Source: Nitrospirales bacterium (GTDB lineage: Bacteria > Nitrospirota > Nitrospiria > Nitrospirales > UBA8639). Taken from it: 64,000 nucleotides of DNA. Positions within the stretch are counted from its first letter, which is position 1, and each line of letters opens with the position of its first letter. The DNA lies in NCBI GenBank assembly GCA_031315865.1, contig JALDRJ010000002.1, positions 3,384,001-3,448,000 of the forward strand, written 5' to 3'. Made by a program: the position numbers and the translations under genes. Below the pieces are notes generated by a model. It was not told the DNA's origin. It searched no databases and saw only the letters and a program-made list of their open reading frames with translations. Positions 1 to 64,000 of this stretch are shown here, in pieces.

Positions 1-12
1 GAGGAGGTGTTA

Positions 13-221
13 ATGACAAGTCGGAGAGGCAAATAAGTTTTGTCTTATCTCTTTTTCCTAGAATTTCTTATCTTATTAATCTTAACAGTGCTATGCGCTT
101 GCGACAACCAGAGAATCCTTTGAAAAATCACTATTCACAGGAGAACAGAACGATAGACGAATTTAATCTCCCTCCTACTGATTCAACGTATGGGCAATAC
201 AGAGTCCCAATACATTCATAA
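13..221 (+). pseudogene. possible broken small lipoprotein gene
   Basis: A strong Shine-Dalgarno (GAGGAGG) precedes ATG at 13. The frame reads a short basic stretch (MTSRRGK), then a TAA at 34-36, then in the same frame a long hydrophobic run ending in a lipobox-like L-C-A-C at about 91-102, and stops at 121. A different frame is open from the left edge to a TAA at 219-221 and encodes a polar stretch after the cysteine region. Basic n-region, hydrophobic core, lipobox and polar tail are what a small lipoprotein would show, but a stop and a frame change interrupt it. Inference: a decayed gene, or sequence errors. It could also be chance in a non-coding region. Confidence 0.3.
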
Positions 222-243
222 CAGTTGAGAAAGCGCAGACCCA

Positions 244-3200
244 TTACTCGGGGTCATAGCATAAATTCGGTGATAACCACCGCTCCACTTCGTCGAGCTT
301 CATGCTTTTCCTCGCAGCATAGTCTTCAACTTGATCTCTATCGATTTTTCCAACACCGAAATATTTGGCTTGGGGATGTGAAAAATACAGGCCACTGACC
401 GACGCAGCTGGGTACATGGCGTATGTTTCGGTAAGCTTGATGCCCGTATGCTTTTCGGCTTCCAACAAGTCAAACAAGATTTTCTTTTCCGTGTGATCGG
501 GGCTGGCAGGATAACCCGGGGCTGGGCGAATGCCTTGGTATTCCTCACGAATCAACTGTTCATTCGAGAGATCTTCTTCTAGACCATACCCCCACTCCAT
601 TCTCACCTCACGGTGAAGCCATTCGGCGAAAGCTTCGGCTAGACGATCGGCCAGAGCTTTGGCCATGATGGAATTGTAATCATCATGATCCTTTTCGAAT
701 CGTTCACAGAGTGCTTCAATCCCGATTCCTGCCGTGATCGCAAACCCACCGATATAATCTGCCACCCCAGTTGATTTCGGCGCGACAAAGTCGGACAGTG
801 CATAGTTCTTGTCGCCCTGAGGTTTCTCCATCTGCTGACGAAGGGTATGAAACGTCGTGAGAATGTGGGCTCGCGACTCATCTGTGTAAACGTCTATATC
901 ATCTTCCATACTGTTGGCCGGGAAGAAGCCATAGATACCTTTTGCCTTCAGCAATCTTTTTTCGATGATTTCCTGCAACAGGGTTTGAGCATCGTTGTAG
1001 AGTTCCTGAGCCTTACTCCCAACAGTTGCGTCGGACAAAATTTTTGGATACCGGCCTTTCAGTTCCCATGCTTGAAAAAAAGGCGTCCAATCGATGACTG
1101 GCAACAAATCATTCAAGGGCATATCGTCAAGTACGCGAGTCCCGAGAAAGTGTGGTCTTGCGATCTCTGATGTTTCCCATTCGATCGCCACTCGTCGTTT
1201 TCGCGCTTCCTGGATCGGCACCAACGTTTTCGTCGTCTTCTTGTTCCGGTGAGCTTCACGAATCGCAGCCTGCTGCTGTCTGACCTTTTCGACGAATGCG
1301 CTCTTGGCATCCGGACTCAGTAATTGTCGAACGACATTTACGGCTAATGATGCGTCAAGTACATGCACGACAGGTTCGTTATACCCGGGCGCAATCTTGA
1401 CCGCTGTGTGCGCTTTACTCGTCGTGGCTCCCCCGATTAACAAGGGAATATTCATGCCTTCGCGATTCATTTCTTTCGCATTGTGAACCATTTCATCGAG
1501 TGAAGGAGTGATCAATCCGCTGAGGCCAATCATGTCAACATTTTCATCGCGAGCGGTTTGCAAAATTTTGTCGCAGGATACCATGACACCCAAATCGAGC
1601 ACTTCGTAGTTATTACAACCCAGGACCACGCCCACGATATTTTTCCCAATGTCATGAACATCTCCTTTAACGGTGGCCATCAGCACTTTCCCTTGGGCAT
1701 GGCCACCCGTTTCTTGTTTTTCTTTTTCCATGAACGGCAACAAATACGCCACAGCTTTTTTCATCACCCGCGCACTCTTGACAACTTGAGGAAGAAACAT
1801 TTTGCCTGCCCCAAATAGATCTCCGACGATATTCATGCCATCCATGAGAGGACCTTCAATAATGAGCAGCGGTTTGTCATACTGCTGGCGCGCCTCCTCC
1901 ACATCGACGTCAATATATTCGACGATACCTTTGACCAGGGCATGCGAAAGACGCTCTTCCACCGTTCCTTTCCGCCAGGCTTCATCCTTGACGATCGTCT
2001 TCCCGCCCTGCTTGACCGTTTCCGCAAAAGCCACCAAACGTTCCGTCGCATCTTCACGTCGATTGAACAAGACATCCTCGACTAACTCCAACAAATCTTT
2101 GGGGATTTCCTCGTAGACCCCCAATTGCCCCGCATTGACGATCGCCATGTCCAGACCGGCTTTGATGGCGTGATAGAGAAAGGCCGTGTGCATGGCTTCC
2201 CGTACGATATTGTTACCACGGAATGAGAAAGAAATATTACTGACTCCCCCGCTGACCTTGCAGTAAGGCAACGTGGCTTTTATCTGACGCGTAGCTTCGA
2301 TAAAGTTCATCGCGTAATTGTTGTGCTCTTCGATACCGGTGGCCACCGTTAAAATGTTCGGATCGAAAATAATGTCTTCCGGTGGAAAACCGACATCTTT
2401 CGTCAGAATCTTGTACGCACGTGTACAGATTTCGACCTTGCGTTCCATCGTATCGGCCTGTCCAACCTCATCAAATGCCATCACGACGACAGCGGCACCA
2501 TAGCGTCTGACAATTCTAGCTTGTTCTTTGAACGTGTCTTCGCCTTCTTTGAGGCTAATGGAATTCACTACTCCTTTTCCTTGAACACATCGCAACCCGG
2601 CTTCGATCACCGACCACTTGGAACTATCAATCATGATCGGCACACGGCAAATATCGGGCTCGGAGGCGATAAGATTCAAGAAATGCACCATCGCTTTCTC
2701 TGAGTCCAGCATTCCTTCATCCATGTTGACGTCAATGATCTGCGCCCCTCCCTCCACTTGTTGACGTGCCACAGACAAGGCTGCTTCAAAGTCTCCACTG
2801 AGGATAAGCTTGGCAAACTTTGGAGATCCTGTGACATTCGTCCGTTCTCCAATATTGATAAAATTGGCTTCAGGACGAATGGAAATGGCCTCCAACCCGC
2901 TGAGTCTGGTGATTGGCACCTTGGGGTGTTTCTGGTGCGGCGGAAAATCCGACACGGCCTGAGCGATAGCCTTGATGTGATCGGGAGTGCTTCCGCAACA
3001 CCCTCCAACGATATTCAACCATCCTTGACTGGCAAAATCCCGCAAGTCAGCCCCCATACGCTCAGGAGTCTCATCAAACCCGCCAAAGGCATTCGGCAAC
3101 CCAGCGTTTGGGTAACAACTGATATAGACAGGTGCAATACGGGATAACTCCTCAATGTAGGGCCGCATCTGCTTCGCCCCTAAGGCACAGTTGATGCCGA

Positions 3201-3915
3201 CACTGAGAACATGGGCATGTGACACCGAGTTCCAGAAGGCCTCGATCATTTGCCCGGACAATGTTCGTCCACTCTGATCGGTGATCGTGACTGAGATCAT
3301 GATGGGCACGGTTCGCTGTTGCTCCTGACAGTATCGGTCAATAGCGAACAGAGCCGCTTTGGCATTCAACGTGTCAAAAATCGTTTCCACCAGCAACAAG
3401 TCCACCCCCCCATCTATCAGTCCTCGCACTTGCTCATGGTATGCCCGTTCCAATTGTTCAAACGTCACAGCACGAAAAGCCGGGTCGTTGACGTCCGGAG
3501 ACATTGAGGCTGTACGATTGGTTGGCCCCATGGCCCCCGCCACAAATCGTGAGCGATTGGGGTCTTTTTCCATAATGGCGTTCCTGGCCTCACAGGCAAC
3601 TCTGGCTCCCGCGACGTTCAGTTCGTATGCCAAAGATTCCATCTTGTAATCTGCCATGGAAATGACGTTCGCGTTAAAGGTATTCGTTTCAATAATATCG
3701 GCTCCCGCATCCATGTAATCCTGATGGATCGATTGGATGATAGTCGGCTGCGTGATCGACAAGAGATCATTATTGCCCTTGACATCACACGAATGGTCCG
3801 AAAACCTTTCCCCACGAAAATCTTTTTCACCTAATGTATGCTTCTGGATCATGGTACCCATCGCACCATCCATGACCACGATTCTTTTTTGCAGTAACTC
3901 TTCTAATTCCGACAT
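244..3915 (-). CDS. metH: cobalamin-dependent methionine synthase
   Basis: Transfers the methyl group of 5-methyltetrahydrofolate to homocysteine via methylcobalamin, in the cytoplasm. At 1223 aa it has the full family length. Domains in order: homocysteine-binding barrel (about 1-325) with zinc cysteines in GINCALG (about 239-245) and GGCCGS (about 304); pterin-binding domain (about 350-610); B12 cap and binding domain with the DxHxxG signature DVHDIGKNI at about 752, whose His is the lower cobalt ligand; and the C-terminal SAM-dependent reactivation domain (about 900-1223). The start is fixed by a GAGGAG Shine-Dalgarno 9-14 bases upstream. It stands alone on the minus strand, divergent from the next gene. 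Only 144 bp lie upstream, with no obvious riboswitch. Confidence 0.98.
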
Positions 3916-4009
3916 TCGTTCGATCTCCTCACAAAAGACAATACATGACTAATTTTCAAACGATCGAATTCCGTTCTAACATGACGCCCATGACATGTGC
4001 ACAATTTTC

Positions 4010-4039
4010 TTGACATCCCTTCATCCTAAGAAATACGAT
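4010..4039 (+). promoter_or_regulatory. putative sigma-70 promoter
   Basis: A perfect -35 box TTGACA (4010-4015) is followed after 18 bp by TACGAT (4034-4039), a 4/6 match to the -10 consensus. Predicted transcription would begin near 4046, about 14 bases before the ATG at 4060, with AGGA between them as a ribosome-binding site. Confidence 0.5.
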
Positions 4040-4059
4040 GAAAAATAGGAATTTCACTT

Positions 4060-4857
4060 ATGCCCTGTTTGACTTCTCAATCTGTTTCTCCGGTGGTTTT
4101 CGCTATCCTTATTTTTAGTTTCTGCGTCTTGGAATTTCTCACGCCTTCGAAGTCCTTAGGGAAACCCTACTTTGAAGATGGATTTCTAGGGCTTACGCAA
4201 GCTGAGTTGCACCAAAAACTCGGACAACCGATGGCTGTGAGGTCTCGAAAAGCCGCCTTACGCGTGTTTAGCTATTACACCTTTCAAGACTGGAAAAAAT
4301 ATTTCAGTAAGCTCGTCTCTCCGGAAAATGGTGAAGATGTCTACACCTACAAACGAGACAATGTTCAAGTCCGGTATTCATTCGTTTACATTCCAGACCT
4401 CAATGAAGATAAAGATTTTCCAACACTGTATGTCAGACGTATTGAAATTGAATTTACCCCCGCCATTCCTCTGAATCAAATTCCATCCTTGGTTCCTGAA
4501 TTCGTTCCGCCGACAGATGCCGGAGCTTCTGCATTTCGCTCCAATCTCTGGGTGCTCATTTTTAAAGGCTCCCCTTCGAAAGAAGCATCATTTATCGTGA
4601 AAGAGCGCGGAAAAGAAAATTTACCTTGGTCTCTGGCCTATCAGATGTTTGCCCTCGACGGCCTCCCTAATCATTTGACGCTTGACGCTCCGATCGACCG
4701 TATGGAGATTACCGCCCAAAGTCTTGAAATCGTGAGAACCAACCAACGACTCACTCATGAACCGATCGTCAATCCCTACTCTCAAGAGTTCCCCAAACAC
4801 CCTCCGCCACCAGACACACAACAAAAAAGCATTCCACGTCCGCAGTATGCTGATTAG
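4060..4857 (+). CDS. exported protein of unknown function with an SmpA/OmlA-like segment
   Basis: 265 aa. A hydrophobic segment near residues 10-30 looks like a signal peptide or membrane anchor. The following stretch (FLGLTQAELHQKLGQP, about residues 43-58) resembles the start of the SmpA/OmlA/BamE fold, in which a GMT-x-Q-V-x-x-x-L/W-G-x-P motif occurs. The middle holds aromatic, charged beta-rich sequence, and the tail is proline-rich. The gene has its own promoter (4010) and faces a convergent gene 30 bp downstream. The smaller membrane protein at 5375 has a similar motif, so the two may be distant relatives. No function can be assigned. Confidence 0.75.
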   Translation: MPCLTSQSVSPVVFAILIFSFCVLEFLTPSKSLGKPYFEDGFLGLTQAELHQKLGQPMAVRSRKAALRVFSYYTFQDWKKYFSKLVSPENGEDVYTYKRDNVQVRYSFVYIPDLNEDKDFPTLYVRRIEIEFTPAIPLNQIPSLVPEFVPPTDAGASAFRSNLWVLIFKGSPSKEASFIVKERGKENLPWSLAYQMFALDGLPNHLTLDAPIDRMEITAQSLEIVRTNQRLTHEPIVNPYSQEFPKHPPPPDTQQKSIPRPQYAD

Positions 4858-4886
4858 ACGCTTTGCAAGCATTATCACGTAATTAT

Positions 4887-5240
4887 TTAAGCAAACCGTA
4901 CGTCATCTTCTCCACTTAAGAGAAGATAGGTTTCTCCCCATTGATTCGGACTCTTAAGGTCCCACGGTTCACTGGAATCTTCAGCCTTCAGTCGAACGCC
5001 ATGGATTCCTCCATAGATGAGTATTGCGACCCCGGAGCCAGAATCCTCGACCTTCTGAGCGTAAGCGTCGCATGTTGCTTGCTCATCATTGTTCCCCCAT
5101 CCCGTAATTGTATACCATTCTCCTATTGACGAACGATCATAGATTCGTACGTGCGAAACGAGTCGAGGGGCAGAGACTTCCTTGAATCTCAGGAACACAG
5201 AGTTCTCGACGTTTAAATTATCCTCGACTTCCACGAACAT
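4887..5240 (-). CDS. conserved-looking hypothetical protein
   Basis: 117 aa, soluble, acidic, rich in Trp, Tyr and Gly (e.g. GEWYTITGWGN), with no signal peptide. Three candidate ATGs lie at 5249, 5246 and 5240. The AAAGG Shine-Dalgarno abuts the first two and is about 9 nt from the third, so 5240 is the most sensible start. I do not recognise the family. It is convergent with the gene ending at 4857, with a 29-bp gap. Confidence 0.6.
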   Translation of the reverse strand: MFVEVEDNLNVENSVFLRFKEVSAPRLVSHVRIYDRSSIGEWYTITGWGNNDEQATCDAYAQKVEDSGSGVAILIYGGIHGVRLKAEDSSEPWDLKSPNQWGETYLLLSGEDDVRFA

Positions 5241-5374
5241 GCGCATCATCCTTTCTTGACCCTCTAAATTCTGGACTGATAATATCTATCACTGGCTGTA
5301 AATATGAACATACCATAATTCTAGCCAGTTGATTTTTTGCATGTTTGCCTGACGCTCTCGCTTGATAGATCAAC

Positions 5375-5737
5375 TTGTCAAATCACCACGTTCATTCAGA
5401 ATCCAACCCTGTTCCGTTTCCCTGCCGCCGACCCGTTCGCGTCGCTGTATACGTCGGATTAACGGCTTTTTTGCTTTGGATGTTGGGCTGGGGAATTCTC
5501 CCACCCCTCTTAGACCCGACCTTCGAAAAACACATTCAAGAAAAAAACGTCATGGTAGGGATGACTCGTGACCAAGTCATGAAGGCGTGGGGATCACCCT
5601 ATCAGATGAACGTGAGCTATACCGACAAAGGCATTCGGCGCGAAGAATGGGTCTATGAAGACTGGCTGGACGCCGGTACGGTCACCCATCGATACCTCTA
5701 TTTTGAGGAAAATCGGCTCGTGGGGGGATGGAAGTAA
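5375..5737 (+). CDS. small membrane protein with SmpA/OmlA-like motif
   Basis: 120 aa from a TTG start; a stop lies just upstream (5366), so translation cannot begin much earlier. One transmembrane segment (about 23-45) is followed by VGMTRDQVMKAWGSPYQMN, a good match to the outer-membrane assembly SmpA/OmlA (BamE-like) motif, then REEWVYEDW and a beta-rich end, as in OmlA-type domains where WxY follows. Probably an inner-membrane-anchored periplasmic domain. No strong ribosome-binding site is visible, so the exact start is uncertain. Confidence 0.65.
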   Translation: MSNHHVHSESNPVPFPCRRPVRVAVYVGLTAFLLWMLGWGILPPLLDPTFEKHIQEKNVMVGMTRDQVMKAWGSPYQMNVSYTDKGIRREEWVYEDWLDAGTVTHRYLYFEENRLVGGWK

Positions 5738-5761
5738 GAGCCAAGAATTACTTTTGTCTAA

Positions 5762-6046
5762 TCATGGCGTTTCCGTGATTTGCGCTCGCCGCTCACGGCC
5801 AACTCCCCCACTAATAATGAGCACTCGCTTCCACTCCCGAATTTGATAAACGGCCCATGCGTTTGGGCGTCCCTTGTAATACGCATCAGCGTCCTCACCT
5901 TTGGCTTGTAGGTAAGTTGGTTCCGTAAACCCTTCATCTAACACGTATTCCATTAAATTATCTGTCGTCACTCCACTTCCCTTGAGCGAGACATCCGATA
6001 AAAATTGAAAAATGTCGTCTGGATTGCCCAAATTTACAGTTTCCAT
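5762..6046 (-). CDS. small hypothetical protein
   Basis: 94 aa, acidic N-terminal half, basic C-terminal end (REWKRVLIISGGVGRERR). GAGGA lies about 12 nt upstream of the ATG. No signal peptide or recognisable motif. It stands alone between plus-strand genes. The coding-like composition and ribosome-binding site support a real gene, but the family is unknown to me. Confidence 0.5.
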   Translation of the reverse strand: METVNLGNPDDIFQFLSDVSLKGSGVTTDNLMEYVLDEGFTEPTYLQAKGEDADAYYKGRPNAWAVYQIREWKRVLIISGGVGRERRAQITETP

Positions 6047-6197
6047 ATGCTTACAGCTTCCTCAAGAGTGTGGTATCCTATAAAAGAGATTACCGCAACT
6101 AATATTTCGTGATAAAAGGTTCATGCCAAGCATTCGTTGTAGCTTGCCTTTCGCTGTCTTTACCCCAGCTCATTTGTATTAACTGAGAAGAAATCCC

Positions 6198-6941
6198 ATG
6201 CGCACTCTTTCCCCTGATCAGTTTCGTGAGAAGTTGTTCGATGTGCTTCGTCGAAAACGACATTGGGCCGATTCGTATTTTAATGGGAATACCATCACGA
6301 TGGAACATCTTCACCGATTATACCATCAAGAATATGTTGTCTACATTCGCGATTTTGCCGTGTTACTCGCACGTATCCTTGGGAAGAATCCCCCTTGGGA
6401 AGTTCGACGACGACTCGCGACAACAATCTACGAAGAAGAAACAGGGGGGTTATCCTTCCATCAGCCACATCAAGAGCTCTTTCTCCAAATGATGATCGGA
6501 CTAGGGTTTGACCGATCGGGCTTCCGCGATGTCACACTTCTTTCCAGTAGCCGTACGTACCGAGAGTGGCTTGATCATCTTTGTCAAGAAGATGACTGGC
6601 TTGTGGGCGCTACTGTACTTACCGTATTTGTCGAAGGCACGTCGATGGATCCTGAAGACGTGATGTACCCGAAGGGGCCAAAATCATCGGCAGAAATTGA
6701 AGACATCATCATGAAACATCCGTTGGTCCAATATCAAGGGGTGTCTCCCAAGTACATGGATTATATCCGCGTCCAACAGATTGTGGAACCAGTGAATCGG
6801 CGTGCGATCTATGACATGATCATTCATCACGCTATCGAAGCCGATCAACAACAATCTGTCTTGCAGCAGATGGAAGAAACACTCCAACAATGGTCACGAT
6901 ATCAGGATGGGATTGCTCGGGCCTGTGGCCTTCGTCAATAA
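6198..6941 (+). CDS. PqqC/CADD-like heme-oxygenase-fold protein with an altered metal site
   Basis: 247 aa, all-helical sequence of the TenA/PqqC/iron-containing redox superfamily, most like CADD-type proteins, which are di-metal oxygenases (some replace pabABC in p-aminobenzoate synthesis). The first-half ligand candidates are present: E81 and H88 (spaced E-x6-H as in CADD) and E146 in FVEGT. In the third helix, where CADD has H-x3-D-x2-H, this protein reads Q193-x3-E197-x2-N200. Seen in sequence: the substitutions. Inferred: a changed or lost metal centre. The alignment is from memory of the CADD sequence. It is a single gene with a weak ribosome-binding site. Confidence 0.75.
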   Translation: MRTLSPDQFREKLFDVLRRKRHWADSYFNGNTITMEHLHRLYHQEYVVYIRDFAVLLARILGKNPPWEVRRRLATTIYEEETGGLSFHQPHQELFLQMMIGLGFDRSGFRDVTLLSSSRTYREWLDHLCQEDDWLVGATVLTVFVEGTSMDPEDVMYPKGPKSSAEIEDIIMKHPLVQYQGVSPKYMDYIRVQQIVEPVNRRAIYDMIIHHAIEADQQQSVLQQMEETLQQWSRYQDGIARACGLRQ

Positions 6942-7074
6942 GACTGCCCTCCTTGCCATCGTGACGCCTAGGTTTGACTACCCTGCCACTGTTTACGTTT
7001 CTTCCAAATAGTTTCCTTATCTCGTCAATCCTGTTCCCTGATCCGTGCACCAATGATATTCCCGAAGAATGAGA

Positions 7075-7482
7075 TCATGAAGAGAGGCTCCTCTCGAGCA
7101 GGTGACGTAGAATAGGTGCATTGGCAGGGGGAAATTGGTAAGCCTTGAGGTCTTCTTTTTTGACCCAATCAAACGTAAAGCAATCCACGGCCTTAGGCGT
7201 TCCACAAAATGACATGCATTCAAAGACGGAGAGCTCTACGGATTTTTCAGGATACTCATACGAACAGCGCATGACAAAATGCAGTTGTTCCAAGTGAATA
7301 TCTAATTCTTCAAAGACCTCGCGAACGACGCATGCTTCCAATGATTCTCCGGCCTGACATTTCCCTCCTGGAAACTCCCACAATCCGCCCATGTGAACTG
7401 AAGGGTTTCGGCGAGAAAGAAGAAAGCGATTATTTCGCCTGATGATCGCGACTCCAACTTGTATGTGAGGATTCCCCTCCAT
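7075..7482 (-). CDS. mutT: Nudix hydrolase, MutT-like (8-oxo-dGTP diphosphatase type)
   Basis: 135 aa. A complete Nudix box lies at about 39-61: GG-KCQAG-E-SLEACVV-REVFEEL-DI, i.e. G-x5-E-x7-REUxEExxU with Asp replacing the last Gly. The family hydrolyses oxidised nucleoside triphosphates (8-oxo-dGTP) or related substrates. It lies 11 bp downstream of the short mutY on the same strand, in a different frame, so the two are probably co-transcribed as a GO (oxidised guanine) repair pair. Gene symbol by analogy; the substrate is not proven. Confidence 0.85.
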   Translation of the reverse strand: MEGNPHIQVGVAIIRRNNRFLLSRRNPSVHMGGLWEFPGGKCQAGESLEACVVREVFEELDIHLEQLHFVMRCSYEYPEKSVELSVFECMSFCGTPKAVDCFTFDWVKKEDLKAYQFPPANAPILRHLLERSLSS

Positions 7483-7493
7483 TGGCAGGAGGG

Positions 7494-8201
7494 TTAGGAC
7501 GGCTTAAAAGGAAAGGCTTTGCAAAATTTCTGCATCGGACATAATAAACAGTATGGCTTCCTTGCGGTACAGACCATAGCTCCAAAATCCATTAACGCTT
7601 GATTAAAATCATAGCCTTTCCCTTTCGGAATAGACGCTTCTGAGATGGCCCACAATTGAGTCTTATGATTCTTTGGATCTCCCTCTCCGACAAACACTCG
7701 ATATAAGACTCGCATGACATTGGTATCCAGAATCGGAGCATCTTCTTGAAAAGCGAATGAACGTACGGCACCCGCAGTATATCGACCGATTCCTTTTAAC
7801 GATAGCAATTGCTCATGATCATTGGGAATTTCCCCACCGTACCGCTCGACAGTTTCACAGGCAATGCTATGTAAACGATAGGGTCGGACATTGTACCCCA
7901 ATGGGTACCATGTTTCTCGCACCTGTTGCGGTTTTGCAGCGGCAAGGTCGGCCACGGTTGGATATTTTTCCAAAAATTCATGATACTTGGGTATGACCCG
8001 ATCAACTTGGGTCTGTTGAAGCATCACTTCTGACACGAGAATTTTATATGGATCGTTGGTTCTGCGCCAAGGAAGGTCACGACCATATTTGTGGTACCAT
8101 TTCAGTAAATGTGACTGAAATTTTCGCTTTATCCTATCATCAAGAATTTTGGGACGAGAAGAGGCTCCTGAAGATCTCACCTTTTTCTTCGATTGCCGCA
8201 T
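7494..8201 (-). CDS. mutY: A/G-specific adenine glycosylase, short form lacking the C-terminal domain
   Basis: Removes adenine mispaired with 8-oxoguanine. 235 aa against about 350 for E. coli MutY. The catalytic HhH-GPD domain is intact: SEVMLQQTQ with catalytic Glu58, helix-hairpin-helix LKGIGRYTAGAV (about 135-146), catalytic Asp159 in LDTNV, and the 4Fe-4S ligands C211-x6-C218-x2-C221-x5-C227. The protein ends 8 residues after the cluster, so the Nudix-like C-terminal 8-oxoG recognition domain is missing. AGGAGG lies 9 nt before the ATG. The downstream gene encodes a free Nudix protein. Related short archaeal mismatch glycosylases are an alternative, but the motifs favour MutY. Confidence 0.85.
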   Translation of the reverse strand: MRQSKKKVRSSGASSRPKILDDRIKRKFQSHLLKWYHKYGRDLPWRRTNDPYKILVSEVMLQQTQVDRVIPKYHEFLEKYPTVADLAAAKPQQVRETWYPLGYNVRPYRLHSIACETVERYGGEIPNDHEQLLSLKGIGRYTAGAVRSFAFQEDAPILDTNVMRVLYRVFVGEGDPKNHKTQLWAISEASIPKGKGYDFNQALMDFGAMVCTARKPYCLLCPMQKFCKAFPFKPS

Positions 8202-8322
8202 GCTACAAGGCCTCCTCTTTGAAGAACACGTCGACTAGAAATCCACATGATTGTAGGGATGACACTTGTTGAATTCAAGACGGTTTCCTGGAACAATACA
8301 TGTGCTCAGACGACCATCGATT

Positions 8323-8748
8323 CTAGACGAATCGAGACCGATCGGCCTCAGGAGGAGTTCTGCATGCTTCAAGCTTTCCCATCCATTGATATCTTCGACG
8401 GACAATGAATCGATAGATGAAATCTCTAATAGATCGTGGGATGAGTTTTCCGACATACCACAAAGCTTTTATGCCCTGTAACTCTTTTAGAACCTTTAAA
8501 GCAGCCGTCGATTTGGTATAGACCTGCCCGTGCTCAAGATACAAGAAGGTTTCAAAATCATGGATACTGAAATGATGGGTCATTAAAATCTGCTGACCAA
8601 CCTCTGACTGTAAGGCTCCGAATTGAAATTTTCGCTCAGGGTCATGGCGGATGACAAAATCGACAGAAGCAATGCAGAACGTACATACTCCATCGAATAA
8701 GATCAGTCTTGGATAACGCCTCCATGAGTGCCCTTTGAGGTCTGCCAT
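8323..8748 (-). CDS. DCC-family thiol-disulfide oxidoreductase-like protein (DUF393)
   Basis: 141 aa. The family signature DxxCxxC is present as D19-G-V-C22-T-F-C25 after a beta-strand (RLILFDG), followed by the typical basic helical C-terminus (IPRSIRDFIYRFIVRRRY). AGGAGG ideally spaced before the ATG at 8748 fixes the start, although the frame is open nine codons further. Members are predicted redox proteins with little direct biochemistry. It is upstream of mutY on the same strand, 121 bp away. Confidence 0.85.
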   Translation of the reverse strand: MADLKGHSWRRYPRLILFDGVCTFCIASVDFVIRHDPERKFQFGALQSEVGQQILMTHHFSIHDFETFLYLEHGQVYTKSTAALKVLKELQGIKALWYVGKLIPRSIRDFIYRFIVRRRYQWMGKLEACRTPPEADRSRFV

Positions 8749-8838
8749 AACTACCTCCTGCATTCGGTGAATCACGGAAGTCAGTGGTATTTCAATAGAA
8801 AGTGAAATTTAGCTTCACAATATCCTATCGGGGCATAA

Positions 8839-9531
8839 ATGCTTGAGAAGCCAACGGCAAGTCTACTGAATAAACGACGGTTACGACCGATCCTGACGTA
8901 TGTCCTCGTTCTAGGCTTACTCCCTTCTCACCTTATCGCCGGGTCATCACTCGGCGTCAACATCCTCTTGGATCGAACATCGGGGAATGGAGAGAAATTG
9001 ATTTATGGCTCCGCACGTCCTCTTTTTTCTCAAAACGACCAAGAAGCATTCATGACAGAACTGGAACAGACTCCTCCGGACTGGGACATGTTGCACGATC
9101 ATCCAGGGGAAGAGCAAGGACATCGGCTTTTTCAATTTAATCGAAACCGGGACAAAAAAAGAGCAGGACACCCCTTACTGCAGCAGCGTGTGGCTTTTTA
9201 TTGGAGTGGGATTTTACGGCAATATGTCGACGAGCTAAAGGGCTTCAGAGTTGCGATCGGTCCTATCCACACACAAACCTCCTGGGGAATCGTCAGATTT
9301 AAGCCAGTGAATATTCCCTCTGAGATGGTTGCCATACCAACTCACAAGGAAATGTCTGACGATTTACAAGAAAGGCTTACGAAAGGCTCGGAGATTGATG
9401 TTGTGATCTTGCTTACCGGACGTCTGGTACCAGATGAATCACTCATGTATGCTTTTTCTCATGAAAATTCCCATCAAGGCATGGTGCTTCCGTTTGTACG
9501 TATTGATAACATTCAGTACATTTTGCAATGA
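8839..9531 (+). CDS. exported hypothetical protein
   Basis: 230 aa. Basic start, then a hydrophobic core (residues 17-35) and a G-S-S segment suggest a signal peptide. The mature part is soluble, with no motif I can name; it includes a region with dispersed charged residues (FNRNRDKKRAGH) and a beta-rich C-terminal third. There is no clear ribosome-binding site. It is divergent from the DCC gene, 90 bp away, and ends before a long non-coding stretch. Confidence 0.65.
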   Translation: MLEKPTASLLNKRRLRPILTYVLVLGLLPSHLIAGSSLGVNILLDRTSGNGEKLIYGSARPLFSQNDQEAFMTELEQTPPDWDMLHDHPGEEQGHRLFQFNRNRDKKRAGHPLLQQRVAFYWSGILRQYVDELKGFRVAIGPIHTQTSWGIVRFKPVNIPSEMVAIPTHKEMSDDLQERLTKGSEIDVVILLTGRLVPDESLMYAFSHENSHQGMVLPFVRIDNIQYILQ

Positions 9532-10088
9532 CCTCTTGGGAAAGGTTTCCCGTTTCTTCTCCAACCGGCCCGACCAACTCCCTCCAGTGGACAGCGTTAA
9601 AACCGTACCCTTCATGGCTGAGTAAGCTTCTTGAGCCACTGATAATTTCTTCTTTCAAATAGTCGGTAAATTAATTAGGTACAATAGCTCACTAGACAGA
9701 CAGGAATCATTTCGTTACCCTTGTGGATATCCTAGCTTTTCATCACAATACTAGCGTTCTTGGGCTGACGCGTTTCCGACAGATTTTCTAACCTTCGAAT
9801 TCATAGTTACAGATAGCCCTCTCTTCTCGTCGTTATCTATTATCTTTCTTTTCCATTTTCAAATTATATTCTTAATGCCTTGAATGTGCGGGCAAGGTAA
9901 AGAATAAAACCTCTTTGCGTACTTAGGATTTTCCTCATGTGGAGGGACCCTACCATTCTTGATGTGCCTCCTTGCTACCCTGCACACATCCGCAGACAAT
10001 TCTTGCGAGAACTAATGCAAAGCCTCGACACCAATCAGACACTCTCTCCACATGGGGTGGAAGGAGTAACGCTATCAAGGAGGAACCC
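9532..10088. other. 557-bp intergenic region
   Basis: AT-rich and without a convincing reading frame. A short perfect palindrome GGGAAAGGTTTCCC (9538-9551) follows the upstream stop codon but lacks a T-tract, so it is at best a weak terminator. An open frame running into the next gene from 9972 has no start signal; the ribosome-binding site just before 10089 marks the true start of that gene. Confidence 0.5.
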
Positions 10089-11051
10089 ATGCAAAGATTT
10101 TCTGCAATCACTGAAGCCTCAAACTCTGATGACACGCAGTTATCCCGATGCGGCGAAAGGATTTTAGAATCAACGATCCGAGACATTAAACGATTGGTTC
10201 AAAAAGGAGGACCGACGCCCCAAGAATATACCTCACTGAATCAAGCAATGGATAAATTAGTGTTATGCAGAAAGTCAGGCGTCCTTTCCCAGCAGCAGTT
10301 CACGAAAATTCTGCATGCCTTTGGGAATGCTTTATCGATTGAAACCATACAAGGATTCGTGTTTCAAAAGCCCCATGGCTATGCAGGTGATTTTGAGGTG
10401 ATCGAGCGGATTTACAACTACTGGACAGCACCCGATCCGAATCTTAAAAACTGGGATCGATTCTTTCATTCTCACAAGGCGCCTCAAGCTGTCAGGAACC
10501 GTGTCTCATATTTTCTGGAACAAATTTGGAAAATGAAGAATCAGTTCCAAATGGAGGCGCGAGTCTTAAATGTGGGTAGTGGACCAGGACGAGATTTGTA
10601 TGAAACGTTGAAAGTTATTGGTCCCTCCAATATTGTATTTGACTGCATTGACCAGGACCGTCAAGCGATCCAATATGCTGAGACACTCTGCAAAGACTTT
10701 TCAGACACGGTCAACTTCCTCCACAAAAACGTCCTTCGGTTCAATCCAACTGAAAAGTACGATCTTATCTGGTCCGCAGGATTATTTGACTATTTCAGTG
10801 ATGCCCTGTTTAAGCGTGTGATTAAGCGCCTTCTACCAGGCTTGAAGAAAAACGGAAAACTGGTGATCGGGAATTTTTCAGATGACAATCCCACTCAAGG
10901 GTACATGGAACTCTTTGATTGGATCTTGATTCATCGTAGCAAGCGAAAATTGCTCGAGTTGGCGGAAGCCTGTGGTGTCAGTCCAAAGAATGTTTGGATC
11001 GAACAGGAGGCAGAAGGCGTAAACCTCTTTTTACATATTCTTAAGACGTGA
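10089..11051 (+). CDS. class I SAM-dependent methyltransferase
   Basis: 320 aa. AAGGAGG lies 5 nt before the ATG at 10089; the frame is open 39 codons further upstream but without signals. The N-terminal helical half contains KPHGYAGDFEVIERIYNY, a motif seen in a subgroup sometimes annotated as hydroxy-fatty-acid methyl ester (EF) biosynthesis methyltransferases. The C-terminal half is a Rossmann fold with motif I LNVGSGPGRDLYE (about 157-169) and the acidic ribose-binding position in FDCIDQDRQAIQ. The substrate is unknown; the fatty-acid methyl ester role is only a family-level guess. It is monocistronic and flanked by long intergenic regions on both sides. Confidence 0.8.
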   Translation: MQRFSAITEASNSDDTQLSRCGERILESTIRDIKRLVQKGGPTPQEYTSLNQAMDKLVLCRKSGVLSQQQFTKILHAFGNALSIETIQGFVFQKPHGYAGDFEVIERIYNYWTAPDPNLKNWDRFFHSHKAPQAVRNRVSYFLEQIWKMKNQFQMEARVLNVGSGPGRDLYETLKVIGPSNIVFDCIDQDRQAIQYAETLCKDFSDTVNFLHKNVLRFNPTEKYDLIWSAGLFDYFSDALFKRVIKRLLPGLKKNGKLVIGNFSDDNPTQGYMELFDWILIHRSKRKLLELAEACGVSPKNVWIEQEAEGVNLFLHILKT

Positions 11052-11752
11052 GAACAGCCGCAAGGATCTTGGCCTTCGAGGATTCTCACAACTAGGTTTC
11101 AGCATTCACTATTACGCAGAACAATGATCGTATGGTCAAATTTTGCGGGTTAACAAACGTGGTCTCTTTTACTGTAGGCTTCGCAAGAGGTGCGTTGCAC
11201 CTCCTGACTCTCACCCCCCTCGCATACATGAAAAAGACCTATGTAATAGAGACGCAATATCCTGACGATAAGGGAGCCGTCTGAATGTAAACTTTGTTAA
11301 TTAATTAATTCTGAAGAAGTCGCATTGGCTGGCGGGGTATAGCGAATCCAAATACGTTTCAATCGATACAGACGATAATCCCCGCGCTGTACGACATTGA
11401 ACCATACTGAAGTTATTGGAAACGGCTATACCTCTTGTTTTTTGACATCCTAAGCTTTCCATGTGCATATGAGCATCAGATGTCATCAATAAAGCACGAT
11501 GCATTGCGTGATGATTCTTTTTCCCGAGCGACAGCTCAGCCCTAAATCTAAGCAGTTGGACACAATCCGCAATCTGTTAACTCGTGGCTGGATGAATTTC
11601 TCTAAAACATGCTGACTATACTTCACGACAACATGAAAATTTCAGCGAGAATCTGGAGCGGCAAAGTTCCTGAGATTAACCGGGAAGTGGTTATAGTTGG
11701 AAGAAAGATCACAGACAGTTCGGGGTGGACAGACAATAGGAGGTAGGATGCA
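11052..11752. other. 701-bp intergenic region
   Basis: No convincing gene. It contains a perfect hairpin GAGGTGC-GTT-GCACCTC (11187-11203) with no T-tract, an AT-rich TTAATTAATTAATT tract near 11299, and scattered short dyads. It separates the methyltransferase from the 3' end of the convergent kinase operon. A small RNA cannot be excluded or supported. Confidence 0.4.
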
Positions 11753-14050
11753 TTACTTATTCAAGACTTGTTGAATAGCATCACTGACCTCATTTAATCG
11801 AAATGGTTTGGGAATTCTCCCTTGAAAACCATACTCTTTGAAGTTTGAAAGAACAGGGTCATTTGAATATCCGCTGACAACGATCGCCTTGACCGAAGGA
11901 TCGATCTCAAGGAGTTTTTGAATCACGATACGGCCACCCATTTCTCCAGGGATCGTCAAGTCAAGTATCACGGCATCAAAGGGGGTCCCATTCTTCTTCG
12001 CCTCACAGAACAATTCGAGTGTTTCATGGCTATTTTTGGCAGTTTGATAACCATAGCCACACACCTCGAGCATCTCGCAAAGGACTTTTCGAATTGGTGC
12101 CTCATCATCCATGACAAGGATAGTCCCCTGCCCTTGTTGAATGGGGGCGTCTCGTCTGGGTGAGATCACACGGCTCTCAATCGAGGCGGGCAACAATACC
12201 GTAAAAGTCGTTCCGATTCCCACTTCAGAATCTACAGTGAGATCTCCTCCGTGATTTTTGATGATTGAATACGAAGTCGCCAACCCAAGACCATGGCCTG
12301 AAGCTTTGGTCGTGAAATAGGGATCGAAAATTTTGCTGAGATGCATCTTGGGAATCCCGATACCCTGATCAATAAAAGAAACTTTGACCCAGTTTCCCGA
12401 TGAAACTTGGCAATGGCCAGCACGCTCTTCCTCCGTCACAGTCAGATTTTGACCGAATACCGTTAACGTTCCACCACTAGGCATGGCCTGCATGGCATTG
12501 ATCACTAAATTTTGAATGACCTGGCTGATTTGCCCGACATCGACATCCACAGTCCAGAGTTCTTTGACGATGTGTAATTCTGACTTGATATTCGATCCCG
12601 TAAGGACAAAATGCGTATTTTCTTCAACGATTTGACTCAAGGAGGCAGGCTTGCGAATCGGCGTTCCACCTTTTGCAAAGGTTAATAATTGTTGCGTAAG
12701 GTCTTGAGCTCGCATCGAAGCCAGCTCGGCTTCATTGAGACGCTGAAACAACGGATTATCCGAGGCGATAAAGAACTTCGCCAATGACAATTGGCCTAAA
12801 ATGGCGGTAAGTAAATTATTGAAGTCATGGGCCAGTCCACCCGCGAGTAACCCCAATGAATCCAGTTTACTCATTCGTAAACGCTCTTCTTCAAATTGTT
12901 TTCGGATCGTGATATCTTCAGCCATTCCCGCGACGCGAAAAATTTCCCCTGCATCATTGGTTATGGGGAATGCACGATTATGGATCCATCGTACATTCCC
13001 GTCATGATGAAGAACACGATATTCAATATCGAGGGTTCCATTCACAACCTTCTCAAAAAACGTTTTTTCGATTTTGGTTCGATCTTCAGGATGAATTGTA
13101 CTGAGCCAGGCACGAGAATTTTCCAATAATTGAAGGGAACAAGCCCCCCAGGATTTTTCGTAGGCAGGACTGACATAAAGAAATTTTTCGGTCCTGGCAT
13201 CGACTAGCCAAAACACATCGGTAATGGATTCGGCAAGCTGCCGAAAACGTTCTTCACTTTCCCGAAGAGCACATTCTGCAGATTTTTTTTGGGTAAGGTC
13301 TCTCGTGATAATCAGGACGGTTTTTACTCTGCCCGTTCTGCCGAATTCCGGTATGAAGCGCGATTCAAAGATTTTTTGATCATTGTTCAAAAAGCACGAA
13401 AATTCAAGCAAAGAAGGCGTTTCCTCAAACCGAACTCGCGCGCACGCTTTCGACCATGCGTTCGAGAGCGCGTCAGGCATTTCTAACTCTTCTAAAGTTT
13501 TCCCGAGGTACGACTCAGGATTCATTGGGTGACAAAAATCAAGCCAACGATTGAGGTATAACACTCGCCCTTGCCCATCAAGACGGGCAATGATATCTGG
13601 GTGGTGTGTAGTCAGCGCACGGGTTTCCTCATCCCAACGAGATAGTTCATCCTCAAGACGTTTCTTTTCCGTCACATCGTGAAAAACCCCAACAAGATTT
13701 ACTGAGACTCCATCTGCCTCTCGTACAATGCTGGCCACATCACGAATCCATACCATCCTTCCGTCATTTGAGAGTATTCGATACTCCATTTGCACTGGTT
13801 CATGAGACTCAAGTCTCTCTCGATGTTCATTCCCTACTCGTTCTCGATCATCCGGATGAATATGTTTCAGAAAAAGATTTGGATTGTTAATCCATTCTGA
13901 TGGATGGAAACCCAAGACCGTCTCCAATTGAGGGCTCACATAGTTGAATGCAATTTTTCCCCATTCTATGCGGGCGGTGTAGGTGATAGCGGGAATTTGC
14001 TCGACGAGCAGACGATATTGATCCTTCGATAATGTCGTAAGGCTATTCAT
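11753..14050 (-). CDS. PAS-containing hybrid sensor histidine kinase with receiver domain
   Basis: 765 aa, no transmembrane segment, so cytoplasmic. Three PAS/PAC units (about 8-130, 140-255, 262-385; e.g. WIRDVASIVR, WIHNRAFPI), then a histidine kinase core with phosphoacceptor H408 in GGLAHDFNNLL, N-box VIQNLVINAMQAM, glycine boxes (DQGIGIP; GHGLGLATS), and a C-terminal receiver (about 645-765) with acidic pair DDE, phospho-acceptor D697 in ILDLTIPG and conserved Lys in KPF. All catalytic positions are intact. It starts 21 bp after the degenerate membrane kinase gene on the same strand, so the two form an operon and probably one signalling unit. No output-domain regulator is adjacent. Confidence 0.92.
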   Translation of the reverse strand: MNSLTTLSKDQYRLLVEQIPAITYTARIEWGKIAFNYVSPQLETVLGFHPSEWINNPNLFLKHIHPDDRERVGNEHRERLESHEPVQMEYRILSNDGRMVWIRDVASIVREADGVSVNLVGVFHDVTEKKRLEDELSRWDEETRALTTHHPDIIARLDGQGRVLYLNRWLDFCHPMNPESYLGKTLEELEMPDALSNAWSKACARVRFEETPSLLEFSCFLNNDQKIFESRFIPEFGRTGRVKTVLIITRDLTQKKSAECALRESEERFRQLAESITDVFWLVDARTEKFLYVSPAYEKSWGACSLQLLENSRAWLSTIHPEDRTKIEKTFFEKVVNGTLDIEYRVLHHDGNVRWIHNRAFPITNDAGEIFRVAGMAEDITIRKQFEEERLRMSKLDSLGLLAGGLAHDFNNLLTAILGQLSLAKFFIASDNPLFQRLNEAELASMRAQDLTQQLLTFAKGGTPIRKPASLSQIVEENTHFVLTGSNIKSELHIVKELWTVDVDVGQISQVIQNLVINAMQAMPSGGTLTVFGQNLTVTEEERAGHCQVSSGNWVKVSFIDQGIGIPKMHLSKIFDPYFTTKASGHGLGLATSYSIIKNHGGDLTVDSEVGIGTTFTVLLPASIESRVISPRRDAPIQQGQGTILVMDDEAPIRKVLCEMLEVCGYGYQTAKNSHETLELFCEAKKNGTPFDAVILDLTIPGEMGGRIVIQKLLEIDPSVKAIVVSGYSNDPVLSNFKEYGFQGRIPKPFRLNEVSDAIQQVLNK

Positions 14051-14071
14051 TCGAAGAAAGACTTATCTAGG

Positions 14072-16315
14072 CTATTCACGGGTAGCAAGAAATGAAGAAG
14101 ATGGCTGCGCCTGGCTATGGCTGTCTTCTAGAGCGCGCGCTGGAGGTCGTGGGGCTTCGGGAATGCAGCTTCCCTTTAAATGCTTCTTCGCAGGCAGACT
14201 CAAGAGAGACAGCATGATGGTCTCGGAAGTACCGTATCCTTGAATGTATCCTCCATACGATTGGATAATATCTTGGGCGATACGAATGCTTTCATCATTA
14301 TGAGCACATTGTTCTAACTCTTTATAGAATGTCCTAGGAGAGCCAAGTGAGGCGCATAAGACTTCATGTACAGATGGTTGAACTGGCCGATTTGAGACTT
14401 CGAGTTGGACCCATGGATCATTCGTCGAACTCCGAATCATTCTCGTCGTGATACAAAGAGTTTTATCATGATGCCCCACAGGATGAAGGTGAAAGAGCAA
14501 AAGATTAAAGAGCACCTGACGGATGTCTTGCCTCTTAAACATCAAGCTCGGCAGGTTCGGTTCTAATTTTTGCTCTATTTTGATATCGTGAAAAATCGGA
14601 TTACGAGATATATAACAAAGGCACGATTCAATAAGTTCGTTGAGGTTCTCTGGAGTCCATCGCCGTGACGGCTCATTAGACACATAGTCGCGAATCTCTT
14701 TCGTTAACTGCTCGATTCGTTGAACATCGGTCGATAGCACGGATTTCAAGCGCTCCAAAAACTTTTCATCATTCTTCCGCATATAGGCCAATTGCATAAA
14801 GGCCTTGATGGAAGCTTGTGGCTGCGCAAGTTCCTGCGTAAGTCCCATGGACATGGTTTCTAAGGATCGCAAACGATCGATATGCCGGATCGTCTCTTGA
14901 GAACGGATGACTTCTTCACGTAGCAAAGCGTTTTCTAGCGCTAAAGCCGCTTCACGCACGAGTGTGGCAACAAACCTCGAGGTCTCATCCTCCATGGGGC
15001 TTTGCACATACGGAGAAATCATGCAAAACCCGATCAACTGATTCTTTTGAATGAAAGGAAAGCAAGCCTCAGACCGTAATTTCTCCATATCTTGCAATAT
15101 TGCCTGCTTCCACTGATCAGGAAAGGCCTGCTTAAGCTCATGACAGACGACACAAGATTGGACGATGGCTAAATAACGAGGGAGAGCATCAGTCACTCCA
15201 AAAGTGTGGTCGACAGGACTGTCATAAGACTTGCCAAAATCCGATACTTGGACGTACTGGTTCTTGTCCTTGTTTAAGACAAAGAGGATCACTGTTTGCG
15301 CTTGTATGCCTTTGCCCAAAGAGACAACGATCTCTTTTCCCAATGCGCCTACGTCGTGAAGCGTAGAGATGTTCGTAGAAAATTGAGACAAGGTTTTCAG
15401 GCTTGCGTCCCGCCCTTTCAGGATTGAAGAGGCAATGGACCGGCTAGTGCCAAGACGCATTTGATACGCACCGGCGACCGTCAGGAGATGGACAAATAAT
15501 TGAACCATGGAATACCGATAGCTAATGGTCCCAAAAACCGACTTTTGAGCAAGTAGTAATACCGGATATGCAGGCTGAGAAATAAGGAACAGGACAGCGA
15601 GGTAACTCAGGCCTCTTTCTACGAACACAGAAAAGTCCATCAAATGATAGCGTAGGAGTGTATAGGCCACGAGAGAGATATGGAAGGTAAAAAGTATCGT
15701 TCCATAGGGAAGGACTTCTATCCCGTACCATAGCGGAAAATTTGTTGAACCGCCTATAAATCCAACACTGGAGGCAACAAGAAGGTAGAGATATTGCTGT
15801 TGCTGTCCCCTCCCTCCCGTAAGATAGGTCTTGACTAATAGATAATGCGCATAGATCACGATGCCTATCCACCAAATCAGGAAGAAATGAAAAAAGATTC
15901 CTGGTACTGGCCAAAACGTAAAAAAATTATTGGGCTGAACATCAGCGACAAAAAGTGGAGTCAGATTCGACAAGAGGAACAGTCCTCCAACGATATAATT
16001 CTTCTGCAAAATCCCCCACTTGCTTACAGCTTCATCACGCAGCGTCATGATGTGATGAAGAAAAGTAACGGGAATAAAAATGGCGCCTACCATAAGAAGG
16101 CGAACGAAGAAGAGTGCAAGTTGATGAGACTCGGAGAGTTGCCAGAAAAAATACCCAAAGCTCCAAAGGCCTGTGGTTAGTCCAAACAAGACATAGGTCC
16201 GGTGCCTGGGATTTTGAGGAGAATGGAAATAGACAAGAAGAGTTAACCCGATAGCCGCTATTCCATTTAACAGTCCGCTGATGGCAAAAAAATTCACAAC
16301 GACTTCAATCCTCAA
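14072..16315 (-). CDS. multi-TM/GAF histidine-kinase-like protein, apparently a pseudokinase
   Basis: 747 aa. The N-terminal seven-helix membrane region (about 5-235) resembles the HisKA_7TM sensor of PrsK-type PEP-CTERM kinases, then a GAF-like domain (about 300-460) and a kinase module. The dimerisation helix reads GLTQELAQPQASIKAF where active kinases have GLAHEIRNPLASIRGF: the phosphoacceptor His is Gln494. The N-box (VLFNLLLFHLHPVGHHD) lacks its Asn, and no DxGxG box is visible. Inference: it cannot autophosphorylate and may act as a sensor partner of the downstream intact kinase. It is annotated from a TTG; a GTG six codons later (16297), with GAGG 12 nt upstream, is an alternative start. 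Confidence 0.85.
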   Translation of the reverse strand: MRIEVVVNFFAISGLLNGIAAIGLTLLVYFHSPQNPRHRTYVLFGLTTGLWSFGYFFWQLSESHQLALFFVRLLMVGAIFIPVTFLHHIMTLRDEAVSKWGILQKNYIVGGLFLLSNLTPLFVADVQPNNFFTFWPVPGIFFHFFLIWWIGIVIYAHYLLVKTYLTGGRGQQQQYLYLLVASSVGFIGGSTNFPLWYGIEVLPYGTILFTFHISLVAYTLLRYHLMDFSVFVERGLSYLAVLFLISQPAYPVLLLAQKSVFGTISYRYSMVQLFVHLLTVAGAYQMRLGTSRSIASSILKGRDASLKTLSQFSTNISTLHDVGALGKEIVVSLGKGIQAQTVILFVLNKDKNQYVQVSDFGKSYDSPVDHTFGVTDALPRYLAIVQSCVVCHELKQAFPDQWKQAILQDMEKLRSEACFPFIQKNQLIGFCMISPYVQSPMEDETSRFVATLVREAALALENALLREEVIRSQETIRHIDRLRSLETMSMGLTQELAQPQASIKAFMQLAYMRKNDEKFLERLKSVLSTDVQRIEQLTKEIRDYVSNEPSRRWTPENLNELIESCLCYISRNPIFHDIKIEQKLEPNLPSLMFKRQDIRQVLFNLLLFHLHPVGHHDKTLCITTRMIRSSTNDPWVQLEVSNRPVQPSVHEVLCASLGSPRTFYKELEQCAHNDESIRIAQDIIQSYGGYIQGYGTSETIMLSLLSLPAKKHLKGSCIPEAPRPPARALEDSHSQAQPSSSFLATRE

Positions 16316-16656
16316 AGCGGATCTTGATGAAATCTTTACATCTTTGCTAAAGGACCCGGCTTCTGTTCTACAGTTTTAGAGGGACAGAATGAAACAGTAC
16401 GTAAAATCTAGAAGAAGGTCAAGTTTTTGAATAACTTTAGAGAAAGAAAAGTGTGACGAATCATCAATTTTAGTCGAATAGCCATAGACGCCAAGATACA
16501 GGCTTTAGTGTCTTCCCCCATCAATAACCCACGTAGTTCGCTTATTATAACAGAAGCAGCCTGGAAGATGAATCTTAAGAGTGAAAATCCAAGAGTGCGG
16601 AGGACGGGGCGTATCGTTAGGGTGAATGGCCTCTTTCTCTTTTTGGCAGAGATCCT
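16316..16656. other. 341-bp intergenic region
   Basis: It separates the kinase operon from the HAD gene on the same strand and must hold the kinase operon promoter. I see no gene, strong dyad or clear promoter match. Confidence 0.4.
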
Positions 16657-17397
16657 TCAAACATGATACGTGCTTAAAATATGTGGCAGTTCACGTAAAT
16701 GACTGATTTTTACGATGTGCTGTGGCAATTTGTTCTTCTCGCACAATAAAACAGCCTTGAGCCCGGACTTCGTCGCCCCCTCCCAATCCTCAGTCAGACT
16801 ATCGCCGACGTGCAGGGCTTCATGAGGCTCAACAGCATGTTCGTCCAATGCATACTGAAAGATTTCCCGAGATGGTTTCACTGCCTGGACGAGGCTAGAA
16901 ATCGTGATGGTATCAAAATAATTGGAGAGCGAGAGATCATTGAGAATCTGAAACAAGCGCGTATCGAAATTTGAAATAATGCCTAATTCAAACTGCTGTT
17001 CTTTTAACTCTGTTAGGAGCGGTATGAGTTCAGGTTGAATCTCCCAATGTTCTGCACGACCAAATGCCTCAAACACTTCGTCAAAATATTCATCAAACCC
17101 CTCAAACATTCCGACTCGGTAAAATACTGCGTGGACAATGTCAAACCACCATAAGCGTTCACATTGCTTCAATTTTTCAGGTTGGGAAACGGCGAATATC
17201 GGAGGAGGGGCCTGTTGGAATGCATATGAAAAAGCGGAATTGATGGAAGATCTAAGTGAAAGAGATTCCTGCAAACCGTACTTTTTAGCGTACTTAAGAT
17301 ACACATCTGCGACTGATCCCTTAATATGAAAAAGTGTTCCAGCTGCGTCAAAGAAGATGACTTTCAGGAAAGAATGTTTGACGTCAAGCGTACCCAT
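16657..17397 (-). CDS. HAD-superfamily hydrolase (HDHD3-like)
   Basis: 246 aa. Motif I FFDAAGTLF supplies the nucleophilic Asp (about residue 16) but has Ala at the usual second-Asp position, as in the HDHD3/haloacid-dehalogenase-like branch. Motif II is GIISNFD, motif III Lys lies in VKPSREIF, and motif IV is HVGDSLTEDWEGA. An alpha-helical cap lies between motifs I and II. The substrate is unknown. AGG lies shortly before the ATG. A 35-codon gene lies 97 bp upstream on the same strand and may share its transcript. Confidence 0.9.
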   Translation of the reverse strand: MGTLDVKHSFLKVIFFDAAGTLFHIKGSVADVYLKYAKKYGLQESLSLRSSINSAFSYAFQQAPPPIFAVSQPEKLKQCERLWWFDIVHAVFYRVGMFEGFDEYFDEVFEAFGRAEHWEIQPELIPLLTELKEQQFELGIISNFDTRLFQILNDLSLSNYFDTITISSLVQAVKPSREIFQYALDEHAVEPHEALHVGDSLTEDWEGATKSGLKAVLLCEKNKLPQHIVKISHLRELPHILSTYHV

Positions 17398-17494
17398 GAC
17401 CTGCCTTTTTTAAAGTCAGGGACGGTACGGAAAGAAAACTGGCAGGGTTAATCTCGAAAATTAGAGTCAGAAACACGATAGTGGGAACAGTTGA

Positions 17495-17602
17495 TCATTT
17501 TCCCTTTTTCGTCCTTCGGTCACGCTCCAGTGCTTTGAGACGATTCTTGTTTTTACGGTGTTTTTTTCGAAGATCACGATCTTTCTCTCGTCCTCTTGGC
17601 AT
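17495..17602 (-). CDS. very basic 35-residue protein
   Basis: A complete short frame starts MPRGREKDRDLRKKH and ends RRTKKGK: 35 residues, of which about half are Lys or Arg, with no hydrophobic segment. GAGGAG lies 9-10 nt before the ATG, one of the better ribosome-binding sites in the window. Composition is like that of small ribosome-associated or RNA-binding peptides (ribosomal small-subunit tail proteins, AURKAIP1/COX24-like peptides), but I cannot assign a family. It lies upstream of the HAD gene and divergent from valS. Confidence 0.6.
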   Translation of the reverse strand: MPRGREKDRDLRKKHRKNKNRLKALERDRRTKKGK

Positions 17603-17753
17603 GAATATTTCTCCTCTGATGAATGTGAAAACTGTAACACTATAGTCTTTTAGCACATCGCTGCCAAACCCAACAAGTATCAGGCATTTCAGTTGAAGCC
17701 CTGCTGGGTGCGTGATAAAATCTGGCTCTTCAACCGATTAGCTCTTGATTCAC

Positions 17754-20549
17754 ATGCCCCAACAACAACTCAATAAAACATACGATCCGCAAAGCGTCGA
17801 AGAGCACTGGGGAAACTACTGGCTCCGTGAAAAACTCTTTACTCCAAGGCTGAAGGAATCGTCTCAAGCCTATTCCATTGTCATCCCCCCACCCAACGTT
17901 ACCGGAGCTCTCCATATCGGACACGCATTAAATAGCACCCTACAAGATATCTTAATTCGTTGGAAGCGAATGCAAGGATATCAAACCCTCTGGGTGCCTG
18001 GAACGGACCATGCGGGCATCGCCACACAAAATGTCGTTGAGCGCCAACTGATGGCAGAAGGCAGCTCTCGAGACAAGATTGGTCGACAAGCGTTTATTGA
18101 ACGCGTCTGGAAATGGCGTGAACAGTCAGGTGATACCATTCTTACGCAACTGAAACAATTAGGAGCGTCGTGCGATTGGAGCAAGCAACGATTTACGTTG
18201 GACGAAGGATTATCTAAAGCTGTCCTTGAAGTTTTCGCGTCATTGTATGAAGAGGGATTGATTTATCGAGGTGAGCGACTTATCAACTGGTGCCCCAGGT
18301 GTTTCACCGCACTCTCTGATGTCGAAGTAGAGCATGAGTCGACAAAAGGCAAACTCTATGAGATCCAATATCCCATCGAAGACGAAACAGATGCCTACTT
18401 AACGATCGCCACCACTCGACCCGAAACCATGCTCGGCGACACGGCTGTCGCCGTTCACCCGGATGACCCTCGATATAACCGCTTCATCGGAAAGAATGTT
18501 TGCCTACCACTGACTCATCGAACGATCCCTGTCGTGGGGGACTCAATACTGGTTGATCGAGAATTCGGGACAGGCGCCGTAAAAATCACTCCGGCCTGCG
18601 ACTTTAATGATGAAGAGGCAGGAAAACGCCTCGGACTTCCATCAAAACCCATATTTGACTATCGCGCAAGGATTGATACGAGCCTCTTTGCTGATCAGGA
18701 CATCGACCCGCAACTCAAAGAGCGCATTCATCAAAAATCTGAGCAGGATGCCCGAAGCCTCATCGTTGAAGCCCTCCAGGACAAAGGGTTGCTGGCAAAA
18801 ATCGACGACCATTCAATGGCTATTGGCAAGTGCTACCGGTGCAAAACGGTGATCCTTCCCTACCTTTCCCCACAATGGTTCGTCAAAATTCAGCCCCTCG
18901 CTGACCCTGCCATTGCGGCCGTGGAGTCGGGAGACATTCGGATCATTCCCGATGAGTGGAAAAATAACTACCTGGGATGGATGCGGAATGTAAAAGACTG
19001 GTGTATTTCACGGCAAATCTGGTGGGGCCACCAAATCCCCGCATGGTACTGCAAGACCTGCAACAACGAACATCTTCTTTTTTCCAACAACGAGAGCAAG
19101 GGGCAGAACGCCAACGAACAGGAAACCACAGAGACGGTCCGATCATGTTTCATCAGTCCCGATGCTATCCCCATCATCTCCAGAACTCCTCCTACGGCAT
19201 GTCCTGTCTGCGGAAACAAAGACCTCATCCAAGATCCGGACGTGCTCGATACGTGGTTTTCTTCCGCTCTATGGCCTTTTTCAACATTGGGTTGGCCGGA
19301 AGAAACGCAAGACCTTAAGACTTTTTACCCGACTTCGACGCTGGTGACCGGATTGGACATCTTGTTCTTTTGGGTGGCACGCATGATTATGATGGGCCTT
19401 AAATTCACGGGAAAACCGCCATTCAGAGATGTCTACATTCACGCTCTGGTGCGGGATGCCGAAGGGCAGAAGATGAGTAAGTCGAAAGGCAATGTCATCG
19501 ATCCTTTAACAAAAATGCGGGAATATGGCACCGATGCGTTACGCTTCACCCTGGCCTCGATGGCTTCGCCGGGAAGAGATATCAAGCTCGCCGAAGGGCG
19601 TATAGAAGGGTACAGGAATTTTGTCACGAAAATATGGAATGCAGCCCGATTTATCGCCCTGCATGGCGAAGGCGAGCAAAAAGTCCTTCCCGTGCGTGAG
19701 CGGTCATACGCTGATCGCTGGATTTTGAGTCGATTGAATCAGGCCATCACTCGTTGCACGGAGTCGTTAGAGGAGTATCGATTCGACCTGGCCACCTCGT
19801 CTGTCTATCAATTCCTCTGGCGCGAATACTGTGATTGGTATATTGAACTGATAAAACCCGTGTTCCAGGACCAGGATTCGCCTGAAGCTCAGTCAACTCG
19901 TCATACGCTCTTTGAATCATTTGATGTTATTCAACGCCTCCTTCATCCATTTATGCCATTTTTGAGCGAAGAAATCTGGCAGGCCTTCCCGCATTCTGGA
20001 AAATCCATCGTGACACAGCCCTTCCCTGTCGCAGACGAAGAGTGGAATGCCGCGGATGTTGAAAAAACCTTCGAGACTTTTGAACAATTCGTGGTAACGG
20101 CGCGGACAAGCCGCGCGCTCCTGAATTGCTCTCCGACTCAAAGCATGATGTTTTGGGGAACCGCGGCCAACCAGGAAGAACGCGCGTCACTCTCGAACCT
20201 CTCCCCCTACCTCCCCCACATGGTGCGAGGATCGGTAACGCTCACTGAGGAGGATGACTGGTCGAAGGAAAACATCCTCCGACTTGTCGTCGGTTCCGTA
20301 ACGGTCGGGTCAGAAATCAATCATGAAATTGACGTGCAACAGGTCGTTGAGCGAATACGGAAACAGATGCAGGAAAAGCAAAAAGAAGCTGCCCGCCTTG
20401 AAAAACGTCTCGCCTCCACAGACTTTGTCGCGAAAGCTGAAGCAAGCGTGATTCAAGAATCCAAGAATCGCCTCACACTGCTTTCTCAAGAGCTCGCCTT
20501 GCTGGAGAGCAGTGACCACCAACTTTCCACCCGGCTCTCAAAGTCCTGA
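17754..20549 (+). CDS. valS: valyl-tRNA synthetase
   Basis: 931 aa, class I synthetase charging tRNA-Val. HIGH motif at residues 54-57 (within PPNVTGALHIGHALN), KMSKS at 573-577, a large CP1 editing domain between them, CxxC pairs (CPRC near 180; CYRC and CPVC) that may bind zinc, and a C-terminal coiled coil (IRKQMQEKQKEAARLEKRL). The ATG at 17754 is preferred to an in-frame TTG three codons earlier; neither has a clear Shine-Dalgarno. It is first gene of valS-nadC-birA-coaX, overlapping nadC by 38 bp. Confidence 0.98.
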   Translation: MPQQQLNKTYDPQSVEEHWGNYWLREKLFTPRLKESSQAYSIVIPPPNVTGALHIGHALNSTLQDILIRWKRMQGYQTLWVPGTDHAGIATQNVVERQLMAEGSSRDKIGRQAFIERVWKWREQSGDTILTQLKQLGASCDWSKQRFTLDEGLSKAVLEVFASLYEEGLIYRGERLINWCPRCFTALSDVEVEHESTKGKLYEIQYPIEDETDAYLTIATTRPETMLGDTAVAVHPDDPRYNRFIGKNVCLPLTHRTIPVVGDSILVDREFGTGAVKITPACDFNDEEAGKRLGLPSKPIFDYRARIDTSLFADQDIDPQLKERIHQKSEQDARSLIVEALQDKGLLAKIDDHSMAIGKCYRCKTVILPYLSPQWFVKIQPLADPAIAAVESGDIRIIPDEWKNNYLGWMRNVKDWCISRQIWWGHQIPAWYCKTCNNEHLLFSNNESKGQNANEQETTETVRSCFISPDAIPIISRTPPTACPVCGNKDLIQDPDVLDTWFSSALWPFSTLGWPEETQDLKTFYPTSTLVTGLDILFFWVARMIMMGLKFTGKPPFRDVYIHALVRDAEGQKMSKSKGNVIDPLTKMREYGTDALRFTLASMASPGRDIKLAEGRIEGYRNFVTKIWNAARFIALHGEGEQKVLPVRERSYADRWILSRLNQAITRCTESLEEYRFDLATSSVYQFLWREYCDWYIELIKPVFQDQDSPEAQSTRHTLFESFDVIQRLLHPFMPFLSEEIWQAFPHSGKSIVTQPFPVADEEWNAADVEKTFETFEQFVVTARTSRALLNCSPTQSMMFWGTAANQEERASLSNLSPYLPHMVRGSVTLTEEDDWSKENILRLVVGSVTVGSEINHEIDVQQVVERIRKQMQEKQKEAARLEKRLASTDFVAKAEASVIQESKNRLTLLSQELALLESSDHQLSTRLSKS

Positions 20550-21426
20550 ACTCGCGAGCGTTGACATGAAAAACGGGCAATCTGGACTGAAGGCACTGAT
20601 ACGTATCGCCCTTGAAGAAGATCATGTCGCGAATGATATCACCACACGCCTTCTGTTCCCGGACCCCGTTCCTGCCGCCGCCAGTATCATCGCCAAGGAA
20701 GACATGGTCCTGGCGGGAATAGATGTGGCTCGACAGGTATTCAAGCAAGTCGACCGTCGATTACGCTTTTCTCGATCCTGCCGTGATGGCGATTCTGTCA
20801 AGGCCGGGACCACGTGTTGCACCATACGTGGTGACGCCCGTTCACTCCTCAGCGCTGAGCGAGTTGCCTTAAATTTCCTTCAGCATCTTTCAGGTATCGC
20901 TTCCCTCACTCACCAATTTCAGCGGCACATGAGAGGAAGAAACACTCAAATACTCGATACCCGAAAGACCACGCCAGGCCTTCGGATGTTACAGAAAATG
21001 GCCGTGAAACTTGGAGGGGGCCGCAATCACCGCATGTCGCTCAAGGACGGCATTCTGATAAAGGACAATCATCTGGCGATACTGAAGTCGCTAGGCATTG
21101 ATATCACAGAAGCCTGCCGAAAGGTTAAGAAGCGCTCACACTTGAAAATCTGCGTAGAGACTGAATCCTTACCCCAGGTTGAAGCTGCGGTTAAAGGAGG
21201 GGCCGACATTATCATGCTTGATAATATGTCTCCGCGCATGCTTCGCAAGGCAATTCGGCTTATCAATGGACGAGCTCTGACTGAAATCTCCGGGGGAGTC
21301 ACCCTCAAAAATATCGCAACTATTGCTCGAGTTGGCGCTGATTTCATTTCAATCGGCGCTTTGACGCATTCAGCTAGAGCCATGGACTTAAGCCTTGCCC
21401 TTGATCCATTACCGTCCGGTCGTTAA
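20512..21426 (+). CDS. nadC: nicotinate-nucleotide pyrophosphorylase (quinolinate phosphoribosyltransferase)
   Basis: 304 aa. Converts quinolinate and PRPP to nicotinate mononucleotide in NAD synthesis. Recognisable family blocks: ALEEDHVANDITT, ERVALNFLQHLSGIAS, DTRKTTPGLR, KLGGGRNHRMSLKDGILIKDNH and the C-terminal EISGGVTLKNI with DFISIGALTHS. The GTG start lies inside the end of valS, with GGAG just before it; an ATG at 20566 is a possible alternative. The overlap indicates translational coupling with valS. Confidence 0.96.
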   Translation: MTTNFPPGSQSPELASVDMKNGQSGLKALIRIALEEDHVANDITTRLLFPDPVPAAASIIAKEDMVLAGIDVARQVFKQVDRRLRFSRSCRDGDSVKAGTTCCTIRGDARSLLSAERVALNFLQHLSGIASLTHQFQRHMRGRNTQILDTRKTTPGLRMLQKMAVKLGGGRNHRMSLKDGILIKDNHLAILKSLGIDITEACRKVKKRSHLKICVETESLPQVEAAVKGGADIIMLDNMSPRMLRKAIRLINGRALTEISGGVTLKNIATIARVGADFISIGALTHSARAMDLSLALDPLPSGR

Positions 21427-21444
21427 TCAAAGTCTGGCGATTGA

Positions 21445-22275
21445 ATGGAGCAATATCCGTTGCGCGATGATCTGATTCGGTCATATGACACCTTCTCGCT
21501 ACAACTTCCGACCAAGAATATTGGTCATCCACTCGTCTTTTTTGAGTCTTGCCTCTCAACTAATACTGCATGTTTTCAGGAAGCCGAACGTGGAGCCTCT
21601 CACGGAACTCTGGTCTTGGCCGATAGCCAAACGTCTGGAAGAGGCAGAAAAGGTCGAGCCTGGTATTCCCCTAGAGGGAAAAATCTGTATTTCTCCATCC
21701 TATTAACCCAACTTCCAGTACAATCCGGCATCTCGTGGATCCCATTAGTAACAGGACTCGCGCTAACGGAAACCTTAGAGAAAATCACAAGCTTAGCATT
21801 TTCCCTGAAATGGCCGAATGATATTCTTTTCAAGAACAAAAAAATGGCAGGCATTCTTTGCGAATGCAAACAAGCGGGGAAAGCCGGCTCTGCTTGCGTG
21901 GTGGGCGTCGGCATAAACATTAACAGCACCTATGGGGACTTCTCCCCTGACTTGTCAGAGATAGCGACGTCACTATTCATTGAGTGTCAGTTTCCATTCA
22001 ATCGATCGGTTGTTCTCACTTCGTTTTTGGAAAAATTTGAGTCCTATTACGAAAACTTACTGAAATCCGGCGCTCATAGCATGAAAATCCCCTACACTAG
22101 ACGTTGCTCAACCATCGGACGACAGATTCGGATAGAACTTATGACAGGAGAATCCATACAAGGAATTGCGGTCGGCATAGGGGATGAAGGAGAATTGCTG
22201 GTATCGGAGTCCGAAAAATCTTCTGAAAGCTTAGTAGTGAAAGTACGAGAAGGGGACGTCATACATTTACGATAA
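21445..22275 (+). CDS. birA: biotin--[acetyl-CoA-carboxylase] ligase, no DNA-binding domain
   Basis: 276 aa, group I biotin protein ligase that biotinylates the acetyl-CoA carboxylase carrier. The core motif GRGRKGRAWYSPRGKNLYFSIL (about 68-89) binds biotinyl-AMP; LKWPNDILFKNKKMAGIL and VVGVGININ follow, and a small C-terminal SH3-like domain ends the protein. The N-terminal helix-turn-helix of the E. coli repressor form is absent. It lies 18 bp after nadC; nadC-birA-coaX is a common bacterial arrangement. Confidence 0.95.
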   Translation: MEQYPLRDDLIRSYDTFSLQLPTKNIGHPLVFFESCLSTNTACFQEAERGASHGTLVLADSQTSGRGRKGRAWYSPRGKNLYFSILLTQLPVQSGISWIPLVTGLALTETLEKITSLAFSLKWPNDILFKNKKMAGILCECKQAGKAGSACVVGVGININSTYGDFSPDLSEIATSLFIECQFPFNRSVVLTSFLEKFESYYENLLKSGAHSMKIPYTRRCSTIGRQIRIELMTGESIQGIAVGIGDEGELLVSESEKSSESLVVKVREGDVIHLR

Positions 22276-22340
22276 GCATGTAACCTGCTCGAAACAAGCC
22301 TCAAAGTACTTTCATGGTATAAACGCTTAAGAGTCTCACG

Positions 22341-23120
22341 ATGTTACTGGCGATTGATATTGGCAACACCCATATCGTTGGGGGAATTTTCGAGAATGAT
22401 CACTTGCGAGCAAGCTGGCGATTGGCCACTGATCACACAAAAACCTCTGATGAATATGGCATTCTGTCCCTAGCCCTCCTCAACTCTCACCGGATAGCCC
22501 AATCGAATATCACGGGCTGTATCATCTCGAGTGTCGTGCCTCCTCTGACCATCGTCTTTGAAACGATGGTGCAAACGTACTTCGGACAGCATGCCCTTGT
22601 CGTGAATAGCCAAAGTCCGTTGGGTTTAACCTTGCGCTACCAACATCCCGAAGAAATCGGGACCGATCGACTGGTCAATGCGGCCGCAGCCTTTGCCCGA
22701 TTCAAAAAAGGATTGATTATCGTTGACTTTGGAACGGCCACCACCTTTTGTACCATTACCGCCTCTGGTGAATACTTAGGTGGCGCGATCGCTCCAGGAC
22801 TCAAGAGTGCGGCAGATTCCTTCCATGAACGAACCGCACAACTTCCGAGCGTTGACCTCATCCTGCCTCCCTCAGTGATCGGTACCAATACGATTTCCAG
22901 CATGCAGTCTGGCCTTGTGTTTGGGTACGCCGGCCTTGTTGACGGGCTCGTGACGAGAATTCAGACTGAGATTGCTCAACCCATGCATGTCATCGCGACG
23001 GGAGGCCTGGCAAACATCATTCAGGATATTTCTCGAACCATCGATGAAATTAGACCTCACCTTACCCTAGAAGGGTTGGAGCTTCTCTATCGAAGGATGA
23101 CGACCCAATATTCGGCCTAG
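22341..23120 (+). CDS. coaX: type III pantothenate kinase
   Basis: 259 aa. First step of coenzyme A synthesis. ASKHA-fold motifs: phosphate-1 LAIDIGNTHIVGGIF at the N-terminus, GTDRLVNAAAAFARF, phosphate-2 VDFGTATTFCTI and adenosine motif IATGGLA near 217-223. It closes the valS-nadC-birA-coaX group, 65 bp after birA. Confidence 0.96.
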   Translation: MLLAIDIGNTHIVGGIFENDHLRASWRLATDHTKTSDEYGILSLALLNSHRIAQSNITGCIISSVVPPLTIVFETMVQTYFGQHALVVNSQSPLGLTLRYQHPEEIGTDRLVNAAAAFARFKKGLIIVDFGTATTFCTITASGEYLGGAIAPGLKSAADSFHERTAQLPSVDLILPPSVIGTNTISSMQSGLVFGYAGLVDGLVTRIQTEIAQPMHVIATGGLANIIQDISRTIDEIRPHLTLEGLELLYRRMTTQYSA

Positions 23121-23282
23121 TCTGTGGATAACTCGCCTGGCTTCTCTTTTTCTTCAATATAGCCGCTCCTAATAACTTCCGTCTGGTTCAACGTCATACC
23201 GCGCGGGGTTTGCCGTAATTTTGATTGGAACGTATTTAGACTCGCTATATTCATTAAAATTCAAGAATTTTCCTTTCATGGG

Positions 23283-23311
23283 TTGACTTCGTCCATTTCC
23301 ATGTCTATCTG
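23283..23311 (+). promoter_or_regulatory. candidate promoter for grpE-dnaK-dnaJ
   Basis: TTGACT (23283-23288), 17-bp spacer, TATCTG (23306-23311): 5/6 and 3/6 matches to the vegetative consensus, 63 bp before the grpE ATG. I found no CIRCE inverted repeat and no convincing sigma-32 promoter in the 253-bp gap, so the heat-shock control of this cluster remains unexplained. Confidence 0.3.
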
Positions 23312-23373
23312 GATGGCACGCAAATCTGTCTAAAGAAACGCCTGGACAAATTGAAGGAAAAACAAGAATTTCT

Positions 23374-23991
23374 ATGAGTCGGGACGAACAGATGAAAAAA
23401 CCAAAGCCTAGAGCAGACAAAGGAATTGATTCCGATTCTGCTGATGAATCTAGAGTGGATCAAGAGCCAGATGAAATAGGTGAATCCACCCATCTTGACT
23501 CTCTACGCCATGACCTTGAAGTCAAGACTGAAGAATCACGAACCTCTCAAGATAAGTATTTAAGACTAGCGGCAGAATTTGAGAATTACAAACGACGGGC
23601 ACAGAGAGATCAAGCTGATGCGATTAAATTCGCGAATGAAAAACTTATAAAAGACTTATTGCCCACTCTGGACAATCTCGAACGAGCGATTCAATCGGCA
23701 GAAGAGCAAAAAGCTATTGGGCCACTGTTGGAAGGCGTGGCCTTGACCTACAAACAGCTCCTGGAATCCTTGACGAAAATTGGTCTTCAACAGGTATCCA
23801 GCCTGGGAGAGGCATTCGACCCGGCTAAACATCAGGCTGTAGCCCAAGTCGAATCAGATTCGGCCCCACCCAATACCGTCGTTGAAGAATATCAAAAGGG
23901 CTATTTTTTACACGATCGCATCGTTCGCCCAGCTATGGTGACCGTCGCCAAACAATCCACGGAACATGAAACAGATATTCACAGTGAATAA
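23374..23991 (+). CDS. grpE: nucleotide exchange factor for DnaK
   Basis: 205 aa. A low-complexity charged N-terminus (about 1-55), then the long coiled coil with [20 protein letters not shown] and [12 protein letters not shown], then the compact beta domain ending [18 protein letters not shown], all typical. It promotes ADP release from DnaK. The ATG at 23374 has a weak ribosome-binding site; a second ATG at 23392 is possible. The grpE-dnaK-dnaJ-rsmE order is common, but hrcA is not upstream. Confidence 0.97.
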
Positions 23992-24017
23992 AGCTTGACC
24001 GTAAGGAGGATACGCGC

Positions 24018-25949
24018 ATGAGTAAGATTATCGGGATCGATTTGGGAACAACAAATTCTTGCGTCGCAGTAATGAGTGGAGGCGACCCTAACGTTATTGC
24101 CAACTCTGAAGGAGGGCGTACGACACCTTCGGTCGTTGCCGTCAATGACAAAGGTGAACGATTAGTCGGGCAAATCGCCAAACGTCAGGCTATCACAAAT
24201 CCAGAAAATACGATTTTTTCCGTCAAAAGGCTGATGGGCAGAAAGTTCAACTCTCCCGAAGTACAGGACGCGATTAAACGGCTTCCGTACAAGATTACTG
24301 AATCCCCAAATGGAGATGCGCAAGTCGACATTCGGGGCAAACACTATAGTCCGCCAGAAGTTTCCGCCATGATTCTCCAAAAAATGAAGCAAACCGCTGA
24401 AGATTACCTTGGCGAAAAGGTAACGGATGCCGTCATTACCGTTCCAGCGTATTTTGATGACAGTCAGCGCCAAGCGACGAAGGACGCAGGGCAAATCGCA
24501 GGGTTAAATGTTCTTCGCATCATTAACGAGCCGACGGCTGCTTCGTTAGCCTATGGTCTCGACAAGAAAAAGGATGAACGGATTGTCGTCTACGATCTTG
24601 GCGGCGGCACATTTGACGTTTCGATCCTAGAGATCGGCGATGGCGTGTTCGAAGTGAAATCCACCAATGGTGATACCTTCTTAGGGGGAGATGACTTTGA
24701 CCTTCGTATCATCGACTGGCTTGTCGAAGAATTTAAGAAAGACCAGGGGATTGACCTTCAAAAGGACAGAATGGCGCTCCAACGTTTGAAGGAAGCGGCA
24801 GAACGGGCCAAAATCGAGCTTTCATCCTCACAAGAAACCGAAGTGAACCTTCCCTTTATCACGGCGGATGCGAGCGGGCCCAAACACTTAGTCCTAAAAT
24901 TGACACGGGCTAAACTTGAGCAATTAGTCGATGATTTAATTTCTCGCACCATCGAGCCCTGTAAAAAGGCTTTGAGCGATGCCGGTCTGACTGCGAGTGA
25001 AATCAATGAGATCGTTCTTGTTGGCGGGATGACAAGAATGCCCAAAGTGATCCAGAGGGTTAAGGAATTTTTTGGAAAGGAGCCCCATAAGGGCGTGAAC
25101 CCAGATGAAGTCGTCGCTATCGGGGCCGCTATTCAAGGTGGCGTGCTCAAAGGTGACGTGAAAGACGTCCTGCTCCTGGATGTCACACCGTTGTCCTTGG
25201 GCATTGAAACACTCGGTGGAGTCTTTACGCGTCTGATCGATAGAAATACGACGATTCCCACGAAGAAAAGCCAGATATTCTCCACTGCCGCTGACAATCA
25301 AACTGCTGTCACGATCAGGGTTTTTCAGGGTGAGCGTGAAATGGCCAACGACAATAAGCTCTTGGGACAATTTGACCTGGTCGGCATTCCTGCCGCGCCA
25401 AGAGGACTTCCTCAGATTGAAGTCACATTCGATATCGATGCCAATGGGATCGTCCATGTTTCGGCAAAGGACATGGCGACGCAAAAAGAGCAATCGATCA
25501 AGATTACAGCCTCAAGCGGTTTGAGCAAAGAAGAAGTTGATCAACTCGTAAAAGATGCAGAAGCCCATACCGAGGAAGATAAAAAGAAGCGCGAACTTGT
25601 GGAGTTGAAGAATCAAGCCGATACCCTCATCTACAGTACTGAAAAGAACCTTTCTGAGCATGGAGACAAAGTCGCCGAAGACGAAAAAACCAAGATTACG
25701 ACAGCCGTAGCTGAATTAAAAACCGCGTTAGAAGGTTCGGATGCTGAAACGATCAAAACAGCCATGCAGAACTTGACGACCGCCTCGCATAAACTCGCAG
25801 AAGAAATGTATAAAAAAGCTTCTGCTGAAGCCGCCACCGCCGGTGGACCTAACAATGCTTCAGGACAGGCCGAAAGTAGCGAGCCTTCTTCCTCCGACGA
25901 AAAGATCGTTGATGCGGAATTTGAGGAAGTCGACAAAGAAGCAAAATAG
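24018..25949 (+). CDS. dnaK: molecular chaperone DnaK (Hsp70)
   Basis: 643 aa, full length. ATPase domain starts [15 protein letters not shown], with [41 protein letters not shown] and [11 protein letters not shown]; linker [18 protein letters not shown]; substrate-binding domain and helical lid ending [15 protein letters not shown]. Ideal AAGGAGG Shine-Dalgarno before the ATG. It folds and refolds proteins with DnaJ and GrpE, encoded on either side. Confidence 0.99.
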
Positions 25950-26030
25950 TATAGAATGAAAGAAGGGATGCGTTCATAGAAGAACAGCCTTGTATGTCAT
26001 GAATCTTGACATAGAGCTTACTCAAAAATT

Positions 26031-27158
26031 ATGGCACAGACTGGAAAACGAGATTATTATGAAGTTCTCGGCGTTGACCGTAATGCCTCGGATGATGAAA
26101 TAAAGAAGGCTTTTCGCAAGCTTGCCCGGCAGTATCACCCTGATCTTCAGAGCGACCCTGTCAAAAAGAAGACTGCAGAAGAAAAATTCAAAGAATCTGG
26201 GGAGGCCTATGAGATCTTAAGCGATCCTGAGCGTCGGAGAAAGTATGATATGTTCGGGCATACTGGCGGCCCCCATGGATTCGGTGGAGCTGAAGGCTTC
26301 GACTTTGGTCGAGGATTTGATGATGTCTTTGGAGATATTTTCGAAGGCTTTTTTGGTGGAGGAAGGGGACGATCCCGGGCTGAGTCCGGTACGGATCTTC
26401 AATATAACCTGGAATTGTCATTCGAAGAGGCGGTCACAGGCAAAGAAGCGAAACTTAAAATTCCAAGATGGGAAACCTGTGACACCTGCCATGGAACAGG
26501 AGCTCGCTCTGAAAAGTCTGTCAAAACTTGCGCAACATGTCGAGGCGTCGGGCAGATTCGTCTGCAACAGGGATTTTTCACGATCAATCGGCCATGTGGA
26601 GAATGCAAGGGATCGGGAAAGATTATTTCTGACCCTTGCAAAGAATGTCGAGGGAAAAAACAGGTCTATCGAGAACGAACTCTATCTGTCACCATTCCTG
26701 CCGGAATGGAAACAGGAATGCGGTTACGACTGGCCAACGAAGGTGAACATGGATCGAATGGAGGACCTCCAGGGGATTTATACGTTGCCATCACGGTCAA
26801 ACCTCACCAATACTTTTCACGAAAAGGCAATGATGTGTTATATGACTTGCCCATTCACTTCGTGACCGCTACGCTGGGCGGAAAAGTGGAGGTGCCCACC
26901 TTAAAAGGCAGTACAATGGTGAGGATTCCAGAAGGAACGCAGCCAGATAAAGTCCTTCGCCTAAAAGGTATGGGAATTCCTAGCGTGAAGAGTGGACAGC
27001 CAGGAGACCAGCTTGTCCGTATACGCATTCAAATTCCGACGAAATTGTCGCCACGTGAGCGCGAACTGCTCACTGCGTTTGCACAAGAAAGTCAAATTTC
27101 TGCCGAGCAAGGCGAAGGGGAAGGACTTTTTGACAAGGTCAAGAATCTGTTCGAGTAG
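26031..27158 (+). CDS. dnaJ: co-chaperone DnaJ
   Basis: 375 aa. J domain (about 5-70) with HPD in RQYHPDLQ, Gly/Phe region ([17 protein letters not shown]), zinc-finger region with [24 protein letters not shown] and a fourth motif CKECRGKK that lacks the last Gly, then the two C-terminal beta domains. It delivers substrates to DnaK and stimulates its ATPase. It follows dnaK by 81 bp. Confidence 0.98.
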
Positions 27159-27200
27159 CCTCTGCCTCCATTGCTAACCCCGGTGTTCCGGCTCCTGTCT

Positions 27201-27986
27201 ATGCCGGTTTTTTTTATCTCCTCTGCCAACATCCAAGATCAACGTCTCACTCTAGACGGAGAACTGCATTCTCACCTCGTCAAAAGTCTTCGGATACGGC
27301 CAGGTGAGATAATTCAAGTCAACGATGAATATGCACGACGCTATATGGTGCGTGTAGCAAAGGTCACGACACGCGCCTTGATCGGTGAAATCATAAAAAC
27401 ATTAAGTCGTCCTCAAGCCGAAAAACCCACAGTGACCCTCCTGCAATCAATACTTCGTGGTCCCAATATGACTTGGATTATCCAGAAGGCGACGGAATTG
27501 GGGGTCGACAAGATTCTTCCGGTCATTACCGAACGAGTGAGGAGTCGTGCAGACCTTCCTTCGCCGGCTCATTTCTTGGGTCGTTGGAAGAAAATTGCCC
27601 TAGAAGCCTCACAGCAGTCTGAACGGTGGGTCCTTCCTGAAATACTCACCCCGCAATCATTCCAGGAGATGCTCCAGTATCTTCCGTCAAATGCACAAAG
27701 ATATATATTAACCGAGCGTCAAGACGTTCGTAGTTCCATATCCCCTCACCTTTCTTTAGGTCAGGAGTTTCTCCCATCTCATGTGATTCTTGCCATCGGC
27801 CCGGAAGGAGGGTGGACTCAGGAGGAACTACAATCAGCACGGACTCACGGATTTGAAGGAGTCACGTTAGGTGAGAAAATCTTACGGTCCGAAACGGCGG
27901 CGTTAACAGCACTGGTCCTGCTCAAAGCTAAATTCATGCACATTCGGTTTTTATCGCTTACTGATGCACCGAGTCTTTCTGATTGA
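27201..27986 (+). CDS. rsmE: 16S rRNA (uracil1498-N3)-methyltransferase
   Basis: 261 aa. PUA-like N-terminus (LRIRPGEIIQVNDEYARRYMVRV) and SPOUT methyltransferase domain with the knot motifs ATELGVDKILPVITERV, ALEASQQSERWVLPEI and AIGPEGGWTQEEL...LGEKILRSETAALTAL. It starts at the ATG matching the family N-terminus (MPVFFI); the frame is open ten codons upstream. It ends overlapping by 29 bp the convergent gene on the minus strand. A standard partner of dnaJ in this gene order. Confidence 0.95.
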   Translation: MPVFFISSANIQDQRLTLDGELHSHLVKSLRIRPGEIIQVNDEYARRYMVRVAKVTTRALIGEIIKTLSRPQAEKPTVTLLQSILRGPNMTWIIQKATELGVDKILPVITERVRSRADLPSPAHFLGRWKKIALEASQQSERWVLPEILTPQSFQEMLQYLPSNAQRYILTERQDVRSSISPHLSLGQEFLPSHVILAIGPEGGWTQEELQSARTHGFEGVTLGEKILRSETAALTALVLLKAKFMHIRFLSLTDAPSLSD

Positions 27987-29016
27987 GTTTGACGATCATT
28001 CCCTGATCGCCCACGGCCCACCCGTTAAACTTATCAGGAACCGAAAGTCCATATAATGATACTGGGCTCACGGGTTCTGATTCTGTCCAACTAAATCCGG
28101 CATCTGTCGTAAATAAAAGAATTCCCCGCTCTCCGATAATCCAACCATTGGCCGAATCCATGAAATGAAGCTTCACGAGGTCAGATGGCTTGATGCATGG
28201 AGCTCCACAAGGGCGAGTTTGATCAATCCAGGTCTTCCCACCATTGATGGTCTGAAAAATAGCCCCTTGCGTGCCAATGGCCCAACCGATTTTCTTATCT
28301 ATGAATTCAATGTCAAAAAAAGTCGCGGGACTTTTGGTTTGCTGCAAATTCCAATGTTTTCCACCATCTTCCGTCGCGAGTATTACACCCAACGCTCCGA
28401 CAGCCCACCCAGTATCCTTATCAAAAAAATTAATCCCAAAGAGGTCGGCCGTGATGCCGCTTCCTTGATCATCCCAGGTTTCACCTCCATCTGTGGTGAA
28501 GAGCAATGTCCCCCGCGCGCCCACAGCCCAACCGACATTTTCATCGAGAAAATACGAACCATACAATATGGCGTTCGTCCCACTGACCTGAGGGATCCAT
28601 GTTTTTCCACCATTTTTTGAATGAAGAATCGTACCGTTTTGCCCGAAGATCCACCCATGTTGATCGCCCACGAACGTCACATTTGTCAAGAGCACATTAG
28701 TACGTCGCGGAAGACGGTCCCATGTCTCCCCTCCATCGCGTGTGCGCAAGAGCGTTCCGGCGGCACCCACAGCCCATCCCGTGTTTTTATCCTGAAAATA
28801 CGTGTCAAGTAGCGTCACCTTGGTCCCGCTGTCCTGCACGATAGATTGAACCGATTCCGGATTCGCATAAACAACAGAAAACTCTGAATACATGCTTATC
28901 CAGATTATCATGCTAAGGCATACGGTGACGGTGCGAATGTACTTCAATGGCGTCAGTCTTTCTTGTTTGGGGGTTATCTTAATCGGGGGAACGTTCGAGC
29001 TTGAAAGTCTCTTCAT
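27958..29016 (-). CDS. exported Ycf48-like beta-propeller protein
   Basis: 352 aa. Membrane/signal segment at about 25-50 (TVTVCLSMIIWISMYSEFSVVYA), then at least six repeats of the type GWAVGxxGTLLxTxDGGETW, the BNR/Ycf48 propeller pattern known from photosystem II assembly factors but widespread in non-photosynthetic bacteria as secreted propellers. One repeat carries an extra Cys pair (CGAPC). Function unknown. Its start lies inside the end of the upstream TIG-repeat gene (overlap about 38 bp), implying translational coupling. The ATG at 29016 is chosen; a GTG at 29028 is also in frame. Confidence 0.88.
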   Translation of the reverse strand: MKRLSSSNVPPIKITPKQERLTPLKYIRTVTVCLSMIIWISMYSEFSVVYANPESVQSIVQDSGTKVTLLDTYFQDKNTGWAVGAAGTLLRTRDGGETWDRLPRRTNVLLTNVTFVGDQHGWIFGQNGTILHSKNGGKTWIPQVSGTNAILYGSYFLDENVGWAVGARGTLLFTTDGGETWDDQGSGITADLFGINFFDKDTGWAVGALGVILATEDGGKHWNLQQTKSPATFFDIEFIDKKIGWAIGTQGAIFQTINGGKTWIDQTRPCGAPCIKPSDLVKLHFMDSANGWIIGERGILLFTTDAGFSWTESEPVSPVSLYGLSVPDKFNGWAVGDQGMIVKLNQKDSVHQ

Positions 29017-30625
29017 TTGGAAGTCCACGCTTTAATATCGTGAATGGACCAGCTAAGGCGGACACCCATTTTTTGGGCGTGCAACACTTTCCGTTTTCTA
29101 AAAGATCCCATGAACCACGTTTGACAATGAGTTCTCCCTTTAGAAGACTAAAGTCAATGCCTTCTGGATTTGTCACGCCAAACGCCTGCCGACGAGGGAC
29201 ACGCACTTTAATCTCTTCATCTGTCCAGGAAATCACTTGAGTGCCGAGCCCGTTTAACAATACTTCACTTCGTGAAATGTCAGAACCTAACCGATAGTTT
29301 TCCCAATTATGTCCGTGATGATGCATGCTCAATTTTGTCGATTCCGCGTTGAACCGTAAGTATTTACCGAAACCAGACCCTTTGATGGTCACCACTTCAT
29401 CTAATCCAGCAGAGGTCGGAGAATACGATGTGACGTGAGGTTGTACGACATGAAATTCTCCGGCAACGTATTTCACGACCTTTTCGGTCACACAGCACGT
29501 TCCATCTGCTTTAGGGATCGCGCCCCCCCTCTTCACCACCACCTCACCAGATTTAGCGCTAAATGGGACCCATACATCTATCTGATTATCCAACCACCGA
29601 TGAATGATGGCAGGTACTCCACCCACATCAACACCATTGGCCCCAGTTTCAAAATCAAATGCATAGGCCGTGGAACCCCCTTCTGACAAGATACCAAAAT
29701 GCTTTCCCTTAATGGTGATTAAGGTGCCTATGGGACCATGCTCAGGCATCATTGAGGTGATTTCACTCTTCTCAAGCTGAAAATGACCAACTTCACGAGT
29801 TTGCCCCTGGCTAGTTAAAACCACAGGTCCGCTTTTTGCGTTGAGAGGAACATGTACGACGATCGTCCGGTTCGACCATTCAGCTATGCCGGCACGTTCT
29901 CCTCCAATTAATACGGCCCCATCCTCCGGCCGGCTGCTTCCAAAGTCTTGTCCAGAGAGAACGACCTTACTTCCCAAGGGACCATGATCCGGCTGGAGCG
30001 AAATAGACGGAACGACTGTCAGCGGGATCGCGTTGCTGACGATATAATCCACAGGGGCACAGCAGGATCCGTCAGGCAATGGGTCCGATGAGGCAAGTCG
30101 GACTTCTACCTTGCCTGAGCCGGAATTTGCAGGAATAGCAATTTCAATTTTGTTCGAGCGCCACTTTTGCACTTGTGCTCGAATTCCGTTCACGAGCACT
30201 TGATTGACACCAAACATCGTGTTCTGATCACGTGATCCCGCCGTGTTGCCAAAGTTTTTTCCATAGATGATGAGCGTTGAACCTGCTTCTGCGACCGGTG
30301 GCTCGACTTTGGTAATTTCAATATTCTGGACTGAGAAAGAGCCGACGCTAACTTTGGAATTTCCGTTCGTGACTGTGACCTCTCCTGTTTTGGCTTTCAT
30401 AGGGACCTTGACCATAATAAAGTCATCTTCCCACTGCTGAACGAGCGCTGAAGCTCCATTAAAATCTACACGATTGCTTTGTGTAGACTGAAAGGCTCCA
30501 AAATTTCCGCCACTAATGGTCACAGTTGTACCTAATGGTCCGGCCTCTGGATGGATGTCTGCATTGGCCATCCCTACGAGACCGAATAACAGAATAAGAT
30601 TCGTGATATAAATGATTCGATTCAT
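28979..30625 (-). CDS. exported five-repeat IPT/TIG-domain protein with vicinal cysteine pairs
   Basis: 548 aa. Signal peptide (NRIIYITNLILLFGLVGMANA), then five IPT/TIG immunoglobulin-like units, each beginning P-x-x-G-P-x-G-T-x-V-T-I-x-G-x-x-F-G and ending in a W...I-x-V-x-V-P strand. Units 2, 4 and 5 carry an inserted loop with D/N-G-x-C-C: C188-C189, C377-C378 and C511-C512. A His-rich stretch SMHHHGHNW lies in unit 5. GAGG before the ATG at 30625 sets the start. First gene of a pair with the Ycf48-like propeller; both are extracytoplasmic and probably act together, perhaps at the cell surface. Function not known. Confidence 0.88.
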   Translation of the reverse strand: MNRIIYITNLILLFGLVGMANADIHPEAGPLGTTVTISGGNFGAFQSTQSNRVDFNGASALVQQWEDDFIMVKVPMKAKTGEVTVTNGNSKVSVGSFSVQNIEITKVEPPVAEAGSTLIIYGKNFGNTAGSRDQNTMFGVNQVLVNGIRAQVQKWRSNKIEIAIPANSGSGKVEVRLASSDPLPDGSCCAPVDYIVSNAIPLTVVPSISLQPDHGPLGSKVVLSGQDFGSSRPEDGAVLIGGERAGIAEWSNRTIVVHVPLNAKSGPVVLTSQGQTREVGHFQLEKSEITSMMPEHGPIGTLITIKGKHFGILSEGGSTAYAFDFETGANGVDVGGVPAIIHRWLDNQIDVWVPFSAKSGEVVVKRGGAIPKADGTCCVTEKVVKYVAGEFHVVQPHVTSYSPTSAGLDEVVTIKGSGFGKYLRFNAESTKLSMHHHGHNWENYRLGSDISRSEVLLNGLGTQVISWTDEEIKVRVPRRQAFGVTNPEGIDFSLLKGELIVKRGSWDLLENGKCCTPKKWVSALAGPFTILKRGLPNEETFKLERSPD

Positions 30626-30808
30626 GATCCTCTTACCTTGTGTCACATTAATGAGATGGATGAGTCAGGGTTCTGGTAAAGATAAGCATTCCGGGAAAAC
30701 ACTGCCGATATACGCAGTTCCTGAAGCAACGATTATGATACAGGAGAACGATTGAAATAACCGTGCAAAAACAACTGAATCGACTATATCAAGCAGTCTT
30801 TTGGGGAG

Positions 30809-31627
30809 TCAAACAACACTGGGTAAAGAGACGACAGGCAAAGCTGACAACGCGTCAAGTGACTGTAATGCCTGACGGGCTCCATGACGAACCTGTTCAT
30901 CCGGATAATCAAGTAGGCGATCCAAGATGGGAATCACTCGACGATCATGACGACGAACCAATTCATTGATTGACCTGACCATCGCGAAGGGGAAATAATA
31001 TTCATCTGAAAAATTCATGGAATGGTCCGCATCTTCAAACAAATCTGCTTGACTGTTCGGAGGATCAGAACTGGAAGACCGGAGAGCTTCTTGTTGAAGC
31101 ACCAGTAACAGCGCTTGCTCTACAGATAATTCTTGTTCAATAAATGTTCTGAGCAAGAGCCCGATGAAAAAATAATACGGATTACTGTCGAGCTTTTGAA
31201 TCACGTCTAGATATGGTGGTGTACCCGACACAGAATTTTCAGAACGTTCAACCAGTGAGACCTCCCACACCGCCTGTGTTGCTCCACGAAAGAGAGAAAA
31301 GGTCGCACGAAGTATGGTTCCATACTCGCTAGCAGTATAGGCAGGACCTTTTTCTTCCCGATAGCGGACCAACAAAGTCCAGTCATGAAATTCCTGACGG
31401 CTTCGAGCAATCTGAAAGCCGGCAGAATGCAGTTTACGAAATAATGATCCCTCAACATCGTAGAATATTCTTCCACGTGTCTTCCAGGTCGTCGCATCAA
31501 CATCGACCAATATGGTAGGAGGTGGGCTGAGCGCTGAAACCGATGCTTCGGCGTTCGCATAGACAGGATTTAAACCTCCAACAACAAAAAGACTCACGAT
31601 CGAAAAAAAGACAAGATATGGCTTCAT
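30809..31627 (-). CDS. exported protein with a C-terminal HEAT-like repeat
   Basis: 272 aa. Clear signal peptide (MKPYLVFFSIVSLFVVGGLNPVYANA). The middle is a mixed alpha/beta domain with no known motif. The last 50 residues (RRVIPILDRLLDYPDEQVRHGARQALQSL) fit a HEAT/PBS-lyase-like helical repeat, typical of protein-binding surfaces. No ribosome-binding site is evident. It lies 137 bp upstream of a downstream-facing gap and follows ridA (31 bp) on the same strand. Function unknown. Confidence 0.75.
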   Translation of the reverse strand: MKPYLVFFSIVSLFVVGGLNPVYANAEASVSALSPPPTILVDVDATTWKTRGRIFYDVEGSLFRKLHSAGFQIARSRQEFHDWTLLVRYREEKGPAYTASEYGTILRATFSLFRGATQAVWEVSLVERSENSVSGTPPYLDVIQKLDSNPYYFFIGLLLRTFIEQELSVEQALLLVLQQEALRSSSSDPPNSQADLFEDADHSMNFSDEYYFPFAMVRSINELVRRHDRRVIPILDRLLDYPDEQVRHGARQALQSLDALSALPVVSLPSVV

Positions 31628-31658
31628 GTCGATATCATGGTGTTTCTGATGTCGATAA

Positions 31659-32117
31659 CTAGTTGACTTGAATAATGAGCTCTAATTCGATCGGCGCGTG
31701 GAGTGGCAGTTCTGCAGCACCCAGCGCAAGTCTCGCATGTCGCCCATTTTGTCCAAAAATCTTTTCCAGTAAGTCTGATGCGCCATTGATAACGGCGGGT
31801 TGTTCGGAAAATCCGGAGGCCGAAGCAACATGTCCGGTCATACGCACAACTTGACGCACTCGCTCCAAAGTACCTAGTTCTTGCTGCACGATGGCCAGCC
31901 CATTCAACACAGCGGTTTGCGCTGCTTGGTAACCCTGTTCCACCGTCACGGTATCACCTAACTTCCCGGTGATGGTCAGCTTTCCATCCTGAAAGGGCAA
32001 TACTCCGCTCACGAAAAGCAGATCGCCGGCAAGACAAGCCGGGACATAGGTCGCGACTGGCTTGGGCGCGGGTGGAAGCGTGATGCCTAAGGTCGATAAC
32101 CGAGTTTCTATATTCAT
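31659..32117 (-). CDS. RidA-family protein (enamine/imine deaminase-like)
   Basis: 152 aa, the longer RidA subfamily. Family blocks: GDLLFVSGVLPFQDGK, QAAQTAVLNGLAIVQQELG, VVRMTGHVASA and the C-terminal GRHARLALGAAELPLHAPIELELI, where Arg before the A-x-L-P segment matches the substrate-binding Arg of RidA. Probably hydrolyses reactive imines or enamines; the substrate is uncertain for this subfamily. It lies 15 bp after mltG. Confidence 0.88.
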   Translation of the reverse strand: MNIETRLSTLGITLPPAPKPVATYVPACLAGDLLFVSGVLPFQDGKLTITGKLGDTVTVEQGYQAAQTAVLNGLAIVQQELGTLERVRQVVRMTGHVASASGFSEQPAVINGASDLLEKIFGQNGRHARLALGAAELPLHAPIELELIIQVN

Positions 32118-32132
32118 ACCATTTGAGCGTGA

Positions 32133-33131
32133 TCAAGAGGCATGCTTGGGGCGTTTCTTTTGATATTTTTCGACCGCACGATTATGCTCAGCGAGCGTTA
32201 CAGAAAATTCATGACTTCCATCGTTCCGGGAGACAAAATAGACGTAGTCTGAAGGTGTGGGGTAGAGCGCTGCATGAATAGCAGCCTCTCCAGGATTGGC
32301 AATTGGCCCAGGCGGAAGACCGCGAACTCTATAGGTATTGTAGGGACTATCGATCGATAAGTCACGTTTTCGTATGTTTCCGTCAAAGTCTTCTATCGCA
32401 TAAATGACTGTTGGATCGCTCTGGAGCGGTATATTACGGTTCAAACGATTGTGAAACACACCAGAAACCATGGAACGTTCGGTCGACAGGCCCGTTTCTT
32501 TTTCGATCACCGAGGCCAAGGTCAAGACTTCCTGAACAGACATCCCGATTTCATTAGCTCGATTCAGGAGTGTGGGAGAAAAAGCTTTCCATAATCGAAT
32601 GACGAATGTTTTGATAATATCTTCTTCCGAGGTTGTACGCGTGAAAAAATAGGTATCAGGAAACAAATAGCCTTCGAGCGTCTGAACGTTCAGGTCTAAA
32701 CTCCGAATAAATGCTGGGTCTTTTGTTAACCAGACAAATCGCGTTTTATCGACGAGACCCTTTTTTGAAAGAACGTTCGCGATCTGACTGATCGTGTACC
32801 CTTCGGGAATCGTGACTGAATGGTAGTACACTTTTCCTTCTGCCAGTCGCTCGAGAATTTCTTTGGGCGTCAACCCTGCATGTAATTTGTATTCACCCGG
32901 TTGAATCTTCCGATCAGCTCTGGAGAGCGTGCCAATGATACGAAACCATTGAGCATTCGCGAGAAGCCGTCGCTCCGCCAAGAGGGAGGCCACTTCTCCG
33001 AGTGACATGCCGCGTTGTATGTTCACGATTTCTGAATGTTCGGAATTTCCAGCCGCCTGGTTGAACGTCCACGCACCGGCCAAAAGAGCCAAGACGAGGG
33101 CAATTGCCATGAAGAAGAAAAACGATTTCAT
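32133..33131 (-). CDS. mltG: endolytic peptidoglycan transglycosylase MltG
   Basis: 332 aa. One N-terminal membrane helix (4-25), a LysM-like segment (PGEYKLHAGLTPKEIL), then the YceG catalytic domain with E210 in ASVIEKETG, FHNRLNRNIPLQSDPTVIYA, SPYNTYRVRGLPPGPIANPG and YFVSRNDGSHEFS. It cleaves nascent glycan strands in the periplasm and sets their length. No good ribosome-binding site is seen. It sits downstream of alaS, separated by 208 bp. Confidence 0.96.
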   Translation of the reverse strand: MKSFFFFMAIALVLALLAGAWTFNQAAGNSEHSEIVNIQRGMSLGEVASLLAERRLLANAQWFRIIGTLSRADRKIQPGEYKLHAGLTPKEILERLAEGKVYYHSVTIPEGYTISQIANVLSKKGLVDKTRFVWLTKDPAFIRSLDLNVQTLEGYLFPDTYFFTRTTSEEDIIKTFVIRLWKAFSPTLLNRANEIGMSVQEVLTLASVIEKETGLSTERSMVSGVFHNRLNRNIPLQSDPTVIYAIEDFDGNIRKRDLSIDSPYNTYRVRGLPPGPIANPGEAAIHAALYPTPSDYVYFVSRNDGSHEFSVTLAEHNRAVEKYQKKRPKHAS

Positions 33132-33339
33132 GAACGAAGATGCTCGGTTAGATCATCGTGAATTCCCGCTACCGACTTTCACCACCTCTCATCCTGAGTT
33201 ACATGTGTGAATGGGGCATCAATCCCGTATTGTTACCTCAAAATCGACGCATAAGATTATTGTTCGGCCACTTGCTGGCACAAATTGAAACCCGGTGGAA
33301 ATACGCGACAGTACCCCCTTCTAGCACTATGGATATATA

Positions 33340-35994
33340 TTATGTGAGGTTTTGTTGTTGTTCTTCCACGTATTCAAAAACCCGTGCGAGAGCCTTCGGG
33401 AGCCCTTCCGGATGAGTCCCGCCTGCCTGCGCCATGTCGGGTCGCCCTCCTCCTGACCCGTTCACATCGGTCGCGATGGCTTTTGCGATGTCTCCGGCTC
33501 GAATCTTCTTCGTTAAGTCCTTGCTCACGATCACTAAGAGCGAAACCTTTGTATCCAAGGCAGAGCCTAGTACCAAAATGCCACTGGGCACGGTGTGGCG
33601 AATCCGGTCAGACAGCGCCCGTAATTCAGGCATGGACAGACCATCGACTCTTTGAGTCTGTACAGGAATGGCATGAATCGTGCGGACATCGACCTTCGCC
33701 TGGTCTAGTTCTTTGGCCGCCAATTTCATCTTTAATTGTTCAAGTTCTCGCTCAGTCTCCTTGAGAGTCGTGAGGGTTTTCTGTGTTTTAGTGAGTAAAT
33801 CGTTGGGGCTGACCCTCATGACTTCAGATAACTCACGGAGCTGGCCTTCGATTTGCTTCGTGTAATTGAGGGCTCCTACGCCGGTCAAAGCCTCTATCCG
33901 CCTGACCCCGGCAGAAATCCCCCCTTCCGAAACGATGCGAAAAATTCCGATTTCTCCCGTATGGGTGCAATGTGTTCCGCCGCATAATTCCTTACTAAAT
34001 GTCCCCACCCCCACAACACGGACTTCCGTCCCATATTTATCGCCAAAAAACGCCAATGCGCCGTCATCAATCGCTTCCTGAATGCCCATGACCTTTGTCT
34101 GCACCGCCGTATTCGACCGTATCTGTTCATTGACCAGTGCTTCAATGTCATCAATGTCTCTGGGTGAAAGAGGCTTGAAGTGTGCAAAATCAAAACGGAG
34201 ACGATTGGGGGCGACAAGAGATCCATATTGTTTGACATGCGGCCCCAACAGCTCGCGTAAGGCCGCATGTAACAGATGCGTGGCCGTGTGGTTCCTCGCG
34301 GCATCTTTCCGGCTGGAGACATTAACATGAGCTTGCATGGAATCCCCGACATTGATCCGTCCTTCTGCGACAGCTCCGTGATGCAGAAAAAACCCTCCAT
34401 CGGTTTTTGTCGTACTGAGAATATTCACACGTCCGTTCGGAGCCAAGAGACTTCCTTGATCGCCGACTTGTCCTCCCCCTTCAGGATAAAATGGTGTCGT
34501 CTGAAGCACGAGATCTACCTTCTCGCCTTGCAAGGCTTGCTCGACAACGTGTTCATCCTTCACGATGGCTTGCAGGGCTCCCTCCCCTTCACAACCGGTA
34601 TACCCGACAAACGTCGTCGGAGAGGCAATCTCTTTAAGACGACGGATGTACGGTTTCGACTCAGCCGCTGCAAATATCGCGGCTTTTCTGGCACGTTCTC
34701 GTTGGACGGCTAATGCTCGCTGGTAACCTTCGCGATCTAACTGTAACTGTTCTTCTCTAGCTGCATCTTCCACTAAATCCAGGGGAAACCCATACGTATC
34801 ATACAGTTTGAACACGGCTTCCCCCTCAAGTATGTGATGGCCTTTTGCCTTGGCCTCCTGCACGAGCTTGTCAAGAATGGGCGTCCCCTGCTCCAGCGTG
34901 CCGATAAATCGCTCTTCTTCACGTTGCACCACTTCAACAACGATGGAAGAACCCTGTGCAAGAGCAGGGTAGGCTGATTTCATTCCTTGAATAACCGTGT
35001 CGGTTAACTCATGGAGGAAGGGTTCGGTGCACCCCAGGAGACGGCCATGCCGGGAAGCTCGCCGAAGTATGCGACGCAACACATAGCCGCGTCCCTCATT
35101 AGACGGCAGAATACCGTCAGTGATAAGAAAAGTCATGGCTCGAAGATGGTCAGCGATGACCCGCATGGACCTGTCCACCGCGATGTCTTTTCCGTATGAC
35201 CGTTTGGTCCTGTTACCAATGGCTTGAAAAATTGGAGAGAACAGGTCTGTGTCGAAATTGGACAAGACACCTTGACTCACGGCAGCCAAACGTTCTAAAC
35301 CCATACCGGTGTCAATACTGGGCTTGGGAAGAGGATGTAAGGTGCCTGACGCATCTCGGTCAAATTGCATAAAGACAAGATTCCAGATTTCTAAATACCG
35401 GTCACAATCGCACCCCACGCCACAGGTTGCCCGCCCACATCCCAAGGCTTCGCCTTGGTCCAGATGGATTTCTGAACATGGGCCGCAAGGGCCGGTATCA
35501 CCCATTTGCCAAAAATTGTCTTTTTCACCCAAGCGAATAATACGGGATTCTGGGACCTTCATGCGGCGTTGCCAAAGGTCGAAGGCTTCATCATCTTCAC
35601 GATACACCGTCACCCACAACCGATCGGCCGGCAGTTCGACGACGTTCGTGAGAAACTCCCACCCATAGACGATGGCCTCTTCCTTAAAATAATCCCCGAA
35701 CGAAAAATTGCCGAGCATCTCGAAAAACGTATGGTGGCGGTTCGTGAACCCGACGTTTTCGAGATCATTGTGTTTCCCCCCAGCCCGCATACATTTTTGC
35801 ACGCTCGCGGCCCGCACATAGTCACGTGTTTCTTCGCCGAGAAACACCCGTTTAAACTGGTTCATACCGGCGTTGGTAAACAGGAGCGTGGGATCGGCTT
35901 GCGGAATCAGCGGCGCGCTTGGAACGGTGGCATGGCCGCGTTCAGAAAAATACTCGAGGAAGGACTGGCGAAGTTCATTGGCAGAAAGTGTCAT
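33340..35994 (-). CDS. alaS: alanyl-tRNA synthetase
   Basis: 884 aa from the ATG whose downstream sequence (SANELRQSFLEYFSERGH) matches the family N-terminus; the frame continues 16 codons upstream to a GTG. Class II motifs: FTNAGMNQFK, HHTFFEMLGNFSFGDYFKEEA and GMGLERLAAV. The editing domain has HTATHLLH and CGGTHCTHTGEIG zinc ligands, and the C-terminal DHHA1-type domain ends near NGSGGGRPDMAQAGG. It charges tRNA-Ala and removes mischarged Ser/Gly. Downstream of recA, 73 bp away, the conserved recA-alaS order; recX is absent between them. Confidence 0.98.
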   Translation of the reverse strand: MTLSANELRQSFLEYFSERGHATVPSAPLIPQADPTLLFTNAGMNQFKRVFLGEETRDYVRAASVQKCMRAGGKHNDLENVGFTNRHHTFFEMLGNFSFGDYFKEEAIVYGWEFLTNVVELPADRLWVTVYREDDEAFDLWQRRMKVPESRIIRLGEKDNFWQMGDTGPCGPCSEIHLDQGEALGCGRATCGVGCDCDRYLEIWNLVFMQFDRDASGTLHPLPKPSIDTGMGLERLAAVSQGVLSNFDTDLFSPIFQAIGNRTKRSYGKDIAVDRSMRVIADHLRAMTFLITDGILPSNEGRGYVLRRILRRASRHGRLLGCTEPFLHELTDTVIQGMKSAYPALAQGSSIVVEVVQREEERFIGTLEQGTPILDKLVQEAKAKGHHILEGEAVFKLYDTYGFPLDLVEDAAREEQLQLDREGYQRALAVQRERARKAAIFAAAESKPYIRRLKEIASPTTFVGYTGCEGEGALQAIVKDEHVVEQALQGEKVDLVLQTTPFYPEGGGQVGDQGSLLAPNGRVNILSTTKTDGGFFLHHGAVAEGRINVGDSMQAHVNVSSRKDAARNHTATHLLHAALRELLGPHVKQYGSLVAPNRLRFDFAHFKPLSPRDIDDIEALVNEQIRSNTAVQTKVMGIQEAIDDGALAFFGDKYGTEVRVVGVGTFSKELCGGTHCTHTGEIGIFRIVSEGGISAGVRRIEALTGVGALNYTKQIEGQLRELSEVMRVSPNDLLTKTQKTLTTLKETERELEQLKMKLAAKELDQAKVDVRTIHAIPVQTQRVDGLSMPELRALSDRIRHTVPSGILVLGSALDTKVSLLVIVSKDLTKKIRAGDIAKAIATDVNGSGGGRPDMAQAGGTHPEGLPKALARVFEYVEEQQQNLT

Positions 35995-36067
35995 ACCTTT
36001 GTTGTCAATACCACATGAGTTAGCGGGGGGTAAGCCATGCACATCACCGCATTATCGCCTTCAACAG

Positions 36068-37153
36068 CTACCCTTTGCCTCCTACTGTTTTTTTCGTGAT
36101 GGGTTTAGGGTCGGGTGGCTCAGTCTGAATACTTTGGGAAGGGGTGTTAAGACCGGCCGCCTCTCGAATGCGTCGTTCAATATCTTTTGCGATATCCGTG
36201 TTGGATTTCAAAAAACTCTTGACGGCTTCTCGTCCTTGCCCAAGCCGCTCGTCTTGATAGGAATACCACGCACCCGCTTTATCGACGACTTTTCGCTCAA
36301 CCCCTAGGTCTACAAGCTCGCCGACTTTTGAAATCCCCTCTGAGAACATAATGTCAAATTCAGCTTGTTTAAAGGGTGGGGCTGTCTTATTTTTGACCAC
36401 CTTGACACGAACCCGGTTTCCCACCACCTCCTGGCCTTCTTTAATCGTCTCGATCCGACGTATATCCAGACGAACCGATGAATAAAACTTCAAGGCGTTG
36501 CCGCCCGTCGTCGTTTCGGGATTCCCGAACATCACTCCGATCTTCATACGTATTTGGTTGATAAAGATAATGGTCGCATGTGATTTTGAGATGGCTCCCG
36601 TCAGTTTTCGAAGGGCTTGCGACATGAGGCGGGCTTGAAGCCCCATGTGTGAGTCGCCCATTTCACCCTCGATTTCCGCTCGAGGAACCAACGCGGCCAC
36701 GGAATCGACGACAATAATATCGAGAGCTCCACTCCGGACAAGCGTTTCCGTAATCTCCAGAGCCTGCTCACCGGTATCGGGTTGAGCTACGAGTAAATCA
36801 TCCGTTTCAACCCCAAGCTTTTTGGCATAGGAAATATCCAGGGCATGTTCGGCATCGACAAAGGCGGCGGCACCTCCAGCCTTCTGCGCTTGAGCGATCA
36901 CATGCAGACAGAGAGTCGTTTTTCCAGAAGACTCCGGGCCAAAAATCTCGACGACCCGTCCCCGAGGCAAACCACCAACTCCAAGCGCCAGATCAAGCCC
37001 CAAAGATCCCGTCGGGATGGCGGCAATATCGGCTTGGACTTCCATCCCCCCGAGTTTCATGATCGCCCCTTTCCCAAATTGCTTCTCAATTTGCGTCAAG
37101 GCTAAATCCAAGGCACGCTTTTTCCCATCTTTTTCAGCAGCTGGTGTGCTCAT
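36068..37153 (-). CDS. recA: recombinase RecA
   Basis: 361 aa. Walker A GPESSGKT at 72-79, Walker [13 protein letters not shown]1/L2 loops ([47 protein letters not shown]) all canonical. Strand exchange, homologous recombination and SOS co-protease activity. AAGGA before the ATG. No clear LexA box was recognised in the upstream region. The usual cinA-thpR-recA order is interrupted here by a PEP-CTERM gene of opposite orientation. Confidence 0.99.
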
Positions 37154-37815
37154 TCAAGTTCCTTTTGGTGGGTTTCTGATCTATTGCCTTCTCATTAATG
37201 GATCACAAAGAAGACATTATCATACCGAACCCTTTGGAAGAGGTAAATGGGCTTCTTGAGACTCTCAAGGCAGCTATCAAGAGGATCGATATATTCGCAT
37301 AAGACACTCTCTGACAATCTCCGCCCTCATCCACCGGCCTTCCTCGCTAGGACAAAATCGCTGATTGCCACCAAAACGGGTACCTCAACACCTGAAACTG
37401 ATCCTCAGAAATTGAATAACGTTATCGAAAGTCAATGATCTCCCTAAGTTGTGGGGATGTCGGAATTTTTCCATCAGCGACATTACCTCAAACCGTTGAT
37501 TTTTCATCGCATTCACCACTGAAACTGGACACATGCCGATAGCACCGTCGAGATTTTTTCCACTCTCTCGTTCTTCATGTTTCATTTCTGATTGTATGGT
37601 CTTAACAGCAACAAAACGGAATGACAACAATCGTACGCTCAAGATCGTTTATCGGCCACTAATTTGACATCTGCTTTCAGATCAAAAACATGGCTTCACA
37701 ATGCGGCACACAAGTTGCGGTATTCATGCCTCATGAAGGTGGCACTCACGGAGACATACCCCTACGTGCCAAATACGTGAATTAATCAAGCCTACTCATA
37801 GAGGAGGACATCATC
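37154..37815. other. 662-bp intergenic region between recA and the PEP-CTERM gene
   Basis: It holds the recA promoter (minus strand, not clearly recognisable) and, on the plus strand, a sigma-54 promoter at 37704-37718. An 85-codon minus-strand frame (37385-37642) lacks a ribosome-binding site and family resemblance, so it was not called as a gene. Confidence 0.5.
37704..37718 (+). promoter_or_regulatory. putative sigma-54 (RpoN) promoter
   Basis: CGGCAC-ACAAG-TTGC matches the -24/-12 consensus TGGCAC-N5-TTGC at all but the first base, with the invariant GG and GC dinucleotides 10 nt apart. It lies 98 bp upstream of the PEP-CTERM protein's ATG. RpoN-dependent control of PEP-CTERM genes through the PrsK/PrsR system is known in other bacteria, which makes the site plausible in context. 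Confidence 0.55.
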
Positions 37816-38469
37816 ATGAAACATTTGCTCGCACTCGTCGTCACAACGGGGATCCTGCTGACCGCCATCAGTCACGCACAAGCCGCCTCCATCACCACGA
37901 CCTTTGCCAATAATAACAGTTTCGATGGCAATATGTTCGATCTTACCACCTTTAACAATGCCTTAACGGTGAATAGCCTCGCGATCAATCTAGCAGCAGG
38001 CACCGCCAGTGAAATACGCGTCTATACGAGAAATGGAACCTACACGGGATTCGAAAGCAACGCGGCGGCATGGACGCTCGTGTCACAATCTTTTAATATT
38101 CTGTCGGCCGGAACAGACAATCCAACCTTCGTCGATGTCATGGATTTTAGCTTATTGGCCAATTCGGTCACGGGCATTTACATCACAACCACCGGCCAGG
38201 ATAATGGCAATCCGTTTATGCTCTACACGAATGGGAGTAATACCTTCGCGAATGCCGACCTTCAGCTCAACCTGGGGGTTGGAAAGGAGGCGTTGTTCGG
38301 ACGTACCTTTTCTCCACGAACCTGGAACGGCACCATTAATTATACAGTGCAGAACAGTGGAACTCCTGGTGCTGTTCCAGAACCAGGCACGATCTTCTTA
38401 ATGAGTACCGGCCTCACAGGACTTGCAGTCTGGCGTATGCGCAAAGGCAAGGAAGTCACGGAAAAGTAA
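37816..38469 (+). CDS. PEP-CTERM sorting-domain protein
   Basis: 217 aa. Signal peptide MKHLLALVVTTGILLTAISHAQAA; a Ser/Thr/Asn-rich beta-type ectodomain with few charged residues; then the sorting signal VPEPGTIFLMSTGLTGLAVW followed by RMRKGK, the VPEP motif plus transmembrane helix plus basic tail recognised by exosortase. Expected to be exported, processed by an exosortase and delivered to the cell surface or extracellular matrix, linked to exopolysaccharide. GAGGAGG lies before the ATG. It has its own sigma-54 promoter and terminator. No exosortase is in the window. Confidence 0.92.
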   Translation: MKHLLALVVTTGILLTAISHAQAASITTTFANNNSFDGNMFDLTTFNNALTVNSLAINLAAGTASEIRVYTRNGTYTGFESNAAAWTLVSQSFNILSAGTDNPTFVDVMDFSLLANSVTGIYITTTGQDNGNPFMLYTNGSNTFANADLQLNLGVGKEALFGRTFSPRTWNGTINYTVQNSGTPGAVPEPGTIFLMSTGLTGLAVWRMRKGKEVTEK

Positions 38470-38498
38470 AAACGCCACTGTTTAGATTCATCCGACCT

Positions 38499-38535
38499 GA
38501 GCCTGACATCATAATTGGTGTCAGGCTCTCTTTTT
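38499..38535 (+). terminator. rho-independent terminator of the PEP-CTERM gene
   Basis: Perfect 10-bp stem GAGCCTGACA / TGTCAGGCTC with a 10-nt loop, followed by TCTTTTT. It lies 30 bp after the stop codon and ends just before the 3' end of the convergent thpR. The T-tract is on the plus strand only. Confidence 0.92.
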
Positions 38536-38544
38536 GCTTTGTCA

Positions 38545-39117
38545 TTAATGTTCGTCAAACGGCCATTCCCGAAGCTTAGAATAGATCGCTCCTTGCGGAG
38601 TAAGCTGACTCCGAAAGAGGCACAAGCGATCGACGCTGAGCTCACCAAACAGCCACGGTTTTTTAAACAGGTCAACTGATTCAATGAGCCTTCCGATCTC
38701 TCGAGAATATGTCTTAACTCGCGAAAGCGTCAAATGGGGATGATAGGGTCTGTCCTCCTGAATGCACCCTGCTGCGCTCAGCGCTGATTCAAGACATGAG
38801 ACCAGGACTTCTAACTCATCGATATCGCCAGATACTCCCGCCCAGACGATCCGTGGCCGTTGAAGAGTCGGAAACCCGCCAATACCTCCAATCATCAGCG
38901 TAAAGGGTGCCATGTCCTGAACCACGTTCTGAACGGTTTGCTCGATTATAGGAATTTGCTCTGCCTCAATGTCACCAAGAAATTTTACGGTGAGATGCAG
39001 AGCCTGCGGAGTCACCCATTTAACAGGGAGAACGTGACTGACCTGTTCTTGGAAGAGGGTATACGCTTGGCGAATGGCGTCATTCAGATCGATGGCGAGA
39101 AATGTGCGAATGGACAT
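38545..39117 (-). CDS. thpR: RNA 2',3'-cyclic phosphodiesterase (LigT-like)
   Basis: 190 aa, 2H phosphoesterase. The two catalytic H-x-T-x motifs are HLTVKFLG (about 41-48) and HLTLSRVK (about 127-134). It opens 2',3'-cyclic phosphates on RNA. It starts 15 bp after cinA on the same strand; cinA-thpR-recA is a widespread order. Confidence 0.94.
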   Translation of the reverse strand: MSIRTFLAIDLNDAIRQAYTLFQEQVSHVLPVKWVTPQALHLTVKFLGDIEAEQIPIIEQTVQNVVQDMAPFTLMIGGIGGFPTLQRPRIVWAGVSGDIDELEVLVSCLESALSAAGCIQEDRPYHPHLTLSRVKTYSREIGRLIESVDLFKKPWLFGELSVDRLCLFRSQLTPQGAIYSKLREWPFDEH

Positions 39118-39132
39118 GGAAACAACGCGATT

Positions 39133-40407
39133 CTATGGACGACCTAACAGGTACAGACGGAGATAATTCAACGCCGCCTGAGAGGCTCGGATCTTGACAT
39201 CCTGTCGATCTCCAAACAGTTGGAGTTTTTTCGTGTATGTTCCGGCCGCTCCATCGATTCCGAGAAACACCAGACCTACCGGCTTGCGCGCTGATCCTCC
39301 ACCGGGCCCGGCAATGCCAGTGACACTCAGTGCGACATCGCTGCGACTGTGATTTCTCGCTCCCACAGCCATCGCTCGAGCCACGGGCGCGCTCACGGCC
39401 CCGTGACGTCGCAAGAGCCTATCCGGAACGCCTAAGAAGTCTTCTTTAGCTTGGTTGCTGTAACACACAAAAGCCCGATCGAGGTACGCTGAACTGCCGG
39501 GGACCTGCGTAAGACGATGACTGACCAGACCGCCCGTACAGGATTCGGCCAAGGAGAGGGTGAAGGCAGCAGACTTGAGCTGGGTTCCCACCACCTCTTC
39601 CATGCTCTGCCGACCTTCCGCATACACATGGTCTCCAAGCGCATGCCGTATGAGAGGAACCAGTCTGTCGATTTCATTGAATTCTCTCTTTCCTCTTTGT
39701 TCACGAATCCATTGCCTGACCGCCACTGTCACACCTAATGTCGATGCCAGAAGGCTGTATTCCACTGATGAGGCTTGTGAGAAGATCAGTTGCAGCCGAT
39801 CGTCAATCTCTAACTCCGTCAAGCCAAACGTGGACAGCACCTTCTGCTCCAAGACATGAAAATGAGCGGAATGAGCCACTCGTGCCGCTATTCGAACATA
39901 TCCCTCAGCTTCGAACATGGCCCGGGCTTCCTTCGCCACACCGGGAAGGGCCAGCAGAAGACGGCCCTTCCACTCGAGCAGAAACCCCGGCGCCGAGCCT
40001 ACGGGATTGTCAAGCATCTGAGACCCTACGGGGAGATAGGCCTGACGCGATACGATTTTCGTCAAGCTTCTCCCGCGTAACGCATACAGAGTTTGTAATT
40101 TAGCCAATGCCCGGCTGCGGCAACGCAATGCCTTTCCCGTAACCTGGGACACAGCTTTCCGCGTACAATCATCAAGAGTTGAGCCCAACCCTCCCGTTAG
40201 AACAACTACGAATGCGCGTCGAACCGCCGTCTTGATAGCCAAAACGATTTGGTCGACATCATCACCGACAAGCGTCTTCCATCGCACCTCGACTCCAGAT
40301 TTCGCTAAACCCTCTGCGAGAAAAAGGGAATTGGATTCGATTCGGCCGCCATGGAGAAACTCTGACCCAATCGCGATGATTTCTGCACAAGGACGTTTAC
40401 CGGACAT
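39133..40407 (-). CDS. cinA: CinA-family protein (MoCF domain plus NMN deamidase domain)
   Basis: 424 aa. N-terminal MoCF-like domain (AEIIAIGSEFLHGGRIESNS; VLTGGLGSTLDDCTRKAV), a linker domain, and the C-terminal PncC nicotinamide-mononucleotide amidohydrolase domain with SLAESCTGGLVSHRLTQVPGSS and SVTGIAGPGGGSARKPVGLVFLG. It recycles NMN in pyridine nucleotide salvage. Upstream of thpR, 15 bp away. Confidence 0.95.
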   Translation of the reverse strand: MSGKRPCAEIIAIGSEFLHGGRIESNSLFLAEGLAKSGVEVRWKTLVGDDVDQIVLAIKTAVRRAFVVVLTGGLGSTLDDCTRKAVSQVTGKALRCRSRALAKLQTLYALRGRSLTKIVSRQAYLPVGSQMLDNPVGSAPGFLLEWKGRLLLALPGVAKEARAMFEAEGYVRIAARVAHSAHFHVLEQKVLSTFGLTELEIDDRLQLIFSQASSVEYSLLASTLGVTVAVRQWIREQRGKREFNEIDRLVPLIRHALGDHVYAEGRQSMEEVVGTQLKSAAFTLSLAESCTGGLVSHRLTQVPGSSAYLDRAFVCYSNQAKEDFLGVPDRLLRRHGAVSAPVARAMAVGARNHSRSDVALSVTGIAGPGGGSARKPVGLVFLGIDGAAGTYTKKLQLFGDRQDVKIRASQAALNYLRLYLLGRP

Positions 40408-40478
40408 TATTCATCATCTCGTTTCTCCACTATGGCAGGTATGACAGGATTGGCTGCATGATAAATTGGAAACAACGA

Positions 40479-41078
40479 TCATGGAATCTTTGAAAAGTCC
40501 AATTCAAACCGCACTTCTCCTCCTTCTCCTGGAAAAACGAATACCGTCGTCGAGGCAAGTGGGTCAAATGTTCCGTACGAAAAAAACGCGACAATCTTGG
40601 CTTGAAAAGGAGGATCGTCCGGCCAGACCTCACTACGATGAGCACGGGCATCTGATCGAACTCGTGCAGGTTTGATCAGGTGCGTCCCCTGTTTGAGCAG
40701 GATATAGCTATCAACGGCAAATTCTGGAAATGCTCCAAATACGGTTACGCTAAGTTGAAGGTCTGATTCCTTCGTCACTCGAGCAAGATCTTGGGACGAC
40801 GGAACGGCTGAACGAAACGCATAGTGTGCGGACAGAACGGCCACTCCACCTAATTTTGTCATGATCAAACCATGTGGTTTCAGGCTACCGGATGGTCCGA
40901 AACGCCAATAGAGCTGACTGGGAGGGGTTTGCGATCGTACAGCAGATTGTCCTTTTTGAATCGCTGCTTGAACCTGAGAAGAACTAGGGGTGATCACGAT
41001 AGCATACGCATGCGGTCGCTCGCTGATGGGGATGTAAATAAGTATGAGGAAGAGAATGGCTTGAGTACGAACCGACAT
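40479..41078 (-). CDS. exported hypothetical protein
   Basis: 199 aa. Signal peptide (QAILFLILIYIPISERPHAYA), then a compact beta-rich domain (HGLIMTKLGGVAVLSAHYAFRS; DSYILLKQGTHLIKPARVRSD; TVFVFPGEGGEVRFELDF). AGGAGG precedes the ATG. I do not recognise the family. It lies 71 bp upstream of cinA on the same strand and may lead that transcript. Confidence 0.75.
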   Translation of the reverse strand: MSVRTQAILFLILIYIPISERPHAYAIVITPSSSQVQAAIQKGQSAVRSQTPPSQLYWRFGPSGSLKPHGLIMTKLGGVAVLSAHYAFRSAVPSSQDLARVTKESDLQLSVTVFGAFPEFAVDSYILLKQGTHLIKPARVRSDARAHRSEVWPDDPPFQAKIVAFFSYGTFDPLASTTVFVFPGEGGEVRFELDFSKIP

Positions 41079-41291
41079 AAAAAATCCCTCCTATTTTTTC
41101 AGCTTGTTGCGGTTAACAAATACCCAAGAAACTGTCAAGAAGATCTACAGTGCAAAAGCTAAAGAAATAGTTGAATATACGCCTGCAGCACCGTCCCGTT
41201 TATAATCTTCCATCAAACCATAAAAAACCTCATCGAACGTACGACAACTGGGATGTATCATGGACCAATACGATCCAAACTGAGAGAAACA

Positions 41292-41321
41292 TTGACAAAT
41301 TTAATGAAGAGGTGCTAGATA
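41292..41321 (+). promoter_or_regulatory. putative promoter of the chlorite-dismutase-family gene
   Basis: Perfect TTGACA (41292-41297), 18-bp spacer, TAGATA (41316-41321; 3/6 match to TATAAT). Transcription would start about 60 nt before the ATG. The rest of the 308-bp gap (41079-41386) shows no other clear feature. Confidence 0.35.
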
Positions 41322-41386
41322 GGCCCTGTCTAAAAATTATCACTCTGTTTACTACTAATCCTCACAGGTGAGTCGGAGGAATCCTC

Positions 41387-42091
41387 ATGTCCAGTGCAGA
41401 ACCCGCCAAGCGTCAATTTGTCAATTTTGCCTATTACAAAGTCGATCCTCAGTGGCGTCGTCTTCCTAAAGATGAACGCGATGCCGGAAAACAAGAATTC
41501 ATTCGCTCGATTGAAGAGTATGCAGGAAAAGTCATCGTCGTTCCCTACACGACAGTCGGGATTCGAGGTGACTGTGATTTCCTCCTCTGGCGTATCAGCT
41601 ATGAATTGGAACTCTTCCAGGAAATGTCGTCGAAGATGCTGGCGACCGGGTTGGGACAATACTTGACGACCCCATACTCGTACCTTTCGATGACCAAGCG
41701 GTCAGTTTATGTCGACAATCATGTTCACGAGGGGCAAGAAAGTCGTCGCCTCAAAATTACGCCTGGGCGGGCCAAATACATCTTCGTCTATCCATTTGAA
41801 AAAACGCGTGACTGGTACCTACTGACCAAAGCCGCTCGCCAAGGTATGATGGACGAACACATTGAAATCGGTCATCGTTACCCCTCGGTCAAACTCAATA
41901 CCACCTACTCGTTTGGGTTGGATGACCAAGAATTCGTCGTCGCATTTGAGACCGACTCTCCTGAAGATTTCCTGGACTTAGTCATGGCGCTTCGTGAAGC
42001 GGAAGGCAGCCGGTATACTAAACGCGATATCCCCATCTTTACCTGCATCATGAAAAGCCTTAAGGAAGTGATCGATACGCTAGGAGGATAG
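41387..42091 (+). CDS. chlorite-dismutase-family heme protein (HemQ/ChdC-like)
   Basis: 234 aa. Two ferredoxin-like repeats of the Dyp/Cld superfamily. MMDEHIEIGHRYPS supplies the probable proximal heme ligand H158 and FGLDDQEFVVAFETD the conserved strand. At the position of the distal Arg173 of Nitrospira chlorite dismutase I align Leu170, so chlorite-degrading activity is unlikely. Coproheme decarboxylase (heme synthesis) or another heme role is more likely. GGAGG precedes the ATG. The alignment is by eye and the functional statement is inference. Confidence 0.85.
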   Translation: MSSAEPAKRQFVNFAYYKVDPQWRRLPKDERDAGKQEFIRSIEEYAGKVIVVPYTTVGIRGDCDFLLWRISYELELFQEMSSKMLATGLGQYLTTPYSYLSMTKRSVYVDNHVHEGQESRRLKITPGRAKYIFVYPFEKTRDWYLLTKAARQGMMDEHIEIGHRYPSVKLNTTYSFGLDDQEFVVAFETDSPEDFLDLVMALREAEGSRYTKRDIPIFTCIMKSLKEVIDTLGG

Positions 42092-42171
42092 TTCGTCCAG
42101 TTATTCTCAAATCGACAGACCTCTCAAAAATTCGTTCCTCTTTACCCCGTACTGTTGTGTATCGCCCGTAG

Positions 42172-42849
42172 GTGGTGAGCCTTCACTCCTCTAATTACTC
42201 TCCTCGCCTACTGGCCTTCCTTTCGCTCCTGATCCCAGGGCTTGGGTTATTCATCAGAGGACACACACGGCAAGCCATTCAAACGGTTTTCATCAGTGTC
42301 GTTCTCGCACTCACGGTCTGGTGGTCAAGGAATTGGGGAGGCGCCGGCACACAAATATTCGCAGGAATACTCTTTTTTCTCCCATGGTGGACCTTTCAGA
42401 GCTATCATGCCTCACTGCCGATTCCGCTTAGCATAGTTGCGACATGGAATCGCGTGTGGGAACGCGGGCTCGATATTCGCTACCTGGGCGGACTCTTTCT
42501 CTTTTCCGCGGTGATGGACCTGTCTATTATCCTGGGGAACCCGGATTATCAGCTCCAAGTGTTTTGTACAAGGCCCGGCGGCATCCTTGGTTTGCTGACA
42601 AAGCTTCAATCACCATTCTTTCATGTATTGATTGGATACGGGTTCTTACGTCTCGTTCGTTGGGGACTCTCTGCCTATTTGGTCTATGCGAGCTATGGAT
42701 TAATGAATGCACTCGCGAACTTTGCCTGCGAAGGCTATGGACGAATTCGCATGGTGTTCTTTCTCACGTTACTTGTGTTTACCTTGTATGTATTCATGCG
42801 TAGAAAGTGTTTCGGCCAAAAGTCTCAGGAGGGCTTGAGCAGAGCATGA
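42172..42849 (+). CDS. multi-pass membrane protein of unknown function
   Basis: 225 aa from a GTG. Five to six hydrophobic segments (about 12-30, 35-50, 58-75, 105-122, 145-165, 192-208), with short loops and a basic C-terminus. The first helices with IPGLGLFIRGHTRQA resemble small membrane proteins with a DUF-type G-x-G-x-F-x-x-G motif. No enzymatic motif. It lies 80 bp after the heme protein on the same strand and could be co-transcribed. Confidence 0.7.
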   Translation: MVSLHSSNYSPRLLAFLSLLIPGLGLFIRGHTRQAIQTVFISVVLALTVWWSRNWGGAGTQIFAGILFFLPWWTFQSYHASLPIPLSIVATWNRVWERGLDIRYLGGLFLFSAVMDLSIILGNPDYQLQVFCTRPGGILGLLTKLQSPFFHVLIGYGFLRLVRWGLSAYLVYASYGLMNALANFACEGYGRIRMVFFLTLLVFTLYVFMRRKCFGQKSQEGLSRA

Positions 42850-42924
42850 GGGATGATTTTGACAGTCTTTACATGGGTATGGTATCTAAATTTTCTGGAA
42901 AAATACTGAGTTTCGAGGAGACGC

Positions 42925-43146
42925 ATGTCTGAGGAAGAACAAAATACGCTGCTCGTTCGCCGTGATAAAGATGGAGCCATCACCCTCTACGCTGATGAAG
43001 ATTGGGCCATTGAACGGGGGGCCGATCCGTCTGAATTAGTGACCGTACCCATTCCTCGCGAGCTCTACGTCTCAGGCACCGTGCAACAACTTCGCGAGCA
43101 TGCCGCGAACTACTTGGAGTCTCTGGAAGAAGCAGGGGGGTCGTAA
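42925..43146 (+). CDS. small acidic hypothetical protein
   Basis: 73 aa, acidic, soluble (LVRRDKDGAITLYADEDWAIERGADPSELVTVPIPRELY is read as one domain). GAGGAG lies before the ATG. It lies 45 bp before the larger coiled-coil protein gene and the two look like a pair. Family unknown to me. Confidence 0.7.
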   Translation: MSEEEQNTLLVRRDKDGAITLYADEDWAIERGADPSELVTVPIPRELYVSGTVQQLREHAANYLESLEEAGGS

Positions 43147-43197
43147 ACGATTCACCCGTGCTGCTTTCTCCAGCCTTTATTAAGATAGGATGTGTAC

Positions 43198-44382
43198 ATG
43201 ACAACCTTGGTCTATGATCATATCGAATCGTCGTTGAACGAGCTTCCGATTCAAAACCGTACGATGATCCGCTTACTATTGCTCCAATATTTCAGCGTGC
43301 CGCAAGAGGAAATTGAATACATGGCCGCCGATCAACCGGATTCTCGATTTATGGCGGGAGTGCAGCCTGCGGAAAAACGGGGATCAAAAGAGGCTATTGA
43401 CAACGTGTCTGGTCGGGCTGGTCAGTATCACCTCCTGCTTCGACAAAAACGGGAACGCCCCGGACTTCAGATTGAATGCCTCGAACAGCTCATCGCTCAC
43501 ACCGCCAAAGAAATACAAATGGCAGAGACCATGCTATCGACTGAATTCGAACTTGGTCGCGACCGCATACAAGAAGCCAAAGATCAGGCTTTCACGGCTT
43601 TGGTCAGAGAAGCCCGCCGCCAATTAGACCGTGGTGTCGAGCAAGGCGAGATTGCTGAAAAAGAATATCCGGCCAAACGTCTTCTCTTGGAATATCAATT
43701 GCTGTTGCGGCGCCAGGAACGGCAGCGACGTCGCCTCAAGGTGGCCAAGCAGGAGTTTCACATCGCGGGCAGTTCACCATTGCAAGACCACGAAATTGCC
43801 CACATCTGGGGGATACCTCTGGGAAGTTTGGCCGCAAGAAAAGTCAAGGCCTTGCAACAATACCTTCTCACCGTCCAGGGATATGTCCAGAAGACGAACG
43901 GTCAGGCCAATTCCGCCGAGCCCCAACAGGATCAGGCTCGACCTGATTATTGGCAACAAACCCTCGGGGTCTTATCGACCCGCCCCCTCGAACGATCAGT
44001 CGTATCTTACACCGGACAGGAACGCTCCGAAGACACGCTCATGGAAAAACTTCAATCATTGGCCACACGACAAATGGCCGAAGATGAAGAAACACGGTTT
44101 TGGGGAAACATCACCAAAATCCATGACAGTGAGCATTCTGGAATGTGGACCTCACACGAACGTGCCATCTTTTCATTGCAACGCCTCTCGGCCATCCTCA
44201 AGGATATCGACCAATCGGATGATGCGATCGAAGAAAATCTGCGATCACGAATCACGCCGCCCTCATTAGCCGAACAGCTTCCTGAGCCGGAACAGCCTGA
44301 AGAAACAGGAGAGCTTAGCGAAGAAGCGTTAGGAGTCTTGCAAAAATTGGTTGGAGAACTTGACGACAAGCGTCGGAACTAA
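43198..44382 (+). CDS. coiled-coil hypothetical protein
   Basis: 394 aa, soluble. The N-terminus (SSLNELPIQNRTMIRLLLLQYFSVPQEEIEYMAADQPDSRFM) could form a small helical domain. A long charged helical region (about 85-190), rich in Arg, Gln, Glu and Lys, follows (YQLLLRRQERQRRRLKVAK), then a globular part and an acidic Pro/Glu tail. The ATG at 43198 with AGGA upstream is preferred to the GTG at 43192. No catalytic motif. Paired with the 73-residue protein upstream. Function unknown; it could be a scaffold or filament-type protein. Confidence 0.7.
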   Translation: MTTLVYDHIESSLNELPIQNRTMIRLLLLQYFSVPQEEIEYMAADQPDSRFMAGVQPAEKRGSKEAIDNVSGRAGQYHLLLRQKRERPGLQIECLEQLIAHTAKEIQMAETMLSTEFELGRDRIQEAKDQAFTALVREARRQLDRGVEQGEIAEKEYPAKRLLLEYQLLLRRQERQRRRLKVAKQEFHIAGSSPLQDHEIAHIWGIPLGSLAARKVKALQQYLLTVQGYVQKTNGQANSAEPQQDQARPDYWQQTLGVLSTRPLERSVVSYTGQERSEDTLMEKLQSLATRQMAEDEETRFWGNITKIHDSEHSGMWTSHERAIFSLQRLSAILKDIDQSDDAIEENLRSRITPPSLAEQLPEPEQPEETGELSEEALGVLQKLVGELDDKRRN

Positions 44383-44451
44383 CCACTTGAGTTGAGAGCC
44401 GCCAGGCAGAGTCTCTCCTGCCACTGTCGAAATTTCCTCGAAATCTTGCCT

Positions 44452-45711
44452 CTACCCCTTCATGTTCGACAAGATTTGCGTCGACCATTCAATGGCTTGA
44501 ATGTAGGCATTTTGAATGACCGAGGGATCTATCTGAGCACATTGCATGTCCTTCCATGTCCCCTGTTCAAATGCAATCACACATTCCAAGACCTCTCCTA
44601 ACAACCCAGATCGATCCAATAATGCATGACGGACTTCTTGGGATAGCGGCAAAGAGTCGAGGACATCCGATAATTCACAATCAAAAAACCCATCGAGGAC
44701 AGAGAAAAGACCGATCGTAAAGAATTGATCACTCCCATTCTGTCCCATGGCCCGTCCAAGCTGTTCACACATATGAGCCCGAACGGTCGCCGTCACTAAC
44801 AATTCATATGGCTTATCTTCCATACTGACCAAGCTCATGAGCGTCACCCACATTCTGAGCTTATCGATCCCGACCATACAGGCAGCCTGCCCGATCGAAT
44901 CGACCTGTCGTGGTAACCCGCAATACGCTGAGTTGACGTAACGCAGCAATTTATGGCTGAGAGAGACGTCGCTTTTGACCTTCCTCGCAATCTCAGATAT
45001 TTCAACATCACGCTCTTGCAACTTCGCGAGTAACATGAGGATCGCCATCCGGTTCGCCGGAACACGTGCGCCAGCAATGATCTTGGGCTTACAGAAAAAA
45101 TATCCTTGAAAATAGTCAAACCCCAGAGATCGGCAAAATTCGAAATCTTCATGGGTCTCGACCTTTTCGGCCAGCAGCTTGACAGGGTACTGTCGAAGCC
45201 AGAGCACGTGTTCAGCAATTTCTTCGTGCGAAAGGGCCATCACGTCAACCTTGACCATGTCAGCAATTTGAACCAGGGGCTGGAGTGACGGGTGATAGAT
45301 AAAGTCATCCAAGGCAATCGTGTATCCCTGGCTGGAAAGATCGGTTAACGCTTCGATGATCTCATCCGTCGGTTCGATGTCTTCCAGCACTTCTAACACG
45401 ACCCGATCTTTAGGCAGTGTTTCGCAGAGTCGGTTCACGAGAAGATTCGAGGTCATGTTGATAAAAGCCAATCGGTTGCCCACGATATTTTCAAGGCCAA
45501 TCTCGAGCATCGTGTTCAACATGACATTGGCCGTGGCAGAATCACCATCGACAATAGTTGCCTGATTGCCGTCTCCGCCCCGGTACAACAATTCATAGCC
45601 AAAGACATCCACCTTCTGGCCGTAGATGGGCTGACGCCCAACAAGTGCCGAGGTCTGCGCTGGAATAGAGGTATGCGTGGTGGCCATACGGGTAAAAACG
45701 CTCACATCCAC
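44452..45711 (-). CDS. EAL-HDOD (YuxH-type) signalling protein
   Basis: 419 aa. The N-terminal EAL-like domain (about 25-215) has GYELLYRG at the EAL position, IALDDF, KVDVMAL and FQGYFFCKP, so the metal-ligand signature is altered and diguanylate phosphodiesterase activity is doubtful. The C-terminal HDOD domain (about 220-400) has ISEIARKVKSDVSLSHKLLRYVNSA and lacks HD catalytic residues. Such proteins regulate stress, motility or c-di-GMP signalling through binding. GTG start without a clear ribosome-binding site; ATG at 45687 is an alternative. Confidence 0.9.
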   Translation of the reverse strand: MDVSVFTRMATTHTSIPAQTSALVGRQPIYGQKVDVFGYELLYRGGDGNQATIVDGDSATANVMLNTMLEIGLENIVGNRLAFINMTSNLLVNRLCETLPKDRVVLEVLEDIEPTDEIIEALTDLSSQGYTIALDDFIYHPSLQPLVQIADMVKVDVMALSHEEIAEHVLWLRQYPVKLLAEKVETHEDFEFCRSLGFDYFQGYFFCKPKIIAGARVPANRMAILMLLAKLQERDVEISEIARKVKSDVSLSHKLLRYVNSAYCGLPRQVDSIGQAACMVGIDKLRMWVTLMSLVSMEDKPYELLVTATVRAHMCEQLGRAMGQNGSDQFFTIGLFSVLDGFFDCELSDVLDSLPLSQEVRHALLDRSGLLGEVLECVIAFEQGTWKDMQCAQIDPSVIQNAYIQAIEWSTQILSNMKG

Positions 45712-46063
45712 GTCAAGGACATCGAGGAACGTACTCGACGCCTTTCATTCGTATAGGACTTGACCCAGTAAGCATATGAAAAACTTGCAAAATCAAAGGG
45801 TCATACGTAAAACCTTATCGGTTTAGACACGTCCAGTCTTAACCATTTGCCTACGGCCTTCACAGCAGAACACTACCGCTCAAGCTCAAACCGATGATTG
45901 AGAAGAGACACGAGAAAGCTTGCGGTTTCCGGGTCCGCTTAAAGAATCATATCGGATCAAGAAAATCTTGATTCCTCCAAAACTGAATTGAGAGAACCCC
46001 TCGGCCTATGGTATAGAAAGAAACGCGTCAATCCTCCCGTTGTAGACTTCTTCTGAAACGCGT
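45712..46063. other. 352-bp intergenic region with tRNA promoter
   Basis: It separates the EAL-HDOD gene from tRNA-Met. Its one useful feature is a promoter candidate: TTGAGA (45988-45993), 18-bp spacer, TATAGA (46012-46017), placing the start about 40 nt before the mature tRNA. Confidence 0.45.
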
Positions 46064-46139
46064 GGCGGTGTAGCTCAGGTGGTAGAGCAGCGGACTCATA
46101 AGCCGCGGGCCGGGGGTTCGAGACCCTCCACCGCCACCA
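46064..46139 (+). tRNA. tRNA-Met (CAT), elongator
   Basis: A 76-nt cloverleaf: acceptor GGCGGTG/CACCGCC, D arm GCTC/GAGC, anticodon loop CTCATAA, T arm GGGGG-TTCGAGA-CCCTC, encoded CCA at the end. It closely follows bacterial elongator tRNA-Met, with a normal G1-C72 pair (initiator tRNA has a mismatch there). CAT could also read as tRNA-Ile2 after lysidine modification, but the body is Met-like. The 31-39 pair of the anticodon stem is A-G rather than A-U. Confidence 0.95.
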
Positions 46140-46310
46140 TAATTTTCTCGTCAACAATCAGCAGGTCCCCCATGTTGAGGCCTCCTACCCAATAAGAAAC
46201 CTCTTTCCTCTGACAAAGTAGAAGTTTGTGGAACGAAACCTTTGTGAGAAGTGGAAACGATTTCCTATACCTAAACACAAAACCCTAGGTTAATTATACA
46301 ATAAGAGTAG

Positions 46311-47210
46311 TTAGGTTTCTGCCGCGACAGACATAGGCTGTATGGGGATTTCGACATGGACTCGCGCACCATGTTTCGGCTTGCTCTTGATCTTGAGTCG
46401 TGCGCCAATTTTTTTTGCCCGGGCGACCATATTGCCCAGACCCTTTCCTTGCGCTTCAACCAAATCCACCTCGAACCCCTGTCCATCATCCAGCACCTCC
46501 AGAACAACTGTCTTGTCGTCGCTTGTCAAGGACACACGGGCTTTTTTGGCTTTGGCATGCTGCTGGCTGTTGCTGACCGCTTCTCGGGTGATATGCATGA
46601 GCTGAAAGCTCTGATCTTTGGTGAGATATCCCGCGGACTTGGGATCAATCGAGAGTTGGACTGGCAATTCACCCTCTTCAGTCATCTCCTCAATAAGCGC
46701 TTGGAGTGCAATGCCAAAGTTATTCCCGACGACTAACCCCGACTTCATGTTTTCCAAGAATTCTTGAATGAGTTGGGTAAGGACTTGCACCTGCTCGACG
46801 ACCATATGCATAGGTTTTCCAACTTCCAGTGCAATCTGCATCTGTTTGAGTGAACGTAATTGATCCTCGTGGTGTTGTTGGATCACCATCGTTCGATCTT
46901 TGAGGACTTCTCGAAGTTGCTCGTTGCGTGCATACGCCCGGAGTAAGGGCGCGATCAATGCGACACCAGCGACCATGAACAATGAGATGATCAAACTGAC
47001 CAACGCATGCGCCAGTGCGATAAATTGCCCTTCTCCGTCGTGAGTCGTATCGAATATCTGTATCATGGCCTGACTCGACAAGAGAAATAACGCTCCGCCA
47101 ATCAAGACCCATGGCAGCGTTTTCTTGGTCTCTCGAATTAAGCGTAGCGCAAAAAGAGCGGCCAATACATAGAGGGCGACTGTGAGAGAGAAAATAATCG
47201 TGGAGGTCAT
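46311..47210 (-). CDS. membrane sensor histidine kinase of the NarX/LiaS-like group, orphan
   Basis: 299 aa. Three N-terminal membrane helices (about 5-23, 35-52, 68-90), a helical linker (about 100-160), and a HATPase domain with N-box REAVSNSQQHA, LDDGQGFE and GKGLGNMVARAKKIGARL. The expected HisKA_3 H-box (ELHDxxGQ) is not clearly present: the nearest candidate is QQHHEDQLRSLKQ. The ATP-binding half is intact. No response regulator is adjacent. It may still phosphorylate a distant regulator. Confidence 0.85.
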   Translation of the reverse strand: MTSTIIFSLTVALYVLAALFALRLIRETKKTLPWVLIGGALFLLSSQAMIQIFDTTHDGEGQFIALAHALVSLIISLFMVAGVALIAPLLRAYARNEQLREVLKDRTMVIQQHHEDQLRSLKQMQIALEVGKPMHMVVEQVQVLTQLIQEFLENMKSGLVVGNNFGIALQALIEEMTEEGELPVQLSIDPKSAGYLTKDQSFQLMHITREAVSNSQQHAKAKKARVSLTSDDKTVVLEVLDDGQGFEVDLVEAQGKGLGNMVARAKKIGARLKIKSKPKHGARVHVEIPIQPMSVAAET

Positions 47211-47516
47211 CGCTTCGGCTCTCTAGTAGACATACGTATCCTCGAGCGCACCTAGCGGCAGGTATTTCGGCTGGTTAATGCAAAAACTTGAAAAAAGGGA
47301 TAGTGTCCTCCTTATAGATCTTGGAACGACGACTCAACGACCGATGCGGACGTTCCCTACCTTTGAGGTATTTTCCTTCCACCACCAGGTCCGCCACACT
47401 AGACTTCATGCGCTAGGACGGATGATACGTGACAATGGTCACGGTCCGAAACGCCGGAGGGAGTCACAGACTCTCCAGATTCAAGATTTTTTCGTATCTG
47501 AGAAGAAGCCACAACA
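47211..47516. other. 306-bp intergenic region
   Basis: It lies between a minus-strand kinase and a plus-strand small gene. A 131-codon plus-strand frame (47278-47673) overlaps the called 47517 gene out of frame and has no ribosome-binding site or domain; I treat it as chance. No clear promoter or dyad was seen. Confidence 0.35.
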
Positions 47517-47855
47517 ATGTCCATGTACGGAAAATTGTTCACAGCAAGCGTCATCGGGGTTCTCGTCTGGACATTGTCGATTCATGTCGTTCCCGTTCAG
47601 CCAACGCCCCTTTCCCCTTCCCTCTTCACCTGCCAACAGGAACACACAACCCAACATTTATTTCAAAGCATGACTGATGGCATTGTGACACACATGTGGA
47701 ACGATGGACTGGTGCTGTCTGTCACGGTTTCAGAAGCATGGGTAACATTGCCCCCCAGTTCACAAGAAACCCTGTATCGTGCGCTTGGATGCTTTGCCCA
47801 TCAGAAAAATATAGCGTTTCAAATTCTTCCCTCCTGGCATACAGAATCGTCATAA
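47517..47855 (+). CDS. small exported hypothetical protein
   Basis: 112 aa. Signal peptide-like start (YGKLFTASVIGVLVWTLSIHVVPV) followed by a small domain with two Cys (FTCQQEH and LGCFAHQK) and LVLSVTVSEAW. Weak AAGAAG ribosome-binding site. No family recognised. Confidence 0.5.
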   Translation: MSMYGKLFTASVIGVLVWTLSIHVVPVQPTPLSPSLFTCQQEHTTQHLFQSMTDGIVTHMWNDGLVLSVTVSEAWVTLPPSSQETLYRALGCFAHQKNIAFQILPSWHTESS

Positions 47856-47915
47856 CGCAAACAAGCTGGCGTCCTCTGTAATCATAGAATCTATCGTGAC
47901 CGGCGATAAGGCGAA

Positions 47916-49418
47916 TCAGCGGGGGGGTGACTCACGAACTGACGTCTTCATCTCATGAATGGCTTCGCGATAGTAGCGGACGAACCAATCAGCATTGGAG
48001 GAATCGGCTAGGATGATTTGGCGTTGATCAAGTGTGTTCGCCCAGTAAAGATAGGTCAATGGTCCTGATTCCCCCAGCTCAAGATGCATGGCGCGTCCAT
48101 CGGACGATCGATAGGTCTCTTCTTCCTGAAGACATCGGGCAGGCAATCTCTCCCAAATGAGTTGTGCTGCAGGGGTATGGTTCTCATAGCATGGGATAGG
48201 ACCCTGACTGTCATCGCCTTGTCCATCGCCCCACAATGTTCGAATCGTTGTTTGCAAGTCAGGATCACGCTTGGCCTTCAACCGCTCAAAGTATTCGACG
48301 ATGATGGATTCATCTTCTCGACTCGCCAATATCATTCCCTGAAAATCCATCCCAACAGAGACGTAGCCGTACACGATCGCTTCGCGCCATATTCCCCGGT
48401 ACGTTTGAAACGATTGAGAATGTGCCTCGGGCGGCTCCGAGGTGCACTCTTCTTGTATGGCACCGATAGCGATGGCCATCCGTCGAGCGGTTTTGCCAGT
48501 ACACGTATACACACTTTGTCCCTTCGGCCATTCAGGGTTCTCATCCCAAACAGCCCGAACCTCGGAAGGCCTGCGACCCACTTCATACAACGGACCGTCT
48601 TCCACTCGTTCGCCAAACGAGCCGAAAGTCAGAGGGAAGGGAACACTGAGGTTATGGAAACCTCTTGCCGCAAGTGCGCGTTGCAATACGATTCTTCGTC
48701 CGAGGTGTCGGGCTTTTTCGCAGAGTAACATTTTGCCATCTTCCACTAAAATTCGACTCAGCTCATTCAAACGCGCTCCAATTCCCGTTTCCGCCTCTAT
48801 CTGATGCTGCAAGGCTGAATCCTGACGGCGATGAAACGTGTTCCAGTCATCACTGCACAAGCCTGGGGAATCTTCCGCCTGAAACAGCGCTTGAGTGCAT
48901 ATGACACCATCAAACATGCCGGTTAGTGAATCGTGTGGAAGGTGAGCGTACACAAAACGCACGTTGGGTAATTGACGTCGTGTGGCTTCATGGGTGGCGA
49001 TGGCAAGAGATGCCGAGGATCGATCAACACCGACAAATTGCACATCAGGGAACAAGGTGGCCCAAAACGTGGTCAGAATGCCTACCCCACAGCCAAAATC
49101 AAGCACCTGTCGTGTGGAGGCTAACCGCTTCGCGATCGCGAGCCCGGCGGCGACGAAATAATCATAACGTTGACTGTATAAAATAGGCAGAATTTCTGGG
49201 GAGGCAGTCAAGTCGTAGAAGCGAATATCCGCGCTAGGATCGCCTTGCTTCAGCCTGGATGTGGCGCAATCATGCAAAGACTCAAGTTGCTCTTTGGAGA
49301 GCACCGTGCGCTGCCAGTTGAAGTAGGCCGGTTCATCGGTAAACCGCTTGAGTCCCCACGAAGCCAGATGTTCGGAAATCAGACGCGAATGATGAGTGTG
49401 CGAGAGAGAGTCCTTCAT
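47916..49418 (-). CDS. large SAM-dependent methyltransferase
   Basis: 500 aa from the ATG at 49418 (a GTG at 49433 is in frame). The N-terminal part holds a class I fold with motif I VLDFGCGVGILTTFWA (about 105-120), acidic residue in FVGVDRSSASLA and motif FDGVICTQALF. The other 300 residues form an uncharacterised domain with WxxxxVYGYVSVGMDFQG-like strands. Substrate unknown. It lies 103 bp downstream of the ProA-like gene on the same strand, but no shared pathway is evident. Confidence 0.8.
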   Translation of the reverse strand: MKDSLSHTHHSRLISEHLASWGLKRFTDEPAYFNWQRTVLSKEQLESLHDCATSRLKQGDPSADIRFYDLTASPEILPILYSQRYDYFVAAGLAIAKRLASTRQVLDFGCGVGILTTFWATLFPDVQFVGVDRSSASLAIATHEATRRQLPNVRFVYAHLPHDSLTGMFDGVICTQALFQAEDSPGLCSDDWNTFHRRQDSALQHQIEAETGIGARLNELSRILVEDGKMLLCEKARHLGRRIVLQRALAARGFHNLSVPFPLTFGSFGERVEDGPLYEVGRRPSEVRAVWDENPEWPKGQSVYTCTGKTARRMAIAIGAIQEECTSEPPEAHSQSFQTYRGIWREAIVYGYVSVGMDFQGMILASREDESIIVEYFERLKAKRDPDLQTTIRTLWGDGQGDDSQGPIPCYENHTPAAQLIWERLPARCLQEEETYRSSDGRAMHLELGESGPLTYLYWANTLDQRQIILADSSNADWFVRYYREAIHEMKTSVRESPPR

Positions 49419-49521
49419 AGCACATGAAGCCACAAGACACGACCGAGTGGAAGGAATATCGAACGCTCGTCCCCAGTCGCCCGTGATACGACTCTATCGT
49501 TCCTAGGGGGATACCCAGGGC

Positions 49522-50877
49522 CTAGAACTTTGATGACAGCATCATGGCATCTAGATACGCCTGAGGGACTGGATGGGGTTGCTGTAATTGGCCAGTTCCC
49601 AACGCCACAAACTTTTCAGTCGTGAGCGCGTCCAGGGTCAAGGGGCCCCGAGCGTGAAAAGGCGTTGTACTCATGCCAAGTTCTGGCCCTAAGCCCATCT
49701 GCTCTCCTCCATGAAGACGCGTCGACGCGTTGACCATGACAGCACTGGAATCAACTTCTTGAACGAACCGCATGGCCGTTTGATAGTTTCGCGTCACGAT
49801 CGTGTCAGTATGGCCGGGGCTAAATTTTTCAATATGCCCAAGGGCTTCTTCAAGATCGGTCACGATTTTAATATTCATCGCCATGGACTGATATTTCTCT
49901 CCCCAATCGTTCTCCACGGCATCTTTAATCCCCAAATGGCCGGTCATCTCCATGATTCCCATCATGGAGACCGTTTTGGGACATCCAGTTAACGTGACCT
50001 TAAACTCCTCGAGCAATCGACGCATGAGTCCAGGGAGAATATGTCTGGCCACTTTTTGATGTATCAAGACCGTATCGACGGAATTCGAGGCTTCTGGGTC
50101 TTGGACTTTGGCATTGACCACTATGGTCTGAGCCAGTGGGATGTCGACTTCTCCGTCGACATAGACATGAGAGATGCCACCGTCATATCCCAGCACCGGG
50201 ATTTTGGCTTGCCCCATGATACCTTTCCGCATCGAAGTGTTTCCTCGTGGAATGACGGCATCGACATATTTCACCAATCGAATCAGCTCAAGGGCCGCTT
50301 CCGGTTGCGGGCGATCGACAAATGTCATGGCCCCCTCCGGCAAACCAGCTTTCGTCCCAGCTGTGCTCAGGCAATCGGCAATGGCTTTGTTGGTATGAAA
50401 CCATTCCGATCCACCTCGATAGATACACACATTGCCAGTCTTGATACACATAGCAAAAGCCTCGACGGCGACATGAGGGGCCATGTCGGAAATAACGGCC
50501 ACAACACCAAGCGGAACGCGCATTCGACCTACCTGCATCCCATCATCGGTTAGCCACAACCTGGACACCTCTCCTATGGGGTCCACAGATTCAACCACTC
50601 GCTGAAACCACTCTTCCATACGAGTGAAATCGTCTTCACTGACCCGAATACGGTCGACGGCTTGACGATAGATTTGTTTATCAATCTCTTTGGAAATCGC
50701 CTCTAAATCGAGACGGTTGGCTTCTAAGAAACAGGATTTGCTTTCCTGAAAAGCGATTAACATTGCCTCAAGGGCGCACGTTCTTTTCTGGCTTGAGAGT
50801 TTGGCTAGTGGTCGTGCGGCCATTTTGGCTTTTTGAGCTAGTCCTTGAATATATAGTTTGACAGGGACTTCTACCAT
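49522..50877 (-). CDS. glutamate-5-semialdehyde dehydrogenase (ProA) homologue with catalytic Cys replaced by Ser
   Basis: 451 aa. ProA family by GGSEWFHTNKAIADCL, PRGNTSMRKGI, IPVLGYDGG, VDSSAVMVNASTRLHGGEQMGLGPELG and HARGPLTLDAL. ProA reduces gamma-glutamyl phosphate through a cysteine in (V/T)-C-N-x-x-(E/D)-T. Here the matching stretch reads KVQDPEASNSVDTVLIH, with Ser264 (codon TCG on the minus strand) where the nucleophile should be. A second Cys-to-Ser change lies in GGISHVYVD. Either a non-catalytic or a different-chemistry homologue. Strong AGGAGG before the ATG suggests it is expressed. proB is not in the window, so no gene symbol is given. Confidence 0.85.
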   Translation of the reverse strand: MVEVPVKLYIQGLAQKAKMAARPLAKLSSQKRTCALEAMLIAFQESKSCFLEANRLDLEAISKEIDKQIYRQAVDRIRVSEDDFTRMEEWFQRVVESVDPIGEVSRLWLTDDGMQVGRMRVPLGVVAVISDMAPHVAVEAFAMCIKTGNVCIYRGGSEWFHTNKAIADCLSTAGTKAGLPEGAMTFVDRPQPEAALELIRLVKYVDAVIPRGNTSMRKGIMGQAKIPVLGYDGGISHVYVDGEVDIPLAQTIVVNAKVQDPEASNSVDTVLIHQKVARHILPGLMRRLLEEFKVTLTGCPKTVSMMGIMEMTGHLGIKDAVENDWGEKYQSMAMNIKIVTDLEEALGHIEKFSPGHTDTIVTRNYQTAMRFVQEVDSSAVMVNASTRLHGGEQMGLGPELGMSTTPFHARGPLTLDALTTEKFVALGTGQLQQPHPVPQAYLDAMMLSSKF

Positions 50878-51227
50878 TGTTAAATACCTCCTCTGCTCTC
50901 ACTTCATGATTGCGAATAAACCCGTCGACTATACCGAGGCGAAAACGAGTGAGTCAAAGTCTGCTTGGCCACTGAAGCATCAATATGTTCGTGATTCTGA
51001 AAACAAGCTCGCTTGAATTAGCATGGTCGCTATGCTACCCTTTCTAAGTTTGTGAATATTAAAGTATTTTAAGTCTATTGCGGCGTCAGGAACGCCCGTA
51101 GACGATGGACCATGAACAGGTGGCGGTAATGACAAGCAAAGGGTTTCATTTTACGATTCAATAAATTGGTTATAGATGACTGATTCTGTCTAAACCAACT
51201 CATGAAAGGGGGTGGGAAAATCTTATC
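50878..51227. other. 350-bp upstream region of rpsB
   Basis: It must hold the rpsB operon promoter and leader. Two dyads are visible: TAGCAT-N7-ATGCTA (51019-51037) and a GGCGT-CAGGA-ACGCC hairpin (51082-51096). The rpsB operon is often controlled by S2 binding its leader; these dyads could take part, but no family match can be made by eye. No gene seen. Confidence 0.4.
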
Positions 51228-52007
51228 ATGGTGACGATTAAATCTTTATTGGAAGCAGGCGTACATTTTGGGCACCAAACCAATCGGTGGGACCCCAAGA
51301 TGAAACCGTATATTTTTGGTGAGCGAAACGGCATTTATATCATTGACTTACAGATCACACTCCAATGTTTCAACAAAGCCTATCAATTCGTTCGAGACAC
51401 CGTGGCCAATGGCGAGTCCATTTTATTCGTGGGGACGAAGCGTCAAGCGATGGATATCGTCGAAGAAGAAGCCACACGGTGTGACATGTTCTACGTCAAT
51501 CAACGATGGCTGGGTGGCATGTTAACGAACTTTCAAACGCTTCGGAAAAGTATCGGACAACTGAAAAAACTTGAAGCGGCTGAAACCGATGGAACATACG
51601 AACGATTGAAGAAAAAAGAAATCGTCCGCATGGAAAAAGAACGAGCCAAATTACAAAAGTATCTAAACGGCATTAAAGAGATGTCCAATTTACCTGGTTG
51701 TATATTTGTCCTCGATACACGAATACAGCATATCGCCGTCAAGGAAGCCAACCGTTTAGGTATCCCCGTCATCGCAATCGTCGATACCAATTGTGACCCC
51801 CATGGGATTGATTATCCGATCCCAGGAAACGATGATGCCATTCGTTCACTCAAGTTGTTTTCTGCAAGCATCGCCGACGCCTGTCTCGAAGGTCTGGAAC
51901 TGCGAAAAAAACAGGAACACTCGGCTGATGGTGAGGATGGGATTATGGCGGAGATGCTGTCAGTCCGTACATCGACTGACAGCGTTGAAAGTGTACAAAC
52001 GCCGTAA
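51228..52007 (+). CDS. rpsB: 30S ribosomal protein S2
   Basis: 259 aa. Canonical [67 protein letters not shown] and [21 protein letters not shown] 25-residue acidic tail follows the usual end. Structural protein of the small ribosomal subunit. First gene of rpsB-tsf-pyrH-frr. Confidence 0.98.
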
Positions 52008-52080
52008 CCACACCCAGGCTAATCGTTCAAGCATCAATCAACACATCACCTCTACGTCACGACAAAGGAGAGACTCACTC

Positions 52081-52677
52081 ATGGCTAGTACAGCTGCCTT
52101 GGTGAAAGAGCTTCGTGGTAAGACCGGGGCAGGAATCCTAGATTGCCAAAAAGCTCTTCAAGAAAATGAAAACGACATTGAAAAAGCCATTGACCATTTA
52201 CGAAAAAAAGGGTTAGCCGCTGCGCAAAAAAAAGTTGGGCGTGAGACGAAGGAAGGGTTGATCTATTCGTATATTCATCCCGGCTCGAAGGTCGGCGTGA
52301 TGCTCGAGATCAACTGTGAAACTGATTTTGTCGCCAGGAATGAAGAATTTTCAGAACTGGCCAAAGACCTGGCCTTGCAGATTGCCGCCGCCAAGCCTTC
52401 ATACGTCAAGCGTGAAGATATCCCCAACGAGTTAATCGAAAGAGAAAAATCGGTCTACCAGGGCCAAGCCAAGGAAACCGGAAAGCCCGAGGCCGCCTGG
52501 GAAAAAATCGTCACTGGCAAGCTCGAAAAATTCTATCAAGAACAGTGCCTCCTAGAACAAGGATTCGTGAAGGATCCCAATACCTCCATCAAAGATCTGT
52601 TAACTCAAAAGATCTCCAAGCTTGGGGAAAATATCCTTGTGACCCGGTTTATTCGCTATCAGTTGGGACAGGAATGA
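52081..52677 (+). CDS. tsf: elongation factor Ts, short form
   Basis: 198 aa, like the short Thermus type (E. coli 283 aa), missing the extra core subdomain. N-terminal UBA-like helix ([19 protein letters not shown]), core with [15 protein letters not shown], and C-terminal tail. It catalyses GDP/GTP exchange on EF-Tu. GGAGAG precedes the ATG at 52081; an upstream extension of the frame overlaps rpsB and was rejected. The stop overlaps the pyrH start (ATGA). Confidence 0.97.
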
Positions 52678-53405
52678 ACCCTCCAAAGTACCGGCGTATT
52701 CTCCTGAAAATCAGCGGAGAAATGCTTGCCGGTGAACAGGGCTACGGCATCCAGCCTGAAATTCTTGAGAACCTGGCTTCCGAGATTCTGGATGTTCGGC
52801 GCATGGAGGTCGAAATCGCGCTCGTGATCGGTGGCGGGAACATTTTCCGTGGATTGGCAGCAAGTGCATCCGGGATGGAGCGTGCCTCGGCTGACTATAT
52901 GGGAATGTTGGCCACCCTCCTCAATGCACTGGCCTTACAAAATGCGTTAGAGGCGAAAGATATCGCGACAAGAGTCTTGTCTGCCATCGAAATGCGTCAA
53001 TTGGCCGAAGGTTACATCCGCCGCCGCGCGATTCGTCATTTAGAAAAAAAACGGGTCGTCATTTTCGCCGCCGGAACTGGAAATCCGTACTTTACGACTG
53101 ACACCGCTGCTGCACTCAGGGCGATGGAGATCGGTGCGGACGTGATCCTGAAAGGCACGAAAGTCGATGGAATCTATGAGGCCGATCCCGTCACGCATCC
53201 AGAAGCTAAACGGTTTTCTGAACTTCCTTTCCTCTCAGTTCTGAACAAAAACCTTAAAGTCATGGATGCGACCGCCATCACCCTGTGCATGGATAATAAC
53301 CTTCCGATTATCGTCTTTGATCTGACAACGTCTGGGAATATCCGCAGACTGCTCGAAGGTGAGACCATTGGGACTTTGGTCGCGCAACATGCTACGATTC
53401 AGTAA
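52674..53405 (+). CDS. pyrH: UMP kinase
   Basis: 243 aa. Starts at the ATG overlapping the tsf stop. Amino-acid-kinase fold: [56 protein letters not shown] and [12 protein letters not shown], as in PyrH. It phosphorylates UMP to UDP in pyrimidine synthesis. The frame is also open upstream through tsf, but the overlapped ATG and family N-terminus fix the start. Confidence 0.97.
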
Positions 53406-53414
53406 AGGAACGCG

Positions 53415-53978
53415 ATGATTATGGCACACTCATCTCTTCAAAAATATACGCAGTTGATGGAGAAGGCACTGGACCATCTTCGGCGAGAGTTCACGACGTT
53501 GCGTACCGGACGTGCCTCGGTAGCGCTCCTCGATCATATCACCGTCGACTACTATGGGACTCCGACTCCCTTGAAACAGGTAGCCAACTTATCCGTTCCA
53601 GAAAGTCGCTTGATCCATATTCAACCCTGGGATACGGCCATCATCAAAGACATCGAGAAAGCCGTGACAGCCTCCGAGCTGGGGATCACTCCATCGAATG
53701 ATGGAAAGATCATTCGTTTGCCCATTCCTCCCCTGAGTGAAGAACGACGCAAAGAATTGGTCAAGCTCTGCAAGAAGTATGGAGAAGATACCAAGGTGCA
53801 GATTCGTGGGTTTCGACGTGATGGCAATGATGAATTGAAACGTTTCCAAAAGGACGGAGAGATTTCAGAAGACGACTTACGTCGCGCAGAAGCGGAAAAC
53901 CAGAAATTAACGGATTCCTATATACATAAGGTCGATGATTTGATAAAGAAAAAAGAAGAGGAGATACTCGAAATCTAA
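53415..53978 (+). CDS. frr: ribosome recycling factor
   Basis: 187 aa. Canonical LRTGRASVALLDHITVDYYG, QVANLSVPESRLIHIQPWD and IPPLSEERRKELVKLCKKYGED. It splits post-termination ribosomes with EF-G. AAGGAA before the ATG; a second ATG two codons later is possible. It lies 9 bp after pyrH and 11 bp before alr. Confidence 0.98.
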   Translation: MIMAHSSLQKYTQLMEKALDHLRREFTTLRTGRASVALLDHITVDYYGTPTPLKQVANLSVPESRLIHIQPWDTAIIKDIEKAVTASELGITPSNDGKIIRLPIPPLSEERRKELVKLCKKYGEDTKVQIRGFRRDGNDELKRFQKDGEISEDDLRRAEAENQKLTDSYIHKVDDLIKKKEEEILEI

Positions 53979-53989
53979 AACAGACGTCT

Positions 53990-55162
53990 GTGATACCACC
54001 ATCAACTCTGCCCAATACCTCCGTTAACTCAGAACGTGCTTCGTTGATCGCGACCATCAAACTCTCTGCTCTCGCGAACAATCTCTCCGAAATCCGCCGC
54101 CTTATCCATTCCTCATGTGAGATCCTCGCGATTATCAAAGCGAATGCCTACGGACATGGTGCGACCAGAATCGCCAAAACGTTGGTCGAACTTGGCGTAC
54201 AGCGATTTGGCGTGGCATCCGTTCAAGAAGGTTGCGCCCTTAGAGGGGCCGGCATTTCCCAACCCATTCTTGTGATGGGCGGCTTGCTGCCGGCTCAACT
54301 CCCGGAACTCATCGAGCACCGTCTCACGCCCGTCTTATCGAACGAGGAAATCACTCATCACATCGCTGAATGGTTGGGAAGTTCCCATCTGACTCCTTAC
54401 CCTGTCCACCTCAAAATTGATACCGGCATGCGGCGACTGGGATTTGCTCCGGAGTGTCTCATCCCCTTGTTGGAAAACCCACACATTCAGACAAGTCTGA
54501 CCATCGAGGGTTTGATGACTCATCTGGCGGATGCCGATAACGTCGACCCGGAATTTACGAGAGTCCAGCTCGAACGGTTTCAAGCGGTCATGAGTCAAGT
54601 CAAGCTATCTGACCGTTCTATCGCCTTGGTCCATGCGGCAAACAGTGCAGGGATCATGTATCACCCGTTTTCGCACTTCAACATGGTACGCCCAGGACTC
54701 ATGTTGTACGGATGTTATCCCCGGACAACTCAGCAACACGAGATCTCCCTGCAACCGGTCATGAAGATCACGACACATATCGTCCAGATTCGATCAGTGC
54801 AGCCTGAAGAATACGTCGGTTATAGCCGTGGATTTCAAGCGACCAAGCCGCTTAAAATAGCGATTCTTCCTGTTGGCTATGCCCATGGGTATGCTCGAAG
54901 CCTGTCCAATCGCGGTAGAGTCTTGATTCAGGGACAGCGAGTCCCCGTCGTCGGAAAAATATGCATGGACATGATGATGGTGGATGTCTCCGTTCTTCCA
55001 CACGCAAGCATCGGAGGAGAGGTCGTATTACTCGGAGAGCAGGGAGAAGATGAGATTCGCGCGGAGGAAATGGCTTCGTGGCTAAACACCATCCCCTATG
55101 AAATCATATGCAATTTAGGGATGAGGGCCCGTCATGTCTATGTCAGCGAGGAGAATGCCTGA
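53990..55162 (+). CDS. alr: alanine racemase
   Basis: 390 aa. The PLP lysine lies in LAIIKANAYGHGA (about 47). Other blocks: GLMTHLADAD, ANSAGIMYHP, RPGLMLYGCYP, VGYSRGF and KICMDMMMVDVS, typical of Alr. It makes D-Ala for peptidoglycan. GTG start close behind frr, so it may share the operon. Confidence 0.96.
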   Translation: MIPPSTLPNTSVNSERASLIATIKLSALANNLSEIRRLIHSSCEILAIIKANAYGHGATRIAKTLVELGVQRFGVASVQEGCALRGAGISQPILVMGGLLPAQLPELIEHRLTPVLSNEEITHHIAEWLGSSHLTPYPVHLKIDTGMRRLGFAPECLIPLLENPHIQTSLTIEGLMTHLADADNVDPEFTRVQLERFQAVMSQVKLSDRSIALVHAANSAGIMYHPFSHFNMVRPGLMLYGCYPRTTQQHEISLQPVMKITTHIVQIRSVQPEEYVGYSRGFQATKPLKIAILPVGYAHGYARSLSNRGRVLIQGQRVPVVGKICMDMMMVDVSVLPHASIGGEVVLLGEQGEDEIRAEEMASWLNTIPYEIICNLGMRARHVYVSEENA

Positions 55163-55186
55163 GGCTATGGAGCCCTCCAAGTCCAT

Positions 55187-55498
55187 TCAGGTTGTCTTCA
55201 ATTTTCGTTTCAGTCGTTTTTCCACACTAGCGACTTTCCCTCCCAATCGACCTTTTTTCCCTCGACGGTAGTCGACTTTAATGATACAGGAGACTCGTCC
55301 ACAATCCTTACTCATACGTTGGTAGCATTTCTTTACCACATCGAACACCTCATCCCACTCCCCTTCCAAGACGGTGCCCATGGGATTCAGACGGTAATCG
55401 ACCCCACTTTTGTCGATAATATCGAGGGAACGCGACACGTACTTTCCGACACTTTCGCCTTTACCGAGCGGGGACATACTGAATTCTAGCAAGACCAT
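55187..55498 (-). CDS. MTH1187-family thiamine-binding-like protein (DUF77)
   Basis: 103 aa. FSMSPLGKGESVGKYVSRSLDIIDKSGVDYRLNPMGTVLEGEWDEV is the characteristic family N-terminus; a basic C-terminal tail follows. Members bind small molecules (thiamine derivatives in some structures) and often accompany cofactor genes. GGAGG sits at the end of the upstream gene, whose TAA is 3 bp before this ATG, so they are coupled. Confidence 0.9.
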   Translation of the reverse strand: MVLLEFSMSPLGKGESVGKYVSRSLDIIDKSGVDYRLNPMGTVLEGEWDEVFDVVKKCYQRMSKDCGRVSCIIKVDYRRGKKGRLGGKVASVEKRLKRKLKTT

Positions 55499-55501
55499 GT
55501 T

Positions 55502-56149
55502 TTACGCCTCCTTGACCTGCTGGCTCATTTGTTGTTCCTGCCAAGCCCTGGGATACTCGATGGTCCCGGTCAGTCGAAAGCCCTCGATAAGTTGTTGAAG
55601 CCGTTTCCGGCGTACTTTTTCGTTCGATTCGGTCTTTCGCATCTCGTTTCTCACCGCACCAAGCCATTCGACACATTCTCCAAACTCTTCATCCAAGAGT
55701 ATTTCAAGATCTTTCCGCATGGCTTTGGCAAGAGAGGGAGATGCCCCGCTGGTACTGATCGCGACCCGTACCGGCCCGCGCTTAACAAGCGCAGGCATCG
55801 TGATCGTAGAAAGATCAGGTTGATCGATTGACCAGACGAGGAACCGTTCGGTCTTGGCCAGTTCATATAACTGTTTCGCGAGCTCGTGATCGTTCACCAC
55901 CGTGTTCACCACGACGGCCACCCCATTTTGCACATCTGTGGTACGAAATGTTCGCCCTCGATGAATGATTTTTCCGGAGGCCGTATACTTCCGAAGCGTG
56001 GTATGGAGTGTCGGGTTGACGACCGTGACTTTCCCCCCACTTTCAAGGATTCGATCGATCTTCTCGACCGCTTCTTCCTCGCCTCCAAGAACTAGGCAAG
56101 ACCGTCCTTGAATATTGAGTGAGATTTGAAATCCAACGTTACTGTCCAT
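55502..56149 (-). CDS. precorrin-2 dehydrogenase / sirohydrochlorin ferrochelatase (Met8/CysG-N type)
   Basis: 215 aa. Rossmann start SLNIQGRSCLVLGGEEEAVEKI, then WSIDQPDLSTITMPALVKRGPVRVAISTSGASPSLAKAMRKDLE, the hallmark of the CysG N-terminal/Met8p family with the catalytic Asp kept in the SIDQP segment. It oxidises precorrin-2 and may insert iron, supplying siroheme or another modified tetrapyrrole. AAGGA precedes the ATG. Coupled to the MTH1187-family gene. No uroporphyrinogen methyltransferase is in the window. Confidence 0.9.
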   Translation of the reverse strand: MDSNVGFQISLNIQGRSCLVLGGEEEAVEKIDRILESGGKVTVVNPTLHTTLRKYTASGKIIHRGRTFRTTDVQNGVAVVVNTVVNDHELAKQLYELAKTERFLVWSIDQPDLSTITMPALVKRGPVRVAISTSGASPSLAKAMRKDLEILLDEEFGECVEWLGAVRNEMRKTESNEKVRRKRLQQLIEGFRLTGTIEYPRAWQEQQMSQQVKEA

Positions 56150-56316
56150 AATTCATTCCTTTCCATTAACACAATCTAAACGAGCTGTATCTTACCTGAG
56201 ACCAAGACGTGAGGAAAAGTCTGACATGAGTTATGGCTGGACGGAAATAGAGACAGTCAGGCAGATCATAGATCAAGAGCCATGCGGTCACTTGGGCATG
56301 GGTAGACGGTATTTTC

Positions 56317-56817
56317 TCAAAAAAACGGGTCGGGTTTTGACTCCGTTTTCGAAGGCGTCTCGGAAAGGTCCGGTTCATCAGAAGACGGGACAGGTTCTTT
56401 CGGGGAAAGTTGAGGGGTGGAAGCGGGTGAGTTGGAAGCTGAATCTTCACCATCAAGCTCCGTACGTGAAGAGAAACCATTATCCGGTTTTTTGACTCGG
56501 AGAATGGGAGGATCCTTGACGAATGGAGCGTAGACCTGCACATCAAGCGTGATAGAGTCGCCCTGGTCGACTAAGAGCGATATTTCCGTCAGTTGTTTTT
56601 CAAAAGTTGCCAAGATCGCGCCATCTGGCGCTGATATGGTCAGAAGAAGACGACCGTCTTCCAACTGCTTTTTGACGACGGTCCCATGTACGCCCGAATG
56701 TTTAGTGGCTAACCCTTTCGGAAAATAAGGCCCGAGGTACTTAGGCGCTACCGAAGGCACACCAAGACCAATCCCAATTCCGACGAGAAGAATGAAAAGC
56801 AAAAACCACACTTTCAT
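56317..56817 (-). CDS. membrane-anchored hypothetical protein
   Basis: 166 aa from the ATG at 56817, chosen because it starts directly at the membrane helix (KVWFLLFILLVGIGIGLGV); the frame extends 34 codons further upstream, overlapping the divergent Slp-like gene. After the helix comes a beta-rich domain (HGTVVKKQLEDGRLLLTISAP; SITLDVQVYAPFVKDPPILRVKK) and a low-complexity Ser/Pro/Glu tail. Function unknown. Confidence 0.7.
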   Translation of the reverse strand: MKVWFLLFILLVGIGIGLGVPSVAPKYLGPYFPKGLATKHSGVHGTVVKKQLEDGRLLLTISAPDGAILATFEKQLTEISLLVDQGDSITLDVQVYAPFVKDPPILRVKKPDNGFSSRTELDGEDSASNSPASTPQLSPKEPVPSSDEPDLSETPSKTESKPDPFF

Positions 56818-56871
56818 AATGTCATCTATCCGTGATTGTAGCATGAAATAGGGTCTTGAACAGAAAGTCAA

Positions 56872-56901
56872 CAGACATGTCAAAAGAAATTCTGATATAG
56901 T
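56872..56901 (+). promoter_or_regulatory. putative promoter, possibly leaderless
   Basis: CAGACA (56872-56877, 4/6), 18-bp spacer, TATAGT (56896-56901, 5/6). The start of transcription would fall at or within one or two bases of the ATG at 56908, leaving no room for a ribosome-binding site. Confidence 0.35.
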
Positions 56902-56907
56902 ACGACC

Positions 56908-57468
56908 ATGTTGAGGCATTGGTCTTTCACTATCCTGGCCATTGGCGCGTTGATCTTACAGAGTTGTTCCTCAACCCCGTATGAGCTCCCTGAGTCGCTA
57001 GAATCGGCAATTGACGAAAATTTGTCATTTCGTGAAATTTCTGAAGACCCAGCGCATTATCAAGGAAAACTCGTTCGACTGGGCGGAGAAGTCCTTCATG
57101 TGGAAGGCTTAAAAAATGGTACACAGCTTGAAGTCTTACAACTTCCGCTCGATGACTGGCACAGGCCTGAACATCCTCGAACCGCCTCTGCCGGTCGGTT
57201 TATGGCAGTCAATGAAACATTCATCGATCCCGCAACGCTTCCTCCGAACACACGGATTACCATCGTCGGCAAGATCACGGGTTTTCAAGTCGCCCCGTTA
57301 GATGAAATGGACTACCAATATCCAACACTCACAATTCGACATCTGCATGTCTGGGAAAATTATTCCCCTCCGAATTATTCGGAAAACGGTCCGTATTGGA
57401 ATATTTTCGGAGGTGGCGGAACGGGGATTGGATCGGGAGGCGGCGTCAGCGTCGGAATAGGCTTTTAA
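56908..57468 (+). CDS. Slp-family outer-membrane lipoprotein
   Basis: 186 aa. Lipoprotein signal peptide with lipobox L-Q-S-C (C20), then Slp domain features (EDPAHYQGKLVRLGGEVL; GRFMAVNETFIDPATLPPNTRITIVGKITG; YPTLTIRHLHVWE). A Gly-rich tail (GGGGTGIGSGGGVSVGIGF) is typical of the family. Slp proteins are stationary-phase or acid/starvation-associated outer-membrane lipoproteins in enterics; the role here is unknown. It is 15 bp before the Sel1-repeat gene. Confidence 0.9.
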   Translation: MLRHWSFTILAIGALILQSCSSTPYELPESLESAIDENLSFREISEDPAHYQGKLVRLGGEVLHVEGLKNGTQLEVLQLPLDDWHRPEHPRTASAGRFMAVNETFIDPATLPPNTRITIVGKITGFQVAPLDEMDYQYPTLTIRHLHVWENYSPPNYSENGPYWNIFGGGGTGIGSGGGVSVGIGF

Positions 57469-57483
57469 TCATTGCACACTCAC

Positions 57484-58095
57484 ATGATGAAATGGTTTTC
57501 CTTCACGTTGATCGCCATCGCCATGGGATGCTTGGGCCTGCTTGCGTTTCCAACATTCTCAGCGGGGAGCTATCTTGATGGGGAAGAGGCCTATCTCAAC
57601 CAAGATTTTGAAGTCGCCTTGCAATATTGGGAACCTTTGGCTCGACAAGGCAATGCCGAAGCACAAAACATGCTGGGGTATATGTATCGCCATGGACAAG
57701 GTCTTCCCCAAGATTATAAAAAAGCCCGCCAGTGGTACAGACTCGCAGCCGACCAGGGCAATGCTCGTGCGCAGAATAATCTGGGAGTAATGTATCGACT
57801 CGGGCTTGGTGGCGCACAAGATTATCACGAAGCCTTCCTGTGGTTTCAACGTGCAGCTGAGCAAGGCAATGGTGGTGGCCAAAGCCATCTTGGCCTGATG
57901 TATTACAAGGGAGAAGGCGTCCCCAAGGATAATGTCAAAGCCTACATGTGGGCGACGCTGTCGGCTGAGCAAGACATCGAGCAAGCCACCCAAGCCTTAA
58001 TTGTCCTCGAACAAGAAATGTCAGCAGAGGAGATTTCCGAAGCGAAGGAAGCGGCCAAGAAGTGGAAGCCAAGGGGAGAAGAGACCATGCTTTGA
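57484..58095 (+). CDS. exported Sel1-repeat protein
   Basis: 203 aa. Signal peptide (MMKWFSFTLIAIAMGCLGLLAFPTFSAG), then three Sel1/TPR-like repeats of the pattern A-x-Q-G-N-A-x-A-Q-x-x-L-G-x-M-Y-x-x-G-x-G-x-x-Q-D-Y-x-x-A, and a fourth partial. Sel1 proteins scaffold signalling or secretion assemblies. Two adjacent ATGs (57484, 57487). It lies between the Slp lipoprotein and another exported protein, so all three may be one extracytoplasmic transcription unit. Confidence 0.88.
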   Translation: MMKWFSFTLIAIAMGCLGLLAFPTFSAGSYLDGEEAYLNQDFEVALQYWEPLARQGNAEAQNMLGYMYRHGQGLPQDYKKARQWYRLAADQGNARAQNNLGVMYRLGLGGAQDYHEAFLWFQRAAEQGNGGGQSHLGLMYYKGEGVPKDNVKAYMWATLSAEQDIEQATQALIVLEQEMSAEEISEAKEAAKKWKPRGEETML

Positions 58096-58157
58096 CGGTG
58101 TGAGATAGATTCAATGAAGTTTGCGGAACCTATTCATATTTCGGGAGGAGAAAATCA

Positions 58158-58529
58158 ATGAGGACTAGCATCTATGTTGCCGGAGCGATCGTCATGCTCA
58201 GTATGGCTCAATCGGTCTCAGCGGCTGAAGGAGCGATTTCAAAAGACTATCAAGGCATGTGGGGAGCCGGTGGATGCGGGAAAGCGAAATATTACATGCA
58301 AATCGAAGGAAACGGCATGCGCATGTATGCGGCGGATAAGCGAATCGCTTTAGGAAATTGGGATGTCCGGGATGTGCAAAAGAGCGGAGACCGTCTCATC
58401 ATCGATACGAAAGAAACCAATTCGCAGAAAGCCACTCATATGGAACTGTCCAAACTGCCAAACGGACACCTCACATTGATGCTGAAAATCGGAGGGAACG
58501 GCGGCGTTGATGACTTGTCTCGCTGTTAA
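58158..58529 (+). CDS. small exported hypothetical protein
   Basis: 123 aa. Signal peptide (RTSIYVAGAIVMLSMAQSVSAA), then a compact beta-rich domain (WGAGGCGKAKYYMQIEGNGMRMYAADKRIALGNWDV) with one Cys near its start and a C-terminal Cys, which may pair. GGGAGGAG precedes the ATG. Family unknown; it could be a lipocalin-like fold but this is a guess. Confidence 0.75.
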   Translation: MRTSIYVAGAIVMLSMAQSVSAAEGAISKDYQGMWGAGGCGKAKYYMQIEGNGMRMYAADKRIALGNWDVRDVQKSGDRLIIDTKETNSQKATHMELSKLPNGHLTLMLKIGGNGGVDDLSRC

Positions 58530-58939
58530 TCCACGCGTTGTTTCCAAATCCGTACACTCCCAAGACGCTGCTGCCATCATGAATCACCCTCACCTCATAT
58601 CGATATGTTTCTGGCTAAATTGCAGACACTTCGAGTCGAAATTTCACAGATTGAATGTGACCCCACCGTTCTCTTATGCATGGCCTGTACGACTCACGAC
58701 GAGACATAGTTTTTCTGCTTTCATCGACAAAACGAGTTCATGATCGTGAGTCGTTTATGAGGTGGCATTAATCATAAAAATGACCTGACTCCCGTGTGCG
58801 TGTTTTCGGAATTTACGTTTCAATGACTAGCGAAAAAATGGAAGGCCACGTTAATCGTCGTGGATAAAGATGTCGTCCTCTCTCAAAAAACTGTTTGACT
58901 CACCTACCCCCATTTCATTGGCACTCATCTCCATATCCC
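58530..58939. other. 410-bp intergenic region with a long-armed inverted repeat
   Basis: No gene seen. It contains an 11-bp perfect inverted repeat with a 44-nt loop (58689-58754, separate entry). The rest shows no promoter or terminator match. Confidence 0.4.
58689..58754. repeat. 11-bp perfect inverted repeat, 44-nt loop
   Basis: ACGACTCACGA (58689-58699) and its exact reverse complement TCGTGAGTCGT (58744-58754). No T-tract follows, so it is not an ordinary terminator. It could be a regulator dyad, a structured RNA or remnant element ends. Confidence 0.6.
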
Positions 58940-60235
58940 ATGCCCTGCCGCTATGACCTCGCAATTATTGGAGCTGGCGCCGCTGGTTTAGCCGCTGCCA
59001 TCTTTTCCGCAGAAACTCAGCCAGGACTCAAAGTTGTGCTGGTCGACAGCGCCAAAAGTCTTGGGGCCAAGATTCTGGTCTCTGGTGGCGGGCGCTGCAA
59101 TGTGACGAATGCCACCGTGACTCCTAAAGACTTCCATGCACCTTCGCGCATTGTTGAGAGAATTTTGAAGCGTTTCGATGAGCATAGGACTGTTCAATGG
59201 TTTGAATCCATGGACGTTTCTCTTAAGCAAGAACCAACAGGAAAGATCTTTCCAGTGATGAACAAAGCGCGTACGGTGTTGAACGCTCTACTGAGTCGAT
59301 GCGGCGCCTTGGGGGTCCAAATCAAGACCAATCATCGTGTGCATTCGGTGATCAAACGCAGCCAGTGCTTTGCCGTTCAAACAACATGTGGCGTCATCAC
59401 GGCTCGGCGAGTGATCATGGCCACAGGAGGCAAATCTTTACCAAAGACCGGATCAGATGGATCTGGGTGGGATATCGTGAGACAACTCGGGCATACCGTT
59501 ACCGCTTGTTATCCCGCCCTGGTTCCTCTTGTGTTGTCCGATATTTTTTTTCATAAGACGCTGTCCGGAATTTCTCACCAGTGTGCTGTCACAACCAGGG
59601 TGCAGAATCGGGTTATCGACCGTCGAAGCGGCAGTCTCCTCTGGACGCACTTTGGCGTAAGCGGACCAGTCGTGATGGATGCCAGCCGGTTTTGGGTGAA
59701 GGCCCACCAGGCAGGCGATGGTCCTGTACTATCGATTTCGTTCTTTCCCGAACACACTTTTGCAGAGGTTGAACAATGGCTACTACCTAAGTCCCGCTCC
59801 AAAAATCTGGCCTCCCACCTTTCCACACACCTTCCACATAGAGTGGCCGTTACACTAGATGAATATGTAGCGGACCAGATCGCCCCTCATTCAACAATCT
59901 CTGACAGATCCAAAGTTACCGGGTTCCCCTTGAATGAATTGTCACGTCAGACAAGACGTACCATCAGCCATGCATTGACAGATTTAACGCTCCCGGTCGT
60001 AGACTCTCGCGGATGGAATCATGCGGAAGTCACGGCTGGAGGTGTCCCTCTTTCTGAGATCAATGTCAGCACGATGGAATCGCGTCGCCAACCAGGGTTG
60101 TACCTGATTGGCGAAATACTCGACTGCGACGGCCGTATCGGTGGATTCAATTTTCAATGGGCATGGTCGACAGGACATATTGCCGGCTGTCATGCAGCGA
60201 AGATGATTGAAGCGTCGTCGACGATAGAGACATGA
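58940..60235 (+). CDS. HI0933/YhiN-family flavoprotein
   Basis: 431 aa. The ATG at 58940 begins directly at the FAD fold DLAIIGAGAAGLAAAIFSAE; an in-frame TTG lies 15 codons upstream. Family markers: SGGGRCNVTNATV, KTGSDGSGWDIVRQLGHTV, LLWTHFGVSGPVVMDASR, AEVTAGGVPLSEI and GLYLIGEILDCDGRIGGFNFQWAWSTG. FAD-binding oxidoreductase of unknown substrate, widespread in bacteria. No ribosome-binding site is evident; it probably has its own promoter in the gap upstream. Confidence 0.93.
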   Translation: MPCRYDLAIIGAGAAGLAAAIFSAETQPGLKVVLVDSAKSLGAKILVSGGGRCNVTNATVTPKDFHAPSRIVERILKRFDEHRTVQWFESMDVSLKQEPTGKIFPVMNKARTVLNALLSRCGALGVQIKTNHRVHSVIKRSQCFAVQTTCGVITARRVIMATGGKSLPKTGSDGSGWDIVRQLGHTVTACYPALVPLVLSDIFFHKTLSGISHQCAVTTRVQNRVIDRRSGSLLWTHFGVSGPVVMDASRFWVKAHQAGDGPVLSISFFPEHTFAEVEQWLLPKSRSKNLASHLSTHLPHRVAVTLDEYVADQIAPHSTISDRSKVTGFPLNELSRQTRRTISHALTDLTLPVVDSRGWNHAEVTAGGVPLSEINVSTMESRRQPGLYLIGEILDCDGRIGGFNFQWAWSTGHIAGCHAAKMIEASSTIET

Positions 60236-60278
60236 TAGACGTACTTGCACGAAAATGCGTCATGTTCATGTTCATTGC

Positions 60279-60308
60279 TTGACAGGCCTTCACAAGTATA
60301 CGTACGAT
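60279..60308 (+). promoter_or_regulatory. putative sigma-70 promoter
   Basis: Perfect TTGACA (60279-60284), 18-bp spacer and TACGAT (60303-60308), the same -35/-10 pair and spacing as the promoter at 4010. It drives the His-rich small gene 22 bp further. Confidence 0.45.
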
Positions 60309-60329
60309 ACCGCTACAGGTAACTGCGCC

Positions 60330-60626
60330 ATGAAACGCTTTCAACATCCCCTCATGATCTTCGCCTTGCTTGCGTGCTTTATGTTCGTGAGCAGCGCGTT
60401 ATCGTCACAGGCTGCGGATCACAGCACCCACCACACACATCATAAAGCCAGCACGCATACTAGCAACATTTGTTCATGGATGTGTGCAGCGGGACACATT
60501 CTGCAAAGCGTGGACTTTGAATTACGCGTCCCCATGCTTGCCACTCTGGCCTTCGAAAACGTGTTCCCTTCCTCAGTGGATCTTCTTGTTTCACGTTTTT
60601 CTCAGTCCCGGGCTCCACCATTCTAA
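60330..60626 (+). CDS. small exported His- and Cys-containing protein, possibly metal-binding
   Basis: 98 aa from the ATG at 60330, which begins at a signal peptide (KRFQHPLMIFALLACFMFVSSALSSQAA). The mature start DHSTHHTHHKASTHTSN contains six His, followed by ICSWMCAAGH (two Cys). This resembles small periplasmic proteins found with copper genes. Upstream of a Met-rich outer-membrane protein and a cupredoxin, supporting a role in copper or other metal handling (inference). Confidence 0.7.
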   Translation: MKRFQHPLMIFALLACFMFVSSALSSQAADHSTHHTHHKASTHTSNICSWMCAAGHILQSVDFELRVPMLATLAFENVFPSSVDLLVSRFSQSRAPPF

Positions 60627-60751
60627 AAGTTTTCACCATTCAAACAGTACATCTTTAGCGATCGAGTCGCCATGAGCCTGCCGTCTCCAGCGTTGTAAGC
60701 TTTTCACGGCAAGGATGTTCTTAAGCATTCGTTTTTTCGGTATTTTCGATC

Positions 60752-60773
60752 GCTATTACATTGCTATTACATT
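60752..60773. repeat. two tandem 11-bp repeats
   Basis: GCTATTACATT occurs twice in direct tandem (60752-60762, 60763-60773), 46 bp before the ATG of the outer-membrane protein gene. It could be a pair of regulator sites one helical turn apart, or AT-rich chance. Confidence 0.4.
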
Positions 60774-60818
60774 ATTGAATACTTTTCTTATTTTATTTTT
60801 GGAGTCTGAAAAAGCAAC

Positions 60819-61994
60819 ATGTTGGACAAGTACTATCATTTACGAATCAGGTCTTTGACAATGTTTCGCTTCTTCCTTTCTTTTGGTTGTGCATTCACAT
60901 TGGCCATGACCATGTGTGTCAACCACGTATCCGCCGCCCTGCTCGACGGCATGCTTGATGGTTTTGAAGAGTCGCTTTCGCAGAAACTTGCGAAGAAGGG
61001 TGAGAAGTTAACAGTTGGAAACTTTTACACACCAGAGCGGGCAGATTCACATGGCCCGATAGGCATGATGGGTGAACATACACACAATATCGGCGAGCTC
61101 ATGTTCTCCTATCGCTACATGCAGATGGAAATGGATGGAATCCGGGATGGAACCTCGAGTTTGTCTCACCTGGACGTCAGAAATCGGGGCTACGCGGTGG
61201 TTCCAACCTACATGCGTATGCAGATGCACATGTTTGGGGCCATGTATGGCGTGAATGAGACGCTCACAGTGACGGCGATGTTGCCATATATACGCAATAC
61301 GATGAATCATCTGGCCGGCATGCCGCTAGGTGCAGCTAAATTTCAGACTCGCTCAGAAGGCGCAGGAGACCTCAAGATTGGGTCTCTATGGAGGCTATAC
61401 GCGTTCGAAGCCCCAAGCATCGGGGCCCATCGTTTTCATTTTAATTTCACCGTGAGCCTGCCGACTGGCGACATCACTCAAAAGGGTACGACTCCGCTCG
61501 GATCCATACGGCTTCCCTATCCGATGCAATTGGGCTCAGGCACGGTGGAAGTACTTCCCGGCATCACCTACGGGGGAGCTAAAGACAATTTCTCCTGGGG
61601 TTTTCAAACCGTCGGGACGTACCGGATTGCACGCAATAAAGCCGGTTATTCCAAAGGTGACGAATATGAAGTTAATGGATATGCGGCGTACGCCTGGACG
61701 AATTGGATCAGTAATTCCGTTCGTTTTCGCTGGCACCAGTGGTTTGACTACGACGGGCAAGATACGAGAATCACGAGACCGACTTCACCTCAATTGGTCT
61801 TTACTGCCGACCCGAATCTTCGAGGTGGAAAGCGGCTTGACATCACAGGAGGCGTGAACTTCCTCTTGCCGGAGATTCTTGGGTTAGAACATCGAGTAGG
61901 GGTCGAAGGTGGCGTACCGATCTATCAAAACTTAGACGGTCCACAGCTTGAAACCGACTGGATGGTCATGTTTGGCTGGCAGGTCATTAATTAG
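60819..61994 (+). CDS. outer-membrane beta-barrel protein, Met-rich, putative metal-linked transporter
   Basis: 391 aa. The signal peptide lies after a 14-residue extension (the internal ATG at 60861 gives a more usual signal, MFRFFLSFGCAFTLAMTMC). The mature N-terminus has Met/His-rich stretches (GPIGMMGEHTHNIGELMFSYRYMQMEMDG; MRMQMHMFGAMYGV), then alternating amphipathic strands (FHFNFTVSLPTGD, WGFQTVGTYRI, VRFRWHQWFDYDG, HRVGVEGGVPIYQ) ending at MFGWQVIN, a barrel-type architecture of the transporter/phenol MetA-like family often found near copper genes. Function inferred only. Confidence 0.8.
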   Translation: MLDKYYHLRIRSLTMFRFFLSFGCAFTLAMTMCVNHVSAALLDGMLDGFEESLSQKLAKKGEKLTVGNFYTPERADSHGPIGMMGEHTHNIGELMFSYRYMQMEMDGIRDGTSSLSHLDVRNRGYAVVPTYMRMQMHMFGAMYGVNETLTVTAMLPYIRNTMNHLAGMPLGAAKFQTRSEGAGDLKIGSLWRLYAFEAPSIGAHRFHFNFTVSLPTGDITQKGTTPLGSIRLPYPMQLGSGTVEVLPGITYGGAKDNFSWGFQTVGTYRIARNKAGYSKGDEYEVNGYAAYAWTNWISNSVRFRWHQWFDYDGQDTRITRPTSPQLVFTADPNLRGGKRLDITGGVNFLLPEILGLEHRVGVEGGVPIYQNLDGPQLETDWMVMFGWQVIN

Positions 61995-62012
61995 TGACAA
62001 CGTTTTATTCAT

Positions 62013-62158
62013 ATGGGTATCTCTAAAAACGAGGATTTTTCTGGGAAGGCAAGGAAGCCGCGCGCGGATAACCGCAGTATATGCAGGAATACATGAGGGT
62101 TTGAGCACGCAGTTGACACCGCCATCGCGGAAAAGAACAGTGTTTAGAGGTACCCATA
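62013..62158. mobile_element. MITE-like element with 19-bp imperfect inverted ends and TA borders
   Basis: Left end TATGGGTATCTCTAAAAAC (62013-62031) matches the reverse complement of the right end (62140-62158, TATGGGTACCTCTAAACAC) at 17 of 19 positions. The ends begin and end with TA, compatible with a TA target duplication as in the IS630/Tc1-mariner group. It is 146 bp with no coding capacity, between the barrel gene and the cupredoxin gene. The family is unproven. Confidence 0.55.
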
Positions 62159-62200
62159 ACATGTTTTGTGGGCCGGGACGATAGCCAAAGGAGTTCAACG

Positions 62201-63007
62201 ATGACACGGATATCTCGCGTAGGACTGATCGGCTTTATGTGCACCCTGGGATTCTGGTCTGCCACATCGGCTTACGAAATCGTCGAGGTGAATGATCCAG
62301 GCAAACTCACGGGAACGGTATCCTTTTCAGGACATGTCCCGGCTCCACGAACATTCGAGGTCCAAAAAAATCCGGAGATTTGCGGGTCACAACGATCCTT
62401 AACCAAGGTCTCCGTACACAATGGACGGTTACAGGGAGTTGTACTGGCCCTGCAACATGTGACAGGCGGAAAAGCCTTTGAAGAAAAAACGCTGCATGCG
62501 AATCGTCCTGGAAAAGGAGAGTTTCATTATCAGGCAGGTAAGCAGCTCGCATTGAACGTTCGGACTGAGAACTGTAACTTTGGCCCCTTCACGGGGGTCG
62601 TGGCGCGTGATCAGCCGGTTCGCTTTTCAAACCGGGACTCGATCAAACACACGCTTCACACCTACGTCAAGCGAGGAACGAAGGCTACGATCCTGAAAAC
62701 GGTGCACAACCGCGGCATTCAACCCTCCTCGACTATCGAAGAAACGTTCACCGAACAGAAGTTGCCTGATCCTGGCGTCGTAGCTCTTACCTGTGACCGC
62801 CATGACTTCATGGAAAATTGGCTCTACGTCGTGGACAATCCCTATTTTGCCGTTTCCGATGAGAACGGACAGTTCCATATCGACGGCATCCCTCCTGGTG
62901 ATTATCACCTTGTGGCCTGGCACCCGATCCTGGGAACCCAAGAACACACAGTCACCATTGCGCCACAAAGGGACACAGCGCTCCATTTTAGCTTCAAGAA
63001 GCCTTAA
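62201..63007 (+). CDS. cupredoxin-type exported protein with carboxypeptidase-regulatory-like domain
   Basis: 268 aa. AAAGGAG before the ATG at 62201 (a frame extension of 11 codons upstream is rejected). Signal peptide (GLIGFMCTLGFWSATSAYE). The middle domain has a His in RDSIKHTLHTYV and ALTCDRHDFMENWLYV, whose C-x2-H-x2-M fits type 1 copper ligands of the plastocyanin-like group. The C-terminal part (FAVSDENGQFHIDGIPPGDYHLVAWHPILGTQ) is a carboxypeptidase-regulatory-like module. Probably a periplasmic copper-binding or electron-transfer protein, next to the Met-rich outer-membrane protein; the copper ligands are assigned by eye. Confidence 0.85.
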   Translation: MTRISRVGLIGFMCTLGFWSATSAYEIVEVNDPGKLTGTVSFSGHVPAPRTFEVQKNPEICGSQRSLTKVSVHNGRLQGVVLALQHVTGGKAFEEKTLHANRPGKGEFHYQAGKQLALNVRTENCNFGPFTGVVARDQPVRFSNRDSIKHTLHTYVKRGTKATILKTVHNRGIQPSSTIEETFTEQKLPDPGVVALTCDRHDFMENWLYVVDNPYFAVSDENGQFHIDGIPPGDYHLVAWHPILGTQEHTVTIAPQRDTALHFSFKKP

Positions 63008-63227
63008 AGCCTTTTGCTGTACCACCTCATCGTTTTTTGACATCAACCGCCTGTCTCGTCAATGTTTCCTCAGTCGAGTTCTACGCCTGAGCCTCGACAT
63101 AGAATCACGCATTCTTCTTCTTTCAACTGTCTCCCTTCTTGAAAATATGCTATATTCGCGGCGCATTCATAAATCGCAGACCATTCTTTGAGACACCATC
63201 ATACGTTGCGCAAGAACAGGAGGCCTC

Positions 63228-64000
63228 ATGACCGACATTCCATCAGCCCGCGTCGCTGATTTCATGCAAGAAACCCTCGAAATGGTGAACGAGCAAACAA
63301 GTCTCATCGAAGCGGCTCAAAAGATGACTCAACACAGGATCGGTTGTCTAGTCGTGCACGATAAAGAGTCGGAGGCTCACGATCACCAAATTACCGGCCT
63401 GGTCTCCGAGACTGACCTTGTGCGGCGGGGCATGTCACATGACTCGACTGAAAAGGGGTGGACGGTCCGGCAGATCATGGCGAGCCCCCTACAAACGATC
63501 GAGTCTCACCGTTCCATGCTCGATGTCAGTCATGTGATGGAACGCCAAGGCGTTCGCCATCTGTGTGTCACTGACGGAGATGAAATCGTCGGAATGATTT
63601 CTATCCGTGATCTCGTCAGGCATTTTGTTTACGCGGAATCCGGCCCAATTCGCGACTTGGATGACGTCTATCGCCCACTCAGCGTGCTCATGCAAACAGC
63701 CATTGAGCAGATCGCGGGAGAAGAAACCGTCGCCACGGCAGCGGCTCACATGGCGAATAAACATATTGGAGCCCTACTCGTGACGGAAAACGGTGAATGG
63801 GCGGGGATCGTCACTGAACGAGACCTCATTCAAAAGGTCATCGCAGAAGAATTGGATCCACAACAGATCAAAACCCGCACGATCATGAATAAGCCCATCA
63901 TTGGGATCGATATCAACCGAACGGTTCATGATGCCAGCGACCTCATGGCAGAAAAGTGGATCCGACATCTCCCAGTCACCGAAAACGGAAAAATAGTCGG
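63228..64000 (+). CDS. CBS-domain protein, 3' end outside the window
   Basis: Open from the ATG at 63228 (AGGAGG upstream) to the window edge without a stop: 257 codons visible. At least three CBS units and most of a fourth are seen, in two tandem pairs: residues about 8-70 (MQETLEMVNEQTSLIEAA...GLVSETDLVRRG), 82-130 (IMASPLQTIE...ISIRDLVRHF), 148-205 (VLMQTAIEQIAGEETVATAA...GIVTERDLIQKV) and 217 on. CBS pairs bind adenine nucleotides and act as regulatory modules. Any C-terminal effector domain is not visible. Confidence 0.9.
   Translation, partial: MTDIPSARVADFMQETLEMVNEQTSLIEAAQKMTQHRIGCLVVHDKESEAHDHQITGLVSETDLVRRGMSHDSTEKGWTVRQIMASPLQTIESHRSMLDVSHVMERQGVRHLCVTDGDEIVGMISIRDLVRHFVYAESGPIRDLDDVYRPLSVLMQTAIEQIAGEETVATAAAHMANKHIGALLVTENGEWAGIVTERDLIQKVIAEELDPQQIKTRTIMNKPIIGIDINRTVHDASDLMAEKWIRHLPVTENGKIV

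Follow-up and report, generated by a model that had tools for sequence, protein, structure and literature searches.

A ProA paralogue without the catalytic cysteine, linked to a methyltransferase gene in two families of Nitrospirales

Introduction

Pseudoenzymes of the ALDH16A1 type are members of the ALDH superfamily without the nucleophilic Cys, and METTL3-METTL14 is a methyltransferase with an inactive partner, which in that case is a degenerate methyltransferase. The mechanism of ProA is covalent and goes via a catalytic Cys (C598 of Drosophila P5CS) (PMC8963878, PMC11061531), and R712 and D715 of Drosophila P5CS bind G5P (PMC11061531). ProA and P5CS enzymes assemble as dimers, tetramers and filaments, and in bacteria a complex of ProA with ProB is presumed (PMC8963878).

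The gene described here, which we call ProA2, lies in a window (the whole stretch of DNA that was analysed, 64,000 nucleotides) of a contig from a Nitrospirales bacterium. Like ProA (TIGR00407, PRK00197; PDB 1o20, 4ghk, 8zok) it has full-length homology to the family and a predicted fold of the same kind (TM about 0.8), and it keeps the Arg that binds G5P and the Asn after the Cys position. Unlike ProA, it belongs to a group that has Ser, Ala, Thr or Pro for the Cys, that has lost the Asp of STRxxDG and the Asn of ESRPN, that adds a near-invariant C-terminal tail and an insertion containing MTGH, and whose linked gene is a methyltransferase instead of proB. The pseudoenzymes of the ALDH16A1 type share with ProA2 the missing nucleophile, but they are eukaryotic, belong to another subfamily with another architecture, and have no methyltransferase link. 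METTL3-METTL14 is a possible analogy, a catalytic SAM methyltransferase with a non-catalytic partner, although the partner would here be a protein with the ALDH fold.

Results and discussion

The ProA2 gene is found at 49522-50877 on the minus strand and encodes 451 amino acids. Family profiles, PDB matches and its place in a single clade of the tree make it a paralogue of ProA (glutamate-5-semialdehyde dehydrogenase), predicted to be catalytically dead as such. The homology runs over the full length and exceeds the NCBIfam cut-offs for the ProA family (417 bits against a cut-off of 289 for PRK00197, and 327.9 against 317.45 for TIGR00407). In the AlphaFold model, which has a pLDDT of 79 and is weak in the C-terminal third, the predicted fold is the three-domain fold of ProA, and the best PDB matches are ProA structures with TM 0.74-0.80. 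A ribosome-binding site, AGGAGGT, can be read at 50886-50892 (minus strand), 8 nt before the ATG, which agrees with the strong site noted in the first-pass annotation of this DNA. Further upstream, at 50928-50957 on the same strand, there is a candidate sigma-70-type promoter (TTGACT-18-TATAGT), which is a consensus match only, and the number of promoter-like sites around ProA2 is close to the shuffled expectation.

The first-pass annotation had pointed out that Ser264 (codon TCG, antisense cga, 50086-50088, minus strand) occupies the position of the catalytic Cys, and alignments with the structures from T. maritima (1o20), Burkholderia (4ghk), E. coli (8zok) and yeast (1vlu) all agree on this. 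Close orthologues of ProA2 also have Ser, so the residue is due neither to chance nor to a sequencing error. Residues were counted in 57 ProA2 and 45 canonical ProA proteins, all from different genomes, and the Cys is present in every canonical ProA and in none of the ProA2, which have Ser (23), Ala (19), Thr (10) or Pro (5). Ten further distinct ProA2, deep-branching members included, likewise have no Cys, which gives 0 of 67 in total. On the ProA2 tree the site has gone through at least 10 changes among these four residues. No other Cys has taken over the role in the structure alignments or in the conserved columns of ProA2, where an alternative was looked for; the other invariant Cys residues of the group, C144 and C299, both occur in canonical ProA too, and thus none has been relocated into the active site.

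The neighbouring parts of the active site have been lost to a varying degree. The Asn of ESRPN, invariant in canonical ProA (45/45), is left in only one of the 57 ProA2, and column counts give His135 at this place in our protein (50473-50475, minus strand). The Asp of STRxxDG is likewise present in 45/45 canonical ProA and 1/57 ProA2; through this motif we mapped it as the equivalent of the G5P-binding D715 of Drosophila P5CS, and it is Gly390 here (49708-49710, minus strand). The Arg of the same motif, Arg387 in ProA2 (49717-49719, minus strand) and the equivalent of R712, is kept in all 57 ProA2 and all 45 canonical ProA, so that of the G5P-binding pair the Arg is kept and the Asp lost. In the same 57 proteins the Asp and Asn sites vary much as the Cys site does, and there are no changes at all at Arg387, Asn265 and Asp268, with the reservation that Asn265 differs in two deep-branching ProA2 outside this set. 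That the family signature is otherwise well kept is only partly right, since the equivalents of Asn135, Asp390 and Ser157, the last of which is also invariant in canonical ProA, are all gone from most ProA2. The lost Asn of ESRPN was also considered as the oxyanion Asn of ALDH, and this was rejected because the profile alignment sets the Asn of the ALDH motif NFP at a gap. At the other end of the protein, ProA2 has gained a tail without counterpart in canonical ProA, PHPVPxxYxDAMM in our sequence (49540-49578, minus strand; columns 434-446, invariant or near-invariant), which within the clade has the near-invariant form PHPVPxxYxDAxML.

That the ProA2 clade is dead as ProA, and that its chemistry of gamma-glutamyl phosphate reduction is predicted to be lost, is well supported by these substitutions. 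An altered chemistry by way of the Ser had been proposed, and it does not agree with orthologues that bear Ala, Thr or Pro, with many changes between them; Ala and Pro are unable to be nucleophiles, and Ser264 is therefore no replacement catalyst. ProA2 does pass the curated proA cut-offs of NCBIfam, which could be taken to mean that Ser264 stands in for the Cys as nucleophile in an otherwise normal ProA, or that the ordinary activity is kept, but with these residues in the orthologues, the loss of Asp390 and a canonical ProA in the same genome, this explanation is very improbable and close to refuted. It is less far-fetched, albeit still unlikely, that ProA2 is an enzyme of a different, Cys-free reaction, for example an NAD(P)-linked one with another substrate, in a two-step pathway with the methyltransferase. 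ProA2 has an invariant set of its own (including W159, T162, R217, G233, D268 and P354), the equivalents of Lys146, Arg211 and His237 are mostly kept, and the methyltransferase linkage would suit a small pathway. Against this, no one residue is fixed at the nucleophile position, constraint is relaxed at the Asp and Asn sites, and the covalent route of ALDH is excluded because some members have Ala or Pro.

The genome has a second ProA, as had been suggested, at G000:C2:3265364-3266602 (L003:8266-9606), which is 41% identical to ProA2 and has the Cys in the active site RPSTCN. There is one proB above the cut-off, far from both ProA genes, and ProA2 adjoins neither proA nor proB. One could imagine that ProA2 regulates proline synthesis, by mixed oligomers with ProA or by binding to ProB, and in this way tunes the flux or protects the labile glutamyl phosphate, with the link to the methyltransferase being secondary. 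The shared fold and origin, the invariant G5P-binding Arg, and the assemblies known for ProA and P5CS, among them the presumed ProA-ProB complex (PMC8963878), all fit such a role; the distance from proA and proB in this genome and the fact that the only constant neighbour is the methyltransferase speak against it, and we regard it as rather unlikely.

Among the sampled relatives, two families of the order (f1 and f3) hold both ProA2 and canonical ProA, and ProA2 is found in nearly every good genome of these two; in f2, f4 and every other family sampled from the phylum, canonical ProA is the only form. Three drafts with ProA2 have no full-length canonical ProA (G212, with a fragment of 26 residues only, and G217 and G234, with none), and we take these as assembly gaps because the single-contig genomes G014, G018, G053, G155 and G186 all have both genes. 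In a small f3 genome, G202, there are two matches of the canonical type (C7:1809-3062 and C14:23838-25091) besides one ProA2. The ProA2 profile separates the two groups in the phylum sample, where full-length ProA2 score 691 bits or more and canonical ProA 522 or less, and in a wider search of the order divergent or contig-truncated ProA2 score lower (e.g. 592 bits in G241 and 542 in G249). When exact peptides were scanned against GTDB genomes, they matched close relatives only, and such a scan lacks the sensitivity to rule out ProA2 in other phyla. In the literature we found nothing on a ProA paralogue in Nitrospira.

The ProA2 proteins group together as one clade, with a support of 100, in a tree made by a quick method. 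This clade stands next to the canonical ProA that f1 and f3 have, and its stem is long (0.55 changes per site). The simplest history would be that the gene was duplicated once in an ancestor shared by f1 and f3, when f2 and f4 had already split off, and that the copy changed fast before it became conserved. ProA2 is under strong purifying selection, with a median dN/dS of 0.13 versus 0.20 for canonical ProA (Nei-Gojobori, pairs with dS 0.05-1.6). It is thus a selected gene with lost catalytic residues beside a retained paralogue of the active type, as expected of a pseudoenzyme paralogue. The lost residues could also have been the mark of a decaying pseudogene or a sequencing error, but full-length frames in dozens of species, this dN/dS and the near-universal presence in two families refute that explanation, since ProA2 is conserved. 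The intact ProA2 confirms the first-pass annotation in this respect.

Immediately downstream and on the same strand, at 47916-49433 (minus), lies a gene for a class I SAM-dependent methyltransferase of 505 amino acids, with an uncertain GTG start. Pfam, fold, adjacency and co-occurrence identify it and its link to ProA2: it matches Methyltransf_31 (1e-11), Pfam matches are found in 17 of 17 members, and residues 34-290 have a confident SAM-methyltransferase fold in the predicted structure (Z about 19). The SAM-binding motif DFGCGVG (49080-49100, minus strand) is intact, with D112, G114, C115, G116 and G118 invariant, and both this DxGCGxG motif I and the acidic D137 after beta 2, also invariant, are those of the class. 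The same residues 34-290 match the fold of the class I enzymes DnrK and RdmB, but the identity is low (12-22%), there is no assignment at the family level, and the linked protein has an extra uncharacterised C-terminal domain. Pfam gives no match for this domain, residues about 300-500, in which the motifs YENH and YLYxANTxDQRQ are conserved. The f1 proteins are longer than most of those from f3, by about 100 residues.

In each of the 36 distinct genomes that were inspected, the first gene downstream of ProA2, on its strand, is the methyltransferase gene. The settings of the pair differ, f1 usually having it beside rpsB-tsf-pyrH-frr and f3 in other surroundings. The co-occurrence is as strict: of 198 genomes of the phylum, 56 have ProA2, and the methyltransferase profile matches these 56 and no others. 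In the genome G244 there are two genes for ProA2 (L158 and L168), each with a methyltransferase of its own beside it, and the second pair could be a duplicated unit or contamination (5% in this assembly). Two drafts without ProA2, G247 and G329, are also without a full-strength methyltransferase, G247 having a weak match of 49 bits to the methyltransferase domain. In the drafts G240, with a methyltransferase at a contig start and no ProA2 detected, and G288, with a truncated ProA2 at a contig end and no methyltransferase, the single genes stand at contig ends, and these cases therefore do not decide on the linkage. A search between the two genes revealed no terminator-like site on the strand that carries them. 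The gap between them is often 20-250 nt, and translational coupling can thus not be general. A mirror-tree comparison of the two proteins showed nothing that shared descent does not explain (partial r 0.11, a value reached in 2795 of 5000 permutations). Downstream of the pair in the window, on the minus strand, there are also a short histidine kinase (46311-47210) with predicted membrane segments and an ATPase part resembling NarQ/NarX, and an EAL-HDOD signalling protein (44452-45711).

We hypothesize, with moderate confidence, that ProA2 is a conserved pseudoenzyme that assists the downstream methyltransferase, either as a scaffold that binds a ligand or as an allosteric subunit. The regulatory paralogue suggested in the first-pass annotation fits with this, and the methyltransferase, which was not mentioned there, points to a specific partner. 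According to this model, ProA2 would have derived from ProA by duplication and given up the covalent Cys chemistry; the fold of ALDH and ProA, the Arg that binds G5P and some of the site would have been retained, and the new C-terminal tail added. Catalysis would be left to the methyltransferase, and ProA2 would supply stability, substrate presentation or metabolite sensing, with e.g. glutamate-type ligands or NADP(H), possibly docking on the methyltransferase through the tail. A physical complex of the two proteins, its ligand and the methylated substrate are what we infer from the linkage, which can also be compatible with a shared pathway instead of contact. More tentatively, and with some doubt, the pair may be a two-component system of a kind not described before. 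Its dead ALDH-fold protein would control the methyltransferase, or present the substrate to it, via the tail, and might sense a metabolite of the glutamate family or NADP(H).

Conclusions

ProA2 is predicted, from the lost active-site residues, to be a pseudoenzyme that belongs to a core amino-acid pathway and runs through a whole lineage of Nitrospirales, an order that includes major nitrite-oxidising bacteria. Automatic annotation would call the gene proA, and inferences on the proline pathway that are drawn from it would therefore be wrong. A probably dead ProA together with a methyltransferase is a testable pair, and it has been retained across two families of the order.
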